In this document: positions 1 through 64,000 of the stretch, in pieces
Position numbering within the stretch: the first letter of the stretch is position 1
Layout: each line of letters begins with the position of its first letter
Origin: Desulfuromonadales bacterium
GTDB taxonomy: Bacteria; Desulfobacterota; Desulfuromonadia; Geobacterales; Pseudopelobacteraceae
Direction: 5' to 3'
DNA: 64,000 bases
NCBI GenBank assembly: GCA_013377095.1
Contig: JACAAY010000004.1
Location: 1 to 64,000 of the forward strand
The notes under the pieces: generated by a model
What the model was told of the DNA's origin: nothing
What the model saw: the letters and a program-made list of their open reading frames with translations, nothing else
Databases searched by the model: none
Position numbers and translations under genes: made by a program

Positions 1-445
1 GCTGGGGGTCGAGGAGCAGACCGTCAAGTCCGGCGACAAGAAAGATATTCTGTCGCTGTTCCGTCGGGCAACCCCCGAAGAGGAGAAACTGGCCCAGGAG
101 ATCATCAACCAGTTCCACAACCGCTTTCTGGATGTGATCATGGCACGCTCCGGCAATACCCTGTCGCGGGATGAACTGCGCAAACTGGCCGACGGCCGCA
201 TCTACACCGCCGGCCAGGCGCTCCAGGCGCGGCTGATCGATAAGACCGGCTACCTGGATGACGTCATTGCAGGGTTGAGGAAGAAGATCGGGGATGAGAA
301 GGCGCGGGTAGTCAGCTACCACCGCCCCGGCAGCTATCAGGGCAGTATCTATGCCGGCGCGGAAGCAAGGGCGGGTCTGACCGGGATACTGGGAGGCATG
401 AACAGTTTTTCCGGCGGCAGTTTCATGTACCTGTGGGAGCCGTGA
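1..445 (+). CDS. sppA: Signal peptide peptidase SppA (S49 family), C-terminal part
   Basis: The reading frame is already open at base 2, so the gene starts before the window; about 147 C-terminal residues are visible. The stretch DGRIYTAGQALQARLIDKTGYLDD is split here as DGRIYTAGQAL then ARLIDKTGYLDD, and is the typical distal region of S49 peptidases (GR-Y-G-QA--GL-D-G). Members are membrane-bound serine/lysine-dyad peptidases that digest leftover signal peptides. The catalytic Lys and Ser cannot be checked because they lie upstream. The tail is Gly-rich and ends FMYLWEP, as in many deltaproteobacterial homologues. Family confident; whether it is SppA proper or the SohB type cannot be decided from the tail. 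Confidence 0.8.
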   Translation, partial: LGVEEQTVKSGDKKDILSLFRRATPEEEKLAQEIINQFHNRFLDVIMARSGNTLSRDELRKLADGRIYTAGQALQARLIDKTGYLDDVIAGLRKKIGDEKARVVSYHRPGSYQGSIYAGAEARAGLTGILGGMNSFSGGSFMYLWEP

Positions 446-477
446 GTGTCCCCGCGTAACCGATCAATTCAGGGTAC

Positions 478-1167
478 TCAGGACACAAAGCCGGCGATCT
501 CCACAAAATTCGCCACCAGCTGCCGAGATACCGAGCGATAGTCGTCCTCCCACTCCTGAAAGGTCGCCACATACTCATCAGTCCGGGCAGCCGTTTCCGG
601 TGTCCATGAACTCCACTCCCTGACGATGTCCCGATTGACCTCGGGGTGAAACTGCACTCCCCAGGCCCGTGAACCGACCCTGAAGGCCTGGTTGTGACAG
701 GTTTCGGTAAAGGCCAGCCTGACACCCCGGGGAGGAATGGAAAAACTGTCGTTATGCCACTGGAAACTGATAAAAGCGAGGCCGACACCGCGAAAAAGCC
801 GATCCTCGCCCCCCTCGTCAGTCAGCATGATCGAGTAGGTTCCTTTCTCACCGTTAAAGTTGGACGTCACCTCCCCCCCCGTTGCGGCCGACAGCAGCTG
901 TCCGCCCAGACAGATTCCCATCAGTGGTTTTTCCTGCTCAACCAGTGCTCCGATAAAACGCTTAAGGTCCGCCAGAAAGGGATGGCGGACATCATCATTG
1001 GCGCCCATGGCGCCACCCAGGACGATCACCCCGGATGTCACCGACAACTCGGGCAATTGCTCACCGTCATACACCCGGACAACCGTTTGCTCCACACCGC
1101 AACGTCGCAGCTCTTCCCCCACAATCCCCACCGGCACTTCCGGATCGTTCTGAATGATATGGATCAT
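478..1167 (-). CDS. Class I glutamine amidotransferase (GMP synthase-like)
   Basis: A 229-residue stand-alone class I glutamine amidotransferase domain. The nucleophile elbow GICLGGQLL (Cys near residue 86) and the HPEV motif (His and Glu of the triad, near residues 174-176) are both present. The VLGGAMGANDD stretch near residue 50 is typical of the GMP synthase-like branch. There is no synthetase domain and none next door, so the ammonia acceptor is unknown. It would be a cytosolic enzyme that hydrolyses glutamine or cleaves a related gamma-glutamyl bond. The start ATG at 1167 has only a weak AAGG-type ribosome site. The gene is divergent from the YkgJ-type gene at 1341. Confidence 0.88.
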   Translation of the reverse strand: MIHIIQNDPEVPVGIVGEELRRCGVEQTVVRVYDGEQLPELSVTSGVIVLGGAMGANDDVRHPFLADLKRFIGALVEQEKPLMGICLGGQLLSAATGGEVTSNFNGEKGTYSIMLTDEGGEDRLFRGVGLAFISFQWHNDSFSIPPRGVRLAFTETCHNQAFRVGSRAWGVQFHPEVNRDIVREWSSWTPETAARTDEYVATFQEWEDDYRSVSRQLVANFVEIAGFVS

Positions 1168-1340
1168 CTCAATCTGCCTTTCAAATCTGTTTCAGCCCCA
1201 CCTGACGACTGGCTGAATGTAGCACTGTTTGGGCGGTCTGAAAAGAAACTGGTTGAGTTAATAGTGTTGACCTGTGCGCTGGAATCGATATTATTCGGCG
1301 TGGCAATCGTATATCCATCGACGTGCGGAGGCAATCACCA

Positions 1341-1598
1341 ATGAACTGCCGGATCGGGTGCGCCGCCTGCTGCATCGCACCGTCCATATCATCGCCCATA
1401 CCGGGCATGGAGAAAGGCAAACCGGCCGGGGTCCGCTGCGTTCAACTGACCGATGATAATCGCTGTCACCTTTTCGGTAGAGTGGAGCGGCCTGCCGTAT
1501 GCACCAGCCTGCAGCCTGCCTTTGACATGTGCGCCAGCAACGATGCCGAGGCACTGGAGCGCCTGACCTTTCTTGAGCAAGTTACACGACCGGATTGA
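1341..1598 (+). CDS. YkgJ-family cysteine-cluster protein
   Basis: A small protein of 85 residues with the conserved pattern CRIGCAACC near the N-terminus, followed by SISSPIPGM, GVRCVQL and RPAVC. This is the arrangement of the CxxxCxxCC (YkgJ/UPF0153) family, thought to bind zinc or an iron-sulfur cluster. No reaction is established. I start it at the ATG at 1341, preceded by GGAGG at 1327-1331, rather than the longer open frame, because homologues begin with MNC. It ends about 26 bases before the radical SAM gene and may be cotranscribed with it. Confidence 0.75.
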   Translation: MNCRIGCAACCIAPSISSPIPGMEKGKPAGVRCVQLTDDNRCHLFGRVERPAVCTSLQPAFDMCASNDAEALERLTFLEQVTRPD

Positions 1599-1624
1599 AC
1601 TATTTCACCTTCCCAGGAGATCAC

Positions 1625-2506
1625 ATGCCCCGATACGTTGAACCGGTTTTCCGTCCACCCAGCGAAGCCCGCAGCCTGATCTTTCAAATCACCATCGGCT
1701 GTTCCCAGAAGCGATGCGCCTTTTGCGGCATGTACAAGGGCAAGACCTTCCGGATACGCCCGGTGGATGAAATTCTGGAGGAAATCAACGAACTGCCGCT
1801 CAGCTACCGTTCCCGCTTTGAGAGGGTTTTTCTGGCCGACGGCGACGCACTGGTCTACCCCCACGAGGGGCTGGTGGCGATTCTCGACGCATTGGCGGCG
1901 GCTTTTCCCGGTTTGACCCGCGTCGGTTCGTATGCCTCCCCCAAAAGTCTGACCACCAAGAACCCTGAGCAATTGGCCCTGTTGCGGGAGAAAAAACTGC
2001 GCATGCTCTACCTCGGCCTGGAATCCGGCGATGATGTCACCCTGCTGGCCATCAACAAGGGCTACACCTCCGCTGAAATGGCGGAACTGGCAACCATGGC
2101 CCGCTCAGCCGGCATGAAACTTTCAGTCACCGCCATCCTTGGCCTGGCCGGCAGGGAGCGCAGCCTGGAGCATGCCCGGGCCACTGCAGCCTGGGTGAAC
2201 CGGGTCAACCCGGAGTATTTCTCCCTGCTGACCCTGTTCCACCGCCACAACGAAGAGTTTGTCAGCTCCCTTGATCGCTGCAGCCATGGCGAGCTGATGC
2301 TGGAGGCGCGGGAGGTTCTGGTCCACCTGAATCCGGAGCGCACCATCCTGCGCTCGAACCACGTCTCCAACTTCCTCAATCTGGCCGGCAGCTATCCCAA
2401 AGACCGTATGCGCTTGATCGCTGATGTGGATGCCGCCCTTGCCCGCGCAAAAACTATCTCCGGTTTCCTGGATGCGGTCCCTGGCTATAGTGAAGAGTAT
2501 TATTAG
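1625..2506 (+). CDS. Radical SAM protein, B12-independent small type
   Basis: A 293-residue radical SAM protein. The 4Fe-4S motif is CSQKRCAFC (Cys-x4-Cys-x2-Cys) about 30 residues in, followed by GMYKGKTFRIR. This pattern is typical of a small COG1032-like group of unknown substrate. LGLESGDD (near residue 132) is the usual SAM-contact region, and the fold continues to about residue 250. The ATG at 1625 is chosen because CAGGAGA lies 5-10 bases upstream; the longer frame back to 1595 has no such site. It would generate a 5'-deoxyadenosyl radical in the cytoplasm. Substrate unknown. Confidence 0.82.
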   Translation: MPRYVEPVFRPPSEARSLIFQITIGCSQKRCAFCGMYKGKTFRIRPVDEILEEINELPLSYRSRFERVFLADGDALVYPHEGLVAILDALAAAFPGLTRVGSYASPKSLTTKNPEQLALLREKKLRMLYLGLESGDDVTLLAINKGYTSAEMAELATMARSAGMKLSVTAILGLAGRERSLEHARATAAWVNRVNPEYFSLLTLFHRHNEEFVSSLDRCSHGELMLEAREVLVHLNPERTILRSNHVSNFLNLAGSYPKDRMRLIADVDAALARAKTISGFLDAVPGYSEEYY

Positions 2507-2681
2507 CAGGAAGATCCTGTGAGAAGCTTACCAGCCGCCCCGCCCCCCAAAATTAGCATCCCCTTTTTAGGTTGTTTTTATATCCCACTCCGGTTAAATT
2601 AGAACATAGTTACATTTACTCCAGATCAATCCAAATACCGCTGTACAAACAAAACCGCAGCTAAGTGCGGCATGTTCCGTT

Positions 2682-2698
2682 CACAACAGCGTGTTGTG
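2682..2698. repeat. Perfect 7-bp inverted repeat upstream of membrane protein gene
   Basis: CACAACA, three bases, TGTTGTG. A second small hairpin, CCGCA-6-TGCGG, lies at 2655-2670. Both sit in the 239-base gap before the gene at 2746 and could be an operator or a leader structure. No T-run follows, so a terminator is unlikely. Confidence 0.4.
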
Positions 2699-2745
2699 GT
2701 GTGGCGGCCTATACTCATGACAGGGCACGGACAGAGGATGAATCA

Positions 2746-3888
2746 ATGGATGACAATAACCAGTCGGATCGATTTTTACAACGCAGGGGCGTGATTAATT
2801 TCAGTGCGCAGCATGTGGTGGCCGAATACCTGGACTGTTGCCAGAAACTGGCGACCATGGCCGACAGGGGCCAGAGCGAACCGCTCAAGCAACGGATCAT
2901 CGACCAGTGCGCCAGGAAACTGGCCGAGGTCCATGAGTCACTGATGCCGACCAAGTGGTGGAAATTCCGGAAGATCTTCATTGCCTGGCGCCTGATTCAC
3001 CGCGTATCCGAGGACATGCTCCTGCTGATGGACGCCGAGGAATTGTCCGCCGAAGGGCGCAAGACCCTGCATGACCTGAAAACCGCTCCCCTGCCGGATA
3101 TCGTCCGTCTGGACTGGATATCCATGATCGAAGAAAAGCAGAAAAAACTCGATGAGTCCCTGAAACAGGCGGTCCCGGTCATGGAAAAGGGTACCGCCCA
3201 GCTGTACCGTACCGCGGCAAACGTCATCAATGACAATGTGGATGACCGCTTCTGGGATATCTGGTCCCGGAGACTGCTGATTCTTATCTATAGCATTTTG
3301 CTGGTACTGGGAATTTCGTTCCTGTTGCTGCAATTCGCCCGACCGGGAGGATTTTCCCTGGCGCTGGGCGGCGTGCTCCTGCTGGGCGCCATGGGTGGAC
3401 TGGCAAGCGGGATTCTGACCGGTGAACAGGAATTCATGGCCAAGGGGCACTTCTGGATCGCGGTGTTCTCTTTCCCCCTGGTCCGGACCACCCAGGGAGC
3501 CGTGGCAGCCCTGATCGTCTTCTGGATGATCCAGTGCAACTACCTGATCCGTATCGAACCGCCCCTGGAGCGCTACAACAGGGCTTACCTCTGCATGACG
3601 TCACCGGTGTGGCATGATCCCGTTTTTATTCGCAACCTGCCCGGAAGGGTTGCGGGAAAGGCATCTCACGCCAGGAACACTCCTTTTCTCCCCTATTCAT
3701 CGCCCAAATCGGAAAAGAAAGAACCTCTTCTGGACCTGAAGGCTCCACCGGGCAAACAGATCTATCTCTACCTGCTGGTGCTTTTCTTTGCCGGTTTTAC
3801 CGGTGACAAGCTGCTCAAGTTCATGTCTGACAAGGTCACAACACGGCTCTTTTCCGAGGCAGAGAAGACCAAGGAGTCCAAGAAATAG
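2746..3888 (+). CDS. Multi-pass membrane protein of unknown function
   Basis: I do not recognise this 380-residue protein. The N-terminal half (to about residue 185) is soluble and helical, rich in Lys, Glu and Leu. It is followed by a membrane part: LLILIYSILLVLGISFLLL (about 188-206), ALGGVLLLGAMGGLASGIL (about 213-232), and FWIAVFSFPLVRTTQGAVAALIVFWMI (about 243-269, split as FWIAVFSFPLVRT and GAVAALIVFWMI). A last segment IYLYLLVLFFAGFTG lies near the C-terminus. The ATG at 2746 has AGAGGA seven bases upstream; the longer frame from 2665 crosses the hairpins and is unlikely. It heads the plus-strand block to 12334, with a 35-base gap to the GH19 gene. Confidence 0.6.
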   Translation: MDDNNQSDRFLQRRGVINFSAQHVVAEYLDCCQKLATMADRGQSEPLKQRIIDQCARKLAEVHESLMPTKWWKFRKIFIAWRLIHRVSEDMLLLMDAEELSAEGRKTLHDLKTAPLPDIVRLDWISMIEEKQKKLDESLKQAVPVMEKGTAQLYRTAANVINDNVDDRFWDIWSRRLLILIYSILLVLGISFLLLQFARPGGFSLALGGVLLLGAMGGLASGILTGEQEFMAKGHFWIAVFSFPLVRTTQGAVAALIVFWMIQCNYLIRIEPPLERYNRAYLCMTSPVWHDPVFIRNLPGRVAGKASHARNTPFLPYSSPKSEKKEPLLDLKAPPGKQIYLYLLVLFFAGFTGDKLLKFMSDKVTTRLFSEAEKTKESKK

Positions 3889-3923
3889 AGCACGACCGAA
3901 CCACCCCTTCATAGGAGGCGCCC

Positions 3924-4562
3924 ATGCCCGAACTGACCGAACAGCAACTTTCCAGCATCATGCCCGCCTGCCCAGACCCGGCAACCTGGACCACAGCGCT
4001 CAACAGCGCCATGACGCACTTCGACATCACCGGCAGTCAGCGCATGGCAGCTTTTCTGGCCCAGGTCGCCCATGAATCGGGGCAACTGTCAAAACTTTCC
4101 GAAAACCTGAACTATTCAGCCAAACGGCTCACGCAGGTCTGGCCCAATCGCTTTCCCACCCTGGAAAAAGCGCTCCCCTACGAGAAGAATCCCGAGAAAC
4201 TGGCCAATCGGGTCTATGCGGATCGCCTTGGCAATGGTAACGAAAACAGCGGTGATGGCTGGCGTTTCCGGGGACGCGGCCTGATTCAGCTCACCGGGCG
4301 GGGAAACTACCGCGCGGCGGGCCAGGGAACCGGTCTGCCGCTGGAGCAGCAGCCGGAACTACTGAGCCAACCGGATGCGGCCGCCCTTTCAGCGGCCTGG
4401 TTCTGGAAGTCCCACGGTCTGAATGAACTGGCCGATAATCAGAGCAACGAGGATGACAACGAGGATTTCAGAACCATCACCAAACGGATCAACGGAGGTA
4501 CGGTCGGTCTGCAGGAGCGCATCTCCTTTTGGGAACAGGCCAAGACGGTACTGGCGGGATAA
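3924..4562 (+). CDS. GH19 chitinase/endolysin-like glycoside hydrolase
   Basis: A 212-residue protein with the GH19 lysozyme-like core. AQVAHESGQLSKLSENLNYS contains the HESG motif (His50, candidate catalytic Glu51) and a second acid, Glu60. It is followed by ANRVYADRLGNGN and GDGWRFRGRGLIQLTGRGNY, the hallmark block of phage-type GH19 enzymes. These proteins cut peptidoglycan or chitin-like glycans. There is no signal peptide, so export would need a holin or lysis, or the protein acts on the cell itself. RBS AGGAGG at 3913-3918. It is isolated from any phage structural gene and is followed at 43 bases by an exported DUF6345 protein. Confidence 0.82.
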   Translation: MPELTEQQLSSIMPACPDPATWTTALNSAMTHFDITGSQRMAAFLAQVAHESGQLSKLSENLNYSAKRLTQVWPNRFPTLEKALPYEKNPEKLANRVYADRLGNGNENSGDGWRFRGRGLIQLTGRGNYRAAGQGTGLPLEQQPELLSQPDAAALSAAWFWKSHGLNELADNQSNEDDNEDFRTITKRINGGTVGLQERISFWEQAKTVLAG

Positions 4563-4605
4563 ACTGAAGCGGATAACGCGCACACCAAGGAAAAAGGAGA
4601 TTACC

Positions 4606-6525
4606 ATGCTGAAAAGAAGATTCCCCAGATCGCTGGCTGTCGCATCACTGATCTGCCTGGCAAGCGGGTACCCGGCGCATGCCCAGGTAACCGGCGCTGC
4701 CCTGTCAACAACTCCGTTGCTCAAACAGAACGACTGTCCCGCGGTTGTCACCTTCAAGGGCACAGTCACTTCCAACAGCGCCGGAATAGTCACCTACATC
4801 TTCACGCGGAGCGACGGCGCCACCGACACCATTACCAAAAAACTGGTCTTCAAAAAACCAGGCACCCTTCCGGTAAGCACCACCTGGACGCTGGGAGGAA
4901 CGACACTGCCCTTCTACAAGGGGTGGCAGGCCATCAAGATACTCTCCCCCAACCCCATGACATCACCCCAGGCTCCCTTTGAACTGCACTGCAATCCACC
5001 CGCAAACAGCGCCATCTCGGCCCACGGCAATACCGACTGGCACATCGATACAGCCAATGAGTTCCTGTTCGGCGTTGACATGGGCGGCAGCGCCACCGCC
5101 CCCAACCATGCGCCCGACGGCTGGAGCAAACGGCATATGCATGTGGGCCAGACCAACACCTCCAAGTATTACTACGATAAAGGCCACACACCCAGCGGCG
5201 AGGACACGAACGCCAGCTCGGGCATCGACCAAACCATGCTCTTCTTTTACGCCGGCCATGGCAACCCCACCGGCTGGAGCACCCTGGGAGATTCCGCATC
5301 CCAGGGCAACATGACACTGGCAAATGTCACCGGAGGAGGCATGCTGCGCTACTACTGGCAATGTTCCTGCGAAGTCTTTGCCCATGGCCCGAAAGTCTGC
5401 GCCGGAGCCAGCATGGATTACGCCTGCCCCCAGAACTTCTCCGGCAGCACTGATACGGATGCCATGCGCGATGTGTTCAAACGCTGGGGACCGGTGCTGA
5501 CACCCGATCTGCGCATGGCCTGCGGCATGTCGACCTCGGCCTACTGCCACGAAGGCAATGTCAACAAGGTCTGGGACAATTACAACAATCATGGTTTGTC
5601 CGTGGCCGACTCATTTATCAACGGCTTCGGTGACTGGGGTGTGGTTCCGCTCTGCATCACAACCGGCGGAGCAAACATTACGGCAACACCGCTGTACGAC
5701 AGCGCCTTCACCAACAAACCCAACACCTCCGGCGCCACCCATTACCACATCCGCTACCCATCCGGCAGCGCATCGGCGCACAAGCCGCTGGAAATTCATA
5801 TGATCCCCAAATATCTACCCCTGTTCAAGCTGGTTGCCGCCGATGTGTCTCCCGCGCTACGGCGCATGTCAGCCAAACCGGTTGCCACCCTGCCCGACTT
5901 TGCCGGCGGCAAGGCAACCGTGCGCATCGAGCCGAAGAGTGGCGCGGTCTTCCTCAAAACCGTTCAGGTCAAGTTGCCGGTGAGACCAACACTAACCGAA
6001 CAAGAGCATCTCAGCCGCGCGAAAAAGCTGGTCACCGACCTGGGCTGGTATGACAGTGAACTGGGCGAACCGGTTGTCACCAAACTGATGAACGCAAGCA
6101 TGCCGATCAATGGCGCATCCGGCGATATCAAGCAGACCCAGGATGGCGTGCTGGTTACCTACAAGCGCCAGATCGAAATTGATGGCAAACGCATCGATAT
6201 CCTTGGCGAGGGAGGAATCACAAACATCCGCATGGCCAATGACGGCGGCATTCTGAGCGCCTCCCGCGTCTGGAGGAAAATCGTGCCGAACCAGGTTATC
6301 TTGCAGATCAAGAGCTTCGAAGAGGCTCGCAACGAAGCGCTTGCCAAAACCGGCAGGGCCGAAGCCTACAAGCTCGATCAGTGGAAATTCGGCTACAAGG
6401 AACAATCCGTCAACGGGGGCAGCGATGAACTACGGCCCGTATTCCAGTTTGCCTTTCTGCCGGTAAAGGCCGCCGACCAGATGAACACCCCTCCGAGACT
6501 GGTTGAAATATCTGCGGAAAAGTAG
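4606..6525 (+). CDS. Secreted DUF6345-type protein, possible clan CD (caspase-like) peptidase
   Basis: A 639-residue precursor. MLKRRFPRSLAVASLICLASGYPAHA is a Sec signal peptide (split: basic MLKRR, hydrophobic LAVASLICLA, cleavage after AHA). The centre, about residues 140-380, matches my memory of DUF6345 domains, described from secreted bacterial proteins without known function. Two elements look like clan CD cysteine peptidases: a hydrophobic strand ending in His-Gly (MLFFYAGHG, His218) and a following strand ending at Cys (YYWQCSC, Cys253/Cys255). Further Cys pairs suggest disulfides. The last 200 residues form a separate region with no recognised motif. RBS AAAGGAG lies seven bases before ATG 4606; the upstream frame overlaps the GH19 gene and lacks a signal peptide. 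Family fairly sure, catalysis inferred. Confidence 0.65.
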   Translation: MLKRRFPRSLAVASLICLASGYPAHAQVTGAALSTTPLLKQNDCPAVVTFKGTVTSNSAGIVTYIFTRSDGATDTITKKLVFKKPGTLPVSTTWTLGGTTLPFYKGWQAIKILSPNPMTSPQAPFELHCNPPANSAISAHGNTDWHIDTANEFLFGVDMGGSATAPNHAPDGWSKRHMHVGQTNTSKYYYDKGHTPSGEDTNASSGIDQTMLFFYAGHGNPTGWSTLGDSASQGNMTLANVTGGGMLRYYWQCSCEVFAHGPKVCAGASMDYACPQNFSGSTDTDAMRDVFKRWGPVLTPDLRMACGMSTSAYCHEGNVNKVWDNYNNHGLSVADSFINGFGDWGVVPLCITTGGANITATPLYDSAFTNKPNTSGATHYHIRYPSGSASAHKPLEIHMIPKYLPLFKLVAADVSPALRRMSAKPVATLPDFAGGKATVRIEPKSGAVFLKTVQVKLPVRPTLTEQEHLSRAKKLVTDLGWYDSELGEPVVTKLMNASMPINGASGDIKQTQDGVLVTYKRQIEIDGKRIDILGEGGITNIRMANDGGILSASRVWRKIVPNQVILQIKSFEEARNEALAKTGRAEAYKLDQWKFGYKEQSVNGGSDELRPVFQFAFLPVKAADQMNTPPRLVEISAEK

Positions 6526-6569
6526 GAAAATACACTAATATACGCCTGTGCTCAGTAGGAGGAATCGAC

Positions 6570-7379
6570 ATGACAACATCCAAAACGAAAATCAGGAAAC
6601 CATTGCAATCCGCCCCCGACATACGCAAGGTGATCTATGGCTGGCTGCCGGATATTCCGGATAATCGCGATCACCTGTATGGCGTCGTGCGGAAAATTCC
6701 GGCAAAACTTCCGGCCAAGATTGATCTGCGTAAAGGGTGCTCACCGGTTGAGGATCAGAAGGAGTTGGGCAGCTGCACAGCCAATGCCCTGGCAGGCGCC
6801 CTTGAGTTTCTGATGAACAAGGACAAGGCCCCCTATGTGGACATAAGCCGCCTGTTCATTTATTACAACGAGCGGGTCATGGAAAATTCAATCAGAACCG
6901 ATTCCGGGGCCATGATCCGTGACGGCATCAAGACGCTGGTCAAACAGGGGGCCTGTTCCGAGAAGAGTTGGCCCTACGACATCACCAGGTTTGCCAGTAA
7001 ACCTCCCAAACCCTGCTACACGGAAGCTCTGGAGCATCAGATCCTCTCCTACGCCCGCATCAACACCCTTGACGAAATGCGCGCCTGCCTGGCAGAGGGC
7101 TATCCCTTTGTGTTCGGCTTTTCCGTGTACGAAGGTTTTGAATCACAGCAGGTGGCCAAGACCGGAGTCCTGGATTTGCCAAAACAGGGAGAAAAGATGG
7201 TTGGCGGCCATGCGGTGCTGGGGGTCGGCTATGATGATGCGGCCAAACGCTTCATGGTACGCAATTCGTGGGGTACGGACTGGGGCAAAAAAGGTTATTT
7301 CACCATGCCCTACGAGTATGTGGCGGATCGAAACCTGTCCGATGACTTCTGGACGATTCGCCGGGGTAAAAACATGTAG
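6570..7379 (+). CDS. Papain-family (C1) cysteine peptidase
   Basis: A 269-residue protease domain. All catalytic residues of papain enzymes are visible: oxyanion Gln63 and nucleophile Cys69 in DQKELGSCTANAL, His214 in GGHAVLGVGYD, and Asn232 in RNSWGTDWG. The first 50 residues (ending IDLRKGCSPVEDQ) are a short prodomain-like lead. There is no signal peptide, unlike the preceding secreted protein, so it should act in the cytoplasm or leave by another route. AGGAGGA precedes the ATG. It sits 44 bases after the DUF6345 gene and 36 bases before the glycyl radical enzyme gene, suggesting one transcript. Family assignment firm; substrate unknown. Confidence 0.88.
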   Translation: MTTSKTKIRKPLQSAPDIRKVIYGWLPDIPDNRDHLYGVVRKIPAKLPAKIDLRKGCSPVEDQKELGSCTANALAGALEFLMNKDKAPYVDISRLFIYYNERVMENSIRTDSGAMIRDGIKTLVKQGACSEKSWPYDITRFASKPPKPCYTEALEHQILSYARINTLDEMRACLAEGYPFVFGFSVYEGFESQQVAKTGVLDLPKQGEKMVGGHAVLGVGYDDAAKRFMVRNSWGTDWGKKGYFTMPYEYVADRNLSDDFWTIRRGKNM

Positions 7380-7415
7380 GCGCATGACCGTATTGATTCA
7401 ACAACAGGAGTTACC

Positions 7416-9896
7416 ATGGCTACCATATCGTTACCCGACATCAGGTTGGCGGAGTACGGTCTCGACAACCTTCCCCTTCTCCAAAAACTCCGCGAACGAA
7501 ACTTCGCTGCCAAGACTGAAGTATGTATCGAACGTGCCAGATGCGTTACCCGGTATCTGGAAAAAGAGTCCTCTCCCCATGAGCCGATGGAAACCAGGTA
7601 TGCGGGAGCGGTCAACCATTTTCTGACCAACAAGGAAGCGCTCTTTTTCGACGACAACCTGCTGGCGGGAACGACAACCTCGAAATATTTCGGCGCCCCG
7701 GTCTATCCGGAGTTGACCGGCCTGACCATCTGGCCGGAACTGGACACCATGAGCAGCCGCGCCAAAAACCCGCAAACCATCTCTCCCCAGGAGGCGGAAG
7801 AGCTCAATCTTGAGATTTTCCCCTACTGGATGGAGCGCAACATCCTGGAGAAGACCAGGTCGAAATTCAACAACCCCCCCAGCATGAAGCTTTTCGAGCG
7901 GATTGTCTTCTTCATCGCCAGCAAAGCCGGCACCATTTCCCACACCGTCCCCTGTTATTCACTGGCGCTGGAAAAAGGATTGGAATTCATCGTTAGCGAA
8001 GCGGCCCGCCATGCCGGAGAGCTACAGGCAAAGGGCAGCCTGAGCGCGGATGAAACGGAGCAACTCTCCTTATACCAGGCTGTTCAGACCGCCCTAAAGG
8101 GCATCGTCGCCTATGCCGGCAATCTGAGCACAAGAGCAGCGCACCTGGCACAGATCGAAACCGACCCCGACCGAAAAACAAACCTGCTGGCCATGGCCGA
8201 AGTCTGCGCCCAGGTCCCGGCAAAACCGGCCCGCACGTTCAGGGAGGCGGTCAACGCCCTCTGGCTGCTGCAGGTGGGCATCCATGCCGAGAATATCAAC
8301 ATGGCCATCAGCCCCGGCCGACTCGACCAGATCCTCTACCCCTACTATCTCCGCGACATATCCAATGGCGCCCTCACCACCCGGGAAGCGCTGGAGATCA
8401 TCGGCTGTCTCTGGCTGAAACTCAACGACAACACCAACCTGGTCCCCGAAACTGCCGAGGAGCTGTTCGGCGGCGCGGGAACGGTCCCGGCCGTAACCGT
8501 CGGCGGCATTGACAACACTGGTGAGGACGCGGTCAACGACCTGACCTACCTGATGCTCAGGGCAACCGAACTGCTCAGTTTACGGGACCCCAGCGTGAAT
8601 GCCCGCTTCCACTATGAGAAGAACAGCGCTGCATACCGTGACAGGGTGGCCGAGGTGATTGCCAGCACCAAGGCTGTTCCCGCCTTTTACAATGACGCGG
8701 TTGCCATACGGACTCTGGAGAACCAGGGGATCGCAACCGAACACGCCCGCGACTACGCCATCATCGGCTGTGTCGAACTGTCAGCATCCGGCCGGAGTTA
8801 CGACGCCTCCAGCTCGATCATGCTCAACCTGGTTTCCGCCCTGGAACTGGCCCTCTACAACGGCAAGCGCCCGGTGACCGGCGACGAGCAGATCGGTCCC
8901 GAAACGGGCGATCCGGCAACGTTTGCCGGTTTCGCCCCCTTCTGGGAGGCATTCAAGGCCCAGCTGGCATGGGTTATCGGGCATGCGGTCCAGCTGAACG
9001 AGATGATGGGCCGGACCCACCAGGAATGCCTTCCCACCCCCCTCTTGTCGGCGCTTTTCGAGGGGCCCATGGAAAAGGGCAAGGATCTCATCTTCGGCGG
9101 CGCCCTCTACAACTCCTCGGGCGCCACCCACATCGGTTTTGCCGACACGGTGGACTCCCTCAATGCCATTGAAAAAGCGGTCTTTATCGACAAAAAATAT
9201 ACCTTCGACCAGATCCTGCAGGCCATGAAACGGGATTTTAACGGCGATGACCCGCTGCATCTCTATCTTCTCAACAGAACACCAAAATACGGCACCGACG
9301 ATGCCATCGCCCGCAAAAACGCACGCAACCTGATCGGATTTCTCTTTGAAACCTATCAGGGGTATGTCAACTACCGGGGCGGCAGGTATCGCCCGGCCTA
9401 CTGGACCATGACCAACCACGCCGGTCAGGGCAAACTCTCCGGAGCGCTGCCCAACGGCAGAAAAGCAAACCGGCTCCTGGCCAGCGGCATCACCCCGGTC
9501 TCCCAGGCAGCGAGCGGACTGGCCGCCTGCCTGAACGCCGTGGCCTCCATCGACCCGTTGCATATCCCTGGTGGCGAGGCTTTCAATCTGAAATACCCGG
9601 CCATTGCAAATCGGGACGATCTCCAGAAATTCAGCCAGGCCATCGAAGCCTATTTCCGCGCCGGCGGCCTCCATATCCAGTTCAACATTCTCTCCTACGA
9701 GACACTCCTGGACGCCAAACAGCATCCGGAAAACTATCCCCACCTGCTGGTGCGGGTTTCGGGGTATTCGGCCTATTTCAAGGATCTGACCGACACCATG
9801 AAGGAAGAGATCATCACCAGAACCGCCTACGATATCCGCAGTGGCCAGGCGGTACCGTTTCCCGATGCCCAACGATCCATGCTGCCGTTCGAGTAA
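7416..9896 (+). CDS. Glycyl radical enzyme (pyruvate formate-lyase superfamily), substrate unknown
   Basis: An 826-residue enzyme with both hallmarks of the family. The thiyl-radical cysteine is in IIGCVELSASG (Cys452, with Glu454), and the glycyl radical loop is RVSGYSAYF (Gly783, 44 residues from the C-terminus). Cys-x-Glu rather than Cys-Cys rules out pyruvate formate-lyase. It fits the dehydratase, C-N lyase and decarboxylase branches (glycerol dehydratase, CutC, HypD, 4-hydroxyphenylacetate decarboxylase). The N-terminal part (KYFGAPVYPEL, ISHTVPCYSLAL) matches no branch I can name, so I give no substrate. The enzyme is oxygen-sensitive and cytosolic. It needs the activase at 10362, and the SCP2-like gene between them is an unusual partner. 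Confidence 0.9.
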   Translation: MATISLPDIRLAEYGLDNLPLLQKLRERNFAAKTEVCIERARCVTRYLEKESSPHEPMETRYAGAVNHFLTNKEALFFDDNLLAGTTTSKYFGAPVYPELTGLTIWPELDTMSSRAKNPQTISPQEAEELNLEIFPYWMERNILEKTRSKFNNPPSMKLFERIVFFIASKAGTISHTVPCYSLALEKGLEFIVSEAARHAGELQAKGSLSADETEQLSLYQAVQTALKGIVAYAGNLSTRAAHLAQIETDPDRKTNLLAMAEVCAQVPAKPARTFREAVNALWLLQVGIHAENINMAISPGRLDQILYPYYLRDISNGALTTREALEIIGCLWLKLNDNTNLVPETAEELFGGAGTVPAVTVGGIDNTGEDAVNDLTYLMLRATELLSLRDPSVNARFHYEKNSAAYRDRVAEVIASTKAVPAFYNDAVAIRTLENQGIATEHARDYAIIGCVELSASGRSYDASSSIMLNLVSALELALYNGKRPVTGDEQIGPETGDPATFAGFAPFWEAFKAQLAWVIGHAVQLNEMMGRTHQECLPTPLLSALFEGPMEKGKDLIFGGALYNSSGATHIGFADTVDSLNAIEKAVFIDKKYTFDQILQAMKRDFNGDDPLHLYLLNRTPKYGTDDAIARKNARNLIGFLFETYQGYVNYRGGRYRPAYWTMTNHAGQGKLSGALPNGRKANRLLASGITPVSQAASGLAACLNAVASIDPLHIPGGEAFNLKYPAIANRDDLQKFSQAIEAYFRAGGLHIQFNILSYETLLDAKQHPENYPHLLVRVSGYSAYFKDLTDTMKEEIITRTAYDIRSGQAVPFPDAQRSMLPFE

Positions 9897-9930
9897 ATCC
9901 GTACCGGACACCCGCCTTGAAGGAGTTTCC

Positions 9931-10365
9931 ATGCCTGACAATTTTATTTTTGATGAGATGGTTAAAAAGTTTACCAGCTGCATGGAGTCGGAACTGGCCG
10001 AGGACTTTCTTATGATTCTTCTGCAACTGATGGGTATCGTCCTGCTGTTGAACAGCGACTACCGGCGTAACATCATCGGTTTCAAGGGGCGCTACCAGTT
10101 CCGGAGCAGTGACGACGCCATTACCGTTGCCGCGGTATTTGACAACGACAGCCTGAGCGTCAACGAGGAGCTGATCGAGGATCCGAACATCTCCGTCACC
10201 TTCAAGGACGGCAAGGCGCTCATGAACTACATCCTCTCACCAAAACCGGATGTGCTCGGCTCCATGCTCCGCCAGGAGGTCAGCCTGGACGGAAACCTCA
10301 ACTACCTGTACCGCTTCGCCTATATGGCGAAGCGGCTGCAACTGATGGCCAGCGGAGGCCTATGA
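9931..10365 (+). CDS. SCP2-like lipid-binding-domain protein, putative GRE partner
   Basis: A 144-residue protein. ITVAAVFDNDSLSVNEEL, ISVTFKDGKALMNYIL, PDVLGSMLRQEVSLDGNLNY and the ending LYRFAYMAKRLQL resemble the strand-and-helix order of sterol carrier protein 2 domains, which hold hydrophobic ligands. The N-terminal 50 residues are helical and hydrophobic (FLMILLQLMGIVLLL) and could be a membrane anchor or an amphipathic cap. AAGGAG precedes ATG 9931, and the stop overlaps the activase start as ATGA, so the two are translationally coupled. I infer a role in presenting a hydrophobic substrate to the glycyl radical enzyme. The domain call is from memory of the fold pattern and moderate. 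Confidence 0.55.
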   Translation: MPDNFIFDEMVKKFTSCMESELAEDFLMILLQLMGIVLLLNSDYRRNIIGFKGRYQFRSSDDAITVAAVFDNDSLSVNEELIEDPNISVTFKDGKALMNYILSPKPDVLGSMLRQEVSLDGNLNYLYRFAYMAKRLQLMASGGL

Positions 10366-11270
10366 GCAGGCAGCTGCCATTGCTCCTCCCGCTCCACCGT
10401 TTCGCCCTTGATGACGGGCCGGGGATACGAACCACAGTCTTTTTCAAGGGGTGCCCCCTTTCATGCGTCTGGTGCCACAACCCGGAAACCATATCAACGG
10501 AGTGCGAGATCGCCTGTTACCCGCAACGCTGTATCAGCTGCGGCGAATGCCTGGGTGTCTGCCCCACGGGCGCCATAACACTTGAGCCGTTGGTCCGGAT
10601 TTCACGCACGACCTGCACGGCCTGCGGCAGATGCGCCGAGACCTGTCCGGCCCTGGCGCTGGAACGAAGGGGGGAGTATCTTCCAGCGGGCGAACTGGTA
10701 GCGCTCCTGCTGCGGGACCGGTTGTTTTACGAGTCTTCCGGCGGTGGCGTAACCTTTTCCGGTGGAGAAGCGACGGTGCACATGGACTACCTGGAGCAGG
10801 TGCTCCGGGATCTGAAGCAACGGGGAATCCACACTGCTCTCCAGACCTGCGGACTGTTCGATTTCGAGCACTTCTCCACCCGGCTCCTCCCCAGGATTGA
10901 CCTGATATTCTACGACATCAAGCTGCTCGACCCTGATCAGCACCAGCGCTTCACCGGCAGGGATAACCGCCCCATACTCGACAATTTTGTCCGCTTGACC
11001 GGTATGGCCCGGGAGAAGCTCATGCCAAGGGTACCGCTGATCCCCGGGATTACGGCCACCCGGCACAATCTGACCGGCATCGCCTCGTTTCTGAGAGGGC
11101 TTGGTTATGGGCAGGCCGAACTGCTTTCCCATAATCCCGGCTGCCGGGAGAAGAGACTGGCAATCGGCAGGGAGATACCAGAGGAACCTACTCCGGATAT
11201 GATGACCATTGAGGATGAGAGCAGATGCCGGGAACTCTTTTTTTCAGCACTTGCCGGAGAACCGGCATAA
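10362..11270 (+). CDS. Glycyl radical enzyme activase (PflA family, with ferredoxin insert)
   Basis: A 302-residue radical SAM activase. FALDDGPGIRTTVFFKGCPLSCVWCHNPE (in parts: DDGPGIRTTVFFKGCP, then CVWCHNPE) carries the Cys-x3-Cys-x2-Cys cluster motif. An insert with two further 4Fe-4S motifs follows (CISCGECLGVCP and CTACGRCAETCP), as in activases of glycerol dehydratase, CutC and benzylsuccinate synthase but not in PflA itself. GGGVTFSGGEA is the usual SAM-binding glycine strip. It should abstract hydrogen from Gly783 of the enzyme at 7416. It overlaps the SCP2-like gene by four bases and lies 56 bases before the DUF6765 gene. Confidence 0.93.
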   Translation: MSRQLPLLLPLHRFALDDGPGIRTTVFFKGCPLSCVWCHNPETISTECEIACYPQRCISCGECLGVCPTGAITLEPLVRISRTTCTACGRCAETCPALALERRGEYLPAGELVALLLRDRLFYESSGGGVTFSGGEATVHMDYLEQVLRDLKQRGIHTALQTCGLFDFEHFSTRLLPRIDLIFYDIKLLDPDQHQRFTGRDNRPILDNFVRLTGMAREKLMPRVPLIPGITATRHNLTGIASFLRGLGYGQAELLSHNPGCREKRLAIGREIPEEPTPDMMTIEDESRCRELFFSALAGEPA

Positions 11271-11326
11271 CCACCATTTCCCGGCCAGGATCCCATTCAC
11301 CCCATCCATAGTTAGAGGAGCAGATC

Positions 11327-12334
11327 ATGAACATCGAATTTCACTACTGGATAACCGGGCTGATTGCGCAACATGCCGGGTTCAGCGCCGATGAGGCGCG
11401 CATCATCGCCGGAAGTTCCCAGCTTGTGGATGATAATGACTTTGAGATCAATGTGTTCGACCATGAAAACGACGTGGTTCCCTCCTATACCAGCCATGTC
11501 AGCCAGACCATGAATATCCTGCTGCCCAGGCGTGACATCATGAAGATCTACCCGCTGTTCCACTTCCTGCCGGGAGACCAGCCCCAGGCCTCACCCCGCA
11601 AGGATGGAACGACCCACCCACTCAACACGACCCCCAACAGCTCCTCTGCCAACAAAATCATGCAGTACAGCCTGCAAAGCGCGGCTTCAAAGTACAAAGC
11701 CGGCGACAGGGGCGGCCTCTACCGCATCGGTGTCACCACCCATGCCTATGTGGACACCTGGGCTCACCAGAATTTCATCGGCTGGTTCGGAGATTTCAAC
11801 GCCATCGGCTCCAACCTGATGCCGGACATCGGCCACGCCGACGCCCTGCACCATCCCGACTGGGTCAGCCACCGCTGGAACGATGAACGGCTGATCAACC
11901 CGGACGTGGACAACATCGTCCGCTTTCTCCTGGCGGCGCGAAACACCTACAAGCACTTTCTGGAATTCCAGAAACTCATCAATAAATCTCCGGATGATCG
12001 GTGGGACCAGCTGGAAACACTTCTGACGGACATTTTCGGAAAAAGCTACAGCGGAGATTGCGAAAAAGGGGGTGAAGAGAGGGTTGCCAGGTATCGTACA
12101 GCAGCCAACGGGCTGGCTGACTATGACGACAACGACTGGCTGAGCAGCGCCACGGATCTGAAGAGAGTGTTCAATGGAGCAACGGACGACTATGACCAAA
12201 AATACGTCTGGCGCAATGCCGGGACCAAATCTCAAACCGACTGGTACCGGTTCCAGGAGGCGGTCAAGGAACACATGATCTGCGCCAGCGGAATTTTGCA
12301 GCCGGCATTTGCCCAGGCGGGAATTTCGGTGTAA
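11327..12334 (+). CDS. DUF6765 family protein
   Basis: A 335-residue protein starting MNIEFHYWITGLIAQHAGF, with SSQLVDDNDFEI shortly after and TTHAYVDTWAHQNFIGW near residue 130. These match DUF6765 proteins as I recall them. His-rich spots (FHYW, THAYVDTWAHQNF, HADALHHPDW) resemble zinc-dependent phospholipase C or nuclease-type folds, in which His and Asp bind metals in an all-helical protein, but no catalytic function is established. No signal peptide is seen. AGAGGAG precedes the ATG. It is the last gene of the plus-strand block, and the 314-base gap behind it suggests the transcript ends here. Confidence 0.65.
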   Translation: MNIEFHYWITGLIAQHAGFSADEARIIAGSSQLVDDNDFEINVFDHENDVVPSYTSHVSQTMNILLPRRDIMKIYPLFHFLPGDQPQASPRKDGTTHPLNTTPNSSSANKIMQYSLQSAASKYKAGDRGGLYRIGVTTHAYVDTWAHQNFIGWFGDFNAIGSNLMPDIGHADALHHPDWVSHRWNDERLINPDVDNIVRFLLAARNTYKHFLEFQKLINKSPDDRWDQLETLLTDIFGKSYSGDCEKGGEERVARYRTAANGLADYDDNDWLSSATDLKRVFNGATDDYDQKYVWRNAGTKSQTDWYRFQEAVKEHMICASGILQPAFAQAGISV

Positions 12335-12648
12335 GCTTTAAACAGCGTACGACCTTCCCGCCCGAAGGTATTTCGAACAGCATGTTATATCACTCTGGAT
12401 GGCCATCGGAAGGGAACAAACAGGGAAAGTGAACAGCTTCGACAAGCACCTAAAGCCCATCTGATCTAAATTCAGCGCTCCCGCTTTTAATACGTGACCC
12501 AGGTCACGTACAACATTTTTTCAAGTGGACATGTTCGCACCAAATGTGTCATAAGAGCAACTTTCAAACGCCGTTCACACGATATCCACCCACCCAACAG
12601 GGCAAATACTCCGGGATCCACCGGGCTCATAACACAGGAGGAGACTGA
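12335..12648 (+). promoter_or_regulatory. Intergenic promoter region of the chemoreceptor gene
   Basis: No gene seen in this 314-base gap. It holds a perfect palindrome at 12491-12510 and, downstream, a possible sigma-70 promoter: TGGACA at 12526-12531 and CATAAG at 12550-12555 with an 18-base spacer. GGAGGAG sits just before the ATG at 12649. No terminator hairpin with a T-run is evident for the upstream gene. Confidence 0.4.
12491..12510. promoter_or_regulatory. Perfect 20-bp palindrome, CRP/FNR-type operator candidate
   Basis: TACGTGACC, CA, GGTCACGTA: nine-base perfect arms around two bases. The core GTGA-N6-TCAC is the half-site and spacing of CRP-family regulators. If the promoter proposed downstream is right, the palindrome is centred about 61 bases upstream of transcription start, a common activator position. 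Confidence 0.5.
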
Positions 12649-14277
12649 ATGTCATTTACGCACATGAAGATCGGGTTAAAGCTGGGACTTGTGTTTGGTT
12701 TTGTTTTGTTGATGCTGGCCATGCTGATTGGTGTTGGACTCTACAGTACCCAGAAGGTCAATCAGTCGGTGGAAGAGATTGCCAAGGGGAGTTATCTCAA
12801 GACCATGTACGCCACCCAGTCGGACAAAGCACTGACCGATCTCCAGGTATCGATCCGCATGCTGGCCCTGCTCAAGGATCAGGATGCCATCATGAAGGAA
12901 AAGCAAAAGATCGATGAAGCTCGAAAACGTTACCGGGAAGCGATGCATAACCTCGAAAACATTGAAAAATCAACCAAGGGCCTCAAGCTGATCGAAGCCG
13001 CAAAGGCGGTCATATCCCCTGCTGCCGCAGTCAACAACAAGGTAATCGATCTTGTCCTGGCCCACCGGCAGGATGAGGCGGTCAATCTGCTGGTAACAGA
13101 GGGTGCTTCTCTTAACCAGAAAATTGTGGATGCGTTTGATGAGCAACTCAAATACCAGCAGGAAGGCGTGGAAGCTGCTTCAAAAAAAGCTGAAACGGTC
13201 TATACAAAAACAAAATATACCCTGCTGATTACCGGTGTGATCTCATTTATCTTGGGGCTCGGCGCCGCCGCTTACCTGGTCAACAACCTGGTCACCAGAA
13301 TTAACCGTGTCGCAGGCGCCATGGGCAAAGTCGCCGATGGCGATCTCTCCACCCAGTTGCGCATTTACGCTGATGACGAGATCGGCGACCTGGGCCGGAA
13401 CATCAACCGCATGATCACCTCCATCAGCGCCATGATCGCCTCGATCAGGGATACGGCCCATCAAGTTGGATCGGCCACCGGCGTCCTGCAATCAACAGCG
13501 GAGCAGATCGCATCGGGCGCTGAAGAAGCCGCCGCCCAGGCCGGAACCGTGGCCACCGCCAGCGAAGAGATGGCTGCCACCTCTTCGGAAATTGCCCACA
13601 ACTGCTCCATGGCGGCAGAGAGCTCCAAACGGGCCAGTGACCTGGCTACGGAAGGTTTTACCGTTGTCCAGGAAACAGTTTCCGGCATGAACCGCATCTC
13701 GGACCGCGTCAAGGAAAGCGCCGCCACGGTGGAAAGCCTGGGCTCCCGCTCCGACCAGATCGGAGAAATCGTCGGAACCATCGAGGATATTGCCGACCAG
13801 ACCAACCTGCTGGCGCTGAATGCGGCCATCGAGGCGGCCAGGGCCGGAGAGCAGGGACGCGGCTTCGCCGTGGTTGCCGATGAAGTCAGGGCACTTGCGG
13901 AACGGACAACAAAGGCCACCAAGGAGATCGGCCAGATGATCAGGGCGATTCAGTCCGAGACGCGCGGAGCGGTTGTTTCCATGGAGGAAGGGGTCAAGGA
14001 GGTTGAGCGGGGAACCAAGGACGCCGCCAAATCCGGAATCGCCCTGGAAAACATCCTCAACCAGATCAACGAAGTAACCTCACAAATAAACCAGATCGCA
14101 ACCGCCGCTGAAGAGCAGACTGCCACCACAACCGAAATAACGAATTATATCCAGCAAATCACCGAGGTGGTTCAGTCCAGCGCCAACAGCTCCCACGAAT
14201 CTGCCTCCGCTGCCAGCCAGCTTTCCTCCAATGCCGGAGAACTTGAACGCATGGTCGGACAATTTACCCTGGCATAA
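12649..14277 (+). CDS. Methyl-accepting chemotaxis protein
   Basis: A 542-residue chemoreceptor. Membrane segment 1 is [20 protein letters not shown] (about 11-30). A helical periplasmic 4HB-type domain runs to about residue 185, and segment 2 is [20 protein letters not shown] (about 190-209). Then come a HAMP domain ([20 protein letters not shown] onward) and the coiled-coil signalling domain, with the hairpin tip in [23 protein letters not shown] and [18 protein letters not shown]. The receptor would signal to CheA through CheW; the ligand is unknown. No C-terminal CheR-docking pentapeptide is visible. It is a single-gene unit between a regulated-looking promoter and a terminator hairpin. 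Confidence 0.95.
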
Positions 14278-14302
14278 CATTTTCAAGGTCAACAAACAAA
14301 AA

Positions 14303-14341
14303 ACGGGGGCGTATTACCAGCGGATGGTGATACGCCCCCGT
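14303..14341. terminator. Bidirectional terminator hairpin
   Basis: A 16-base stem (ACGGGGGCGTATTACC with GGTGATACGCCCCCGT, one wobble pair) and a seven-base loop. The minus-strand copy is followed by a run of Ts, so it best serves the minus-strand gene ending at 14357. On the plus strand it closes the chemoreceptor gene. Confidence 0.75.
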
Positions 14342-14356
14342 CTTGTTCCGAACAGT

Positions 14357-15394
14357 TTATCGCCAAACAACCCGCTCAGCCACTCTCACCCCGCAGGCCG
14401 ACATCTCCCGCATGGCAGCCTCCACCGCCGAAATCCCCCCGAACTGGCTCGAGTTCAGATAGTTGCTGGCCCTGGCTCCGCACAGGCTCAGATCCACCAC
14501 CAGTTCCAGCGCATCGCCTGGGGAGCTGTTGCGGGTGGCGACAGCCGAGACGCGCAGACAGCTGTTCAGGGTGCAGCCGCCCATGACCAGGGTGCGGATG
14601 CCATGGTCAAGCAGACCTTGCACCCATTCGCGGTAACCGTTGCTATCGGGCATGAGCAGGTTGTTGCTCGGCTTGATGAAATAGAGCTGACTCTCATCGA
14701 TGATCTGGTCCAACGTATCATCCCAACCGTAACTCTCCGGAGAAAACGGGCAGCGGCTGAACATCACCTCGGCGTGTTTGTAGACCGCCTCCAGCAGGCG
14801 GGCGCAGTTATCGAACGCCAGACGGATCGGCATCACCTCCATCTCCCCCAGTGGACCAAGCCCCCGCATCCAATCTCCGGCGGTGAAGGAGCGCTGCGGA
14901 TCGATCAGCAAAAGCGCCGTTTCCCTGGAGAGAACAGTGTGACTCGGAATAGCTGATCGTTTAAGCGCATCACTGAAATTACCGCAATGCTCGGCGCTAA
15001 GGAGCTCTTGCAGCAATTCGGAGATCCCTTCATACCCGCTTCCATCCCACAGCATCCTGCTTTCGTTGTGATATCCGGGTTCGCCGGGTGCAGTATTCGC
15101 AGTTTTTTCATTTTCGAGCACCATTCCACGGAATGTCGATACCGCTCCCCGTGGCCCCCGGCAGAGCGCCCGTCCATAGGCGCCCTGGGGATCCCGGCTT
15201 ACCTCGGCCATGCAGGCAACAAAGGCCTCCCGGTCCAGCGGGGTGCGAATGGTCATGAAATCCAGCAGGGCATAGATGGGGGCCTGCGGTTGCTGCCAGC
15301 CCAACTCCCGGGCCACCCGGTACAGCTCCTGCCTGGTAAGCAAGCCGTCCCGGTCCCGGTCCAGGGCGTCGAACAGTTCGGAGAATTCGGTCAT
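14357..15394 (-). CDS. EF-hand plus isochorismatase-like cysteine hydrolase fusion
   Basis: A 345-residue protein. Residues 12-23 form a textbook EF-hand loop, DRDRDGLLTRQE (Asp12, Asp14, Asp16, Glu23). A weaker helical stretch follows and may be a degenerate second EF-hand. From about residue 155 the isochorismatase fold begins: ALLLIDPQRSF (catalytic Asp), FIKPSNNLLMP (catalytic Lys region) and VMGGCTLNSCLRVSA (nucleophile Cys). Such enzymes hydrolyse amides or vinyl ethers; the substrate is unknown. A calcium sensor fused to this hydrolase is unusual. The start at 15394 (MTEFSELF) has AAGGA six bases upstream, better than the ATG 21 bases earlier. Divergent from the radical SAM gene at 15591. 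Confidence 0.75.
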   Translation of the reverse strand: MTEFSELFDALDRDRDGLLTRQELYRVARELGWQQPQAPIYALLDFMTIRTPLDREAFVACMAEVSRDPQGAYGRALCRGPRGAVSTFRGMVLENEKTANTAPGEPGYHNESRMLWDGSGYEGISELLQELLSAEHCGNFSDALKRSAIPSHTVLSRETALLLIDPQRSFTAGDWMRGLGPLGEMEVMPIRLAFDNCARLLEAVYKHAEVMFSRCPFSPESYGWDDTLDQIIDESQLYFIKPSNNLLMPDSNGYREWVQGLLDHGIRTLVMGGCTLNSCLRVSAVATRNSSPGDALELVVDLSLCGARASNYLNSSQFGGISAVEAAMREMSACGVRVAERVVWR

Positions 15395-15590
15395 GTGGGT
15401 TCCTTCACGGTACATTCGTCCGATTCCATTATTTCCCTGCTTCTGTTTCCGACTCGGTACAACCGGTTTTTATGTGCATAAAGAAGTTCCCACGAGCGTG
15501 CCGCCACCTATCCGGCACCACATCCGAGATTGAAAAGCACCGGCAATCGGGGTAGAGTGCCGCTGAGATTCGAACAACGAGGAGAGAGAT

Positions 15591-16919
15591 ATGCCGCGAC
15601 AATTGCCCAAAATGCTGTATGCCGATCAGAAGGGAACCATCTACGATCACCCCGAGTTCTGCATGACCGGCATGAGTGGCACTGTTCCGGTATTACCGGA
15701 GGATGTGGAGCTGATCCCCTTACCCGAGGACAGTCGACTGTTCACCATGCCGGCCATGCCGCCCATTGGCTGGGATGAACGCAAGAAGGGCTTTGTTACC
15801 GTTGACAGCGTCCCCCAGGGGAAGCGGCGGCAACCGATCCAGGCCGTGGCCGCCTTCATGGCGCCCGGTTACCTGCGCACCCTGCTGCCGGCCTGCGACT
15901 ACTCCCGCAAAAGGAGCCACCTGCCGCTCTGGTCCTACACCGCCGTGGGGTGGGATGAGGAGCGCGACTGTTTCGTGGTGGCTGCCTCAAAAGTAGATAG
16001 CAACAGCAACTGGAATCCCTGCAACTACGATGACCGCACCCTGGACCCGCTGGTGCGCAAGATGCTGCGGGAGATGCCCGACAACCGTTTGCTGGAGCAA
16101 CTCTCCCGCTGCGCCCTGGATTACCACTGCTTTGCCGCAAAAAATCTGTTTTACCGCCGCTGGGAGGCGCCGCTGCCAACCTCGCCCTCCTGCAACTCGG
16201 CCTGTCTGGGGTGCATCAGCCTGCAGCCGTCAGAGTGCTGCCCGGCCAATCACGAGCGGATCAGCTTTGTCCCCACACCGGAAGAGCTCTGTCAGATCGC
16301 CGTGCCGCACCTGGAGCAGGCCGAGCAGGCCATCGTCTCCTACGGTCAGGGGTGCGAGGGAGACCCGATCCTGCAGGCCGACACCATCGCCGAAGCGACC
16401 CGCCGCATGAAACAGGCCACAGCACGCGGCACAATCAATTTCAATTCCAACGGTTCCCTGCCGGATAAAGTCCGGTTGTTATGCGACGCGGGCATGGATT
16501 CGTTCCGTTTCTCCCTCAACTCGGTGCGCGAGGATCTCTACAACCGCTACTATCGTCCCAAGGGATATTCCCTGGGCGATGTGCTCCAATCGGTCAAAAT
16601 CTCCAAGGAAGCCGGCCGTTTTACCATGATCAACTATCTGGTCTCACCCGGAGTCAGCGACGCGCCGGAAGAGGTCGAGGCGCTGCTCCGCTTCGTGGCC
16701 GACACCGGTGTCGATATGCTCCAGCTGCGCAACCTGTCCATCGACCCCGACTATTACAACCGCGAGATGGGAGTATCCGGCAAGGGCATCGGCATGTACC
16801 GGTTGCTGCAGCGCTTGAAAGAGGAATTCCCACGGCTGCAGTTCGGCTACTATAATCGCACCAGGGAGAACTTCTTCCCACCCGGCTTTGAAACCGGCTG
16901 GCCGATTTCAGACAGTTAG
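15591..16919 (+). CDS. Radical SAM protein of unknown substrate
   Basis: A 442-residue protein. The first 190 residues form a distinct N-terminal domain (PEDVELIPLPEDSRLFTMP; AFMAPGYLRTLLPAC) before the radical SAM core. The 4Fe-4S motif is CNSACLGC (Cys201, Cys205, Cys208; Cys-x3-Cys-x2-Cys). VSYGQGCEGDP, FNSNGSLPDKVRLL and FRFSLNSVREDLYNRYYRP follow in the order seen in SPASM-less radical SAM proteins. The group is familiar from geobacters but has no assigned role. RBS GGAGAG lies eight bases before the ATG. It converges on pqiC with three bases between stops and shows no terminator there. Confidence 0.8.
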   Translation: MPRQLPKMLYADQKGTIYDHPEFCMTGMSGTVPVLPEDVELIPLPEDSRLFTMPAMPPIGWDERKKGFVTVDSVPQGKRRQPIQAVAAFMAPGYLRTLLPACDYSRKRSHLPLWSYTAVGWDEERDCFVVAASKVDSNSNWNPCNYDDRTLDPLVRKMLREMPDNRLLEQLSRCALDYHCFAAKNLFYRRWEAPLPTSPSCNSACLGCISLQPSECCPANHERISFVPTPEELCQIAVPHLEQAEQAIVSYGQGCEGDPILQADTIAEATRRMKQATARGTINFNSNGSLPDKVRLLCDAGMDSFRFSLNSVREDLYNRYYRPKGYSLGDVLQSVKISKEAGRFTMINYLVSPGVSDAPEEVEALLRFVADTGVDMLQLRNLSIDPDYYNREMGVSGKGIGMYRLLQRLKEEFPRLQFGYYNRTRENFFPPGFETGWPISDS

Positions 16920-16922
16920 GAA

Positions 16923-17528
16923 TTATTTCCCGCCAGACCACTCTTTTTTCAAGGCTTGGGCAATTTCCAGACTGACACCCGCCAGCCCCCGGCTGAAGGC
17001 TGCCACCGCACCCTCATATCCGCTGCCCGTCACCGGCTCGCGCACCTGTGACCGGCCATTGCCGGCCGGGCTGTCATCCTGCCGTCGGACAAACCAGAGC
17101 GCATCCAGTTCCACCTGTTTACCCGTATATTCAAAACGCTGCAGATCCACATAGACCTTGAAATCCGCCGAAAGCGAGGCAGCCTGGGGATAGGAGGAGA
17201 CCCTGTCGGAAACCAGCAGGCGGGAGAGATTCTCCGCCATGGCACGGGATACGGCGCTCTTCAGCGGCTCAGCCCAACGGTGGGTTTCCAGCAGCTCAAC
17301 ACTCGAGTCGTCATAACGAACCACCAACTGGGGACGATCAACCAGCTCCGGAATGGTCACCGAGGCGATTGCAACCGAAGGGGTTGCACCCTGGACAGAG
17401 GGCGTGCCCTGGCTTGCCGTTGCTATCAGGGTGTAGAAGCGGGCTTGGGGAGAGCTGGCACATCCGGTAAGCAGGAACAAAGCGCAGGACAGCAGCAGGA
17501 TCGCGCCAGAGGTATAGACGGTCTTCAT
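16923..17528 (-). CDS. pqiC: PqiC/YmbA-type lipoprotein of an MCE transport system
   Basis: A 201-residue lipoprotein. The signal ends in LLTGCASS, so Cys23 would be lipidated. RFYTLIA shortly after, and VTIPELVDRPQLVVRYDDSSVELLETHRWAEPL (in parts: IPELVDRPQLVVR, HRWAEPL), are typical of ABC-type auxiliary lipoproteins of the PqiC family, which sit on the inner face of the outer membrane. Its start overlaps the end of pqiB by four bases. In enterobacteria PqiABC forms a bridge across the periplasm for lipids; the same gene order here supports the same role. Confidence 0.88.
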   Translation of the reverse strand: MKTVYTSGAILLLSCALFLLTGCASSPQARFYTLIATASQGTPSVQGATPSVAIASVTIPELVDRPQLVVRYDDSSVELLETHRWAEPLKSAVSRAMAENLSRLLVSDRVSSYPQAASLSADFKVYVDLQRFEYTGKQVELDALWFVRRQDDSPAGNGRSQVREPVTGSGYEGAVAAFSRGLAGVSLEIAQALKKEWSGGK

Positions 17529-19183
17529 CGTTTTTCCTCCTTCTTGCCGCTGATCAGGGCTTCGGGATGCTGTTCCAGGTAATCCCCCAGCACCCGCAGC
17601 GACTGGGCGGCGCGGCTGACCTCGCGCAGGGTTTCGCGCAGATCCCGCTGGAGCGGCGCATCCACGGAGAGAGTCTGTTTTGCCCCGGCCAGGGCCTTGT
17701 TGGCCTCGTTCAGGGTTTTGCGCGCATCCTCCAGCATCAGGCGTGTTTCCGGGACAACCACCGCATCCACATTCTTGAGCAATCTATCCGCATTTTTCAG
17801 GGTTGTTTCCAGGGATTGCAGGGTTTTGCGCGTATCTCCGGAAAGCTCCTCCAGCGGAAGCTTCTCGATTTTCTGAACGATCTGCATCAACATTGTCTGG
17901 AATTGCTCCATGTTCCCGGGCGTGGTCGGAAATTCCGGAGGATTTTGAGCCCAGTCAACACTGGCCGGGGACGCTTTGGGAAAAAAATCGAGCGTGATAT
18001 ACAGCTGGCCGGTCAACAAATTGCCGCTTCTGATCTGGGCACGCATTCCGTTGCTGACCAGGGCATTTACAAGCTGTTTTGAACTCTGCCGGGGAGATAT
18101 TTTTGATATCGAACGGGAGTGGGCACGCAAACGTTCCGGATAGAACTTTACCTCTACCGGCATGACAAACCTCTTGTTGCGTGTATCAAGCTCGACGCTG
18201 ATACGCGAGACTTCGCCCACCGTAACCCCGCGCAAATCAACCGGCGCCCCGATTGACAGCCCACGCACGGACTCCTTGAAAACAAGCAGATAGGTTTCCA
18301 CAATGCTGTCGATACGCTTCAGGGCCTCTTCCTTGGTGGTGAAGAGCGTGAAGGTGCTGTTGGCCGGGGCAGGCCTGATGTCGACGCTGTCCTCGGGCGT
18401 CTGGAAGGCGATGCCGCCCAGCAGCAGCGAAACCATTGATTCGGAGTTGACCTTGAGACCGCTGGCATCCATGGTAAAGTCGATCCCGCTGGCATGCCAG
18501 AAGAGTGTGCCGGCCTTGACAAACCTGTCGAAAGGAGTCCGGATAAAAACCTTCAGCGTGACACCCTTGCCATCCTTGTCCAGTTCGTAGGAAATCACCT
18601 CCCCAACCTGCATGCGTCGGAAAAACACCGGTGATTTGATATTCAGCGAGCCGATATCTGCGGCATGCAGCTTGAACTGGGCGCCCGGCTCGTCCATGGT
18701 AACGACGGGAGGATCTTCCAGGCCGGTAAAGTCATATTTGGACTGCTTTGATTTACCCACATCCATGCCGATATAGGAACCACCCATCAATGTACCCAGG
18801 CCTGAGACGGTGCCGCCGGAAATACGCGGCTTGACCACCCAGAACAGGGTATCTTCCACCAGCAGGCCTTCCGCGTCCTTCTTGAATTCGGCAGTGACCA
18901 CAACGTGGGAACGATCTTTGGAGATGGTAACGCTCTTGACCTCGCCGATCTGCACATCCTTGTACTTGATTTTGGTTTTAGCCGCCTCGATGCCTTCACC
19001 ACTCTTGAAAATGATGGTTATGACCGGCCCCCGGTCCATGTAGGATTTGATTGCCAAAGACAAGCCAATCAGGGCGGCCAAAACCGGTATCAGCCAGATC
19101 AACTGGGAGGTCCTGCGACGGCGCCTGTCTACGATTGCATCGGGAATCAGCTCCAATTCCGGAGTTTGGTGATTTTCGGGCAT
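17525..19183 (-). CDS. pqiB: PqiB-like MCE-domain intermembrane transport protein
   Basis: 552 residues, close to E. coli PqiB (about 546). One N-terminal membrane helix, LIWLIPVLAALIGLSLAI (about 29-46), anchors it in the inner membrane. Repeated MCE/MlaD domains follow: the first near ITIIFKSGEGIEAAKTKIKY, the second near FKLHAADIGSLNIKSPVFF, the third near VRGLSIGAPVDLRGVTVGEV. The long C-terminal helix (KNADRLLKNVDAVVVPETR to the end) fits the needle-like coiled coil of PqiB hexamers. The gene is two bases downstream of pqiA2 and overlaps pqiC. Confidence 0.92.
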   Translation of the reverse strand: MPENHQTPELELIPDAIVDRRRRRTSQLIWLIPVLAALIGLSLAIKSYMDRGPVITIIFKSGEGIEAAKTKIKYKDVQIGEVKSVTISKDRSHVVVTAEFKKDAEGLLVEDTLFWVVKPRISGGTVSGLGTLMGGSYIGMDVGKSKQSKYDFTGLEDPPVVTMDEPGAQFKLHAADIGSLNIKSPVFFRRMQVGEVISYELDKDGKGVTLKVFIRTPFDRFVKAGTLFWHASGIDFTMDASGLKVNSESMVSLLLGGIAFQTPEDSVDIRPAPANSTFTLFTTKEEALKRIDSIVETYLLVFKESVRGLSIGAPVDLRGVTVGEVSRISVELDTRNKRFVMPVEVKFYPERLRAHSRSISKISPRQSSKQLVNALVSNGMRAQIRSGNLLTGQLYITLDFFPKASPASVDWAQNPPEFPTTPGNMEQFQTMLMQIVQKIEKLPLEELSGDTRKTLQSLETTLKNADRLLKNVDAVVVPETRLMLEDARKTLNEANKALAGAKQTLSVDAPLQRDLRETLREVSRAAQSLRVLGDYLEQHPEALISGKKEEKR

Positions 19184-19185
19184 AT

Positions 19186-19815
19186 TCAGCTCTCTTTCTG
19201 AAACGGATCCCAGATCAGCCGCGGGTCAAAGCGCATGGCGGCAAACATGGTCAGAACGACAACAGCTCCAAAGGCGATTGCTCCCGGACCGGCCTTTACC
19301 GTGGCCAAAGACTGCATCTGCACCAGTGCAGCAAGTAACGTAACCACATAGATATCCAGCATCGACCAACGGCCGACCAGTTCCACCAGGCGATACAGAC
19401 GCGTCCTTTCAGCAGGGTGGTCCTTGGAACGTTTCTGAACGGAAATGAGCAGATAGGTCAGGGCGATCAGCTTGAACAGCGGCACCATGATGCTGGCAAC
19501 AAACACAATCACGGCGATACCCATGGAGCCGTTCTGCCAGAGATGAACCACACCGCTCAGGATGGTGTCCTGGCGGTAACTGACCAGGGAACCGGTTTCC
19601 ATGATGGTCATCATGTTGGCGGGCAGATAGAGGATGTAGGCTGTTATCAGCAGCGCCCAGCACTGCTCCGTACCATGGGGCTTGCGAGAATGAAGGCGCG
19701 CGGTGCAGCGTGGGCAATGGATTTTGGCGGGATCATCCCCCGGACGTGAAACCAGGCCGCAGACATGACAGGCGCGGAACCCCAGGCTGGCTGCGGTTAT
19801 GCCGTCATACCTCAT
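19186..19815 (-). CDS. pqiA: PqiA-domain membrane protein, second copy
   Basis: 209 residues with an N-terminal zinc-ribbon (CHVCGLV and CPRCTARL) and about four membrane helices: LLITAYILYLPANMM, IAVIVFVASIMVPLFKLIALTYLLI (in parts IAVIVFVASIMVP and LIALTYLLI), SMLDIYVVTLLAALV and AIAFGAVVVLTMFAAM. It corresponds to one half of enterobacterial PqiA, which carries two such units in one chain. Its start overlaps the stop of the other pqiA gene as ATGA, so the two halves are coupled and probably assemble into the full inner-membrane component feeding PqiB. Confidence 0.88.
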   Translation of the reverse strand: MRYDGITAASLGFRACHVCGLVSRPGDDPAKIHCPRCTARLHSRKPHGTEQCWALLITAYILYLPANMMTIMETGSLVSYRQDTILSGVVHLWQNGSMGIAVIVFVASIMVPLFKLIALTYLLISVQKRSKDHPAERTRLYRLVELVGRWSMLDIYVVTLLAALVQMQSLATVKAGPGAIAFGAVVVLTMFAAMRFDPRLIWDPFQKES

Positions 19816-20444
19816 GACTGTTCTCCCTCATCGCCATGCCAGTCCAGATGCGCCCACACATCACGCGGGTTGAATGTTGCGGCTACCGCGGCCAGCAGCA
19901 GCGTCACACCGCCGAACGACCAGAGCGCAACCCCCGGAATGATGCGGAAGTTATCGGTCAGTTTTACCAGGGCCACCAGAATGCCGAGCATGAACACCTC
20001 GACCATGCCCCAGGGTTTAATACTCTGCAGAAAACGCATCAGCAGGGCCAGACCGGGCGGCACATGGCCAAGCCTGAGGGGAAGCAACAGATAGATCAGC
20101 AGGGATAGTTCCAGGGAAGGGACAATAATCGTGGTGACGAAGACAAGCAGCGAGATAAAGTGCATCTTCTGATCCCACAGGGAACTGACCGCCCCGTACA
20201 GGTTAGTGGCGCTGCCGTTTCCCTGGGACTCGATCCCCAGGATCGGATGGATATTTGCAATGACAAACAGAAGCGCAGCAGCCAGACTGAGAGCCAGCGT
20301 ACGATAGAGGCTGTCGGTGCTGTTACGGTAGAGCTCCGCGCCACAGCGCCGGCACACGGCGGTGCGACCGGGTTCAAGATCGATTTCGCGCAGCAGCAGA
20401 TCGCATTCGGGGCAGGCGACCAGTGGTTTTGGGGAATTTTCCAT
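19812..20444 (-). CDS. pqiA: PqiA-domain membrane protein, first copy
   Basis: 210 residues from the ATG at 20444. A zinc-ribbon with CPECDLLL and CRRCGAEL is followed by membrane helices LALSLAAALLFVIANIHPIL, FISLLVFVTTIIVPSLELSLLIYLL (in parts FISLLVFVTTIIVP and LELSLLIYLL), and VEVFMLGILVALVKL. The open frame extends to 20525 but that extension is basic and lacks the family start; AAGGGA lies about six bases before 20444. It is the first gene of the four-gene pqi operon, whose promoter must lie between 20445 and the nap terminator region. Confidence 0.85.
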   Translation of the reverse strand: MENSPKPLVACPECDLLLREIDLEPGRTAVCRRCGAELYRNSTDSLYRTLALSLAAALLFVIANIHPILGIESQGNGSATNLYGAVSSLWDQKMHFISLLVFVTTIIVPSLELSLLIYLLLPLRLGHVPPGLALLMRFLQSIKPWGMVEVFMLGILVALVKLTDNFRIIPGVALWSFGGVTLLLAAVAATFNPRDVWAHLDWHGDEGEQS

Positions 20445-20536
20445 GGGTATCCCTTCACTGTTGTGCGCCCATACCCTACCACATGAGCTTTCCGCACGTC
20501 GCCTTCTTTTTTTGGCAGTTCTCACCTGGAAACAGA

Positions 20537-20566
20537 CAGGCCCCGAACCGAGTGGAACGGGGCCTG
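20537..20566. terminator. Hairpin at the end of the nitrate operon
   Basis: CAGGCCCCG and CGGGGCCTG form a nine-base perfect stem around a 12-base loop, 31 bases past the stop of the octaheme cytochrome gene. On the minus strand it is followed by a T-rich but interrupted stretch. It lies between the nitrate operon and the pqi operon, which run in the same direction. Confidence 0.65.
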
Positions 20567-20596
20567 CAGTTCATCGGGATGTTTCCGTAAACCTGG

Positions 20597-22207
20597 TTAC
20601 TTCTTTTCGTCCTTTTTGACCACCAGCATGGCGTCGTTGAGCATCTTGACGCCGGCTTTGGACGCCGCAATGGAGCCGGTCAGACTTTCGCGGGCCAGAT
20701 CAGGATTATGAAAACCATCCGAGTTCTCGGCGGTCCAGTACTCCCACAGGACATGGGCTTCTTCATGTTTCTCGCGGGCCTGTGCCAGCACGCTCTCGGT
20801 CACGCCCATGCGCTGGGCGGCGGCATAGCTGTCGATCAACTGTCCCAGCCAGTACTCTGACTTGCGCATCTTGCCCTTGATGTAATTCTGCACCGCCTCG
20901 ATCTGATACAGTTTCTGCTCAACCGTGTTGGTGGGATGGCACCCCAGGCAGGACTCCTTGATGTGGTTCTTGGGACGGATCACGCCATGGCTGGAGAACA
21001 GTTTGCCGTTTTTCCCCTTCTGTTTCGGCATGTGGCACTGATGGCACTGCACGCCGGCCTTGTCGTGAATACTGCCGGCATAGGTTTCTGTCTCGGGGTG
21101 CTGGAACTTGATCAGACGAGCGCCGGTCACGGCATGTTTGAAGTCGTAGAAATCAAGCTCCTTGTAGTGTTTGAGCAGCTGCAGGGAGTTCTTGAGCGGG
21201 AAGTGGTTGGTGCGCTGATCGTCGTAAGCGACCTTTTTGCCATCGCTCCACTGACCACCGGCATTGCAATTGTACTCCACATGGCACTGGGCGCACATCA
21301 GGCGGGAATCGGTCTTTTCCATCACGCCGATCTTGCGGAAACCATCGCGGAATGAAACCACCTTCAGGTCGGTTTTTCCGCCCTTGGCAAAGATGTTTCC
21401 GGCGCGGTCCCTTTCAACGGCCTGGATCAAGGCATCACGCACCACGCGGGGCTGGGTGCCATGGGGGTCATGGCAGTGGATACAACCCACGGCATTGTTG
21501 GTGTCCTTGGCAACTGCAACCACATCCGAGGAGCGGTCCCATTGTGCCTTGGGATCCTTGTCACCCATGAACTTCCATTTCAGGACATGGTCGGAGGTCT
21601 TACACTGGATGCAGGTCGGGTTGCCGGCCATGGCGGTTTCGGGCAACTTTTTGCCGGTGTCGGTCAGCACATCCCAGGTCTTGCCAGACGTGTCAACATC
21701 CTTCCAGCCATGTTTGAACTGGAAACGTCCACCCTGGAAACGGTCAACCACAAACTGGTCGGTAACCATGAAAGCGTGGCCGCGTGGTTCAGCATGTTCA
21801 ATGGTAAAACCGTGTCCGGCCAGCAGCTTGTCCTGCAGGGGGGAGCGGCCGGTGGGGGTACCCTTTTCCTTGCGGGCAGGGGCCTCATAGCTCATCTTGA
21901 AGAAGCTGTCATACTGCTGCCGGTGGCATTTGGCGCACAGGGCCTGGTCGATAATCGTAACCGGCTTGTTCTTTTCCGGGTCCTTCATGTGCGCATCCAT
22001 CTTGTCATGGCAGGTTGTGCAGGCCAGGGAGGCGTGCTTCGAGCCCTCCTTGAGCGCCTTGACCTCTTCGTGGCACTCGTAACACTGGGCCCTTCCATCG
22101 TTGAGCTGCTTGGCGGCCGGCTTGGCCTTGGCTGCCCCGGACGGCATTGCCAGAAGCGCTCCCAGCCCGGCTACAACAACTGCCACCGCTACTCTCTGTT
22201 TCCACAT
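20597..22207 (-). CDS. Octaheme cytochrome c nitrite reductase (ONR/TvNiR type)
   Basis: A 536-residue precursor with a Sec signal (VAVVVAGLGALLAMPSGAAKA). Eight haem motifs are seen: CYECH (42), CTTCH (63), CAKCH (91), CIQCK (199), CIHCH (242), CAQCH (305), CHQCH (388) and CLGCH (420). The fourth is Cys-x2-Cys-Lys, the catalytic haem type of ammonia-forming nitrite reductases, and its place as haem 4 of 8 matches Thioalkalivibrio octaheme reductase rather than five-haem NrfA. Candidate active-site residues are Arg142 (EPRGHAF), Tyr312 and His370 (FQHPE). Tyr312-Asn-Cys314 repeats the Tyr-x-Cys pair that forms a thioether bond in TvNiR. It should reduce nitrite to ammonium in the periplasm, on nitrite made by NapA of the same operon. 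Start ATG 22207 has AAGGAG; the longer frame lacks a signal peptide. Confidence 0.88.
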   Translation of the reverse strand: MWKQRVAVAVVVAGLGALLAMPSGAAKAKPAAKQLNDGRAQCYECHEEVKALKEGSKHASLACTTCHDKMDAHMKDPEKNKPVTIIDQALCAKCHRQQYDSFFKMSYEAPARKEKGTPTGRSPLQDKLLAGHGFTIEHAEPRGHAFMVTDQFVVDRFQGGRFQFKHGWKDVDTSGKTWDVLTDTGKKLPETAMAGNPTCIQCKTSDHVLKWKFMGDKDPKAQWDRSSDVVAVAKDTNNAVGCIHCHDPHGTQPRVVRDALIQAVERDRAGNIFAKGGKTDLKVVSFRDGFRKIGVMEKTDSRLMCAQCHVEYNCNAGGQWSDGKKVAYDDQRTNHFPLKNSLQLLKHYKELDFYDFKHAVTGARLIKFQHPETETYAGSIHDKAGVQCHQCHMPKQKGKNGKLFSSHGVIRPKNHIKESCLGCHPTNTVEQKLYQIEAVQNYIKGKMRKSEYWLGQLIDSYAAAQRMGVTESVLAQAREKHEEAHVLWEYWTAENSDGFHNPDLARESLTGSIAASKAGVKMLNDAMLVVKKDEKK

Positions 22208-22236
22208 ACACGTTTCTCCTTTCTTTGAATTAATAC

Positions 22237-22584
22237 TTATTTGGGTTCCATGCGCAGCGCTTTCGGCGTCACCGGGCAAACATATTCACAACTGCCGCAA
22301 CCGCTACAGAGCATTTCGTCGATCACAACTCCGGTTCCCATGACCACGCTGATTGCCCCGGTCTGGCAGCGTTCCACACAGGAGAAGCAACCGCAATTTT
22401 TTGCCGGGCATTGCCGGTTGTCAACCCTGGCTACCACCTGCTCGTCCGGGGCAAGCCTCCCTTCCGGCTGGGCAGCGGCAGGTGGGGTGCCCAGAGCATC
22501 CCGTGCGGTCCCGCCCACCTTCAGCAGGCTTTCTCCCAGGGAGAACAGTCCCAGGCTGAAGAACTCCTTGCGGGAACAATTCAT
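22237..22584 (-). CDS. NapF/NapG-like protein with two 4Fe-4S clusters
   Basis: 115 residues. The N-terminus MNCSRKEFFSLGLFSLG resembles a twin-arginine signal with RK in place of RR, followed by a hydrophobic stretch. The cluster motifs are CPAKNCGCFSCVERC (Cys59, 64, 66, 69, 73) and CSGCGSCEYVCP (Cys93, 96, 99, 103). Its size fits a NapF-like ferredoxin, but NapF is cytoplasmic and linked to NapA maturation, whereas an exported form would be an electron carrier. The sequence does not decide between them. Its ATG overlaps the napB-like stop by four bases, and the cytochrome gene follows at 29 bases. Confidence 0.7.
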   Translation of the reverse strand: MNCSRKEFFSLGLFSLGESLLKVGGTARDALGTPPAAAQPEGRLAPDEQVVARVDNRQCPAKNCGCFSCVERCQTGAISVVMGTGVVIDEMLCSGCGSCEYVCPVTPKALRMEPK

Positions 22585-22886
22585 TGTTTTCCGTCTTTGG
22601 ATGCGTCCTCTTTTACGTCACCCTGGACATGACACTGGGTGCAGTTGAGCCGCTCGGGATGATCGCTAACCGGGGCATTCCGCACCCCGGTCCGATGGCA
22701 GATAGTACAGGCAGCCCCATTCTGGTCCGGCTTGACCGCATGGGGTATCAGGGGTGGATTATCGGAAGAGCGCTGCGCATCAGCCGCATAATCGGGCGCC
22801 GGTGGGACAGCCGCAAAAACGGGGGCCGTAAAAGCCAGGCAGGCAACCACACACGGCATCAGAATGGGATATAAAATCAGTCTCAT
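22581..22886 (-). CDS. napB: NapB-type dihaem cytochrome c
   Basis: 101 residues with a Sec signal (PILMPCVVACLAFTAPVFAA). Two haem motifs, CTICH (60) and CTQCH (82), sit in the NapB context: PPLIPHAV before the first, and APVSDHPERLNC between them. NapB passes electrons to NapA in the periplasm. It is shorter than common NapB (about 130-150 residues). It lies 16 bases after napA and overlaps the ferredoxin gene. Function from family and position is strong. Confidence 0.85.
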   Translation of the reverse strand: MRLILYPILMPCVVACLAFTAPVFAAVPPAPDYAADAQRSSDNPPLIPHAVKPDQNGAACTICHRTGVRNAPVSDHPERLNCTQCHVQGDVKEDASKDGKQ

Positions 22887-22902
22887 CAGGGACCTCCTTG
22901 GG

Positions 22903-25221
22903 CTAAGCCTTCTCGATCTTCACCGCGCACTTTTTGAAATCCGGCTCCTTGGAGAGCGGATCAAAGGCGTCGATACAGAGTTGGTTGATCAGTTTCGTTT
23001 CGTCGAAAAAAGCCACGAACAGGTTGCCCGGTTCCGGCTTGCCCCGTCCGTCAATCTCGGCCTTCAGCACGATCGAACCGCGCCGGGAACTGACCCTGAT
23101 CTGCTGGTGGTTGGTAATCCCCAGGCGCTTGGCATCGGCAGGGTGAATCTCGCAGATCGCTTCGGACACGGCCCGCTTCAACTCCGGCACACGACCGGTC
23201 ATGGTGCCGGTATGCCAGTGTTCCAGCACGCGACCGGTACAGAGCCAGAAGGGATACTCCCTGTCCGGTGATTCCGCAGGCGGCTCATAGGGGCGGAACC
23301 AGACCGAGGCCCTGTTGTTGGCCCCCTTGTAGAATTTGACCCCCTCCCCCGCTTTGACATAGGGATCGTACCCCTCCACATAACGCCAGCGGGTCTCCTG
23401 GCCGTCCTGTTTCACCGGCCAGCGCAAACCACGTACGCCGGCATAGGTTTCATAGGGCGCCAGATCCTTGCCCACACCCAGGGTAAACGTACGGTACTCT
23501 TCCCACATCTCCCGGTAGAAACCCTTCTCGCTGTAGGGGAAGAGGTGGCCCAATCCAAGGCGCCTGGCAAACTCGATCAGCTGCCAGGTGTCCTCCCTGG
23601 CCTGGCCGGGGGGGGCGATCATCTTGAACCAGTGCTGGGTGCGGCGCTCCGTATTGCCGAAAACCCCCTCCTTTTCGACCCATGAGGCGGAGGGGAGGAT
23701 TACGTCGGCGATCTCGGTTGATTTGGTGGGGTAGATGTCGGAAACCACGATAAACGTTTTTTTGTCTTCCGCTGCCTTGCGATAGCGATTCAGGTTGGGG
23801 ATGGACTGAAACGGGTTGGTGCACTGGATCCAGACACACTTCAGCTCGCCGCGGTCAATGGCCCGGAACATCTCCATGGTATGCAGACCAACCTTGGGGG
23901 ATATTTTGCCGGGGTCGATTCCCCAAATTCCGGCGGTCTTCTTGCGGTGAGCCTCGTTGGTGACCACCATATCGGCCGGCAGACGATGGGCAAAGGTGCC
24001 CACTTCACGAGCGGTTCCGCAGGCCGAGGGCTGGCCGGTCAGGGAAAGCGGGTTTTCACCCGGCTTGCAGATCTTGCCGGTCAAAAGGTGCAGGTTGTTG
24101 AGCAGGTTGTTGACCCAGGCTCCCCGCACATGCTGGTTGACCCCCATGGTCCAGAGCGAGTTGACCTTGCGGGATTTGTCACCGTAGATCCGGGCCAGCT
24201 CTTCGATCTTTTTGGCCGGGATACCGGAGAGCTTTTCGCCCCACTGGGGTGTGAACTGTTTCATCAGTTCCTTGTATTCGTCAAAGGTCAGGCTCTTGAC
24301 ATCCGCCGGTGTTTCGTTAAAAACCTCCTTGTCCTTCAGGCCATAGTGGGCATTTTCCTTGCCGCGCTTGAAAGCAACATTGCGGGTGACAAATGCCTCA
24401 TCGTACAGCTTGTCCCGCAGAATGACATGGATGATGGCATTGATGGCCGCCAGGTCACCCTGGGGCTGCATGGGAATATAGTCGTCCGCCATCTGGGTGG
24501 TGCGGGTCCTGCGGGTGGCGATATCGATCAGTTTCACCCTGGAGTTTTTGAGTTTGTTGGCGATCAGGCGGGAGAAAAGCACCGGATGGGCTTCGGCCAT
24601 GTTGGCGCCCCAGAGGATATAGGTATCGCCCAGGTCCAGGTCATCATAACAGCCCATGGGTTCATCGGCACCAAAGCTGGTCATAAAGCCGACCACGGCG
24701 GATGCCATGCAGAGCCGGGCATTGCACTCCACATTATTGGTACCGATGCCCCCCTTGAAGAGCTTGGAGGCGGTATAGCCTTCGAAAACAGTCCACTGTC
24801 CCGAGCCGTAGATGGCAACCGAGTCCGGGCCATGGGACGTGATGGCCTCCCTGTATTTGGAAGCGATCAGGTCAAGCGCCTCGTCCCAGCTGGCTTCGAC
24901 CATTTTGTTGCCCTTGCGGATCAGCGGTGTGGTCAGGCGGTCCTTACCGTAGAGCGCCTTGGACAGGAAGTAGCCTTTGATGCAGTTGAGCCCCTTGTTG
25001 ACCGGCCCGGCCGGGTCACCCTTGGTGGCCACGATTTTGCCCCCCTTGACTCCCACCAGCACACAACAGCCAACGCCGCAGTATCTGCAGGGGGCCTTGC
25101 CCCAGGTAATCCCCGCCTCAGCAGCATCAGCGCCCTCGGGGCGCACCACGGAGACTCCGACTGCCGCAAACGCCGCCGCAGCCGCGCTGGCCTTGATAAA
25201 ATCCCGTCTGGTTAATCCCAT
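22903..25221 (-). CDS. napA: Periplasmic nitrate reductase catalytic subunit NapA
   Basis: 772 residues. The Tat signal has TRRDFIK (residues 4-10) before the Ala-rich hydrophobic stretch. The 4Fe-4S ligands are Cys45, Cys48, Cys52 and Cys80 (Cys-x2-Cys-x3-Cys-x27-Cys). The molybdenum ligand is Cys171 in NARLCMASAV, the NapA signature (NARHCMASAV in well-studied enzymes); NarG uses Asp and formate dehydrogenases use selenocysteine or cysteine in another context. It binds bis-MGD and reduces nitrate to nitrite in the periplasm. GGAGGA precedes ATG 25221. The open frame reaches 25329, overlapping napD, but only the shorter start gives a Tat signal. Confidence 0.95.
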   Translation of the reverse strand: MGLTRRDFIKASAAAAAFAAVGVSVVRPEGADAAEAGITWGKAPCRYCGVGCCVLVGVKGGKIVATKGDPAGPVNKGLNCIKGYFLSKALYGKDRLTTPLIRKGNKMVEASWDEALDLIASKYREAITSHGPDSVAIYGSGQWTVFEGYTASKLFKGGIGTNNVECNARLCMASAVVGFMTSFGADEPMGCYDDLDLGDTYILWGANMAEAHPVLFSRLIANKLKNSRVKLIDIATRRTRTTQMADDYIPMQPQGDLAAINAIIHVILRDKLYDEAFVTRNVAFKRGKENAHYGLKDKEVFNETPADVKSLTFDEYKELMKQFTPQWGEKLSGIPAKKIEELARIYGDKSRKVNSLWTMGVNQHVRGAWVNNLLNNLHLLTGKICKPGENPLSLTGQPSACGTAREVGTFAHRLPADMVVTNEAHRKKTAGIWGIDPGKISPKVGLHTMEMFRAIDRGELKCVWIQCTNPFQSIPNLNRYRKAAEDKKTFIVVSDIYPTKSTEIADVILPSASWVEKEGVFGNTERRTQHWFKMIAPPGQAREDTWQLIEFARRLGLGHLFPYSEKGFYREMWEEYRTFTLGVGKDLAPYETYAGVRGLRWPVKQDGQETRWRYVEGYDPYVKAGEGVKFYKGANNRASVWFRPYEPPAESPDREYPFWLCTGRVLEHWHTGTMTGRVPELKRAVSEAICEIHPADAKRLGITNHQQIRVSSRRGSIVLKAEIDGRGKPEPGNLFVAFFDETKLINQLCIDAFDPLSKEPDFKKCAVKIEKA

Positions 25222-25261
25222 CGCATCCTCCTTGCCGCAAATGTCGAAAAAAAGGAGCAGC

Positions 25262-25510
25262 CTATGACCGCTCCTCCTCAAAATGTTCAAAATTGTGGTA
25301 TGCCAGCTGCACCGACACAACCCCTTCAATTCCCTGAAGCTCCGTCACCAGCTCAACCTCCCCGTCAACCGTATCAGCCTCAATCACCGCCACAATCCGG
25401 CCATCGGCCAACACACCATGCACCTCGACACCACTGTTTTCAGCAATTTTCAGCGCAATTTCGTCAGCGCTTCCCGCGGCACATGTCAGCACAATTCCCG
25501 ATACAGGCAT
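25262..25510 (-). CDS. napD: NapD, NapA signal-peptide chaperone
   Basis: 82 residues with the small ferredoxin-like fold of NapD: PVSGIVLTCAAG at the start, EVHGVLADGRIVAVIEA in the middle and the second half VELVTELQGIEGVVSVQLAYHNFE (in parts VTELQGIEGV and VQLAYHNFE). NapD binds the Tat signal of NapA until the cofactor is inserted. GGAGGAG precedes the ATG. It is the first gene of the operon, 40 bases before napA. Confidence 0.9.
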   Translation of the reverse strand: MPVSGIVLTCAAGSADEIALKIAENSGVEVHGVLADGRIVAVIEADTVDGEVELVTELQGIEGVVSVQLAYHNFEHFEEERS

Positions 25511-25691
25511 GAAATCTCCTCCAAAACAATAAACATATTAAAAAACAATAACAGCTATTGAGCCTTATGCAATCAGACCTCCGCGGGAACAATGCGGAGC
25601 CGCTCCCGGCAGCTTACCATGCAGCTCGAATCAAGCATGGATAAAACTACGTTTTGACATTCTACGTTGCTTTCATACTCTGCAAAAATTG

Positions 25692-25711
25692 AAATTGACT
25701 GAAATCAATTT
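25692..25711. promoter_or_regulatory. FNR-like box
   Basis: AAATTGA, six bases, TCAAATTT-type symmetry: the exact arms are AAATTGA and TCAATTT around CTGAAA. The core TTGAC-N4-ATCAA differs from the FNR consensus TTGAT-N4-ATCAA at one position. It lies 181 bases upstream of the napD start and about 90 bases upstream of the likely peroxiredoxin transcription start. Confidence 0.6.
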
Positions 25712-25724
25712 TTTCCAAATTCGA

Positions 25725-25739
25725 GTCACAAAAAGTGAC
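25725..25739. repeat. Inverted repeat GTCAC-N5-GTGAC
   Basis: Five-base arms around AAAAA, 13 bases after the FNR-like box. Orientation is opposite to a CRP site, so it is more likely a separate operator or a chance repeat. Confidence 0.35.
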
Positions 25740-25756
25740 CTAACGAATTTTGTGGG

Positions 25757-25784
25757 TTGACCTTTACCGTTTTGGTGCTAAAGT
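25757..25784 (+). promoter_or_regulatory. Sigma-70 promoter of the peroxiredoxin gene
   Basis: TTGACC at 25757-25762, then TAAAGT at 25779-25784 with a 16-base spacer and the extended TGC just before the -10. The start codon is at 25833, preceded by GAAGGAGG. Confidence 0.55.
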
Positions 25785-25832
25785 AGACATAAATGATCCT
25801 ATTAGAATTATTACAGAAGGAGGACCCGCATC

Positions 25833-26294
25833 ATGTCGCTGGAAGGAAAACAGGCGCCAGCCTTTTCGCTGGAGGGAAGTGATGGAAAGCAGCACACACT
25901 GGCCGAGTATGCCGGAAAAACCGTGGTAATTTATTTTTACCCCAAGGACAACACACCCGGATGCACCAAGGAAGCCTGTGGCTTCCGGGACAACCACCAG
26001 AGGCTGACGAGCAACGATATCGTGCTGCTTGGTGTCAGCAAGGACAGCATCGCATCCCATAACAAATTCATTAGCTCCTTCGAGCTTCCCTTTGTGCTGC
26101 TGACTGACCCGGATACCAGCATGATGCAGGCCTATGGGGCCTTTGGAGAAAAGGTGGCCTGTGGCAAGACAACCATCGGTATTATCCGCTCCACCGTCGT
26201 AATCGGTCCCGATGGAATTGTGAAAAAGCACTGGCCCAAGGTTGCCAAGGCTGAACAACATCCGGCCCAGGTGCTGGAATATTTGAAGCTCTGA
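25833..26294 (+). CDS. bcp: Thiol peroxidase PrxQ/Bcp
   Basis: 153 residues. YFYPKDNTPGCTKEACGF holds the peroxidatic Cys (about 46) and the resolving Cys five residues later, the pattern of Bcp/PrxQ proteins. These reduce hydrogen peroxide and organic hydroperoxides with thioredoxin, as soluble cytosolic monomers. The sequence is full length with no signal peptide. It shares an upstream region with the nitrate operon and is followed at 32 bases by a YceI-family gene. Confidence 0.93.
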   Translation: MSLEGKQAPAFSLEGSDGKQHTLAEYAGKTVVIYFYPKDNTPGCTKEACGFRDNHQRLTSNDIVLLGVSKDSIASHNKFISSFELPFVLLTDPDTSMMQAYGAFGEKVACGKTTIGIIRSTVVIGPDGIVKKHWPKVAKAEQHPAQVLEYLKL

Positions 26295-26326
26295 TAACTG
26301 TTCGCATCATCCCCAAGGAGGATGTC

Positions 26327-26914
26327 ATGAAACGTTTCATTTCCGCCGTAACCCTGTTTATACTGGCCCTGCCCCTCTCGGCCCTGGCCTCCACCTGGAC
26401 TCTCGATCCCGATCACAGCGCAGCCCAGTTCAAGGTCAGACACCTGATGATCAGCAACGTCAAGGGCAGCTTTGAGAAGCTCAACGGGCAGCTTGTCCTG
26501 GATGACAAGGACATCACCAAATCCAAGGTGGATGTGATCATCGATGTGGCATCGGTCAACACCAACATCAAGAAACGGGACGACCACCTGCGCAGCCCCG
26601 ACTTCTTTGACACGGCAAAATTTCCGGCCATGACCTTCGTTTCCACAAAAGTTGAGAAGGACGGGCCGGACAAATTGAAAGTAACCGGAAATCTGACCAT
26701 CAAGGGTATCACCAAGCCGGTGGTACTGCACGTGGACGGACTGACCCCGGAAATCAAGGATCCCTGGGGCAACATCCGTCGCGGAGCATCGGCGACCACA
26801 TCCATCAACCGCAAGGATTTTGGGGTAAGCTGGAGCAAAAAGCTGGACACCGGTGTGGTAGTGGTTGCCGATGAGGTTGCAATACAATTGGAAGTTGAGT
26901 TTATCAAAAAGTAG
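26327..26914 (+). CDS. YceI-family periplasmic lipid-binding protein
   Basis: 195 residues with a Sec signal (FISAVTLFILALPLSALAS). WTLDPDHSAAQFKVRHLMI, VDVIIDVASVNTNIKKRDDHL (in parts VDVIIDVASVNT and RDDHLRSPDFFD) and GNLTIKGITKPVVL are the YceI blocks, a lipocalin-like barrel that binds isoprenoid chains in known members. Its physiological role is not established. AGGAGG precedes the ATG, and it likely shares the peroxiredoxin promoter and ends at the hairpin at 26958. Confidence 0.9.
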   Translation: MKRFISAVTLFILALPLSALASTWTLDPDHSAAQFKVRHLMISNVKGSFEKLNGQLVLDDKDITKSKVDVIIDVASVNTNIKKRDDHLRSPDFFDTAKFPAMTFVSTKVEKDGPDKLKVTGNLTIKGITKPVVLHVDGLTPEIKDPWGNIRRGASATTSINRKDFGVSWSKKLDTGVVVVADEVAIQLEVEFIKK

Positions 26915-26957
26915 GCGCTGTTCCTCATTTCAATCCTGAACCGATGGGCTCAAAAAC

Positions 26958-26996
26958 AAAAAAGGGTGACAGCCGCACAGGCTGCCACCCTTTTTT
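26958..26996. terminator. Bidirectional rho-independent terminator
   Basis: An A6 run, GGGTG, A, CAGCC, five-base loop, GGCTG, C, CACCC and a T6 run. It is symmetrical, so it can stop both the YceI transcript and the purine permease transcript that converge here. Confidence 0.9.
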
Positions 26997-27019
26997 AAAT
27001 TCAAAGTCATTCGATACTA

Positions 27020-28321
27020 TCACAGCTTCGGCATGCAGATGAACAGCAGCACCGACAAACCCGCCAGCACCCACATGCCCGCTTTGACCTCGGCCTGCCT
27101 TCCGGTGCAGAGTTTGAGCAGCACATACGCGATCATGCCGGACGTCATCCCCACGCCGATGTTGTAGGTAAAGACCATCAGGGTTACGGTCAGAAAGGCC
27201 GGAATCAGTTCGGTCGTGTCATCAAAATTTATCTGGGTGATGGGGCGGATCATGAATGACCCGATGGCAATCAGGGCAATACCGTAGGCATGGGGCGGCA
27301 CGATCGTGAAGAGCGGCGCGAAGAGCAGCGACAGCGCAAACAGCGCCGCCACCACCAGTGCCGAGAACCCGGTCCTGCCGCCGGCCTCAATACCAGCAGC
27401 CGATTCGATATAGGCGCCGGTGGTGGAGGTACCCAGCAGCGGTGCGATCATGGTGGCCAGGGCATCGGCCAGCATGGGACGCTCAATTTCCGGCAGGTTG
27501 CCCTGTTCATCCAGCAGATCGGCCCGCATGGAAAGACCGAGTAGGGTGCCGACCGTATCCAGAAAGGCCATGATGAAGATCACCATCACCACCGGAAAGA
27601 AAGCGGGGGTCAAGGCACCGGCGATATCCAGCTTAAGAAAAATCGGCGCCAGGGACGGCGGCAGGCTGGCGATCTGCGTCGGCAGAGGTGTGATTCCCAG
27701 GGCTATGGAGCCAAGCGTGGTGGCCAGCACTCCTATCACCAGGGCGCCGTGCACACGGCGGGCCAGCAAAACCGCCACCAGCAGAAAACCGGCCACGGCC
27801 AGCAGACAGGTCGGTTGAGACAGATTACCGAGCCTGACCGGCGCACCCGGAACACCCAGCACAACCAAACCGGTTTCATTCAGGCCGATAAAGGTCAGGA
27901 ACAATCCGATCCCTACGGCAAACCCGGCCTTGAGTGACAACGGTATGGATTCCGCCAGCCAACCGCGGATCCTGAATACCGTCAGAAACGTGAACAGTGC
28001 CCCGGCAACAAACACGGCACCCAGCGCCAGCTGCCAGCTGTAGCCCATCACCTTGACCACCACAAAGGCGATAAAGGCGTTTTCGCTCATGTATGGGGCA
28101 ATGGCAAAGGGACGCCGCGCCCACAACGCCATGATCAGCGTACCGATCACCGCCGCCAGGATGGTTGCCGTCAACGACGGCCCCCGGGGAATACCGGCAC
28201 TTTCCAGAATGGCCGGATTAACGATGATGATATAGGACATGGTCAAAAAGGTGGTCAACCCGGCCAGGGTTTCCTGACGGTAACTGGTCCCATATTTCTC
28301 AAATTCGAAATAGTTTTTCAC
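27020..28321 (-). CDS. NCS2-family purine permease (AzgA/GhxP type)
   Basis: 433 residues, 12 or more membrane helices. TTFLTMSYIIIVNP near the N-terminus and STTGAYIESAAGIEAGGRTG near residue 285 are signatures of the AzgA/GhxP/PbuG branch, proton symporters for adenine, guanine and hypoxanthine. It starts with GTG at 28321, three bases after the hypoxanthine phosphoribosyltransferase stop. That supports uptake of a purine base followed by conversion to its nucleotide. Exact base specificity cannot be read from the sequence. Confidence 0.9.
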   Translation of the reverse strand: MKNYFEFEKYGTSYRQETLAGLTTFLTMSYIIIVNPAILESAGIPRGPSLTATILAAVIGTLIMALWARRPFAIAPYMSENAFIAFVVVKVMGYSWQLALGAVFVAGALFTFLTVFRIRGWLAESIPLSLKAGFAVGIGLFLTFIGLNETGLVVLGVPGAPVRLGNLSQPTCLLAVAGFLLVAVLLARRVHGALVIGVLATTLGSIALGITPLPTQIASLPPSLAPIFLKLDIAGALTPAFFPVVMVIFIMAFLDTVGTLLGLSMRADLLDEQGNLPEIERPMLADALATMIAPLLGTSTTGAYIESAAGIEAGGRTGFSALVVAALFALSLLFAPLFTIVPPHAYGIALIAIGSFMIRPITQINFDDTTELIPAFLTVTLMVFTYNIGVGMTSGMIAYVLLKLCTGRQAEVKAGMWVLAGLSVLLFICMPKL

Positions 28322-28324
28322 GAA

Positions 28325-28876
28325 CTACAGCCCCTTCACCGCGTAGATTCCCGGCGCATTGCGCCAGTATCCCTTGTAATCCAGTCCATAGCCGAACAGG
28401 AAGCGATCCCCCACCTCAAGACCGGAAAAATCGGCCCGCATACCGGGGGTCACCTTGCGCAGATGCAGCTTTTCCACCAGCACCCCCATCAGTACCTCTT
28501 GAGCGCCCAACCGGCGGCATTCGTCAGCAATGGCCGCCAGGGTGATCCCCTCGTCGAGGATGTCGTCCAGAAGTAACACCGTCCTGCCGCTCAGATCCAG
28601 TTGCGGCCTGACGATCCAGTTCAACTGAGCCCCGCGTGTCTCCTGTCCGTAGCGGGTGGCATGGATATAGTCAATTTCCAGCGGAAACCCCAGACGGGTC
28701 AGCAGTTGTCCGCTGAAAATCAAACCGCCATTCATGACACAGATCAGCACCGGACGCGATTCACCCAGGCGCGCCGTAATCTCAAGCGCCATCCGTTCAA
28801 TGGCGGAAACGACCTCCGCCTCTCCAATCAGCAGGTCGGCTTCCCGAAGTATCTGTTTCGCTTCGTCGGTTTTCAT
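28325..28876 (-). CDS. hpt: Hypoxanthine(-guanine) phosphoribosyltransferase
   Basis: 183 residues. The PRPP-binding loop is VLLLDDILDEGITL. CVMNGGLIFSGQLL and the late VGDRFLFGYGLDYKGYWRN are typical of hypoxanthine phosphoribosyltransferases. The enzyme joins hypoxanthine or guanine to PRPP in the cytoplasm. The ATG overlaps the prmC stop by four bases and the gene is followed directly by a purine permease, a salvage pair. Confidence 0.92.
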   Translation of the reverse strand: MKTDEAKQILREADLLIGEAEVVSAIERMALEITARLGESRPVLICVMNGGLIFSGQLLTRLGFPLEIDYIHATRYGQETRGAQLNWIVRPQLDLSGRTVLLLDDILDEGITLAAIADECRRLGAQEVLMGVLVEKLHLRKVTPGMRADFSGLEVGDRFLFGYGLDYKGYWRNAPGIYAVKGL

Positions 28877-29736
28877 GACTGCTCCTTTCGCCTCGCACCC
28901 ACAACCCGTTCTATTCCGCCCGGATCATGCGCAGTAATGACATCGTCATACCCATCCACCGCGCGGAACAATTCCGCCACATCCCTTGCCTGCCCGACAC
29001 CCACCTCAACCAACAGCCAGCCACCGGGGTTCAGTCCTCTCACCGCGCCGGGAATCAGGGCGCGATAGATATCCAACCCATCTGCTCCACCATCCAGCGC
29101 GCTACGGGGATCTCCGTAGCGCACTTCGGGTTGAAGCAGGTCTATATCAGCGCTCGGGATATAGGGGGGATTGGAAACGATCAGATCAAAGCAACGCCCT
29201 GCCACCGGTGTCAATAACGAACCGTGCAGGAATTCGATGGACATGCCGTTGAGTGTCGCATTTCGTCGGGCAACCTCCAGCGCCGCTGATGAAATATCAA
29301 GTGCCGTTACCTTTGCGTCCGGAAGCCGCTGTGCCAGGGTAACGGCGATACAACCGCTGCCGGTGCCCACATCGAGCACGGTGCGCGCTCCGGAAGCCCG
29401 CGCCAGCGCCTCGGTCACCAGCGTTTCCGTATCATGGCGCGGAATGAGCACCTCGGGTGAGACCTGGAATTCCAGTCCGCAGAATTCCTGAGTGCCGAGG
29501 ATGTGCTGCAGCGGTTCGCGACGACCACGACGGGCCACCATGGTCCGGTACGCCACCAGTTCGTCGCTGTTGAGCGGTTTTTCGAAATTGAGGTACAGTC
29601 CGACCCGATCCAGACCGGTGGCTGCGCAGAGCAGCCATTCCGCCTCCAGGCGGGCATTCTCAATGCCCTTGGTAGCCAGATACTCCTTGGTCCAGGTCAG
29701 TATTTTCAGGGTGGTCCAGGTTTCCGGGTGTGTCAC
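28873..29736 (-). CDS. prmC: Release-factor glutamine methyltransferase PrmC
   Basis: 287 residues from a GTG at 29736. The N-terminal helical domain (EYLATKGIENARLEAEWLL) binds the release factor. LDVGTGSGCIAVTLA is the SAM-binding motif and SNPPYIPSADI the NPPY catalytic motif. It methylates the GGQ glutamine of RF1 and RF2. AAGGAG sits seven bases before this GTG. The longer frame to 29823 reads into a region without family similarity. prfA is not in the window. Confidence 0.92.
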   Translation of the reverse strand: MTHPETWTTLKILTWTKEYLATKGIENARLEAEWLLCAATGLDRVGLYLNFEKPLNSDELVAYRTMVARRGRREPLQHILGTQEFCGLEFQVSPEVLIPRHDTETLVTEALARASGARTVLDVGTGSGCIAVTLAQRLPDAKVTALDISSAALEVARRNATLNGMSIEFLHGSLLTPVAGRCFDLIVSNPPYIPSADIDLLQPEVRYGDPRSALDGGADGLDIYRALIPGAVRGLNPGGWLLVEVGVGQARDVAELFRAVDGYDDVITAHDPGGIERVVGARRKEQS

Positions 29737-29864
29737 GTGGCAACTCCTTGAAGAGACAAAATAGTACCCCATTCTCCCTCGCCACTCCAGACAAATCCGG
29801 TTTTCTTGACGCAGGAGCATCATGTGATATTTTTAAACAACGGTCATCAACCGGGAGGGTAGCA

Positions 29865-31034
29865 ATGAGAACAGACCATGGCTTCATGCAGGCGCCCACA
29901 TCCGACACCTGGTTCGCGCCGGCTGAACGCGCCCATCAGATGCAACTCCAAAAAATGGCAGCCTACTGTCTGCAAAACCCGATTACCCAGATCATCCTTG
30001 ATTCGGTGGAAGGATATGTTCTGGTGCTCAACGAACAGCGTCAGATACTGGCAGCCAATCCGGAAACCCTGCGGACACTCAACATCAGCATGGCAGAAGC
30101 CATTGTCGGCATGCGCCCGGGTGAGGCATTCCATTGCGACCACAGTAACGATGCACCTGGAGGATGCGGCACATCAAAACCCTGCTCAACCTGTGGCGCA
30201 GCCATTGCGATCATGGCCAGCCAGAAATACAACCAGCCAACCAGCAAAGAATGCCTCATGTCAGTGGAGCGCAATAACCGGCTCGAAGCCCATGAATTCA
30301 CCGTGCGGGCCTCTCCGCTCAAACTGGACAGCCATAATCTTACCATTTTTGTACTGCAGGACATAAACGCCGAGAAGCGCCGCGATGTACTCGAAATGCT
30401 CTTTCTCCACGATTTGAGCAACGTTATCACCGGCCTGCAGGGGTGGAGCGAACTGTTGCTGCGCCAACCCCAGGATGCCACGCTCATCGCCCAGAACATA
30501 GTCAGTCTTTCGACGCGCATGACACATGAAATCCAGACCCAGCGCCTGATCATGCAGGCGGAAAAGGGAGAGCAGAACGTGTATCTCGAAAAGCTGCGGG
30601 TCGGTGAGATCCTGGATACCATGAAAGCTTTTTTTAAAGGGTATCCAGCCGACAGGGTGCATCGCTTGTTCATAGCCCCGGAGGGCAGCTCCACGCTACT
30701 CACCACCAACCCGGCACTGCTGACACGGGTATTGGTCAACATGGTCAAGAATGCGCTTGAAGCAACCACCACTGGTGACCAGGTCCGGATCTGGTACGAA
30801 ATTCGCGGCGGACGCCACTGTTTTGTCGTGCACAATCCCGGCAAGATTCCAGAAGAAATCGCGTTGCAGATCTTCAAACGTTCATTCAGCACAAAGGCCG
30901 AGCCAGGCAGAGGGTTGGGAACATACAGTATGAAGCTATTTGGAGAACAGGTCTTGGGAGGGGAGGTCGGTTTCACAACCAGCGAAGAGGAGGGAACCAG
31001 CTTTTTTATCACTCTACCTGCCACAGACGCCTGA
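29865..31034 (+). CDS. PAS-domain sensor histidine kinase
   Basis: 389 residues, soluble. A PAS domain spans about residues 40-165 (IILDSVEGYVLVLNEQRQIL). It includes a Cys-rich insert (CDHSNDAPGGCGTSKPCSTCG) written here for its Cys spacing: CDHS, GGCG, KPCSTCG. The phospho-acceptor region is FLHDLSNVITGLQGW (His near 181) and the ATPase has NMVKNALEATTTG and GRGLGTYSMKLFGEQ. The Cys-rich PAS and degenerate H-box recur in geobacters; the signal might be redox or metal, which is inference. GGGAGGG precedes ATG 29865. No receiver gene is adjacent. Confidence 0.85.
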   Translation: MRTDHGFMQAPTSDTWFAPAERAHQMQLQKMAAYCLQNPITQIILDSVEGYVLVLNEQRQILAANPETLRTLNISMAEAIVGMRPGEAFHCDHSNDAPGGCGTSKPCSTCGAAIAIMASQKYNQPTSKECLMSVERNNRLEAHEFTVRASPLKLDSHNLTIFVLQDINAEKRRDVLEMLFLHDLSNVITGLQGWSELLLRQPQDATLIAQNIVSLSTRMTHEIQTQRLIMQAEKGEQNVYLEKLRVGEILDTMKAFFKGYPADRVHRLFIAPEGSSTLLTTNPALLTRVLVNMVKNALEATTTGDQVRIWYEIRGGRHCFVVHNPGKIPEEIALQIFKRSFSTKAEPGRGLGTYSMKLFGEQVLGGEVGFTTSEEEGTSFFITLPATDA

Positions 31035-31086
31035 GGATCTCTCTTGCCAGCGCCGGATACCACCCGGCGAACCAATAACGCTACGG

Positions 31087-31725
31087 TTATTTCTTGATTG
31101 TTTTTTCTCCCGGCTTCCAGTCAAGCGGGCAAAGCTCCTCGGTCTGTAGCGCCTTGAGCACCCGCACTGTCTCTTCAACGCTACGGCCAACCTTGTCGCT
31201 GTGCACAACCTGGTACTGCGTCACCCCCTGGGGGTCGATAATAAACAAACCACGCCGTGCAGCGCCGCTTGTCTCGTCCAGCACCCCATACGCCCGAGAG
31301 GTGTGTTTGCTGAAATCCGACAGAAGCGGAAAATCGACCTTGCCCAGCGCGCCGCTCTTTATCCAGGCCAGATGTGAATACTTGCTGTCAACCGAGATGG
31401 CCAGCACCTGGGTGTTATTGGCGTCGAATTCTGCCAGGGCCCTGTTGAATCCTTTGATCTCAGTGGGACAGATAAAGGTGAAATCTCCGGGATAAAAAAA
31501 CAGCACCACCCACTTGCCGCGATAAGCCTCAAGGCTGAATGTTTTGAACTCGCTATGTACAACCCCGTCCAGTTGAAATCCGGGAGCCGGAGTGCCAATC
31601 TCGACACGGGAAGAGGTATGGGAACCCTGGATAAGGGCATGGGGAACATAACTGGCTGCCGGAGAATCCGTTCCCATGCAAACGCCAGACACCACCAGTG
31701 CAGCAATCAGACAGATGAGCTTCAT
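31087..31725 (-). CDS. Exported 2-Cys peroxiredoxin (AhpC/Prx1 type)
   Basis: 212 residues. A Sec signal (LICLIAALVVSGVCMG) precedes a full peroxiredoxin: FFYPGDFTFICPTE has the peroxidatic Cys and EELCPLDWKPG the resolving Cys near the C-terminus, ending in the usual WKPGEKT tail. Typical 2-Cys enzymes are cytosolic, so export to the periplasm is notable. Its reductant there is unknown. GGAGGA precedes the ATG. Convergent with the kinase at 29865 and divergent from the cyclophilin gene. Confidence 0.85.
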   Translation of the reverse strand: MKLICLIAALVVSGVCMGTDSPAASYVPHALIQGSHTSSRVEIGTPAPGFQLDGVVHSEFKTFSLEAYRGKWVVLFFYPGDFTFICPTEIKGFNRALAEFDANNTQVLAISVDSKYSHLAWIKSGALGKVDFPLLSDFSKHTSRAYGVLDETSGAARRGLFIIDPQGVTQYQVVHSDKVGRSVEETVRVLKALQTEELCPLDWKPGEKTIKK

Positions 31726-31892
31726 GCAATCCTCCTCGATTTCAGCCGTTTCGGCATGCGCGGTCCGTTGCTCCTAGAACAACTCTTCCCAGTGCAATCG
31801 AAAAAAAGTTCCGATTTAATCGACTCTGTGGTACATAAAATTTACACAATTCATGGAATACATCAAGTATATCATCGCACCGGAGGTTTCGT

Positions 31893-32408
31893 ATGTCTGA
31901 ACAAAATCCGCAGGTCCTGCTGGAAACATCCATGGGGGCCATCAAAATCGAACTTTTCAAGGAAAAAGCTCCCATCACCGTCAAGAACTTCCTCGGCTAT
32001 GTCAAGGAAGGCTTTTACGACGGACTCATCTTTCACCGGGTCATCAAGGACTTCATGATCCAGGGTGGCGGCATGAGCGAAACGCTGGAACAGAAAAAGC
32101 CCAAATTCGCCATCAAGAACGAGGCCGCCAACAAGCTCTCCAACAAACGCGGCACCCTGGCCATGGCCCGCACCGCCATTGTGGATTCAGCAACCTCTCA
32201 GTTTTTCATCAATACCGTGGATAATGCCTTCCTGGATCACCAGGGCAAGCAGGCCGATCGTTTCGGCTACTGCGTCTTCGGCCAGGTACTGGAAGGTATG
32301 GATGTGGTGGACCAGATCCGCGCAGTTAAAACCGGAACAAAAAACGGCCACGGCGACGTTCCCGTTGAGCCGGTCTTCATCACGAAAGCCAGCCTGATCG
32401 AAGTATAG
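31893..32408 (+). CDS. Cyclophilin-type peptidyl-prolyl isomerase
   Basis: 171 residues with FHRVIKDFMIQGGG, the active-site block, and ATSQFFINTVDNAFLD, where Gln and Phe line the proline pocket. FGYCVFGQVLEGMDVVD is the usual C-terminal block. No signal peptide, so it should be the cytosolic PpiB form, speeding prolyl cis-trans changes in protein folding. GGAGG precedes the ATG. A terminator follows at 32432. Confidence 0.93.
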   Translation: MSEQNPQVLLETSMGAIKIELFKEKAPITVKNFLGYVKEGFYDGLIFHRVIKDFMIQGGGMSETLEQKKPKFAIKNEAANKLSNKRGTLAMARTAIVDSATSQFFINTVDNAFLDHQGKQADRFGYCVFGQVLEGMDVVDQIRAVKTGTKNGHGDVPVEPVFITKASLIEV

Positions 32409-32431
32409 TATCGCCCCTGTTTTCAGTTTCG

Positions 32432-32466
32432 ACGCCCCGTTTTTCTGAAAGCGGGGCGTTTTTTTA
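32432..32466 (+). terminator. Rho-independent terminator of the cyclophilin gene
   Basis: ACGCCCCG and CGGGGCGT pair perfectly around a 12-base loop, followed by a T7 run ending in A. It lies 24 bases past the stop codon. Confidence 0.9.
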
Positions 32467-32467
32467 T

Positions 32468-32504
32468 GGCGCACAATAGGACCAAAAAAGTCCTATTGTG
32501 CGCC
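32468..32504. repeat. Perfect 15-bp inverted repeat
   Basis: GGCGCACAATAGGAC, seven bases (CAAAAAA), GTCCTATTGTGCGCC. It begins two bases after the cyclophilin terminator, 66 bases before the msrB start, and has no T-run, so it is not a second terminator. An operator for msrB or a dispersed palindromic element is possible. Confidence 0.7.
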
Positions 32505-32569
32505 CACACGGTTTCGGATAGAGTAAAAGCAGAAGCAGGTGCAACAACATCTCCCAAAGGAGGTTATGC

Positions 32570-33127
32570 ATGAATAGCATTCATCTATTGTTCATTATTC
32601 TGATAGCGGCAGCCATCACCGTCTGCGACAATGGTCCGGTGCCTTCCCCTGCCGTTGCCAGCGCACTGACAGGCATGCCCGTACACGCGTCCATCAGGCT
32701 CTACTCCGTGGCCCGGAAAGGATATATCATGAGCGAAAAAATCATCAAGAGCGACGAGGAATGGCGCAAACTGCTGAATCCGGAACAGTATCACGTCACG
32801 CGGCAACAGGGAACCGAACGCGCCTATACCGGCGCAACCTGGAACAACCACGACAAGGGGATCTACCAGTGCATCTGCTGCGGCAACGACCTGTTCAGTT
32901 CCGACACCAAGTATGAGTCCGGCACCGGCTGGCCCAGCTTCTGGAAACCGATTGCAGCGGAGAATATCGCCACCCGCGCCGACAACGCCCTGTTCTCGAA
33001 ACGCACCGAGGTGCTCTGCAGCCGTTGTGACGCCCACCTGGGACATGTGTTCGACGACGGACCGAAACCGACCGGGTTGCGCTATTGTATGAACTCGGCA
33101 GCACTGAAGTTTGTCAAATCGCCATGA
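32570..33127 (+). CDS. msrB: Peptide-methionine (R)-S-oxide reductase MsrB, with N-terminal signal-like extension
   Basis: 185 residues. The MsrB domain (from about residue 55) has zinc ligands CICC and CSRC, the GTGWPSFW block and the catalytic Cys in RYCMNSAAL. The first 53 residues are extra: [15 protein letters not shown] looks like a Sec signal with a poor lipobox. A second start, ATG 32729 ([12 protein letters not shown]), has its own AAGGA seven bases upstream. It would give a plain cytosolic MsrB. The upstream ATG has AAAGGAGG. Both forms may be made. The stop overlaps the next gene as ATGA. Confidence 0.88.
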
Positions 33128-34647
33128 GTGACCCATTCCCCATCCTCCCTGACACCCCGGAAAACCGGGAGTTGGCGGACAACGTCCACCCCAGGGGGTG
33201 GGCCAATCCAGTACCTGCTGGACGTTACAACCTGGTGGTGGTCGGCGCAGGAACGGCAGGGTTGATATGCGCCGCGGGAGCTGCAGGTCTGGGCGCCAGG
33301 GTGGCTCTGGTTGAGCAGCGGCTGTTAGGGGGCGACTGTCTCAATTTCGGCTGCGTGCCATCCAAAGGAATGATCCGCGCTTCGCGGGCGCTGTTCGACT
33401 GCCGCACGTCGGCGCGCTTCGGTGTCCGTGGCGCTGATGAGGTCGGGTTCGACTTTGCGGCTGCCATGGAACGGATGCGGAAACTGAGAAGTTCCCTCAG
33501 CCGCAACGATTCGGCCAGGCGTTTCCGCGATGAACTGGGTGTGGATGTCTTTATCGGCAACGGCAAGTTCGTCTCCCGTTACTGCCTGGAGGTGGAGGGG
33601 ATGAAGCTGTTATTCAGCAAGGCGGCCATCTGCAGTGGCGCCCGGCCCGCTGCACCAGCAATACCTGGATTAACCGAGACCGGTTTCCTGACCAGCGAAA
33701 CAATCTTTTCCCTGACCGAGTTGCCAATGCGTCTGGCAATCATCGGCGCCGGCCCAATCGGTTGCGAGCTGGCCCAGGCCTTTGCCCGGTTTGGCAGCAG
33801 GGTAACCCTGATCCAGCGCGCATCCCAGATCCTGGCGCGTGAAGACCGTGATGCCGCCGGAATTCTGCATGACTGTTTTGTAACAGAGGGGATCGATCTG
33901 CGCCTGGGAACAAAGATCCTGTCCGTCCAGCAGCGTAACGGCGAAAAGGTCCTGCGCCTGGAGCGGGAGGGGAGAGTATCCGAAGTAGTCGTGGACGACA
34001 TTCTTGTCGCTGCCGGTCGATCAGCGAATATCGAGGGGCTGGGACTTGAGTCGGCCGATGTGGTTTTTAATGACAACGGGGTAACGGTCAACGACCAGCT
34101 ACGAACCTCCAACCCGGACATCTTCGCCGCCGGCGACATCTGCTCCCCCCACAAGTTCACCCACACCGCCGACGCCCAGGCCCGGATCGTGATCGCCAAC
34201 GCCCTGTTCATGGGCAGACAGAAGTGCTCGTCCCTGACCATTCCCTGGTGCACCTACTGCGACCCGGAGATCGCTCATGTGGGGATGTACGAACGGGATG
34301 CACGCTCCCGGGGAATAGAGGTCTCCACCCTGACCATACCACTGAGCGAGGTGGATCGGGCCGTGCTGGACGGAGAGACGCAGGGCTTTGCCCGGGTGCA
34401 CCTGAAAAAGGGGAGCGACCGGATTCTCGGCGCCACCATCGTGGCCCGTCACGCCGGGGAGATGATCAGCGAATTGTCCCTGGCCATCACCAACGGCCTC
34501 GGTCTGGACGCCATCGCAAAAACCATCCACCCTTACCCGACCCAGGCCGAAGTCATCAAAAAACTGGCTGACGCCCATAACCGCACCCGCCTGACACCAT
34601 TTCTCAAAAAAGTTCTGGCCGGCTGGTTGAAATGGCAGCGGAGGTAA
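33124..34647 (+). CDS. FAD-dependent disulfide oxidoreductase (mercuric reductase-like)
   Basis: 507 residues of the class I pyridine nucleotide-disulfide oxidoreductase fold. [22 protein letters not shown] binds FAD (in parts [10 protein letters not shown] and AAGAAGLGA), [10 protein letters not shown] holds the redox-active Cys pair, [20 protein letters not shown] binds NAD(P)H, and [15 protein letters not shown] is the C-terminal interface block with its His. It resembles MerA core proteins but lacks the heavy-metal domain and the C-terminal Cys-Cys pair, so mercury reduction is doubtful. Translationally coupled to msrB. Followed by a TVP38-type membrane protein. Confidence 0.88.
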
Positions 34648-34651
34648 AGGC

Positions 34652-34716
34652 GGTTCGTGGTTCTTGGTTCAAGGTTCGTGGTTTAAGCCATGAACCACGA
34701 ACCACGAACCTTGAAC
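34652..34716. repeat. Internally repetitive hairpin element
   Basis: GGTTCGTGGTTC-type units repeat on one arm and their complements on the other. The perfect core is GTTCAAGGTTCGTGGTT (34667-34683) with its complement at 34700-34716. It fills the gap between the oxidoreductase and the TVP38-type gene. A T-run is absent on the plus strand. Confidence 0.7.
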
Positions 34717-34729
34717 AAAAAAGGCCCTC

Positions 34730-35410
34730 ATGGACAGATACAAATTACTCATACTCTTCCTCGCCGCCCTGGCCATGGCTCTGTTCTTCTACCTCGACCT
34801 GGGCAGCTATCTCTCCCTGGAGGCCCTGAAAGCCAACCACCGGGCGCTGTTGGAGTACCGTGACCAGCACACTGTTGCCATGGTGGCCGGCTTCATGCTG
34901 ATCTACATCGTTCAGACCGCCTTTTCACTGCCCGGCGCCGCCATTCTCTCCCTGGCTTCCGGCGCCCTCTTCGGCACGGCCATGGGTACCGTGTACGCCA
35001 ACATAAGCGCCACCATCGGCGCCACCCTGGCATTTCTCGTCACGCGCTACCTGCTGCGCGATATCGTGCTGGCAAAATTTGGTTCCCGACTGGAGGGGAT
35101 CAACCGGGAGCTGGAAAGCCGCGGCTTCAACTACCTGCTCTTCCTGCGGCTGGTGCCGGTCTTCCCCTTTTTCCTGATCAACCTGGCATCCGGCCTGACC
35201 AGACTGCCGCTGCGAACCTTCATCCTGGCCACCATGGTCGGCATCATCCCGGGCGGCTTTATCTATGTCAACGCCGGAGCCAGTCTGGTCACCGTCACGT
35301 CACTCTCCGGCATCGCCTCACCGCGGGTGCTGGCCTCCCTCACCCTGCTGGGACTGTTCAGCCTGACCCCGGCGCTGTACATAAAATTCAAGCATAAAAA
35401 GGATATCTGA
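34730..35410 (+). CDS. TVP38/TMEM64 (VTT) family membrane protein
   Basis: 226 residues with about five membrane helices. FSLPGAAILSLASGALFG and LRLVPVFPFFLINLASGLT are the two conserved blocks of the VTT/DedA-like fold, proposed lipid scramblases or transporters in the inner membrane. AAAGG lies before the ATG. It follows a disulfide oxidoreductase and precedes an AhpD-like gene by four bases, a grouping I recall from other geobacters near arsS. Substrate unknown. Confidence 0.88.
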   Translation: MDRYKLLILFLAALAMALFFYLDLGSYLSLEALKANHRALLEYRDQHTVAMVAGFMLIYIVQTAFSLPGAAILSLASGALFGTAMGTVYANISATIGATLAFLVTRYLLRDIVLAKFGSRLEGINRELESRGFNYLLFLRLVPVFPFFLINLASGLTRLPLRTFILATMVGIIPGGFIYVNAGASLVTVTSLSGIASPRVLASLTLLGLFSLTPALYIKFKHKKDI

Positions 35411-35414
35411 CCCC

Positions 35415-35747
35415 ATGGAAACATACTACAACCCCGCCGACCTGGCCAAATTCAGTGAAATCAGCAAGGATGCCCCCGAGCTGGCAACAAAATTCTTCGA
35501 CTACTATGGCGCGGTCTTTGCCGAAGGGGCGCTCACCGAACGGGAAAAAGCGCTGATCGCCCTGGCCGTGGCACATGCCGTGCAGTGTCCCTACTGCATC
35601 GACGCCTATACCACCGCTTGCCTGGAGAAAGGGTCGAATCTGGAGGAGATGACCGAGGCGCTGCATGTGGTCACCGCCATCCGCGGCGGAGCATCCCTGG
35701 TGCATGGGGTGCAGATGCGCCGCATAGCGGAGAAGCTGTCGCTGTAG
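35415..35747 (+). CDS. AhpD-like (carboxymuconolactone decarboxylase fold) protein, arsenosugar-locus type
   Basis: 110 residues. LTEREKALIALAVAHAVQCPYCIDAYTTACLEKG (in parts EREKALIALAVAHA and CPYCIDAYT) is the AhpD core with the redox Cys-x2-Cys. Known members are peroxidase reductants or decarboxylases; this short form is the one often annotated beside arsS as a peroxidase-like protein. In this window arsS lies 16 kb away behind a kinase island. Four bases downstream of the TVP38-type gene, so cotranscribed. Confidence 0.85.
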   Translation: METYYNPADLAKFSEISKDAPELATKFFDYYGAVFAEGALTEREKALIALAVAHAVQCPYCIDAYTTACLEKGSNLEEMTEALHVVTAIRGGASLVHGVQMRRIAEKLSL

Positions 35748-35763
35748 CCGAACAAACGCAAAC

Positions 35764-35791
35764 GAGGCTGTCTCCCCGTGGAAACAGCCTC
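35764..35791. terminator. Hairpin after the AhpD-like gene
   Basis: GAGGCTGT and ACAGCCTC pair perfectly around 12 bases, 17 bases past the stop. A T6 run occurs only about 19 bases later, so termination here is likely but not certain. Past it, 35792-35948 has no gene; an ATTTCCGGGT/ACCCGGAAAT pair (35914-35960) may end the minus-strand kinase transcript. Confidence 0.45.
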
Positions 35792-35948
35792 CTAACGTGC
35801 TTCGTCGGTATTTTTTCGAGCAGAAAATTGCAAAAGCCTCAAAATACTGCCTTGTCCCGGACCCAAAAGACGGGCCTAAAGGAGAAGGTGCCCCGGAGGG
35901 GCGGATGAGGGGAATTTCCGGGTGCCACAAGTCCCGCCTCCTCCGACC

Positions 35949-38900
35949 CTACCCGGAAATCTCACCCAGTATCTTTTTCAATTCCGCCACCTTGTACGGC
36001 TTGGTAATCACTCCGCTGAAGCCGAATGAACGGTAATCGGCCATGATCGGATCATTGGAATAGCCGCTTGATACAATCGCCTTTACATTGTCATCCAGTT
36101 CGCGCAGCAGCTTGATGGTCTCCTTTCCGCCCATGCCGCCCGGTATGGTCAGGTCCATGATTACTGCTAAAAATGGCTGGCGGGCTTCAGCGGCCTGCCG
36201 GTACAACGCCACCGCTTCAGTACCATCCCGCGCAAACGCTGCTTCATAGCCGAGAAAATCAAGCATCTCGCCGGCAACGTCCCGGATGGTTGCTTCATCA
36301 TCCATGACAAGCACCTTCCCCGATCCACCAGGGGTTTCCGTCTCCTTGCCCGCCTGTTCGACAACCCCGCTGACGGTGGCGGGGAGATAGATAGTGAATA
36401 CCGTACCAACGCCCTGTTGGGAGCTGACGGTAATATAGCCATCGTGATTCTTCACGATGGAGTAGACCGTTGCCAATCCGAGACCCTTGCCCTTCTCCTT
36501 GGTTGTGAAATAGGGGTCGAAAATGCGGTCAATGACCTCTTCCGGGATACCTTCACCCTGATCCTTGACGCACACAAGAACATAACTCCCCTCCGGAAGC
36601 GGAAGCGCCTGTTCCGCTCCCAGGGAGACATTGGAGCAGCTAATCTCTATTTCGCCGCCAGCGGGCATGGCCTGCTCGGCATTGACCACCAGATTGTTGA
36701 TTACCTGGCTGAACTGTCCCGCATCAACCTCCACCGGATAGAGGTCATCCGCGATGACGAAACGGCTGGTGACCCGCGAACCGGACAGGGAAAACGAGAC
36801 CGAATCCTTGATGATACCGGCTATGGATGCGATCTTTTTAACCGGCGCGCCGCCACGGGAAAACGTCAACAACTGCTGGGTCAGATCCCTGGCACGCAGA
36901 GATGCCTTTTCCGCTTCGCAGAGCTTCTGATGGACCTTTTCTCCCGCGGGTACAAACAGCTTGGACAGGGAAATATTGCCCAGGATGGCGGTCAGGAGGT
37001 TGTTGAAGTCGTGGGCTATGCCGCCGGCCAGGATACCGATGGACTCAAGTTTCCGGGCATTGAAAAGTTCTTCCTCCATCTTTTTCTTCTCGGTAATATC
37101 GCGGAACACCAGCACCACCCCGACCAGCCTGCTCTCCCTGTCCCGGATCGGCGCGCCGCTGTCGGCAATGCTCCGCTCCGTGCCATCCTTCGCCACCAGG
37201 ATGGTGTGGTTGGCGAGCTCCACACTGCCACCGGTTGCCAAGACCTGATCCACCGGACTTTTACAGCGTTCGCGTGTCTTTTCACTGATTATGGTGAAAA
37301 CCTCGTCAAATGGCTTCCCGAGCGCCTCTTCCTGTTTCCAGCCGGTCATTTCCTCCGCAACCTTGTTGAGCAGGACAACCTTTCCCTCAGTATCGGCGGT
37401 AATGACACCGTCACCAATGGAGCGCAGGGTCACGGCCAGACGCTCTTTCTCCATGGCCAGAGCAGCTTCGGTGCGCTTTCGCTCGCTGATATTGCGGACA
37501 TGTTCCGTTACCATCACGACCTGTCCCGCTTCATCAAAGATAGGAAAGGCCTGCACCTCCACATAACCGACCTTCGGATTGAATTTCTCAGACAATACCG
37601 AACGTCCCGTCCTGAAAACTTCCTCGGTGTGACAGGTTTCACAGGGTACAAAGTTCCCGTAATAGGCATCATAGCAATGGGGGAGCTTGTCGCGCAGTTC
37701 CATGGCAACATACTCGTATCCGCCATGCCAGTTGGAAAGCACAATGCGGTAATCCCGGTTGATAATGGAAAACAGGTCCGGAATCCCCTCAAAGACGCTG
37801 CGCAGAAGCCGCTCCGACTGCCGCAGCGCTTCTTCGGCCTGCCGGCGTTTCAGCTCCAACCGGTCGCGATCCAGCCGCGCCTGGAGAATCGGAGCAATAC
37901 GAACGGCAACGGCTTCCAGGATTTCCCGGTCATCAGTATCATAGCCGGCTTCCTTGTTGGCAACGGAGATCAGTCCGATGGTCCGCTGTTGATATACAAT
38001 GGGTGACGCAAGAAAGTTGCGGATGGAAACATGCCCTTCTGGTACGGAAAAAGGGCCATCGCCGGAAAACGTCTTCTGCTCCCGCAAGGCGCGCCCCCAC
38101 AGACCGGCCCAGGCTTCCGGCGGAAACATGGTCGTTTTTTCGTGAATCTCACATTCCGCCCAGACGTCTCTGGTCATGGAAGGAATTACCAGGACCCCCT
38201 CCTCGTTGATGTAGCCGAACAACCCGTAGCGGCACTTCATCACCTTCAGAACGGTCTCAACCACTTCCCCGTACATCTCTTCATGCGGAGTGGTGAGAAA
38301 GATGCTGGCAATCCGGTTTTTGATTGCCAGAAGCCGTTCCGAGCGTTGCAACGCCTCTTCCGCCCGCCTGCGCTTGGTGATGTCGAAAAACACCAGCACC
38401 AGACCCATGACAGCGCCCTTGTCGCCGGAAATGGGCGTGGCCTTTGCCTCAACCGGCACCTGCCTGCCGACTTGAGACTGAACCAGGACATCATATGGCA
38501 GATCAACCAGTTCTCCCGCATCAACGACCCGGCGAACGATCTCCCCCACACTGATGTCGGCCGATTTGCTCAGAAAACGGACCACCTCCGAAAGGCTTCT
38601 GCCGATCGTCTGGTCGCGACTCCAGCCGGTCAACGATTCCGCCACGGGATTCATATAGGTAATCACCCCGGACACATCCGTTGTCACGACAGCGTCCCCG
38701 ATACTTCTCAGTGTTGTGGCAAGCCACTGTTCGCTCCGTTTAAGCCGGCTCTCCATACGGTGCTTGTACAGCGCCATCTCTATCGCCGTTTGCAGGGTGT
38801 GATCCTGAAACGGCTTGACCACATACCCGAAGGGCTCGGTTATCTTGGCCCGACCCAGGGTCTCGGCATCGGTATAGGCGGTCAGATAGATCACGGGAAG

Positions 38901-39149
38901 GTCAACCTGGGTGCGGATCGCTTCAGCTGCCTCGATGCCATCCATGTTCCCCTGGAGGTTGATATCCATCAGGATCAGGTCCGGCCGGCTCATTGCAGCA
39001 ATACTGACCGCCTCCTCACCGGTAGGGACGATATCGATTACGCGGTAGCCCATGCTTTCCAGACGTTTCTGGATCCCCCTGGCAATAATCAGTTCATCCT
39101 CAACAACCAGGATTCTTTTAGTTTCAGCCGCTTGCGATGCGTCAACCAT
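35949..39149 (-). CDS. Hybrid sensor kinase REC-PAS-GAF-PAS-PAS-HisKA-HATPase-REC
   Basis: 1066 residues, no membrane segment. In order: receiver ([18 protein letters not shown]; phospho-Asp in LILMDINLQ), PAS ([15 protein letters not shown]), GAF (about residues 280-420), a PAS with a Cys pair ([13 protein letters not shown]), PAS ([15 protein letters not shown]), HisKA ([16 protein letters not shown]), HATPase ([36 protein letters not shown]) and a C-terminal receiver ([12 protein letters not shown]; Asp in VIMDLTIPG). This permits a phosphorelay starting with an outside kinase. GGGAGGGG lies before ATG 39149. It is the last gene of the minus-strand island and belongs to a different kinase class from its neighbours. 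Confidence 0.9.
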
Positions 39150-39281
39150 AACACCCCTCCCACCATGCCGGAGACTGCGGATCTGTTTCACTGCTAAAGA
39201 GTACCACGCTTTCTCATTATAATACAAATCAGACCTCTCCGCATAAAAGAGGATGATTTTCCGGCACATTTGCCACCGGCA

Positions 39282-42200
39282 TTAGTCGGGTTCGACGTAA
39301 TTGATCGCCTGAAAGCGGATATGGAACGAAGCGCCCTGGCTGGTGTCCAGACTGATTTCTCCCTTGAGCTGGCGCACGAGCATTCTGACAAGCTGTAAAC
39401 CGAGTGTTTCGGTGGCAATGAAATCCGTACCGGCGGGCAGCCCAACACCGTTATCAGCAATCGTAAGACGTATCCATCCATTTTCTTCCGACTGGAATCC
39501 GATACGGATCGTTCCGTGCCTGTCCCCGGGAAAGGCATACTTCAGTGCGTTCGAAACCAGCTCATTGACTATCAGACCACAGGGTATTGCCTGGTCAATG
39601 CCCAGAGAAACGTTTCCTGCATCAACGACCAGGGAAACCCGGTCCGGGTCCATCACGTAGGTACGGAAGAGATTCCTTGTCAGACCTTCGATGTACCCGT
39701 GAAAGTCAATGGAGGAAAAATTTCTGGTCTGGTACAGCTGTTCATGCACCAGCGCCATGGCGGCAATGCGATTCTGGCTCTCCCTGAAGGAACGGAGCGC
39801 GTCCTGATCCCGTATGGATTCGGACTGGAGATCGAGCAGGCTGGAGACAATCTGCAGGTTGTTCTTAACCCTGTGGTGGATCTCCTTGAGCAGAACCTCC
39901 TTTTCCACCAGGGCCGCCTGGATTCTTTCCTCGCTAAGCTTGGCTTCAGTGACATCCATAAAGGTTACGATACCTGCCGGTTTACCCTCGAAATCCATGG
40001 CGGCGCCCGACACCGCGACCCAGCGTTCCTCGCCCCCCCTGGTGATAATCTTGCTTTGATACTGTTTCGGCACCTGCTCGCCCCGTTGACGGGCCAACCC
40101 GATGTTCCGGACCATTTCCCTGAAGTCGGCGTGCGTCAATTCCCAGAATTGCATGCCCATCAGCTCCTCTTCGGCACAGCCGGTCAGACGCACAGTCGCC
40201 TCATTTACATAGACAAACCTCTCGCCCTGTATCAGCGCGATTGCGGTCGGAGAGGTCTCCGCCAACACGCGGAATTTTTCCTCGCTCTCCCGCAAGGCAT
40301 CTTCGGCCCGCTTTCGCTTGGAGATATCGGTGGTAAAAGAGCAGCTGATCTCCTGGTCCTGATACTTCAGGGCGTTGACCGCAACCTCCACGGGAAAGGT
40401 TGTCCCGTCCTTGCGACGGTGCAGCGTTTCAAAGGTATTCGAGCCGGTGGCGCCCAGTTTATTGCGGTGCTTCAGCCACAGTTCCGGTGTCAGGGTGGGA
40501 TCAATATCAAAGAAGCTCAGGGAACAGAGCTCTTCCGGTGAATAGCCGAGCATCCTGGCGGCCGATTTGTTGGCCACCATGATCCGTCCATCTCCCCGCC
40601 CCCGCATGATCCCCGTGGAGGCATTCTCAATGATGAACTGGCTCAGCTTCAATTCCTCCTCCGCACGCTTGCGATCGCTGATGTCCGTCACCAGCGCGAT
40701 ACTGCCGGCGAAGGCTCCCTGCTCGTCCTTAAGAGAGGTTGTGCTTAAAAGAACGTCAATACTGGAGCCATCCCGACGAACAAACCGGAAATCATGAAGT
40801 TCACGGATGCCCTCTTCCCGGCGGGAAACAAGTTCTTGTGCGGCCTGTCGCCCTTCATCATCCATGAAGTCGGTGATGGGCCGCCCCAACATCTCCCCCC
40901 GCCGGCATCCCAGCATCTGCTCCATGCGCTGGTTAACATAGGTGGTCTTCCACTCCCGGTCCACCTGCCAGATACCCTCCTCAGCCGTTTCGACGATCAG
41001 GCGGTAACGGTTTTCACTTTCCCGGAGCGCCTTCTCGACCTGTTTTCGCTCGCTAATGTCCTCAAGCAGTGCAAGGAGATACTCGACGGAACCGCTCTCG
41101 GCACGGACACACCCCACGGAAAGATTTGCATACACAGTCGCTCCATCTTTGCGGATAAAGCGTTTTTCCAGGGAATAGTCGTTTATCTCGCCCCTCAGTA
41201 GACGTTCAAAGCAGACAAGATCAGCGACCAAGTCATCCGGGTGGGTCAACTCCTCCCACGTCAGTCGCACCAGTTCATCACTTCCATACCCCAGCATCAG
41301 GCAAAGCCGGTCATTAACTTGCAACCAGCCTTTTCCGGGAGAGGTTATGGCCATGCCCACCAACTGGCGTTCGAAGTAGAGACGCATCCGCTCTTCGCTT
41401 TTTTTCAGCATCTCCTCTGCAAGCGTGCGCTCGCTGATATCCTCGACAAAACCCTCGAATTCACGCGGACTGTCGGCCTGCCCCGGAACAACGCGAAAGT
41501 GGAAGTTACAGACAATGATACTTCCGTCCTTGCAGCGAAAGTGCTCCTCGAAGATCTGCCAGCCGCCACGGGATGACACTGCCCCGATCAACTCACGCCG
41601 ATGGGAGGGATCCACGTAGATCGCCTCGGCAATGCTGGTGTGATTCACCATTCTGACCATTTCCTCCGGCGAATCATATTTCAGCATGCGCGCCACCACC
41701 GGATTGACGTCAATGAACTTTCCCTCCAGGGTGGAACGAAAAATGCCGACCGGGGCGTTTTCGAAGATATCGCGATATTTGCGTTCCGACTGCTTGAGCG
41801 ACTCTTCCGTCCGCTTGCGGTCAGTTATCTCCAGGATAATCCCATCCCAGAGGATATCGCCGTTGGGTTGCGGTTCGGGGCGGGACATGCAGTCGTACCA
41901 GCGCACCTCCCCATGGACAATATGGCGCAGGACTTCCCGCCAGGGCTGCATCGTCTCGGCGGACTTCTTTACGGATACGGCAAACCGTTCACGATCATCC
42001 GGATGGATCAGTCCGGATGAGAGACTTGCGTCGGCCATCAGAGCTTCCGGTTCAAGATCGAACAACTGTCGGGAAGCTTCATTGACAGAGGGAAAGGAAA
42101 AACTTCCGTCCGGATGCAGTGCAAACTGATAGACCATGCCGGGGATAATGGCCTTGAGACGACGGTACTTCTCCTCCCAAAGCCTGCCCGCATCTTCGGC

Positions 42201-42383
42201 CATAGAACAGTTGACGGCTTGTTCACGCACCTTATTCACAAGCTGGCTGATGGCGTACCCGAGCATGTCGAGTTCATCATTCAGGCCGGAACTATGGATG
42301 TCACCGGAGAAGTCTCCCCTCCCGGCTTTCCGCACCGTCTCGGTCAGGCGATTGATTCGGCTGGCAAGTGTTTCTTCAGTCAT
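39282..42383 (-). CDS. Soluble multi-PAS sensor kinase of the HisKA_2 class
   Basis: 1033 residues. The N-terminus (INRLTETVRKAGRGDFSG, then ISQLVNKV) looks like a HAMP unit, yet no membrane helix precedes it. About six PAS domains follow (starts: IIPGMVYQFAL, IFENAPVGIF, YFERQLVGMAI, IVETAEEGIW, IIENASTGIM, LAETSPTAIAL). The kinase core has EIHHRVKNNLQIVSSLLDLQ (phospho-acceptor His in HHRVKNN) and HATPase motifs NELVSNALKYAFPG and DNGVGLPAG. HisKA_2 kinases often phosphorylate stand-alone receivers or regulate RNA-binding antiterminators. Start ATG 42383 with GGGAG; 25 bases after the upstream kinase. Confidence 0.9.
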   Translation of the reverse strand: MTEETLASRINRLTETVRKAGRGDFSGDIHSSGLNDELDMLGYAISQLVNKVREQAVNCSMAEDAGRLWEEKYRRLKAIIPGMVYQFALHPDGSFSFPSVNEASRQLFDLEPEALMADASLSSGLIHPDDRERFAVSVKKSAETMQPWREVLRHIVHGEVRWYDCMSRPEPQPNGDILWDGIILEITDRKRTEESLKQSERKYRDIFENAPVGIFRSTLEGKFIDVNPVVARMLKYDSPEEMVRMVNHTSIAEAIYVDPSHRRELIGAVSSRGGWQIFEEHFRCKDGSIIVCNFHFRVVPGQADSPREFEGFVEDISERTLAEEMLKKSEERMRLYFERQLVGMAITSPGKGWLQVNDRLCLMLGYGSDELVRLTWEELTHPDDLVADLVCFERLLRGEINDYSLEKRFIRKDGATVYANLSVGCVRAESGSVEYLLALLEDISERKQVEKALRESENRYRLIVETAEEGIWQVDREWKTTYVNQRMEQMLGCRRGEMLGRPITDFMDDEGRQAAQELVSRREEGIRELHDFRFVRRDGSSIDVLLSTTSLKDEQGAFAGSIALVTDISDRKRAEEELKLSQFIIENASTGIMRGRGDGRIMVANKSAARMLGYSPEELCSLSFFDIDPTLTPELWLKHRNKLGATGSNTFETLHRRKDGTTFPVEVAVNALKYQDQEISCSFTTDISKRKRAEDALRESEEKFRVLAETSPTAIALIQGERFVYVNEATVRLTGCAEEELMGMQFWELTHADFREMVRNIGLARQRGEQVPKQYQSKIITRGGEERWVAVSGAAMDFEGKPAGIVTFMDVTEAKLSEERIQAALVEKEVLLKEIHHRVKNNLQIVSSLLDLQSESIRDQDALRSFRESQNRIAAMALVHEQLYQTRNFSSIDFHGYIEGLTRNLFRTYVMDPDRVSLVVDAGNVSLGIDQAIPCGLIVNELVSNALKYAFPGDRHGTIRIGFQSEENGWIRLTIADNGVGLPAGTDFIATETLGLQLVRMLVRQLKGEISLDTSQGASFHIRFQAINYVEPD

Positions 42384-42408
42384 TGAGAACTCCCGTACCG
42401 CTCCAGAC

Positions 42409-45400
42409 TCAATCTCGCTGTTTCCCGGGGAACAGAAAGACAAACGATGTACCGTTATCATGCTCCACATTAATTTGACCGCCCAACTGTTTTACCAGCA
42501 TGGTCACCAGTTGCAACCCCAACGTCTCGGTATGCATGAAATCCAGTCCGGGCGGCATGCCAACACCGTTATCCGAGACCGAAACCCTGATCCAGCCGTC
42601 CTCCCGCATGGCACAGCAAACCACAATCTCACCTGCGCGCTGTCCCGGAAAGGCGTGCTTCAATGAATTGATCATCAATTCATTGATGATCAGACCGCAG
42701 GGAATCGCCCGGTCAATCTCAAGAGAAAGGTCTCCGGCAACAACTTTCAGGAAAATCCGGTCACTATCCACCGCATGGGAATCAAACAGGTGGCGAGAGA
42801 GATCCCTGACATATTCGCCCAGGTCTATGGAAGCAAAATTCTTTGACAGGTACAGCCGTTCATGCACCAGGGCCATGGACCGGATGCGATCCTGGCTGTC
42901 CCGGAAATAGCTGCGCGACTGTTCATCGCGGATGGAATAGGATTGAAGGTCGAGCAGCGAAGAAATGATCTGCAGGTTATTCTTCACCCGATGATGAACC
43001 TCCTTCAACAGAACCACCTTTTCCGCCAGGGAGGCCCGAACCCGTTCCTCAGACCTTTTGTTTTCGGTTATATCCAGCAGCGATGCGATTCCGGCCGGTT
43101 TTCCCTGATAGTCGATCAGCCCCGCTGAAGCCACCAGCCACCGTTCCTCACCCGCCTTGGTCACGTATTTGCACTCATAGCGTGTCGGCGCCGACTCGCC
43201 CTTCAGGCGACTCAAACCTCTCTCCCGTACCTCCACCTTGAACTCCCCTTGGGCCCAATCCCAGAAATTCATGCGCAGCAATTCGTCGCTGTCATATCCG
43301 AACAGCCGTTCGGTGGCCGGGTTGGCATAGACTATTTTTTCCCCCTGGTAGAGCAGGATCGCCGTTGGGGAGGTTTCCGCAAGAACCCGGAATATTTCTT
43401 CGTTCTCCCGCAACTCTTCTTCCGTGCGCTTACGCGAGGCGATCCCCCAGGCAAAGTCGGCCAGAAGGGAAAGCGTTTCCACATCCTGGGGGGAATAATC
43501 CCGCGCCTTGTTTCCCACTCCGACGATGGCCACGATGTTCTCGCCGCGAATGACCGGCACAACCAGCTCCCTGTCCACCGGCGCATGACCCGGCGGCAGC
43601 CCCTTGCGATGGAGGAGCGCGGCATAGTCATTGTGGATGACCGGACGGCGTTCGCGGATGCAGTCAACCCAGACCCCTGCGGCAGACACGTCATAATGCA
43701 GCCCTTTGCCCTGAGCCTTGCAGCACTCTGCTTTGGTCCTGGTCGACCAGTTCTGCAGGGAGATGGTCTCCTGGTCGTCTTCCAGGAAATGAAAAAAACC
43801 GATGTGGCTGCCGGTCAACGCCTCAGCCTCGTTCAGGGTAGCCTCAAGCAGTTCGTCCAGGGAGTGGGTTTCGGCGAACTGGAGCAGACGCAGGCGCGCC
43901 ATGATCACGCTCTCGGTCCGCTTCCTCTCGGTGATATCCATGACGATACCCTGGAAATGGGTAACCGCACCCTGGGCATCCCGCTCGACCAGCGTGTGGT
44001 CGTCTATCCAGCGGATCTCCCCCTCCCTGGTGACAATCCGGTATTCCTGCTGAAAGCGGTCCTCTCCGCTGCGGACATGTGCCTCCACCTCGGCGCTAAC
44101 CTGTTCCAGATCCGCTGGAAAGACAATCGAAGAAAAGGGAACATCACCCGAAAGAAGCTCGTCCGGGGTGTAACCGAACTGAATCACGTTCCGGGAGACC
44201 ATTTCCACCGGCCATCCTTCAGCCGCCTTCCAGCGGAACAGGACCACCGGGCTGTTCTCCACGACCAGATTGGCCAGCCGCAGCGACTCCTCGGCCTGCT
44301 TGCGCTTGCTGATGTCCGTGGCAAAGGAACAGTTATATTCCTTGCCGTCAAAGACTACGAAATTCCCCCGAATTTCAACGGGGTACACCCGACCGTCCTT
44401 GGCGCGATGCATGGTTTCAATGGTGCCTGTTCCGTCTTCACGCAGCATGCTCCACGACTGGGCAAGAAGATCCGCGGTATACCGTGGGTCGATATCGGCC
44501 ACCGACTTCCCGATCAGTTCCTCGCGCGAATACCCCAGAGAGCGGCAGGCGGCGTCATTCACGTAAAAGAGCCGTGACTCTTCGTCAATCCAGAAGGCCT
44601 GATCAACGGTCTTGTCAATGGCAAACTGGGTGAAGCGCAGCTCCTCTTCGACCTTTTTCTGGTCAAGAAGAGCCCGGGAGAGCTGGATATTGCCGATACT
44701 GAGCCTTGAAATCAGCACCGCCAGCTTCCTGTAGAACTCCATGACATTGTGAACAAGTTCACGGCTCCAGCGTGGTACCCGGTCCAGGGCGGTCAGAAAT
44801 TCTTCCACATTGAAACCGTACTGTTCCGCCTGTTTTCTGAAAAATTCGTAGTCCGGGGTTTCATCCTCGAAAAAAAACTGGCCCAGGAAGATGTTGGCGA
44901 TGTGCCTGCCGCCGATGACAAGGGGGGTTGCCAGTTCCCACATACCATGTTTGCACTTGTAGAGAACCTCCCCCTGGCCCAGTTTCAGGGAGAGATGGAT
45001 GTCGCTCTCCAGGCAGTTTTCCAGGGTTTCGGGATGAATCCGGAAAAACTTGGTGCAGACGTCCTGCCAGCCGGTGGCCACCTGTACGTTACCTTTGATG
45101 TCGTTTATTCCGATACCGATACGGGTGATCTTGTAGAAGGAGTTCATCAGATCCTGAATCGCCTGAAATTCGATCAGACGACCGACCTCCTCCCGGTTTA
45201 TGTCAACATCGGGCGCCAGGAGGTTTTCCAGTCCGGGGGCAGCTGGGGTATGGCGCCAATCAGGCATTTCATCGGCGGCGTTGTGCGGTCGCTCGCGGAT
45301 GGTGACAACATGGCACGCCAGACCGTCGATCTCCAGGGGGCGAAGAGAGACGTGCACGAATGCAATCAAACCATCTTTACGCAACAAGCGTGTTTCCAGG

Positions 45401-45810
45401 TCCGGCGCTTCCCCCTCCTCCCTGAGTCGGTCAAGCGCGTGCGTCCACAGTTCCGGGTTCAGGAAAAACGTCAGGCGCAAAAGGGTTTGCCCGAGCATTT
45501 CTCCTCGCCCGTAACCGGTCAGCTTCGTAAAAGACTCGTTGCTGTCAAGAACCGCACCGTCAACTGCGCGAGTCACCAGGATGGCGTCCGGAGACAGCAA
45601 CATATCACAAATGTGCGGTTGTTCCGTCTCAGAGTGCGGTGCGCATGTATCGCACGGATCTCGTGGAGTTGCCACATGGAGGCAACAGGCAGGCTCCGGC
45701 AGAGAAACAGCTCCACTGGATTCGGTCACCGAGTACCCATGCCCTCGCAGGAGCTTTACGATGCCCTCCAACTCCTGCCCATTGTCCTCGACAATCAGAT
45801 ATTTTTTCAT
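42409..45810 (-). CDS. Sensor kinase with truncated REC start, PAS, PocR, PAS, PAS, GAF, PAS, HisKA_2
   Basis: 1133 residues. MKKYLIVEDNGQELEGIVKLL begins like a receiver but the sequence changes after residue 33 into a Cys-rich linker (CCLHVATPRDPCDTC), so the phospho-Asp strand is missing. Then a PAS, a PocR sensory domain (about 210-370: GIGINDIKGNVQVATGWQDVC; LESDIHLSLKLGQ; YKCKHGMWELATPLVIGG), two PAS, a GAF domain (LLQFAETHSLDELLEATLNEAE start), a PAS, then EVHHRVKNNLQIISSLLDLQ and NELMINSLKHAFPG of the HisKA_2 kinase. PocR domains bind small hydrocarbon derivatives. Weak AGGG precedes the ATG. Confidence 0.9.
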   Translation of the reverse strand: MKKYLIVEDNGQELEGIVKLLRGHGYSVTESSGAVSLPEPACCLHVATPRDPCDTCAPHSETEQPHICDMLLSPDAILVTRAVDGAVLDSNESFTKLTGYGRGEMLGQTLLRLTFFLNPELWTHALDRLREEGEAPDLETRLLRKDGLIAFVHVSLRPLEIDGLACHVVTIRERPHNAADEMPDWRHTPAAPGLENLLAPDVDINREEVGRLIEFQAIQDLMNSFYKITRIGIGINDIKGNVQVATGWQDVCTKFFRIHPETLENCLESDIHLSLKLGQGEVLYKCKHGMWELATPLVIGGRHIANIFLGQFFFEDETPDYEFFRKQAEQYGFNVEEFLTALDRVPRWSRELVHNVMEFYRKLAVLISRLSIGNIQLSRALLDQKKVEEELRFTQFAIDKTVDQAFWIDEESRLFYVNDAACRSLGYSREELIGKSVADIDPRYTADLLAQSWSMLREDGTGTIETMHRAKDGRVYPVEIRGNFVVFDGKEYNCSFATDISKRKQAEESLRLANLVVENSPVVLFRWKAAEGWPVEMVSRNVIQFGYTPDELLSGDVPFSSIVFPADLEQVSAEVEAHVRSGEDRFQQEYRIVTREGEIRWIDDHTLVERDAQGAVTHFQGIVMDITERKRTESVIMARLRLLQFAETHSLDELLEATLNEAEALTGSHIGFFHFLEDDQETISLQNWSTRTKAECCKAQGKGLHYDVSAAGVWVDCIRERRPVIHNDYAALLHRKGLPPGHAPVDRELVVPVIRGENIVAIVGVGNKARDYSPQDVETLSLLADFAWGIASRKRTEEELRENEEIFRVLAETSPTAILLYQGEKIVYANPATERLFGYDSDELLRMNFWDWAQGEFKVEVRERGLSRLKGESAPTRYECKYVTKAGEERWLVASAGLIDYQGKPAGIASLLDITENKRSEERVRASLAEKVVLLKEVHHRVKNNLQIISSLLDLQSYSIRDEQSRSYFRDSQDRIRSMALVHERLYLSKNFASIDLGEYVRDLSRHLFDSHAVDSDRIFLKVVAGDLSLEIDRAIPCGLIINELMINSLKHAFPGQRAGEIVVCCAMREDGWIRVSVSDNGVGMPPGLDFMHTETLGLQLVTMLVKQLGGQINVEHDNGTSFVFLFPGKQRD

Positions 45811-45860
45811 GTAAAAATCCCTGTTTATTTATTCAACACCGGTGAGTGACAACCTGAGGG

Positions 45861-47087
45861 TTACGGATTCTTAGGGCAACCAGCCCTGAACTTCAGCGCA
45901 AACCAGGTCCCATTCTCTCTCCCGACTTCCATGCTCCCTCGCAACTGCCTGGTCAGAATGGTCACCACCTGCAAACCGAGCGTTTCGGTGGTTGCCACCT
46001 CCAGATCGGGCGGCAGTCCGACGCCGTTATCGGCAACCGTCAGGAGTATGCAGCCATCGGAATCGGTGCTAAAGCCAATGGAGATGTCACCCTGCCTGCC
46101 ATCGGGAAAGGCGTACTTCAAGGAGTTTGAAATCAGTTCATTGATAATCAGCCCGATGGGGATCGCTTCGTCAACCCCCAGCGCAACCTCTCCAGCCTCG
46201 ACCTGCAGAGCTATGCGACCAGGGTCTGACACGTAGGAATCAAACAGGTATTTTGACAGACTTTTGACGTACCCACCAAAATCGATGGAGATCAGGTCTC
46301 TGGTTTGATAGAGTTTTTCATGAATCAGGGCCATGGACCTGATCCTGTCCTGGCTATCCCGGAAGTACTTCCGCGTCTGTTCGTCGGAAATTGAGTGGGC
46401 CTGCAGTTCCAGCAGGGAGGAGACCACCTGCAGGTTGTTCTTGACCCGGTGGTGGATCTCTTTGAGCAGGACCTCCTTTTCCGCCAGGGAATTCCTGAGC
46501 TGTTCCTCAACACGCCCTCGTTCGACTATTTCAGCGTGCAGGAGGGCGTTTGCTTGTGCCAGTTCGGTTGTGCGCTCCTGCACCAGGCTCTCCAGACTCT
46601 CCTGATACTGGGCGAGTCTGGCCTCGGCCAGCTTGCGTTCCGTCACATCCCGTCCGACAATGACCAGTCCCTTGCGCCGCCCGTCGGGGTGAAACATGGG
46701 TACCTTGATGATATCAAAGACCATGGGGGGACCGTCGGGGCGGGGGATTGTCTCATCGGCGCGACTGGTTTTCCGCGCTTGCCAGGCGACCTCATCGGAT
46801 TCTTCGCACCCCAGGAAGGCGTCGCGGTAAAACGGACTGAACTCGGCCAGTTCGGAATCCTTTTTACCCCGGTAATCGACCTGTTCCAGCTGAAACAGCT
46901 TCAAATCAAATTCGTTCGCCTCCAGCCAGCGCCCCTCTCCGTCCTTGAAGGCCACGATGTCCGGCATGGCATTGATCAGGGTGCGCAATTGCTCCCCTCT
47001 CTCCCGCAGTGCCAGTTCGGCCCGCCGTCGTTCTTTGAAGAAGCTGCCATCCTCGGCCCGAATGATACCGTCATGGTCATCGCTCAT
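45861..47087 (-). CDS. PAS sensor kinase, HisKA_2 class
   Basis: 408 residues: a PAS domain (LINAMPDIVAFKDGEGRWL to VIVGRDVTERK), a short coiled coil (ESLVQERTTELAQANALLHAEI), EIHHRVKNNLQVVSSLLELQ and HATPase motifs NELISNSLKYAFPDG and DNGVGLPPD. Soluble. It looks like a trimmed relative of the adjacent kinases. CAGGAG before the ATG; gaps of 50 and 58 bases to the genes on either side. Signal unknown. Confidence 0.9.
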   Translation of the reverse strand: MSDDHDGIIRAEDGSFFKERRRAELALRERGEQLRTLINAMPDIVAFKDGEGRWLEANEFDLKLFQLEQVDYRGKKDSELAEFSPFYRDAFLGCEESDEVAWQARKTSRADETIPRPDGPPMVFDIIKVPMFHPDGRRKGLVIVGRDVTERKLAEARLAQYQESLESLVQERTTELAQANALLHAEIVERGRVEEQLRNSLAEKEVLLKEIHHRVKNNLQVVSSLLELQAHSISDEQTRKYFRDSQDRIRSMALIHEKLYQTRDLISIDFGGYVKSLSKYLFDSYVSDPGRIALQVEAGEVALGVDEAIPIGLIINELISNSLKYAFPDGRQGDISIGFSTDSDGCILLTVADNGVGLPPDLEVATTETLGLQVVTILTRQLRGSMEVGRENGTWFALKFRAGCPKNP

Positions 47088-47145
47088 TTTCCGCTCCTGT
47101 ATCCTGCTCTCTCACTGAAATCGGCTTATTTCGGAATCTGTCATT

Positions 47146-48429
47146 TCAATCGAGCTGTTTCCCTTTGAAGCTGATGACGAATGATGTCCCGTTCCTCTGC
47201 TCCACGGCAATCTGCCCGCGCAACTGTCGCACCAGCATGTTAACCAGCTGTAGCCCCAGCGTTTCGGTGTTTCTGAAATTCAGACCGTTCGGCAAGCCAA
47301 CGCCGTCATCGCTAAACGTCAGAATAATTGTTTGGTCCTCTCCGGTCTGAAAATGAATCACAATCGTGCCGCGCCGTCCTTCGGGAAAGGCGTATTTGAG
47401 GGAATTGGTCAGCAGCTCGCAGATGATCAGACCACAGGGCACTGCGTCATCAATCCCCAGCTTCACCCCTTGCGCATCAATTTCCAGGGAGATTTTTTCC
47501 GGATCGTCCAGATACGTCCTCAGCAGGTGATCGGCCAGGCTCTCCAGGTAGCCGTTGAAGTCGAAGGCGTTGAAATCCTTCGTCTGGTAGAGCTTTTCGT
47601 GAACCAGGGCTATGGATCTGATGCGGCTCTGGATCTCCCTGAAGATATCCCAAGAACGTTCGTCGATGTGGTCGGAATGGAGATCGAGCAGGGTGGAGAT
47701 GATCTGCAGATTGTTCTTGACCCGGTGATGGATCTCCTTGAGCAAGATTTCCTTCTCCGCCAGGGAGAGGCTGATCTTCTCCTCGGCGCGCTTGCGCTCG
47801 TCAATTTCCCAATGGAGCTGTTCATTTTTTACCGAAAGCTCCGTGGTTCGCTGATCCACACGACGCTCCAGCTCCTGCCGGTTTTCCCACAGTTCCGCAT
47901 TAGCTTCCCGGAGCCTCTGGTTGGCAAGCCCCATCCGGCCGATCATCTCCGCAAGACGGGAAAGGAAGGCCATGACCTGCCCCACCTGCTCCTCGGTCAC
48001 GATCTGCACCTTTTGTACGGCTTCGAGGTACGACGTTTCATCAAAACCGTATCTGGCAGCCTGGCGGCGGAAGAACGGGACATCGGGGGGAGCGAACAGA
48101 AATTGTCCCGTATAGAGTCTCCCGATCTGCAGAGTATCCAGCATGATCGGGACGGAAACATCGACAAGACCATTCCTGCACATGTAAAGGTTGTACTTTG
48201 TACCCGGGGTAAGAAGTTCCCCAAGAATAGTGTCACTTTCCCGGCACGCCTCTGCTGTTTCCGGATTATTCCTGTGGAACTCCAAACAGATCTCCTGCCA
48301 GTTGGTGGCTATCAGCACCTTAGCCTCCATGTCGAGGATGGCGGTTGCGAACCCGGTCAGTTGCGAAAAAAGCTCACAGAGGGACTGGAGCTCATCGACA
48401 TTTACCAGTTCGGAAAGGACAAAGTTCAC
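47146..48429 (-). CDS. PocR-domain sensor kinase, HisKA_2 class
   Basis: 427 residues. A PocR domain fills residues 8-175 (LFSQLTGFATAILDMEAKVL, NWQEICLEFHRNNPETAEAC, CRNGLVDVSVPIML, GQFLFAPPD). A coiled coil (RRVDQRTTELSVKNEQLHWEI) links it to EIHHRVKNNLQIISTLLDLH and the HATPase motifs CELLTNSLKYAFPEG and DDGVGLPNG. The start is GTG at 48429; the frame is closed by a stop a few codons further up, so no longer form exists. GAAGG lies ten bases upstream. The conserved Cys residues in PocR could bind a metal, which is inference. Confidence 0.88.
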   Translation of the reverse strand: MNFVLSELVNVDELQSLCELFSQLTGFATAILDMEAKVLIATNWQEICLEFHRNNPETAEACRESDTILGELLTPGTKYNLYMCRNGLVDVSVPIMLDTLQIGRLYTGQFLFAPPDVPFFRRQAARYGFDETSYLEAVQKVQIVTEEQVGQVMAFLSRLAEMIGRMGLANQRLREANAELWENRQELERRVDQRTTELSVKNEQLHWEIDERKRAEEKISLSLAEKEILLKEIHHRVKNNLQIISTLLDLHSDHIDERSWDIFREIQSRIRSIALVHEKLYQTKDFNAFDFNGYLESLADHLLRTYLDDPEKISLEIDAQGVKLGIDDAVPCGLIICELLTNSLKYAFPEGRRGTIVIHFQTGEDQTIILTFSDDGVGLPNGLNFRNTETLGLQLVNMLVRQLRGQIAVEQRNGTSFVISFKGKQLD

Positions 48430-48514
48430 CTTAATCCGCCTTCGGCAAGAGCACCAATTTCATCGGGCGTAAGCGAATCTGCACACGCATCATACCCGGT
48501 TGCTCGTCCAGTTC

Positions 48515-49936
48515 TCATACGGTGCCTCGACTGGGAAATGATATTGAAACAACCGTGCCGCCCTGCGTACCGTCCATCAGCGCCGCACCCCGCAACTGCT
48601 TCGCCAGCATGTCAACAAGCTGCAGGCCAAGCGTGTCGGCATTTTTGATATCAAGACCGGGCTGCATGCCGACGCCGTTATCCGCCACTGCCAGTACAAT
48701 CCGTTCACCTTCATCTCTTCGGCAGCGGACCGTAATTGTTCCTGACCGTCCATCGGGAAAGGCGTGCTTGAGTGAATTGGACACCAGTTCATTTACGATC
48801 AGGCCGCACGGGATTACCTCGTCAATCCCCAGATTAACCTCACCGACATCGATTTCCAGGGAAATTCGATTTTGTTCAATCACATACGACTTGAACAGGT
48901 GATCTATCAGACTCTCCATGTACACAGCGAAATCGATACTGGCAAAATCCTTCGACTGATACAGCTTCTCATGAATCAGCGCCATGGAGTTGATCCGGTC
49001 CTGGCTTTCCCTGAAGTAGCCCCGCGCCTGTTCGTCAACAATATAGTCTGACTGCAGATCGAGGAGCGTAGAGACGATCTGCAGATTGTTCTTCACCCGG
49101 TGATGGATTTCGTGGAGCAGAATTTCCTTCTCCCTGAGTGAGGCGCTTACCTGCTCTTCAGCCCTCTTGCGACTGGTGATGTCAAACATCGTCGCTATGC
49201 CGGCCGGCTTTCCCTTGTATTCGATGCGCCCGGCCGAGAACAACACCCACCGCTCCTCGCTACTCTTGGTCACATAGCGCAGTTCATACTCTGCGGGAAT
49301 CTGAAGGTCCCGATGCTGTGCCGATGCCATCTCCCACACCAGCCCCCTGAAATCGTCGTGCAGCCACTCCCCGCATCTCATGCGCAGTAACTCCTCTTCC
49401 GTATATCCCGTCAGCCTCTCGGCCGCCGGATTGACATACACGACCTGTCCCCCCTGGAAGAGAAGAATCGCGGCAGGAGACGTCTCGGCCAGCACCCGGA
49501 ACTGCTCCTCGCTCTCCTGCAAGGCCTGTTCGGCCTGTCGGCGCTCCCGCCGCTCACGCGCCGCCGCCAGCTCGCGGTCAACGGTTGGAAGCAAACGATC
49601 GAGATTATCCTTCTTGATACAGTCACAGGCGCCCTGCCGCATGGCTTCAATCGCCTTCTCTTCGACAATTACTCCGGAGACAAGGATGACCGGTATATCC
49701 AGATTTTTCTCCTGAACAATCCTCATGGCATCCAACCCGCTGAATCTGGGCATCCGGTAATCGACGAGGATAACATCCCAGGACTGACGGTCGAGCGCCT
49801 CGTTCATGCTTTCCGGCGTATCGACCCGCTCGAAGGTCAGCTCGTATCCGGAGCGTCGGAGACTGAGTGCCACCAGCATGGCGTCATCTTCATTATCTTC
49901 CACGATCAATGCATTGAGCAGCAATTTCATCTCCAT
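48515..49936 (-). CDS. REC-PAS-HisKA_2 sensor kinase
   Basis: 473 residues. An intact receiver (ALIVEDNEDDAMLVALSLRRSG; phospho-Asp in VILVDYRMPRFSG; Lys in CIKKDNLD), a PAS domain (LAETSPAAILLFQGGQVVYV), EIHHRVKNNLQIVSTLLDLQ, and HATPase motifs NELVSNSLKHAFPDG and DNGVGMQPG. A receiver at the N-terminus makes the kinase answerable to an upstream phosphodonor, perhaps the HisKA kinase at 50481. GGGAG eight bases before the ATG. Gap of 53 bases to the receiver gene. Confidence 0.9.
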   Translation of the reverse strand: MEMKLLLNALIVEDNEDDAMLVALSLRRSGYELTFERVDTPESMNEALDRQSWDVILVDYRMPRFSGLDAMRIVQEKNLDIPVILVSGVIVEEKAIEAMRQGACDCIKKDNLDRLLPTVDRELAAARERRERRQAEQALQESEEQFRVLAETSPAAILLFQGGQVVYVNPAAERLTGYTEEELLRMRCGEWLHDDFRGLVWEMASAQHRDLQIPAEYELRYVTKSSEERWVLFSAGRIEYKGKPAGIATMFDITSRKRAEEQVSASLREKEILLHEIHHRVKNNLQIVSTLLDLQSDYIVDEQARGYFRESQDRINSMALIHEKLYQSKDFASIDFAVYMESLIDHLFKSYVIEQNRISLEIDVGEVNLGIDEVIPCGLIVNELVSNSLKHAFPDGRSGTITVRCRRDEGERIVLAVADNGVGMQPGLDIKNADTLGLQLVDMLAKQLRGAALMDGTQGGTVVSISFPSRGTV

Positions 49937-49989
49937 TGCGTGTCTCCCGATGTGCTGTACATAAACTATAGGGTCAACGTTTGCAGACC

Positions 49990-50427
49990 CTAAGGCGGTG
50001 GCTCATTAAGCACGAGCCAATACATCCCCAACTGCCGGATGGATTCGGCAAACTGCTCAAAGTCCACCGGTTTTCGGATATAGCTGTTGGCTCCCAGATC
50101 GTAGCTGGAAACCACGTCCCTCTCCTCCTTCGACGAGGTGAGAATGGCTACCGGCAGCAGTTTGGTGCGTTTATCCGCCCGGATACGCCGCAATACTTCC
50201 AGGCCGTCAACCTTGGGAAGTTTCAAATCGAGTAGTACAATCTGGGGTATCACGTTTGTATCGCGGTCCTTGTAGACGCCGGTTCCGAAAAGGTAGTCCA
50301 GAGCCTCCACCCCATCCCTCGCCACAACGATCTCGTTTGCTATGTTGCTCTTTTTGAGGGCGCGCATGGCGAGCATCTCGTCATCGGGGTTATCCTCCAC
50401 CAAGAGTATGACTTTACGGTTTCCCAT
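49990..50427 (-). CDS. Stand-alone response regulator (Rcp1-like)
   Basis: 145 residues, one receiver domain. [21 protein letters not shown] has the acidic pair, [14 protein letters not shown] the phospho-Asp, [11 protein letters not shown] the Thr/Ser, and [11 protein letters not shown] the Lys. The pattern is that of Rcp1-type regulators found with phytochrome-like kinases. There is no output domain. AAGGAGG precedes ATG 50427 by six bases; a TTG two codons earlier is less likely. It lies 53 bases after the kinase gene at 50481, its probable partner. Confidence 0.92.
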
Positions 50428-50480
50428 CTTCAACCTCCTTCAGTTGCAAACCGTGAATGAACAGATCCGGCCGAACAACA

Positions 50481-51770
50481 CTATACGACAAAATAGAGAG
50501 TGGCCCCCTTGTCAACCTCAGCTTCCGCCCAGACCCTGCCACCGTGACGGCTGATCACACGCTGAACAATAGCCAGCCCGATACCGGTGCCGGGAAATTC
50601 CTTTGCTCCGTGCAGCCTTTGAAAGACGCCGAAAAGTTTATCGCCGTACGCCATATCGAATCCCGCTCCGTTGTCACTGACATAGAAAACTTTCTCACCC
50701 TTGATATCTTTTGCCCCAAATTCAATCCGCGTGTACTCCTTCAGCGATGTGAATTTCCAGGCATTGGCAAGCAGGTTTTGCATGGCGATCCGAAACAGTG
50801 CGGGATCGCCCCGAACCATCAGACATGGAGCGATGAAGAAGTCGGCGTGGCGATCCGGTTCTCCCGACCTGAGTTCCTCCGCGATCTCATCGGCAAGGGC
50901 GCTCAGGTCCACGGATTCGTAATGCATTTCCTCACGGGATAATCGGGAGAGCCGCAGGATGTTGTCTATCAGAACCCCCATGCGCTGGCTGCCCGCGCGG
51001 AGACGGTTGAGATAGTCCTTGCCCTGCTCGTCCAGCTTATCGTCATATTCTTCCAGCAGGGCCTGACTGAATCCATCGATTGCCCGCAACGGGGTCCGCA
51101 AATCGTGGGAAACCGAATAGGCAAACGATTCCAGCTCCTTGTTTGCAGCCTCTAGTTCACGGGTACGCGCTTTCACCCGCTCATCCAGTTCGTTGTAGGC
51201 ATGTTGCAGTTTGTTCTCCGCCAGCTTGCGATCAGTAATGTCATTCAGGGTTTCGATCGCTCCGATGGTCACGCCATTGACATCCTTCATCTTGACGGCT
51301 TTAAAGTGCAACCACTTCCCTTCCCCGGGCAGATCGGGGAAAAAATCGGTACACTCGTAGCAATCGGGCAGCAGCTTCGATTTGGAAAATTTACCCTCAT
51401 ACCACAGGGCGATCCCATTTTCGGCGTTATCGACCAAAAAGTCCGCCAGGCAGGGACGCCCGGAGGAATAGAACGCCTGCCAATGCCGGTTCGTCCCCAC
51501 GATCTCACTCGCCTTGATCCCGCTATATGCCTCCAATGCCCGGTTCCAGAATACGACACGATGATTGCCGTCGATAACGAACTGGGGGGTCGGATAGCCG
51601 AGGAGAATTTCGGACAACCGATAGTCCTGATCCCGCAACGCCGCCTCCACCTGCTTTAAGCGGACAATTTCCTCACGGAGCTGTCGATTTTCTTCCCCCA
51701 ACTGCTCCAGCAAAGGTTTCCCACTCCCATCGACTATCAAAACATCAGGGTTACCTTTTTCCATTTCCAT
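50481..51770 (-). CDS. PAS sensor kinase with HisKA, partner of the Rcp1-like regulator
   Basis: 429 residues: a coiled coil (EENRQLREEIVRLKQVEAAL), PAS (LLGYPTPQFVIDGNHRVVFW), a second coiled coil, HisKA (SYSVSHDLRTPLRAIDGFSQ has the phospho-acceptor as VSHDLRTPL), and HATPase (NLLANAWKFTS, DNGAGFDMAYGDKLF, GTGIGLAIVQRVISRHGG). The HisKA/HATPase pair is of the Cph1 phytochrome-kinase kind, though no chromophore domain is present. Cys residues in the PAS (CLADF, DCYECTDFF) may serve a redox or metal signal. GGAGGTAGG lies before the ATG. First gene of the minus-strand island. Confidence 0.92.
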   Translation of the reverse strand: MEMEKGNPDVLIVDGSGKPLLEQLGEENRQLREEIVRLKQVEAALRDQDYRLSEILLGYPTPQFVIDGNHRVVFWNRALEAYSGIKASEIVGTNRHWQAFYSSGRPCLADFLVDNAENGIALWYEGKFSKSKLLPDCYECTDFFPDLPGEGKWLHFKAVKMKDVNGVTIGAIETLNDITDRKLAENKLQHAYNELDERVKARTRELEAANKELESFAYSVSHDLRTPLRAIDGFSQALLEEYDDKLDEQGKDYLNRLRAGSQRMGVLIDNILRLSRLSREEMHYESVDLSALADEIAEELRSGEPDRHADFFIAPCLMVRGDPALFRIAMQNLLANAWKFTSLKEYTRIEFGAKDIKGEKVFYVSDNGAGFDMAYGDKLFGVFQRLHGAKEFPGTGIGLAIVQRVISRHGGRVWAEAEVDKGATLYFVV

Positions 51771-52085
51771 ACACCTACCTCCGGCATGCGATTATACCTT
51801 TTGAACGTTCATGCGCCACCCTCTATTCCTACAACCCACAGTTCTGAAGTGGTTCCGTTCGTCTTTGAGTCAGAAAAAAGGCAAAAAGACTCATTAATAC
51901 TCTAACCCCAGGTGACATTCTACGCAAGGCACTCTCTTCACCGGTTCACCAGCGGCCTCCCGGAAAACAGCTCCTCCAGAAATCTTGCTTGACGCCGGAA
52001 GTAACTTCCGTTTACTTTTTGTCATGACCGACTCAAACAATCGCAAAGCAAGTCGCCTGCGACAACATACTTTCATCGCAACGTA
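51771..52085. promoter_or_regulatory. Divergent control region between the kinase island and arsS
   Basis: No confident gene in these 315 bases. On the minus strand TATAAT (51791-51796) sits near the palindrome TGAACGTTCA (51802-51811), 20 bases before the kinase start. On the plus side a promoter-like pair with an inverted repeat lies at 51989-52016. A 43-codon minus-strand frame (51894-52025) ends VPCVECHLGLEY and is discussed as a finding. Confidence 0.4.
51989..52016 (+). promoter_or_regulatory. Putative arsS promoter with embedded palindrome
   Basis: TTGACG (51989-51994) and TTTACT (52011-52016) with a 16-base spacer. The spacer contains CGGAAGT-A-ACTTCCG (51996-52010), a perfect 15-base inverted repeat, the placement expected of a repressor or MerR-type operator. 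The same sequence could also act as a small hairpin followed by a T-rich stretch. Confidence 0.4.
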
Positions 52086-53024
52086 ATGATCCGATCTGAC
52101 TTTCAAGACACACTCACACTTCATGGCCTTGAACTGACCCGCGCCGAAACCACCACCCTGCAGATCAATGTGGGGCTGGTCTGTGACCTGGCCTGCCGGC
52201 ACTGCCATCTGGAAGCCGGCCCCTGTCGCAGCGAAACCATTTCTGCCGAAACGGTGGATGATGTCATTGCCTGCGCGCGTCGCTTCAGCTTCGCCACCGT
52301 CGATATCACCGGCGGCGCACCGGAACTTTCGCCGCACCTGCCCCGCCTGATAACGGCCCTGGCGCCTCTGACGCCCCGTCTGATCGTGCGCAGCAATCTG
52401 ACCGCGCTGATGCAGCCTTGGGCGGCAGCGCTTCCAGAGCTGTATCGTGATCACCGTGTCATCATCGCCGCCTCGCTTCCGGCGGCCAATGCCTCCCAGA
52501 CCGAGGCGCAACGGGGCAGCGGCGTGTGGGGGCACTGCATCGACATGCTCGGAAAGCTGAACCGGATCGGCTATGGTGTTCCCGGAAGCGGCCTTGAACT
52601 GGATCTGGTCGCCAACCCTGGCGGGGCCTTTCTGCCGGCCAACCAGGCCCAGGCCGAACGTAAATTCCGCCAGGATCTGGGGCGACGCCACGCCATTACC
52701 TTTAGCAACCTGTTCACCTTTGCCAACTCCCCCTTGGGGCGATTTCACACCTGGCTGGAGCGGTCGGGAAATTTGGAGGGATACCAGCGAAAGCTTACCG
52801 AAAGCTTCAACCCCTCCGCCGTGTCCGGCCTGATGTGCCGATCGTTGCTCTCCGTGGATTGGAACGGTTTTCTCTACGACTGCGACTTTAATCTGGCAGC
52901 CGGCCTGCACCATGGCGCGCAACGAATGCACATCTCGGAGTTGTCCAGACTTCCGGAACAGGGTGCGCCGATCGCGGTTGGCAATCACTGTTATGCCTGC
53001 ACGGCCGGCGCCGGCTTCACCTGA
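52086..53024 (+). CDS. arsS: Arsenosugar biosynthesis radical SAM protein ArsS-like
   Basis: 312 residues. LQINVGLVCDLACRHCHLEAGP holds the Cys-x3-Cys-x2-Cys motif in the context typical of ArsS. VDITGGAPELSPHL follows, and the C-terminal half has the DUF3641 pattern LSVDWNGFLYDCDFN and HCYACTAGAG. ArsS proteins are proposed to act in arsenosugar formation by joining dimethylarsenic to an adenosyl group. The chain ends soon after HCYACTAG without the terminal Cys-containing tail I recall. No clear Shine-Dalgarno sequence precedes ATG 52086. Its usual neighbours are at 33124-35747, 16 kb away. Confidence 0.85.
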   Translation: MIRSDFQDTLTLHGLELTRAETTTLQINVGLVCDLACRHCHLEAGPCRSETISAETVDDVIACARRFSFATVDITGGAPELSPHLPRLITALAPLTPRLIVRSNLTALMQPWAAALPELYRDHRVIIAASLPAANASQTEAQRGSGVWGHCIDMLGKLNRIGYGVPGSGLELDLVANPGGAFLPANQAQAERKFRQDLGRRHAITFSNLFTFANSPLGRFHTWLERSGNLEGYQRKLTESFNPSAVSGLMCRSLLSVDWNGFLYDCDFNLAAGLHHGAQRMHISELSRLPEQGAPIAVGNHCYACTAGAGFT

Positions 53025-53063
53025 AGCGGAAGCATGGCGACCCAGGTTGGGTCCTGAATCACC

Positions 53064-53091
53064 ACGGCCTTCCGGTTATCCGGGAGGCCGT
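53064..53091. terminator. Strong hairpin downstream of arsS
   Basis: ACGGCCTTCCGG and CCGGGAGGCCGT pair over 12 bases with one wobble around the loop TTAT. It starts 39 bases past the arsS stop. No T-run follows, so termination may need another factor. Confidence 0.5.
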
Positions 53092-53152
53092 TCGTGTATC
53101 CGCCAAAAGAGCTGCCCGACGCCGCAATTTTCCCCGCTATCGTCCTTTTTCT

Positions 53153-53180
53153 TTGCTTTCAGCTAAAAAATCTCTATAAT
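53153..53180 (+). promoter_or_regulatory. Promoter of the RNase E/G gene
   Basis: TTGCTT (53153-53158), a 16-base spacer, and a perfect TATAAT (53175-53180), 56 bases before the ATG at 53237. The leader has a short CCATG/CATGTGG hairpin, which may relate to RNase E autoregulation. Confidence 0.6.
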
Positions 53181-53236
53181 TCATTACTTTTAAACAGCCA
53201 TGGGAGTTCATTCCATGTGGAAGGGATAGATAAACA

Positions 53237-55651
53237 ATGGGTAAGGTAGTAAGTAAAAAAATGCTGATCAATGTCATGCACCCCGAGGAGGCCCGCGTTG
53301 CCATAGTACACGACGGCCTCCTGATGGAGCTGAATATAGAGATCAGCGGCAAGGAACAGACCAAAGGAAACATCTACAAAGGTGTCGTTCTGCGCGTGGA
53401 GCCTGGGTTGCAGGCCGCTTTTGTGGATATCGGACGCGCCAAACCGGGCTTCCTTCAGATTGGTGAATTGCACCCCGATTTATGGCAGTGGCGCGACGAT
53501 GTGCCGGAAGATCAGCGCAAACGGCGCCCCCGTATCCAGGAGGTGTTGCGCCGCGGCCAGGAACTGGTCGTGCAGGTCGAAAAGGACGAACGCGACAACA
53601 AGGGTTCGGCCCTGACCAGCTACCTTTCCCTTCCGGGGCGCTACATGGTGATCATGCCGGGCAGCGACTCAACCGGCATTTCCCGCAAGGTAGAACAGGA
53701 GAGCGTACGCAAGCATCTCAAGGAGGTCATGGCCGGCATGCAGATCCCGGAAGGGATCGGCTACATTGTCCGAACCCAGGCGGTGGGACGTTCGCCGGAG
53801 GAGCTGCAAAAGGACATGGAAAGCCTGCTGGCCCTGTACGAGAGCATCAAGAAAAGTGCAGCGGACATCAAGGGCGCCGGCGAGATCTACCGCGACAAGG
53901 GGCTGATTATCCGATTTATCCGTGACTACTTCTCCGATGACATAGATGAAGTGGTGGTGGACAGCAAGGAGGCCTACAACGAAGCACGGGAGTTCTTCCG
54001 CGAAAACATGCCTGCCTGCGAAAAGCTGGTCAAACTGCACAAGGAGAAACGTCCCGTTTTCTCACGCTTCCAGATCGAGGAACAGATCGATCAAATCTAC
54101 GAAAAACGGGTACCACTCCCCTCCGGCGGATCGCTGATCATCGAGCCGACCGAGGCTCTGGTCAGCATCGACGTCAACTCCGGGAAATCCAGCGGCGAAC
54201 GGGGCATTGAGGATACCGCCTTCAAGACCAACATGGAGGCTGCCGAAGAGGTGGCCCGCCAGTTGCGCCTGCGTGACCTGGGCGGCCTGATCATGATCGA
54301 CTTCATCGATATGCGTGACCGGAAGCACAATCACGAAGTTGAGAAGACCCTCAAACAGGCTCTCAAGATGGATAAGGCGCGGGTCAACCTGGGGCGTATC
54401 TCCGACTTCGGCATCCTGGAGATGTCCCGCCAGCGCATTGCCAAGACCCTGAACGACGCCATCCACCTGGCATGTCCCCACTGCGAGGGGCGCGGCAAGG
54501 TCAAGTCGGTTGAAGCCATGGCGCTCTCCTTTCTGCGCAAGATCCATGGCGCGGCAGCCAAGGGAACCGTGGCTGAAGTCCATGGCGGTCTGCCGCTGGA
54601 AGTGGCCTACTACCTGCTCAATCGCAAGAAGCGTGAATTGGTCCAGATCGAAAATGATTATGACATCGAGGTGCATGTCAAGGGCAAAACCTCACTTCTG
54701 ATGAACCAGCTGGAACTTGAGATTATCAAACGCGAAAAAATACGACCCGAAGATCTGCCGCAAAGCGAACCGGTGAACGAAGAGGTCGCCGTCATCGCTC
54801 CCCTGAAGACCGCGACTACTTCGACGGAAGAGAGCGAGCAGCAGCCGGAGCAATCCGCTACCGAGGGGACCAAGAAGCGCAAACGTCGCCGCAAAAAGAA
54901 AAAACCGCTTGGAGAACCTGCTGCTCAGCTGGAGCAGCCTGATGAGCTTTCAACGGAAAAGTCTGTTGCAGAGTTCACTGAAGACCGGGAGCCCGAAACG
55001 GCAGAAGCAGCAGAAGCGGCAGAAACCACAGAAGCCTCTGCGGAAACAGCGGAATCCGGAGCAGCACAAAAAAAGCGGAGGCGCCGCCGCCGCAAACCAT
55101 CCAAGACCGCTGACGATTCAGCTCAATCCACTACTGAAACTGATGCCGCGGCCGCACCCGAGTCCACGGAACCTGCGGCAGTGGGATCGGAACCTTCCGC
55201 TCCGCTTATCGCGGAAGCCACTCCCATTGAGCCGGCGACTCTCGACACAGTGTCTGAAGAATCAGCAGCCGTCCCCCCGGAACCCGCTGAAATCGAACCA
55301 GCAGCACCTGCGCTGCACATTCAGCACTCCGATGACAGCGCACCGGTTGAACCTGCTACAGAAGCGAGTCCAGCCAAATCACCGTTGGCGCCGGCAACGA
55401 CAGCGAAACCGAAAAAAGCCAGGGCACCGCGTTCAAGGAAGAAACCTGAACCGGATCATACTGAGCCTGCCATGGAAACGCCGGTTGCGGCAGACGAAAC
55501 CGCGCCAACGGATGTCGCACCAGTCGTGCAGAAACCGCGCCGACGCAGCGCTCCGAAAAAAATCCAGGCGCCGACCGCTACGACTGCGGAGACCGGGACG
55601 GATCTACAAAAACCTGCTCCACGAAAACGTCGCAGCAAAAAAGATGAGTAA
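53237..55651 (+). CDS. Ribonuclease E/G family endoribonuclease
   Basis: 804 residues. The N-terminal catalytic half has the S1 domain (GNIYKGVVLRVEPGLQAAFVDIG in parts NIYKGVVLRVEPG and AAFVDIG), the DNase I-like catalytic site (SIDVNSGKSSG and LIMIDFIDMRDRKH) and the zinc-link Cys pair CPHCEGRGK. The C-terminal 240 residues are disordered, Ala/Pro/Glu-rich, with five basic clusters such as KKRKRRRKKKK and KKRRRRRRK, likely RNA-binding or degradosome scaffold. The enzyme processes rRNA and tRNA precursors and starts mRNA decay. Whether to name it rne or rng is unclear because of the long tail. A terminator follows at 55671. Confidence 0.9.
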   Translation: MGKVVSKKMLINVMHPEEARVAIVHDGLLMELNIEISGKEQTKGNIYKGVVLRVEPGLQAAFVDIGRAKPGFLQIGELHPDLWQWRDDVPEDQRKRRPRIQEVLRRGQELVVQVEKDERDNKGSALTSYLSLPGRYMVIMPGSDSTGISRKVEQESVRKHLKEVMAGMQIPEGIGYIVRTQAVGRSPEELQKDMESLLALYESIKKSAADIKGAGEIYRDKGLIIRFIRDYFSDDIDEVVVDSKEAYNEAREFFRENMPACEKLVKLHKEKRPVFSRFQIEEQIDQIYEKRVPLPSGGSLIIEPTEALVSIDVNSGKSSGERGIEDTAFKTNMEAAEEVARQLRLRDLGGLIMIDFIDMRDRKHNHEVEKTLKQALKMDKARVNLGRISDFGILEMSRQRIAKTLNDAIHLACPHCEGRGKVKSVEAMALSFLRKIHGAAAKGTVAEVHGGLPLEVAYYLLNRKKRELVQIENDYDIEVHVKGKTSLLMNQLELEIIKREKIRPEDLPQSEPVNEEVAVIAPLKTATTSTEESEQQPEQSATEGTKKRKRRRKKKKPLGEPAAQLEQPDELSTEKSVAEFTEDREPETAEAAEAAETTEASAETAESGAAQKKRRRRRRKPSKTADDSAQSTTETDAAAAPESTEPAAVGSEPSAPLIAEATPIEPATLDTVSEESAAVPPEPAEIEPAAPALHIQHSDDSAPVEPATEASPAKSPLAPATTAKPKKARAPRSRKKPEPDHTEPAMETPVAADETAPTDVAPVVQKPRRRSAPKKIQAPTATTAETGTDLQKPAPRKRRSKKDE

Positions 55652-55670
55652 AATAAGTAAATTACACAAT

Positions 55671-55701
55671 GGGGACCACCTACGGACCGTCCCCCTTTTT
55701 T
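55671..55701 (+). terminator. Rho-independent terminator of the RNase E/G gene
   Basis: GGGGAC and GTCCCC pair around 12 bases with inner CC/GG pairing, followed by C and a T6 run. Confidence 0.8.
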
Positions 55702-55786
55702 ACTTGACGTGGCGGAGCTTCGGGGATATTTTTAGCAGTCTTTCCCCACTACCCACTCTTGTTTATGAAGAAAGGCCTCAACGACA

Positions 55787-57268
55787 ATGGAAGAACTGAG
55801 CGAACTGCTGCTCCAGAGAAGACGCAAGGTCGACACCCTCTGGGAAGCGGGCATTAATCCATACCCCAATGATTTCAGACAACAACACACCTCCGAAGAT
55901 ATCATCCGCAGCTACGGTGACAAGGAACAGATAGCAGCAAGTGACGACATATTCGTTGTGGCCGGGCGCATCCTGGCGCGGCGTTCATTCGGCAAGGCCG
56001 CATTTATCCAGCTTCAGGACCGCAAGGGACGTCTGCAACTGTACGTCAAAAAGGACGAGATCGGCGAAGAGGCCTTCGCTGCGTTCGAGACCTTCGATAT
56101 CGGCGATATAATCGGCGCGGAAGGTTTCCCCTTTCGCACCAAAACAGGCGAGCTGTCGCTGCATGTGAAAAATATCCGCCTGCTGGTTAAATCGCTGCAT
56201 CCGCTGCCGGAGAAGTTCCACGGCCTGACCGATGTGGAAACACGGTACCGTCAGCGCTACGTGGACCTGATCGTCAACCCCGAGTCACGAAGGATATTTA
56301 TAAAACGCTCCCGGATCATCAATCTGATCCGCGATTTTATGACCGCCCGCGACTTTCTCGAAGTCGAAACCCCCATGATGCAGCAGATTCCGGGCGGCGC
56401 CACGGCCCGACCGTTCACTACCCACCATAACGCCCTGGACATGCAGCTCTACCTGCGCATCGCGCCGGAGCTGTACCTCAAACGGCTGGTCGTGGGCGGT
56501 TTGGAACGGGTTTTCGAAATCAACCGTAACTTCAGAAACGAAGGTATTTCCATCCGCCACAACCCCGAATTCACCATGATGGAGTTTTATCAGGCCTATG
56601 CCACCTATGAAGACCTGATGGATTTCACCGAGGAACTGTTCTGCCACGTGGCTCAGGAAGTGCTGGGCACACTGGATTTTGTAAATCAGGGGCTGGAGAT
56701 AAGCTTCCAGCGCCCCTGGAGACGACTGAGTGTTCGGGATGCCATCCTGGAGTACGGCGATATTGAGGCAAAAAAACTTGATGACCGTGACCTGGCCCTG
56801 GTGTATGCCCGCAGTATCGGCCTGGATCTTCCCGAGCATATCGGCTACGGCAAGCTGCTGATGGAAATTTTCGAGGAGGTGGCCGAACACAAGCTGATCC
56901 AGCCCACCTTCATCACCGCCTATCCAACCGAGGTGTCGCCGCTCTCCCGCAAAAATGACAACAACCCTGAGATCGTTGATCGTTTCGAGCTGATCATCGG
57001 TGGCCGGGAAATAGCAAATGCCTTTTCCGAGTTGAATGATCCGGTTGATCAGAAGGAGCGTTTCCTCTCCCAAGTCGCCGAAAAGGCCAAAGGCGATGAA
57101 GAAGCACATTACATGGATGAGGACTACATCCGTGCGCTGGAATACGGCCTGCCACCCACCGCAGGTGAAGGCATCGGCATTGACCGGTTGGTGATGCTGC
57201 TGACCGACTCGGCCTCGATCCGCGACGTAATCCTGTTTCCGCAGTTGCGAAAGGAGAAACGGGATTAG
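55787..57268 (+). CDS. lysS: Lysyl-tRNA synthetase, class II
   Basis: 493 residues, usual length. An OB-fold anticodon domain ([20 protein letters not shown]) precedes the class II core: motif 1 near [19 protein letters not shown], motif 2 in [26 protein letters not shown] (in parts [15 protein letters not shown] and [10 protein letters not shown]), and motif 3 in [14 protein letters not shown]. It charges tRNA-Lys in the cytosol. No strong Shine-Dalgarno sequence is seen; AAAGG lies about 13 bases upstream of the ATG. The next gene follows after an 85-base repeat-like gap. Confidence 0.96.
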
Positions 57269-57345
57269 GGACCGGGAACCAGGAACCGGAAACCGGTAAG
57301 TGTTTTTACTGGTCCCCGTTCCCACGTCCCACGTCCCTGACCCCG
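57269..57345. repeat. Repetitive GGGACC/GGAACC hairpin element between lysS and lolC
   Basis: The left arm has GGGACCGGGAACCAGGAACC and further near-repeats; the right arm has CTGGTCCCCGTTCCC and ACGTCCC twice. The arms pair imperfectly. It is similar in style to the element at 34652 and in the same kind of place. Confidence 0.55.
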
Positions 57346-57353
57346 GCCTCACC

Positions 57354-58616
57354 ATGCCCTTCGAACTCTTTATCGGTCTGCGCTATCTGAAGGCAAAGCG
57401 CAAATCAACCTTCATATCGATCATCAGCGTCATCTCCACTGCCGGAGTTGCCTTGGGTGTCATGGCGCTGATTGTGGTACTGGCGGTAATGACCGGCTTC
57501 GAAGAAGACCTCAAGGAAAAAATACTTGGCACCAATGCCCATGTGGTGGTAATCCGCAACGGCATCCCCATGGACGACTACCGGCAGGTGATGCAAAGTC
57601 TCACGGCCATGCCGGGGGTATCAGCCGCAACCCCCTTCATCTATAACCAGGTCATGCTCTCCTCGGGAAAAAATGTTTCCGGTGTTGTTCTGCGGGGTAT
57701 CGATGTCCCGTCCGACCGCCAGGTCACCAGATTGAGCCGTTCCATCGTTGAGGGAAACATGGACTCCCTTGATCCGAAAGTTTCGGACGGCGCTGCTGCG
57801 CTACCGGGGCTGCTGATCGGCAAAGAACTGGCCAAACACCTCAATCTCCTGGTGGATGATAAAATCAACGTTATTTCACCCATGGGAAATATCACACCGC
57901 TGGGAATGATCCCCAAGATGAAGACCTTCCGGGTTTCGGGCATCTTCAACACCGGCATGTTCGAGTACGATTCGACCCTGGCGTATGTCAGCCTGTCACA
58001 GGCACAACTTTTCTTCGATCTGGGAGATACGGTAACCGGCATCCAGCTCAGGGTGAAGGATGTCTATCACACCGGGGAACTGGCTCGCAGCATAAACCAG
58101 TCCCTTGGTCCCGGTTACTCTGCCCGTGACTGGATGCAGATGAACCGAAACATCCTCTTTGCGCTTAAAACGGAAAAGGTCGTCATGTTTGTCATCCTGA
58201 CCCTGATCGTTCTCGTCGCTGCTTTCGGTATTGCCTCCACACTGTTTATGGTGGTAATGGAAAAAACACGGGATATCGCCATCCTCAAATCCATGGGCGC
58301 CACCGGCAACAGTATTATGAAAATTTTTGTCATGGAGGGGTTGATCATAGGTGTCATCGGCACGTTTCTGGGAGTTGCCTCGGGACTGCTGGTCGCCCTC
58401 AACCTTGAACCGATCATAGACGTAATCCAGAAAATCACCGGCCAGAACTTCTTCAGCAAGGATATCTACTACCTGGACCACTTTCCCTCACTGGTGGTGC
58501 CATCCGATGTGGCCTTGATCTCGATTACGGCAGTGCTGATCTCCTTCATCGCCACGCTGTACCCGGCATGGCAGGCGTCGCGCATGCTTCCGGCCGAGGC
58601 ATTGCGCTATGAATAG
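57354..58616 (+). CDS. lolC: LolC/LolE-type lipoprotein-release permease
   Basis: 420 residues. [31 protein letters not shown] (in parts [12 protein letters not shown] and [14 protein letters not shown]) is the family start and first membrane helix. A periplasmic domain runs to about residue 270, then [19 protein letters not shown], a helix near [18 protein letters not shown] and the last near [17 protein letters not shown]. With LolD it pulls mature lipoproteins out of the inner membrane for LolA. Only one permease gene is present, so a homodimer is likely. ATG 57354 is chosen over the longer frame because homologues begin MPFE. Overlaps lolD by eight bases. Confidence 0.92.
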
Positions 58617-59280
58617 CCTGCTGGAGATCCGGGGACTAACCAAAAGCTATGCCAGCGGTTCCCACCGGGTTGATGTCCTGAACGGTATCGATCTTGATCT
58701 GGAAGTGGGAACCACCACCGCCCTGGTGGGAGCATCAGGCGCCGGAAAGAGCACCCTGCTGCACCTGTTGGGAGCACTGGATCGCCCCTCAGGCGGAACG
58801 GTGCTCTTCAGGGGCGATGATATCTTTCACAAGAATGACCGTGACCTGGCTCTGTTTCGCAACAGATGTATCGGATTCGTTTTCCAGTTCCACCACCTGC
58901 TGCCCGAATTCAGCGCGCTGGAAAATGTGATGATGCCCGCTTTGATTGCGCGGATCCCCAGGAAAAAAGCATCTGCCATGGCGGAAGAGCTGTTGACCGA
59001 TGTGGGACTATCGCACCGCCTGACCCATCGCCCCGGAGAGCTTTCCGGGGGAGAACAGCAGCGGGTTGCCATAGCACGTGCACTGGTGTTATCTCCAGAG
59101 TTACTTTTGGCGGATGAACCGACCGGAAACCTGGATATGAAAACCAGCGACGGCGTCCACGCCCTGCTGGCAGAACTGCAACAGAAACATGGCTTGTCGC
59201 TGGTGGTGGTTACCCATAACGAGCGTCTGGCCGCCGCCATGGGTCGCACCGTACATTTGATAGATGGAAAGCTGGAATAA
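58609..59280 (+). CDS. lolD: LolD lipoprotein-release ATPase
   Basis: 223 residues. Walker [11 protein letters not shown]-loop in [10 protein letters not shown], signature LSGGEQQR, Walker [13 protein letters not shown], and H-loop VVVTHN are all intact. [14 protein letters not shown] is the LolD-type insert. It is the ATPase partner of the preceding permease, whose frame it overlaps. Confidence 0.95.
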
Positions 59281-59301
59281 TTTCGATTTTGCGAGGGGAA
59301 C

Positions 59302-61611
59302 TTGCCCATATCATCATTCATACTCATGTTTGTACTCTTCTTGCACTGTGCGCTGGCAGGAGCGGTTTTTGCCGAAGGCGAGAAAATCAGCGAGATCTCC
59401 GTCAAAGGCAACCGGCGTATTGAGTCATCGGTCATTCTCAACGCCATCAAGCTGAAGGTCGGCGACACCCTTTACAGTGACAAAACCGACGCCGATCTCC
59501 GCTCCATTCACAAACTCGGGCATTTCCTGAATGTCCAGGTTTCAACCGAGGAGTCGGCCAAGGGAACGGTACTGATCTATACCGTCCTTGAAAAACCGGT
59601 TGTCCGCGAGATCAGGTTCGAGGGGAACAAGGAGTTGTCCACCGACAAGCTCAGCAAGGATGGACTTGAACTCCGCAAGGACACCATCTTCTCCACAAAA
59701 GATCTGAACAAGAGTATCGCCAAAATAAAGAAACTCTACCATGACGAGGGGTATTACCTTGCGGAAGTCACGCCGCTGGTGAGGGAGCGAACCCCGTCGG
59801 AAACGGTGGTGACGTTCAAGATTGTCGAATCCCAGAAGGTCCTGATCAGTACAATCCGTTTTGACGGCAACAAGTCGTTCAGTGACCGTAAACTTCGCGG
59901 CCTGATGGAGACCAAGGAAAAGTGGTTTCTCTCCTGGCTTACAAACGCCGGAACCTATAAGGATGAGGTACTGAGAAACGATGCTCTGATCATCACCGAT
60001 CATTACCTGAACAACGGCTATATCAACATCAAGGTAGGGGAACCGACTGTCAGGATGAACGATACAAAAAATGCGCTGGAGGTCAGAATCGGAATCACCG
60101 AGGGAGATCAGTTCCGTATCGGTGATATCGATTTCAAGGGTGACCTGCTTGAACCGGTTTCGGAACTGCGCAAAAAGCTGAAGTCGGAACGGGGAGCCAT
60201 CTTCAGTCGAGCAACCATGCGCTCTGACATTTTCACTCTGACCGACCGTTACGGTGACAAGGGATACGCTTTTGCAAACGCGAATCCGCTCACCAAAGCC
60301 GATCCGGAAAAAAAGATTGTTGACGTCACCTTTGATATGGAAAAGGGTGAGCTGGTCTCCATTGAACGAATCTCCATCTCCGGAAACCCCAAAACCCGCG
60401 ACAAGGTTGTCCGTCGTGAGATGAGGGTCACCGAGGCGGAACTTTTCAGTGCCACGGGCATGAAGCGAAGCAAGCAGAACCTGATGAACACCGGTTTTTT
60501 TGAAGAAGCCAATATCTCCACGATCAAGGGCAGCGCCGCAAACAAACTTAACGTCAATGTAGAGGTCAAGGAAAAATCAACCGGCACCTTCAGTATTGGT
60601 GGTGGTTACAGCTCTCTTGACGGCATCATCGGACAGGGTTCGGTCCAGCAGACCAACTTTCTGGGTCTGGGGCTGAAAGCCAACCTGTCCGGCTCTATCG
60701 GCGGCAAGTCGCAGACCTATTCGCTTGGCCTGACCGATCCCTACTTTCTCGACACAAAATGGACCCTGGGCGCTGACGTTTACCGTTCGGAGCGTGACTA
60801 TCTCGACTACAGCCGCAGGGTTACCGGGGGAGACATCAAGGCCGGTTACCCGATCAATGACGATATCAGCACCTTTTTCATGTACAAGTACGAGATAAGG
60901 GATCTCTATGATCCTCAAACAGGCTATAAAACGTTGAACGACCGAGACCCGGTCAACTTTCCGCTCGGCTCCACCTCGACCAGTTCGATCCTGGCCAGCA
61001 TCACCCATAACAACACCGACTACCGTCTTGATCCCAGCACCGGTTTTATCAACAACCTCTCCATCGAATACGCCGGTTTGGGGGGCGACAACAGGTACGT
61101 CAAGTACACCACCGACCATACCTGGTTTTATCCGCTCTACAAAAAGAGTATCATCTTCTCCACCAAATTTGGTCTGGGGTATATCCAGGATGTGGGCAAA
61201 CTGATACCGATCGATGAAAAGTTCTACCTGGGTGGCATCTCCTCGCTGCGTGGATATAAATCCCGGACGGTAAGTCCTACAAGAACAATAACAACTCCTG
61301 ATGCACTTGGCGCTCTCATACCCCAATTGGTCTATCTGGGAGCAGATAAAGAGATTTTCGGCAATGTGGAGTTCACCTTTCCGATCCTGAGCGACTCCGG
61401 CCTCAAAGGTGTCGTGTTCTTTGACTATGGCAATGCCGAAAACAACACCAGCAAGCTGTTCAACTCCATGCTGATGAGCTATGGCGCTGGTGTCCGCTGG
61501 GCGTCTCCACTCGGTCCGCTGCGTCTGGAGTATGGCATTCCATTTAACCCCCGCAATGGCATTGACACCAAAAGCGGCCGTTTCGAATTTGCCATCGGCA
61601 GCATGTTCTAG
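59302..61611 (+). CDS. bamA: Outer membrane assembly factor BamA
   Basis: 769 residues. A signal (FILMFVLFLHCALAGAVFA) is followed by five POTRA domains (starting ISEISVKGNRRIESSVI, VREIRFEGNKELSTDKL, ISTIRFDGNKSFSDRKL, RIGDIDFKGDLLEP, SIERISISGNPKTRDKV) and the Omp85 beta-barrel (GGGYSSLDGIIGQGSV to the terminal Phe). LGGISSLRGYKSRTVSP holds the conserved RGY motif of the barrel. It inserts outer-membrane proteins. The start is a TTG at 59302, with GAGG five bases upstream; an ATG at 59326 gives a shorter signal but lies 27 bases from the ribosome site. Confidence 0.95.
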   Translation: MPISSFILMFVLFLHCALAGAVFAEGEKISEISVKGNRRIESSVILNAIKLKVGDTLYSDKTDADLRSIHKLGHFLNVQVSTEESAKGTVLIYTVLEKPVVREIRFEGNKELSTDKLSKDGLELRKDTIFSTKDLNKSIAKIKKLYHDEGYYLAEVTPLVRERTPSETVVTFKIVESQKVLISTIRFDGNKSFSDRKLRGLMETKEKWFLSWLTNAGTYKDEVLRNDALIITDHYLNNGYINIKVGEPTVRMNDTKNALEVRIGITEGDQFRIGDIDFKGDLLEPVSELRKKLKSERGAIFSRATMRSDIFTLTDRYGDKGYAFANANPLTKADPEKKIVDVTFDMEKGELVSIERISISGNPKTRDKVVRREMRVTEAELFSATGMKRSKQNLMNTGFFEEANISTIKGSAANKLNVNVEVKEKSTGTFSIGGGYSSLDGIIGQGSVQQTNFLGLGLKANLSGSIGGKSQTYSLGLTDPYFLDTKWTLGADVYRSERDYLDYSRRVTGGDIKAGYPINDDISTFFMYKYEIRDLYDPQTGYKTLNDRDPVNFPLGSTSTSSILASITHNNTDYRLDPSTGFINNLSIEYAGLGGDNRYVKYTTDHTWFYPLYKKSIIFSTKFGLGYIQDVGKLIPIDEKFYLGGISSLRGYKSRTVSPTRTITTPDALGALIPQLVYLGADKEIFGNVEFTFPILSDSGLKGVVFFDYGNAENNTSKLFNSMLMSYGAGVRWASPLGPLRLEYGIPFNPRNGIDTKSGRFEFAIGSMF

Positions 61612-61717
61612 TAAAAAAGCAAATTGCATTCTCAGCTCTTTTGGCGGAAGATATCGAACCAAAATGCTACCCCTCGTTGGGCTAACCTCATCTATCTCTA
61701 AAAAGGAGACATTCAGT

Positions 61718-62245
61718 ATGAAACGTTTTATTCTCGCAGCAGTTCTTTTGAGCGGCATGACCGCCGGAACCGCCTTTGCAACAGACGTCAAGGCCGCCCA
61801 GAAAATTGGATATATCGATATGCAACGGGCAATCAACACCTCCGAGACGGGCAAGGAAGCCAAAGAACAGCTGTCAGCGCGACTCAAGAAGTATCAGGAT
61901 GAAATCAATGCCCGCCAGGAAGAATTGAAACGTCTGAAGGAAGAACTGGAGAAACAGGGCATGCTGCTGGCCGAATCGGCCCGGGCTTCAAAGGAAAAGG
62001 ATTACCAGCAGAAACTGAAAGAATTCCAGCGTTTCACCAAGGACGCCCAGGAAGAGCTGCAGGGCAAGGACGAGGAGTTTACCCGCAAGATCCTGGAGGG
62101 AATGGAAAAAGTTGTCCAGGAATTCGGCAAAAAGAATGGCTATACCTTTATCTTCGTCAAGAATGAAAACATGCTCTTTGCCGATGAAAAAGCCGATCTG
62201 ACCGATGAAGTACTCAAACTGTTCAACTCAAACCGAAAAAAATAA
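61718..62245 (+). CDS. skp: Periplasmic chaperone Skp/OmpH
   Basis: 175 residues. A Sec signal ([19 protein letters not shown]) precedes [19 protein letters not shown], the family start, and a long coiled-coil middle ([22 protein letters not shown] onward). It ends in a beta-segment [25 protein letters not shown]. Skp trimers carry unfolded outer-membrane proteins to BamA, whose gene is directly upstream. AAAGGAGA precedes the ATG. Confidence 0.93.
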
Positions 62246-62264
62246 CCGGCGACAGGACGACATC

Positions 62265-63305
62265 ATGCAAAACTCAAAAACACTCAAGGAACTGGCTGAG
62301 CACCTTGGCGGCAAAGTGCGGGGCGACGAGACCTGCCGGATAAACGGCCTGGCCCCCCTTGAATCCGCCAGTTCAGATAAAATCACCTTTCTGGCAAACC
62401 CGAAGTACGCTGCAAAGGTTGCCGAAACAGGCGCCGGAGCCGTCCTGATGGCCCCCGGAGGGGAGTCCTACGGTCGTAATGTCATAGAGGTAACCAACCC
62501 CTATCTGGCATTTGCCAAACTGCTGACACTCTTCTATGTCCGCAAGCCTGCGCCACAAGGGGTCATGGATGGAGCCAGCCTGGGAAGCACTGTTACCCTG
62601 GGCAGTGACATCACCCTTCATCCCGGCGCAATTGTCGGAAATGGCGTCTCCATAGGAGACCGCACGGTTATCCATCCCGGCGCAGTCATCTATGATGGTG
62701 TCACCATCGGCAGCGACACGGTCATCCATGCCAACGCTGTGGTCAGGGAGCGCTGTCGCATCGGCAGTCGCTGTGTCATTCAACCCGGCGCGGTTATCGG
62801 CAGTGACGGTTTCGGGTATGCTCCCGATGGAGCAGGCTACTATGCCATACCTCAGATCGGTATTGTCGTGCTCGAAGATGATGTGGAGATCGGCGCAAAC
62901 AGCTGTATCGACCGGGCCGCTCTGGAAGTAACCCTGATCAGGCGCGGCACAAAGCTGGACAACCTGGTTCAGATAGCGCACAACTGCCAGATCGGAGAGA
63001 ACTGCATGATCGTCTCCCAGGTCGGTATCTCGGGAAGCACCAAGGTTGGCAACCATGTCACCCTGGCCGGCCAGGTCGGCGTTGCGGGACATCTCACCAT
63101 CGGTGATAACGTGATGATCGGAGCCCAGTCCGGTGTGCCCAACTCGGTACCCGCCAATGGGGGCTTCAGCGGTACACCGATCATGCCGCACAAGGATTGG
63201 CTCAAGGCCATGGCGATCGTGCCTCGCCTGCCTGAACTGCGCAAAACGATCAGTGCCCTTGAGAAGAGAATCGCTGAACTGGAAGTACAGCGCACAGAGG
63301 CATAG
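62265..63305 (+). CDS. lpxD: UDP-3-O-acylglucosamine N-acyltransferase LpxD
   Basis: 346 residues. The N-terminal uridine-binding domain ([29 protein letters not shown], in parts [12 protein letters not shown] and [10 protein letters not shown]) leads into left-handed hexapeptide repeats ([20 protein letters not shown] and [13 protein letters not shown]). The catalytic His is in IAHNCQIGE. The C-terminal helix is [15 protein letters not shown]. It adds the second acyl chain in lipid A synthesis in the cytosol. AGGA precedes ATG 62265. Confidence 0.96.
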
Positions 63306-63337
63306 CGTCGTACACTAACAACATAAAAGGGGGATCT

Positions 63338-63781
63338 ATGTTACTGGATGTCAACGAAATCATGAAAATACTGCCGCACCGCTTCCCGTTTTTGATGGTT
63401 GATCGCATTATAGAACTGGAGCATGGCAAACGCTGCGTGGGTATCAAAAACGTGAGTATCAACGAACCTTTTTTTCAGGGACACTTCCCCGGCCACCCGG
63501 TCATGCCGGGCGTGCTGATCGTTGAAGCCATGGCCCAGGTTGCCGGAATCATGGCTTACCTTGCTTCCGACGACACAACCAAGAAAAAAGTCAGCTATTT
63601 CATGTCAATCGACAGCGCCAAGTTCCGCAAGCCGGTTTTCCCCGGGGACCAGCTGCGCATCGAGATTGAGACCACCCTCAACCGGCGCGGCATATGGGGC
63701 GTCAATGGAAAAGCGTATGTGGCTGACACACTGGTTACCGAAGCAGCACTCAAGGCAACATTTGCGGATGCGGCAACCTGA
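63338..63781 (+). CDS. fabZ: 3-hydroxyacyl-ACP dehydratase FabZ
   Basis: 147 residues. LPHRFPFLMVDRI opens the hotdog fold, and GHFPGHPVMPGVLIVEAMAQVAG contains the catalytic His and Glu (in parts GHFPGHPVMPG and VEAMAQVAG). It dehydrates 3-hydroxyacyl-ACP in fatty acid elongation, competing with lpxA for the same substrate, which explains its place between lpxD and lpxA. Confidence 0.97.
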   Translation: MLLDVNEIMKILPHRFPFLMVDRIIELEHGKRCVGIKNVSINEPFFQGHFPGHPVMPGVLIVEAMAQVAGIMAYLASDDTTKKKVSYFMSIDSAKFRKPVFPGDQLRIEIETTLNRRGIWGVNGKAYVADTLVTEAALKATFADAAT

Positions 63782-63823
63782 GACATTCTCACAATCTTTT
63801 GATTTTAATTCGGGGAGAAACCC

Positions 63824-64000
63824 ATGATACATCCAAGCGCGGTCATTGACAGCAGCGCACAACTGGCAGCGGACGTCGAGGTTGGCCCCTACGCCATCAT
63901 TGGTAAACAGGTCACCATCGGCTCAGGGACAAAGGTCGGTCCACATGCCGTGATTGGTGACTGGACCACGATTGGCGAACACAACCAGATTTTCCACCAA
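63824..64000 (+). CDS. lpxA: UDP-N-acetylglucosamine acyltransferase LpxA, N-terminal part
   Basis: The first 59 residues are visible; the window ends inside the gene. [20 protein letters not shown] and [15 protein letters not shown] are the opening hexapeptide repeats of LpxA. GGGGAG precedes the ATG. It performs the first step of lipid A synthesis. The catalytic His lies beyond the window. The order lpxD-fabZ-lpxA supports the call. Confidence 0.94.

Follow-up and report, generated by a model that had tools for sequence, protein, structure and literature searches.

The window analyzed here, a 64-kb stretch of DNA from a Geobacter-group bacterium of soil or sediment, carries on its minus strand a five-gene operon (25510-20597) with the order napD-napA-napB-ferredoxin-ONR, ONR being an octaheme nitrite reductase. 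On balance, we favor reading this operon as a Geobacterales Nap-ONR module for the respiratory reduction of nitrate to ammonium that has lost NapGH and would be fed by a shared dehydrogenase of the ImcH type. The Nap-ONR module itself is already known, and the missing NapGH is its unusual part; as far as the literature was searched, no description was found of a recurrent loss of this presumed donor.

An earlier note on this DNA had placed five genes here, with a 4-base overlap between napB and the ferredoxin gene and with NapC, NapGH, and NrfH all missing. All five genes were located on the minus strand by open frames, profile matches, and heme motifs (Table 1); the overlap is present as ATGA, and none of the three donors is encoded at the locus. 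The other genes are separated by 40 bp (napD-napA), 16 bp (napA-napB), and 29 bp (ferredoxin-ONR), and all five reading frames are intact. On the 5' side of the operon, prxQ and yceI are divergent and are followed by a minus-strand permease gene, and on its 3' side are the pqiA-pqiB-pqiC genes; there is no nitrogen gene among these flanking genes. The end hairpin described in the same note is real and stable, but it has no T-run, so that scoring did not recognize it as an intrinsic terminator. A search of the 64-kb window against Rfam gave no match. The same operon was expected in a genome of the same genus (G001), and this expectation had to be rejected; at an otherwise syntenic site (L122), ONR adjoins prxQ, and both nap and the ferredoxin gene are absent.

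Table 1. Features of the nap-ONR operon and its flanks (positions in the window)
Feature	Position	Strand	Description
napD	25262..25510	-	82 aa, NapA-specific chaperone; Pfam NapD E 1.9e-19, above cut-off
napA	22903..25221	-	772 aa, periplasmic nitrate reductase catalytic subunit, Tat signal TRRDFIKA
napA-napB junction	22887..22902	-	16 bp; site of napGH in relatives; without napGH remnant here
napB	22581..22886	-	101 aa, diheme electron-transfer subunit, Sec-type signal, CTICH and CTQCH
NapF-like short ferredoxin	22237..22584	-	115 aa, two [4Fe-4S] motifs, N terminus S-R-K-E-F-F
ONR/TaNiR-type octaheme nitrite reductase	20597..22207	-	536 aa, 7 CxxCH and CxxCK, Sec-type signal
HcpR-type CRP/FNR-family palindrome TTGATTTCAGTCAA	25695..25708	-	divergent prxQ-napD promoter region; sole match in the 64-kb window
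3' hairpin after ONR	about 20536..20567	-	86-nt fold, -35.3 kcal/mol, z -2.98; without T-run

NapA scores above the equivalog cut-offs of both NF010055 (1040.9 bits; cut-off 904) and TIGR01706 (993.6 bits; cut-off 930.55), has the twin-arginine signal and the one N-terminal 4Fe-4S motif expected of a NapA, and can be aligned with 2nya, a structure of a periplasmic nitrate reductase (E 1.5e-258). NapB has two CxxCH motifs and the expected position in the operon, and its sequence shares 64% and 61% identity with NapB proteins from relatives that have napGH; its match to Pfam NapB (E 1.2e-4, 22.6 bits) lies just below the cut-off of 25.1 bits. The octaheme cytochrome is, by every available sequence test, a member of the ONR family. 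Its heme motifs follow the order of three CxxCH, CxxCK, and four CxxCH, which is the published signature of ONR (PMC10716430), and the closest solved structure is the octaheme nitrite reductase 8rv0 (E 9e-245, 816 bits), the next being eight-heme nitrite reductases such as 2zo5 (E 5e-162, 543 bits). The protein contains the motifs EPRGH at 140, CIQCK at 199, EYNCN at 311, and KFQHPE at 367; the positions of the active-site Arg, Tyr-x-Cys, Lys, and His, whose catalytic roles are taken from published work (PMC12285233), are conserved in alignments with 8rv0 and 4q0t, and a His lies between heme sites six and seven. The enzyme shares with TvNiR of Thioalkalivibrio nitratireducens the eight hemes, the CxxCK at heme 4, and the aligned Tyr-x-Cys, Arg, and His, but it is clearly further from TvNiR than from 8rv0 (543 versus 816 bits). 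The proposal that periplasmic nitrite can be both produced and consumed by the products of one operon is supported at the level of sequence; nitrate would be reduced there by NapA, and the nitrite would pass within the same periplasm to ONR for reduction to ammonium.

Nap is paired with ONR in Trichlorobacter ammonificans, and the gene for the ONR of T. lovleyi is immediately downstream of nap (PMC11972089; also PMC13390470). The window operon resembles the Nap-TaNiR module of these two species in that its nap genes are directly followed by an ONR of the TaNiR/TvNiR kind, but it differs in the absence of NapGH, the presumed donor of that module to NapAB and TaNiR. A 2023 paper on T. ammonificans reportedly proposed that NapGH passes menaquinol electrons to both NapAB and ONR (TaNiR). 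The corresponding locus of genome G022, which we take to be T. lovleyi, has the order prxQ-napDAGHB-ferredoxin-ONR.

In a survey of 141 Geobacterales genomes, napA of this kind was present in 44, and all 44 loci were classified. The napGH genes are present in 26 of the 44, between napA and napB where the locus is readable, whereas four (G005, G012, G017, and G024) have nrfHA after napAB in place of napGH and 14, including the window's own genome, have neither; a whole-genome search for NapH was concordant with this 26/4/14 split. ONR is found in eight of the 14 donor-less loci (G000, G015, G029, G039, G043, G044, G088, and G114). The order in relatives is napD-napA-napG-napH-napB-ferredoxin-ONR, with napGH filling roughly 1.5 kb in place of the 16 bp of the window. 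When mapped on a tree of NapA, the distribution of napGH requires nine changes, eight of these being forced by well-supported branches. The window falls within a clade of 11 rows (99% SH-aLRT), nine of which bear napGH, and the sister group of this clade consists entirely of napGH-bearing rows. A single clade of all napGH-less rows is rejected (p-AU 3e-70), as is one of the 14 donor-less rows (p-AU 1e-37); a single loss common to the window and G081 is not rejected (p-AU 0.063). In addition, the isolate Geobacter sp. FeAm09 (G029) retains between napA and napB a decayed NapH fragment of 73 residues (L125, about 6890-7090), which is 37-41% identical to five NapH queries (best E 9e-14) and ends in a scrap resembling the NapH C terminus. 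A NapH-like scrap of 13 residues in G043 (E 0.001) is too weak to count alone. Since the tree requires eight to nine changes, the window is nested within a napGH-bearing clade, and a napH fragment persists in FeAm09, the absence of NapGH from the window is, as judged from these comparisons, a secondary loss, and napGH has been lost repeatedly in the order. The independent losses from operons that otherwise look intact indicate that many of these operons can do without NapGH. The sole nitrate-reduction genes found in the FeAm09 genome paper were ammonium-forming ones (PMC7849695).

A different arrangement occurs at the four nrfHA loci (L128, L129, L130, and L131), where napDAB are followed by nrfH and pentaheme nrfA and NapGH is absent. 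Both these operons and that of the window lack NapGH and place the gene for an ammonia-forming nitrite reductase after napDAB, but the four include nrfH as a dedicated donor and their reductase is the pentaheme NrfA; NrfH in these operons may serve both reductases. An nrfH or other cytochrome donor gene adjoining the operon was considered for all 18 napGH-less loci and was rejected in each except the four with nrfHA.

The earlier note anticipated a quinol dehydrogenase encoded elsewhere and recommended a search of the full genome for NapC/NrfH/CymA and NapGH. The assembly containing the window (5.26 Mb in 241 contigs, rated 100% complete, with 5.56% contamination) was searched in this way, and its sole NapC/NirT-family proteins are two of the ImcH type, with 524 and 515 residues, encoded on other contigs. 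This agrees with the expectation, as does the lack of a dedicated donor in the operon. A napGH or nrfH gene just outside the window, which the note would have counted against its proposal if cotranscribed, did not appear in the rest of the assembly: family and protein searches revealed no NapGH above cut-off, no dedicated short NapC, and no NrfH, and the ONR search revealed no pentaheme NrfA. Both ImcH-type proteins have an N-terminal NapC/NirT domain (PF03264, 34.9 and 41.5 bits; cut-off 24.1) and seven heme motifs, and the label ImcH-type refers to these two features.

ImcH oxidizes menaquinol, operates at potentials above -0.1 V, and passes electrons to PpcA (PMC12307469), properties that suit nitrate and nitrite as acceptors. 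A precedent is provided by CymA of Shewanella oneidensis, a member of the NapC family that has been proposed to substitute for both NapC and NrfBCD/NrfH (PMC4572631). As in the window's genome, the nitrate and nitrite reductases of S. oneidensis have no dedicated NapC, NrfBCD, or NrfH, and one NapC/NirT hub has been proposed (PMC4572631); there, however, NapGH is present in the Nap-beta operon and the nitrite reductase is the pentaheme NrfA, whereas here the reductase has eight hemes and the proposed hub is of the larger, seven-heme ImcH type. A NapC-family match is present in all 18 napGH-less napA genomes versus 21 of the 26 that bear napGH, a difference that is not significant (Fisher p 0.07) and comes from related genomes that are not independent; ImcH-type proteins are near-universal in Geobacterales. 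The properties of ImcH, the CymA precedent, and the match in 18/18 napGH-less genomes are the grounds on which an ImcH-type hub is proposed. On the model of CymA, the proposed supplier of Nap and NrfA in S. oneidensis, menaquinol would be oxidized by the shared inner-membrane NapC/NirT dehydrogenase of the ImcH type, present in two copies, which would pass electrons to both NapB and ONR, either directly or via periplasmic c7-type cytochromes. The shuttle step is uncertain, because no clear single-domain PpcA-type cytochrome was found in the genome, whose c7 repeat proteins contain 12, 9, and 18 hemes (L167, L168, and L170).

An alternative quinol dehydrogenase for Nap and ONR is an orphan protein of 521 residues, encoded on another contig of the same genome (C22; L120, 4945-6510), in which a NapH-like membrane part is joined to a NapG-like ferredoxin part. 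The fusion occurs in 104 of the 141 genomes and in 16 of the 18 napGH-less napA genomes, but its scores (NapG 86 bits, NapH 74.5 bits) are far below the cut-offs for the two families, and it is also common in genomes that lack napA, so that it is expected to have a duty of its own. Moreover, it was not found in the napGH-less genomes G081 and G088 (85% and 90% complete), its neighbors in the window's genome are not nitrogen genes, and the association between loss of napGH and the fused proteins is not significant (p 0.16). Recruitment of the fusion as the present donor to Nap and ONR therefore seems unlikely.

It is a little less probable still that some other complex oxidizes menaquinol and feeds NapB and ONR, for example the 9-heme cytochrome b proteins that resemble CbcL. 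Two genes of this kind are present in the genome (L118, 6462-8315, and L184, 796-2670), one overlapping imcH and the other adjoining the gene for a nine-heme c7 protein. Nevertheless, CbcL is described as being used for low-potential acceptors and ImcH for high-potential ones (PMC12307469), and nitrate and nitrite are high-potential acceptors.

The promoter region bears on regulation and on a further alternative, that the napGH-less operon is a decaying relic or serves in detoxification of nitrite or NO instead of respiration. The palindrome TTGATTTCAGTCAA between prxQ and napD has a core one base off the HcpR motif published for Geobacter, wyTTGACnnnnGTCAArw; nrfHA and nar belong to the regulon of this motif (PMC1274295). 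HcpR-type sites (TTGAC-N4-GTCAA) lie within 350 bp upstream of napD at 19 of 42 loci, a count in which L127 is entered as negative, versus 0.024 expected per locus. Expression of the operon is probably under the control of a regulator of the HcpR/FNR type, and, with the enrichment before napD, nap operons would join the predicted HcpR regulon. This nitrosative-stress type of site, the visible napH pseudogene of FeAm09, and the same-genus genome with ONR at the equivalent site but without nap are compatible with decay or detoxification. On the other hand, the five frames are intact and, in comparison with napGH-bearing relatives, NapA has a dN of about 0.09 and ONR one of about 0.12, with synonymous sites so near saturation that dN/dS is of limited use; the remaining genes of the operon thus look maintained. 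Operons without napGH also persist in 14 genomes on many branches. Decay or detoxification is accordingly an improbable account of the operon, on a par with feeding by CbcL-like proteins.

The small 4Fe-4S protein of the operon was suggested earlier as a possible point of electron entry, a role that does not stand up well. Although the ferredoxin is retained in all napGH-less operons without nrfH (in G088 as a longer, NapF-like form), homologues are found in nearly every nap operon, whether or not it bears napGH, and also beside ONR genes without nap. In the protein of the window there is neither a Tat nor a Sec signal, nor a strongly hydrophobic signal segment, nor a membrane span; the N-terminal motif [S/T]-R-K-x-F is present in 38 of 38 homologues with a recognized motif and R-R in none of them (0/38). 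It gave no match to NapF (TIGR00402) at E 1e-3, but over 50 residues it shares 56% identity with the ferredoxin of G044, which is NapF-like and longer. The short ferredoxin corresponds to the C-terminal half of such longer proteins, which in some relatives contain more clusters and match NapF with 57.7 bits (TIGR00402 cut-off 102.2). NapF of Escherichia coli is a cytoplasmic maturation factor. Because the ferredoxin resembles NapF, has no export signal, and is found beside NapGH as well, electron entry through it is very unlikely, and a cytoplasmic role in maturation of NapA is, from its sequence, the most likely one. Finally, the assembly is fragmented (241 contigs) and slightly contaminated (5.56%), but an absence of NapGH that is only apparent has almost no likelihood, given that 16 bp separate napA from napB within one 98-kb contig, that NapGH is found nowhere in an assembly rated as complete, and that G015 and G029, two genomes of a single contig each, are likewise napGH-less.

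In soils and bioreactors, Geobacterales are prominent among the bacteria that reduce nitrate to ammonium, and the present picture of their Nap-ONR systems relies on NapGH. The repeated loss of NapGH suggests that the pathway is powered from the general respiratory electron supply. More tentatively, and with somewhat less confidence than in the shared ImcH-type donor for this operon, the nitrate-ammonifying chain of many Geobacterales may have been rewired to the menaquinol-cytochrome pool of extracellular electron transfer, with one hub of the ImcH type splitting electrons between metals and nitrate. If such a hub exists, nitrate respiration and extracellular electron transfer would compete for the same electrons, which would bear on the effect of nitrate on iron reduction and on current production. 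The availability of FeAm09 as a cultured isolate makes the question of the donor for Nap and ONR testable.

Two other regions of the window may be mentioned. A glycyl radical enzyme and its activating enzyme are encoded on the plus strand (7416-9896 and 10362-11270), with an unassigned small frame between them, and the glycyl radical enzyme did not reach the cut-off of any specific family. PqiA is usually one two-domain protein. In the window, it is split into two overlapping half-size genes on the minus strand (19186-19815 and 19812-20525), which precede pqiB and pqiC.
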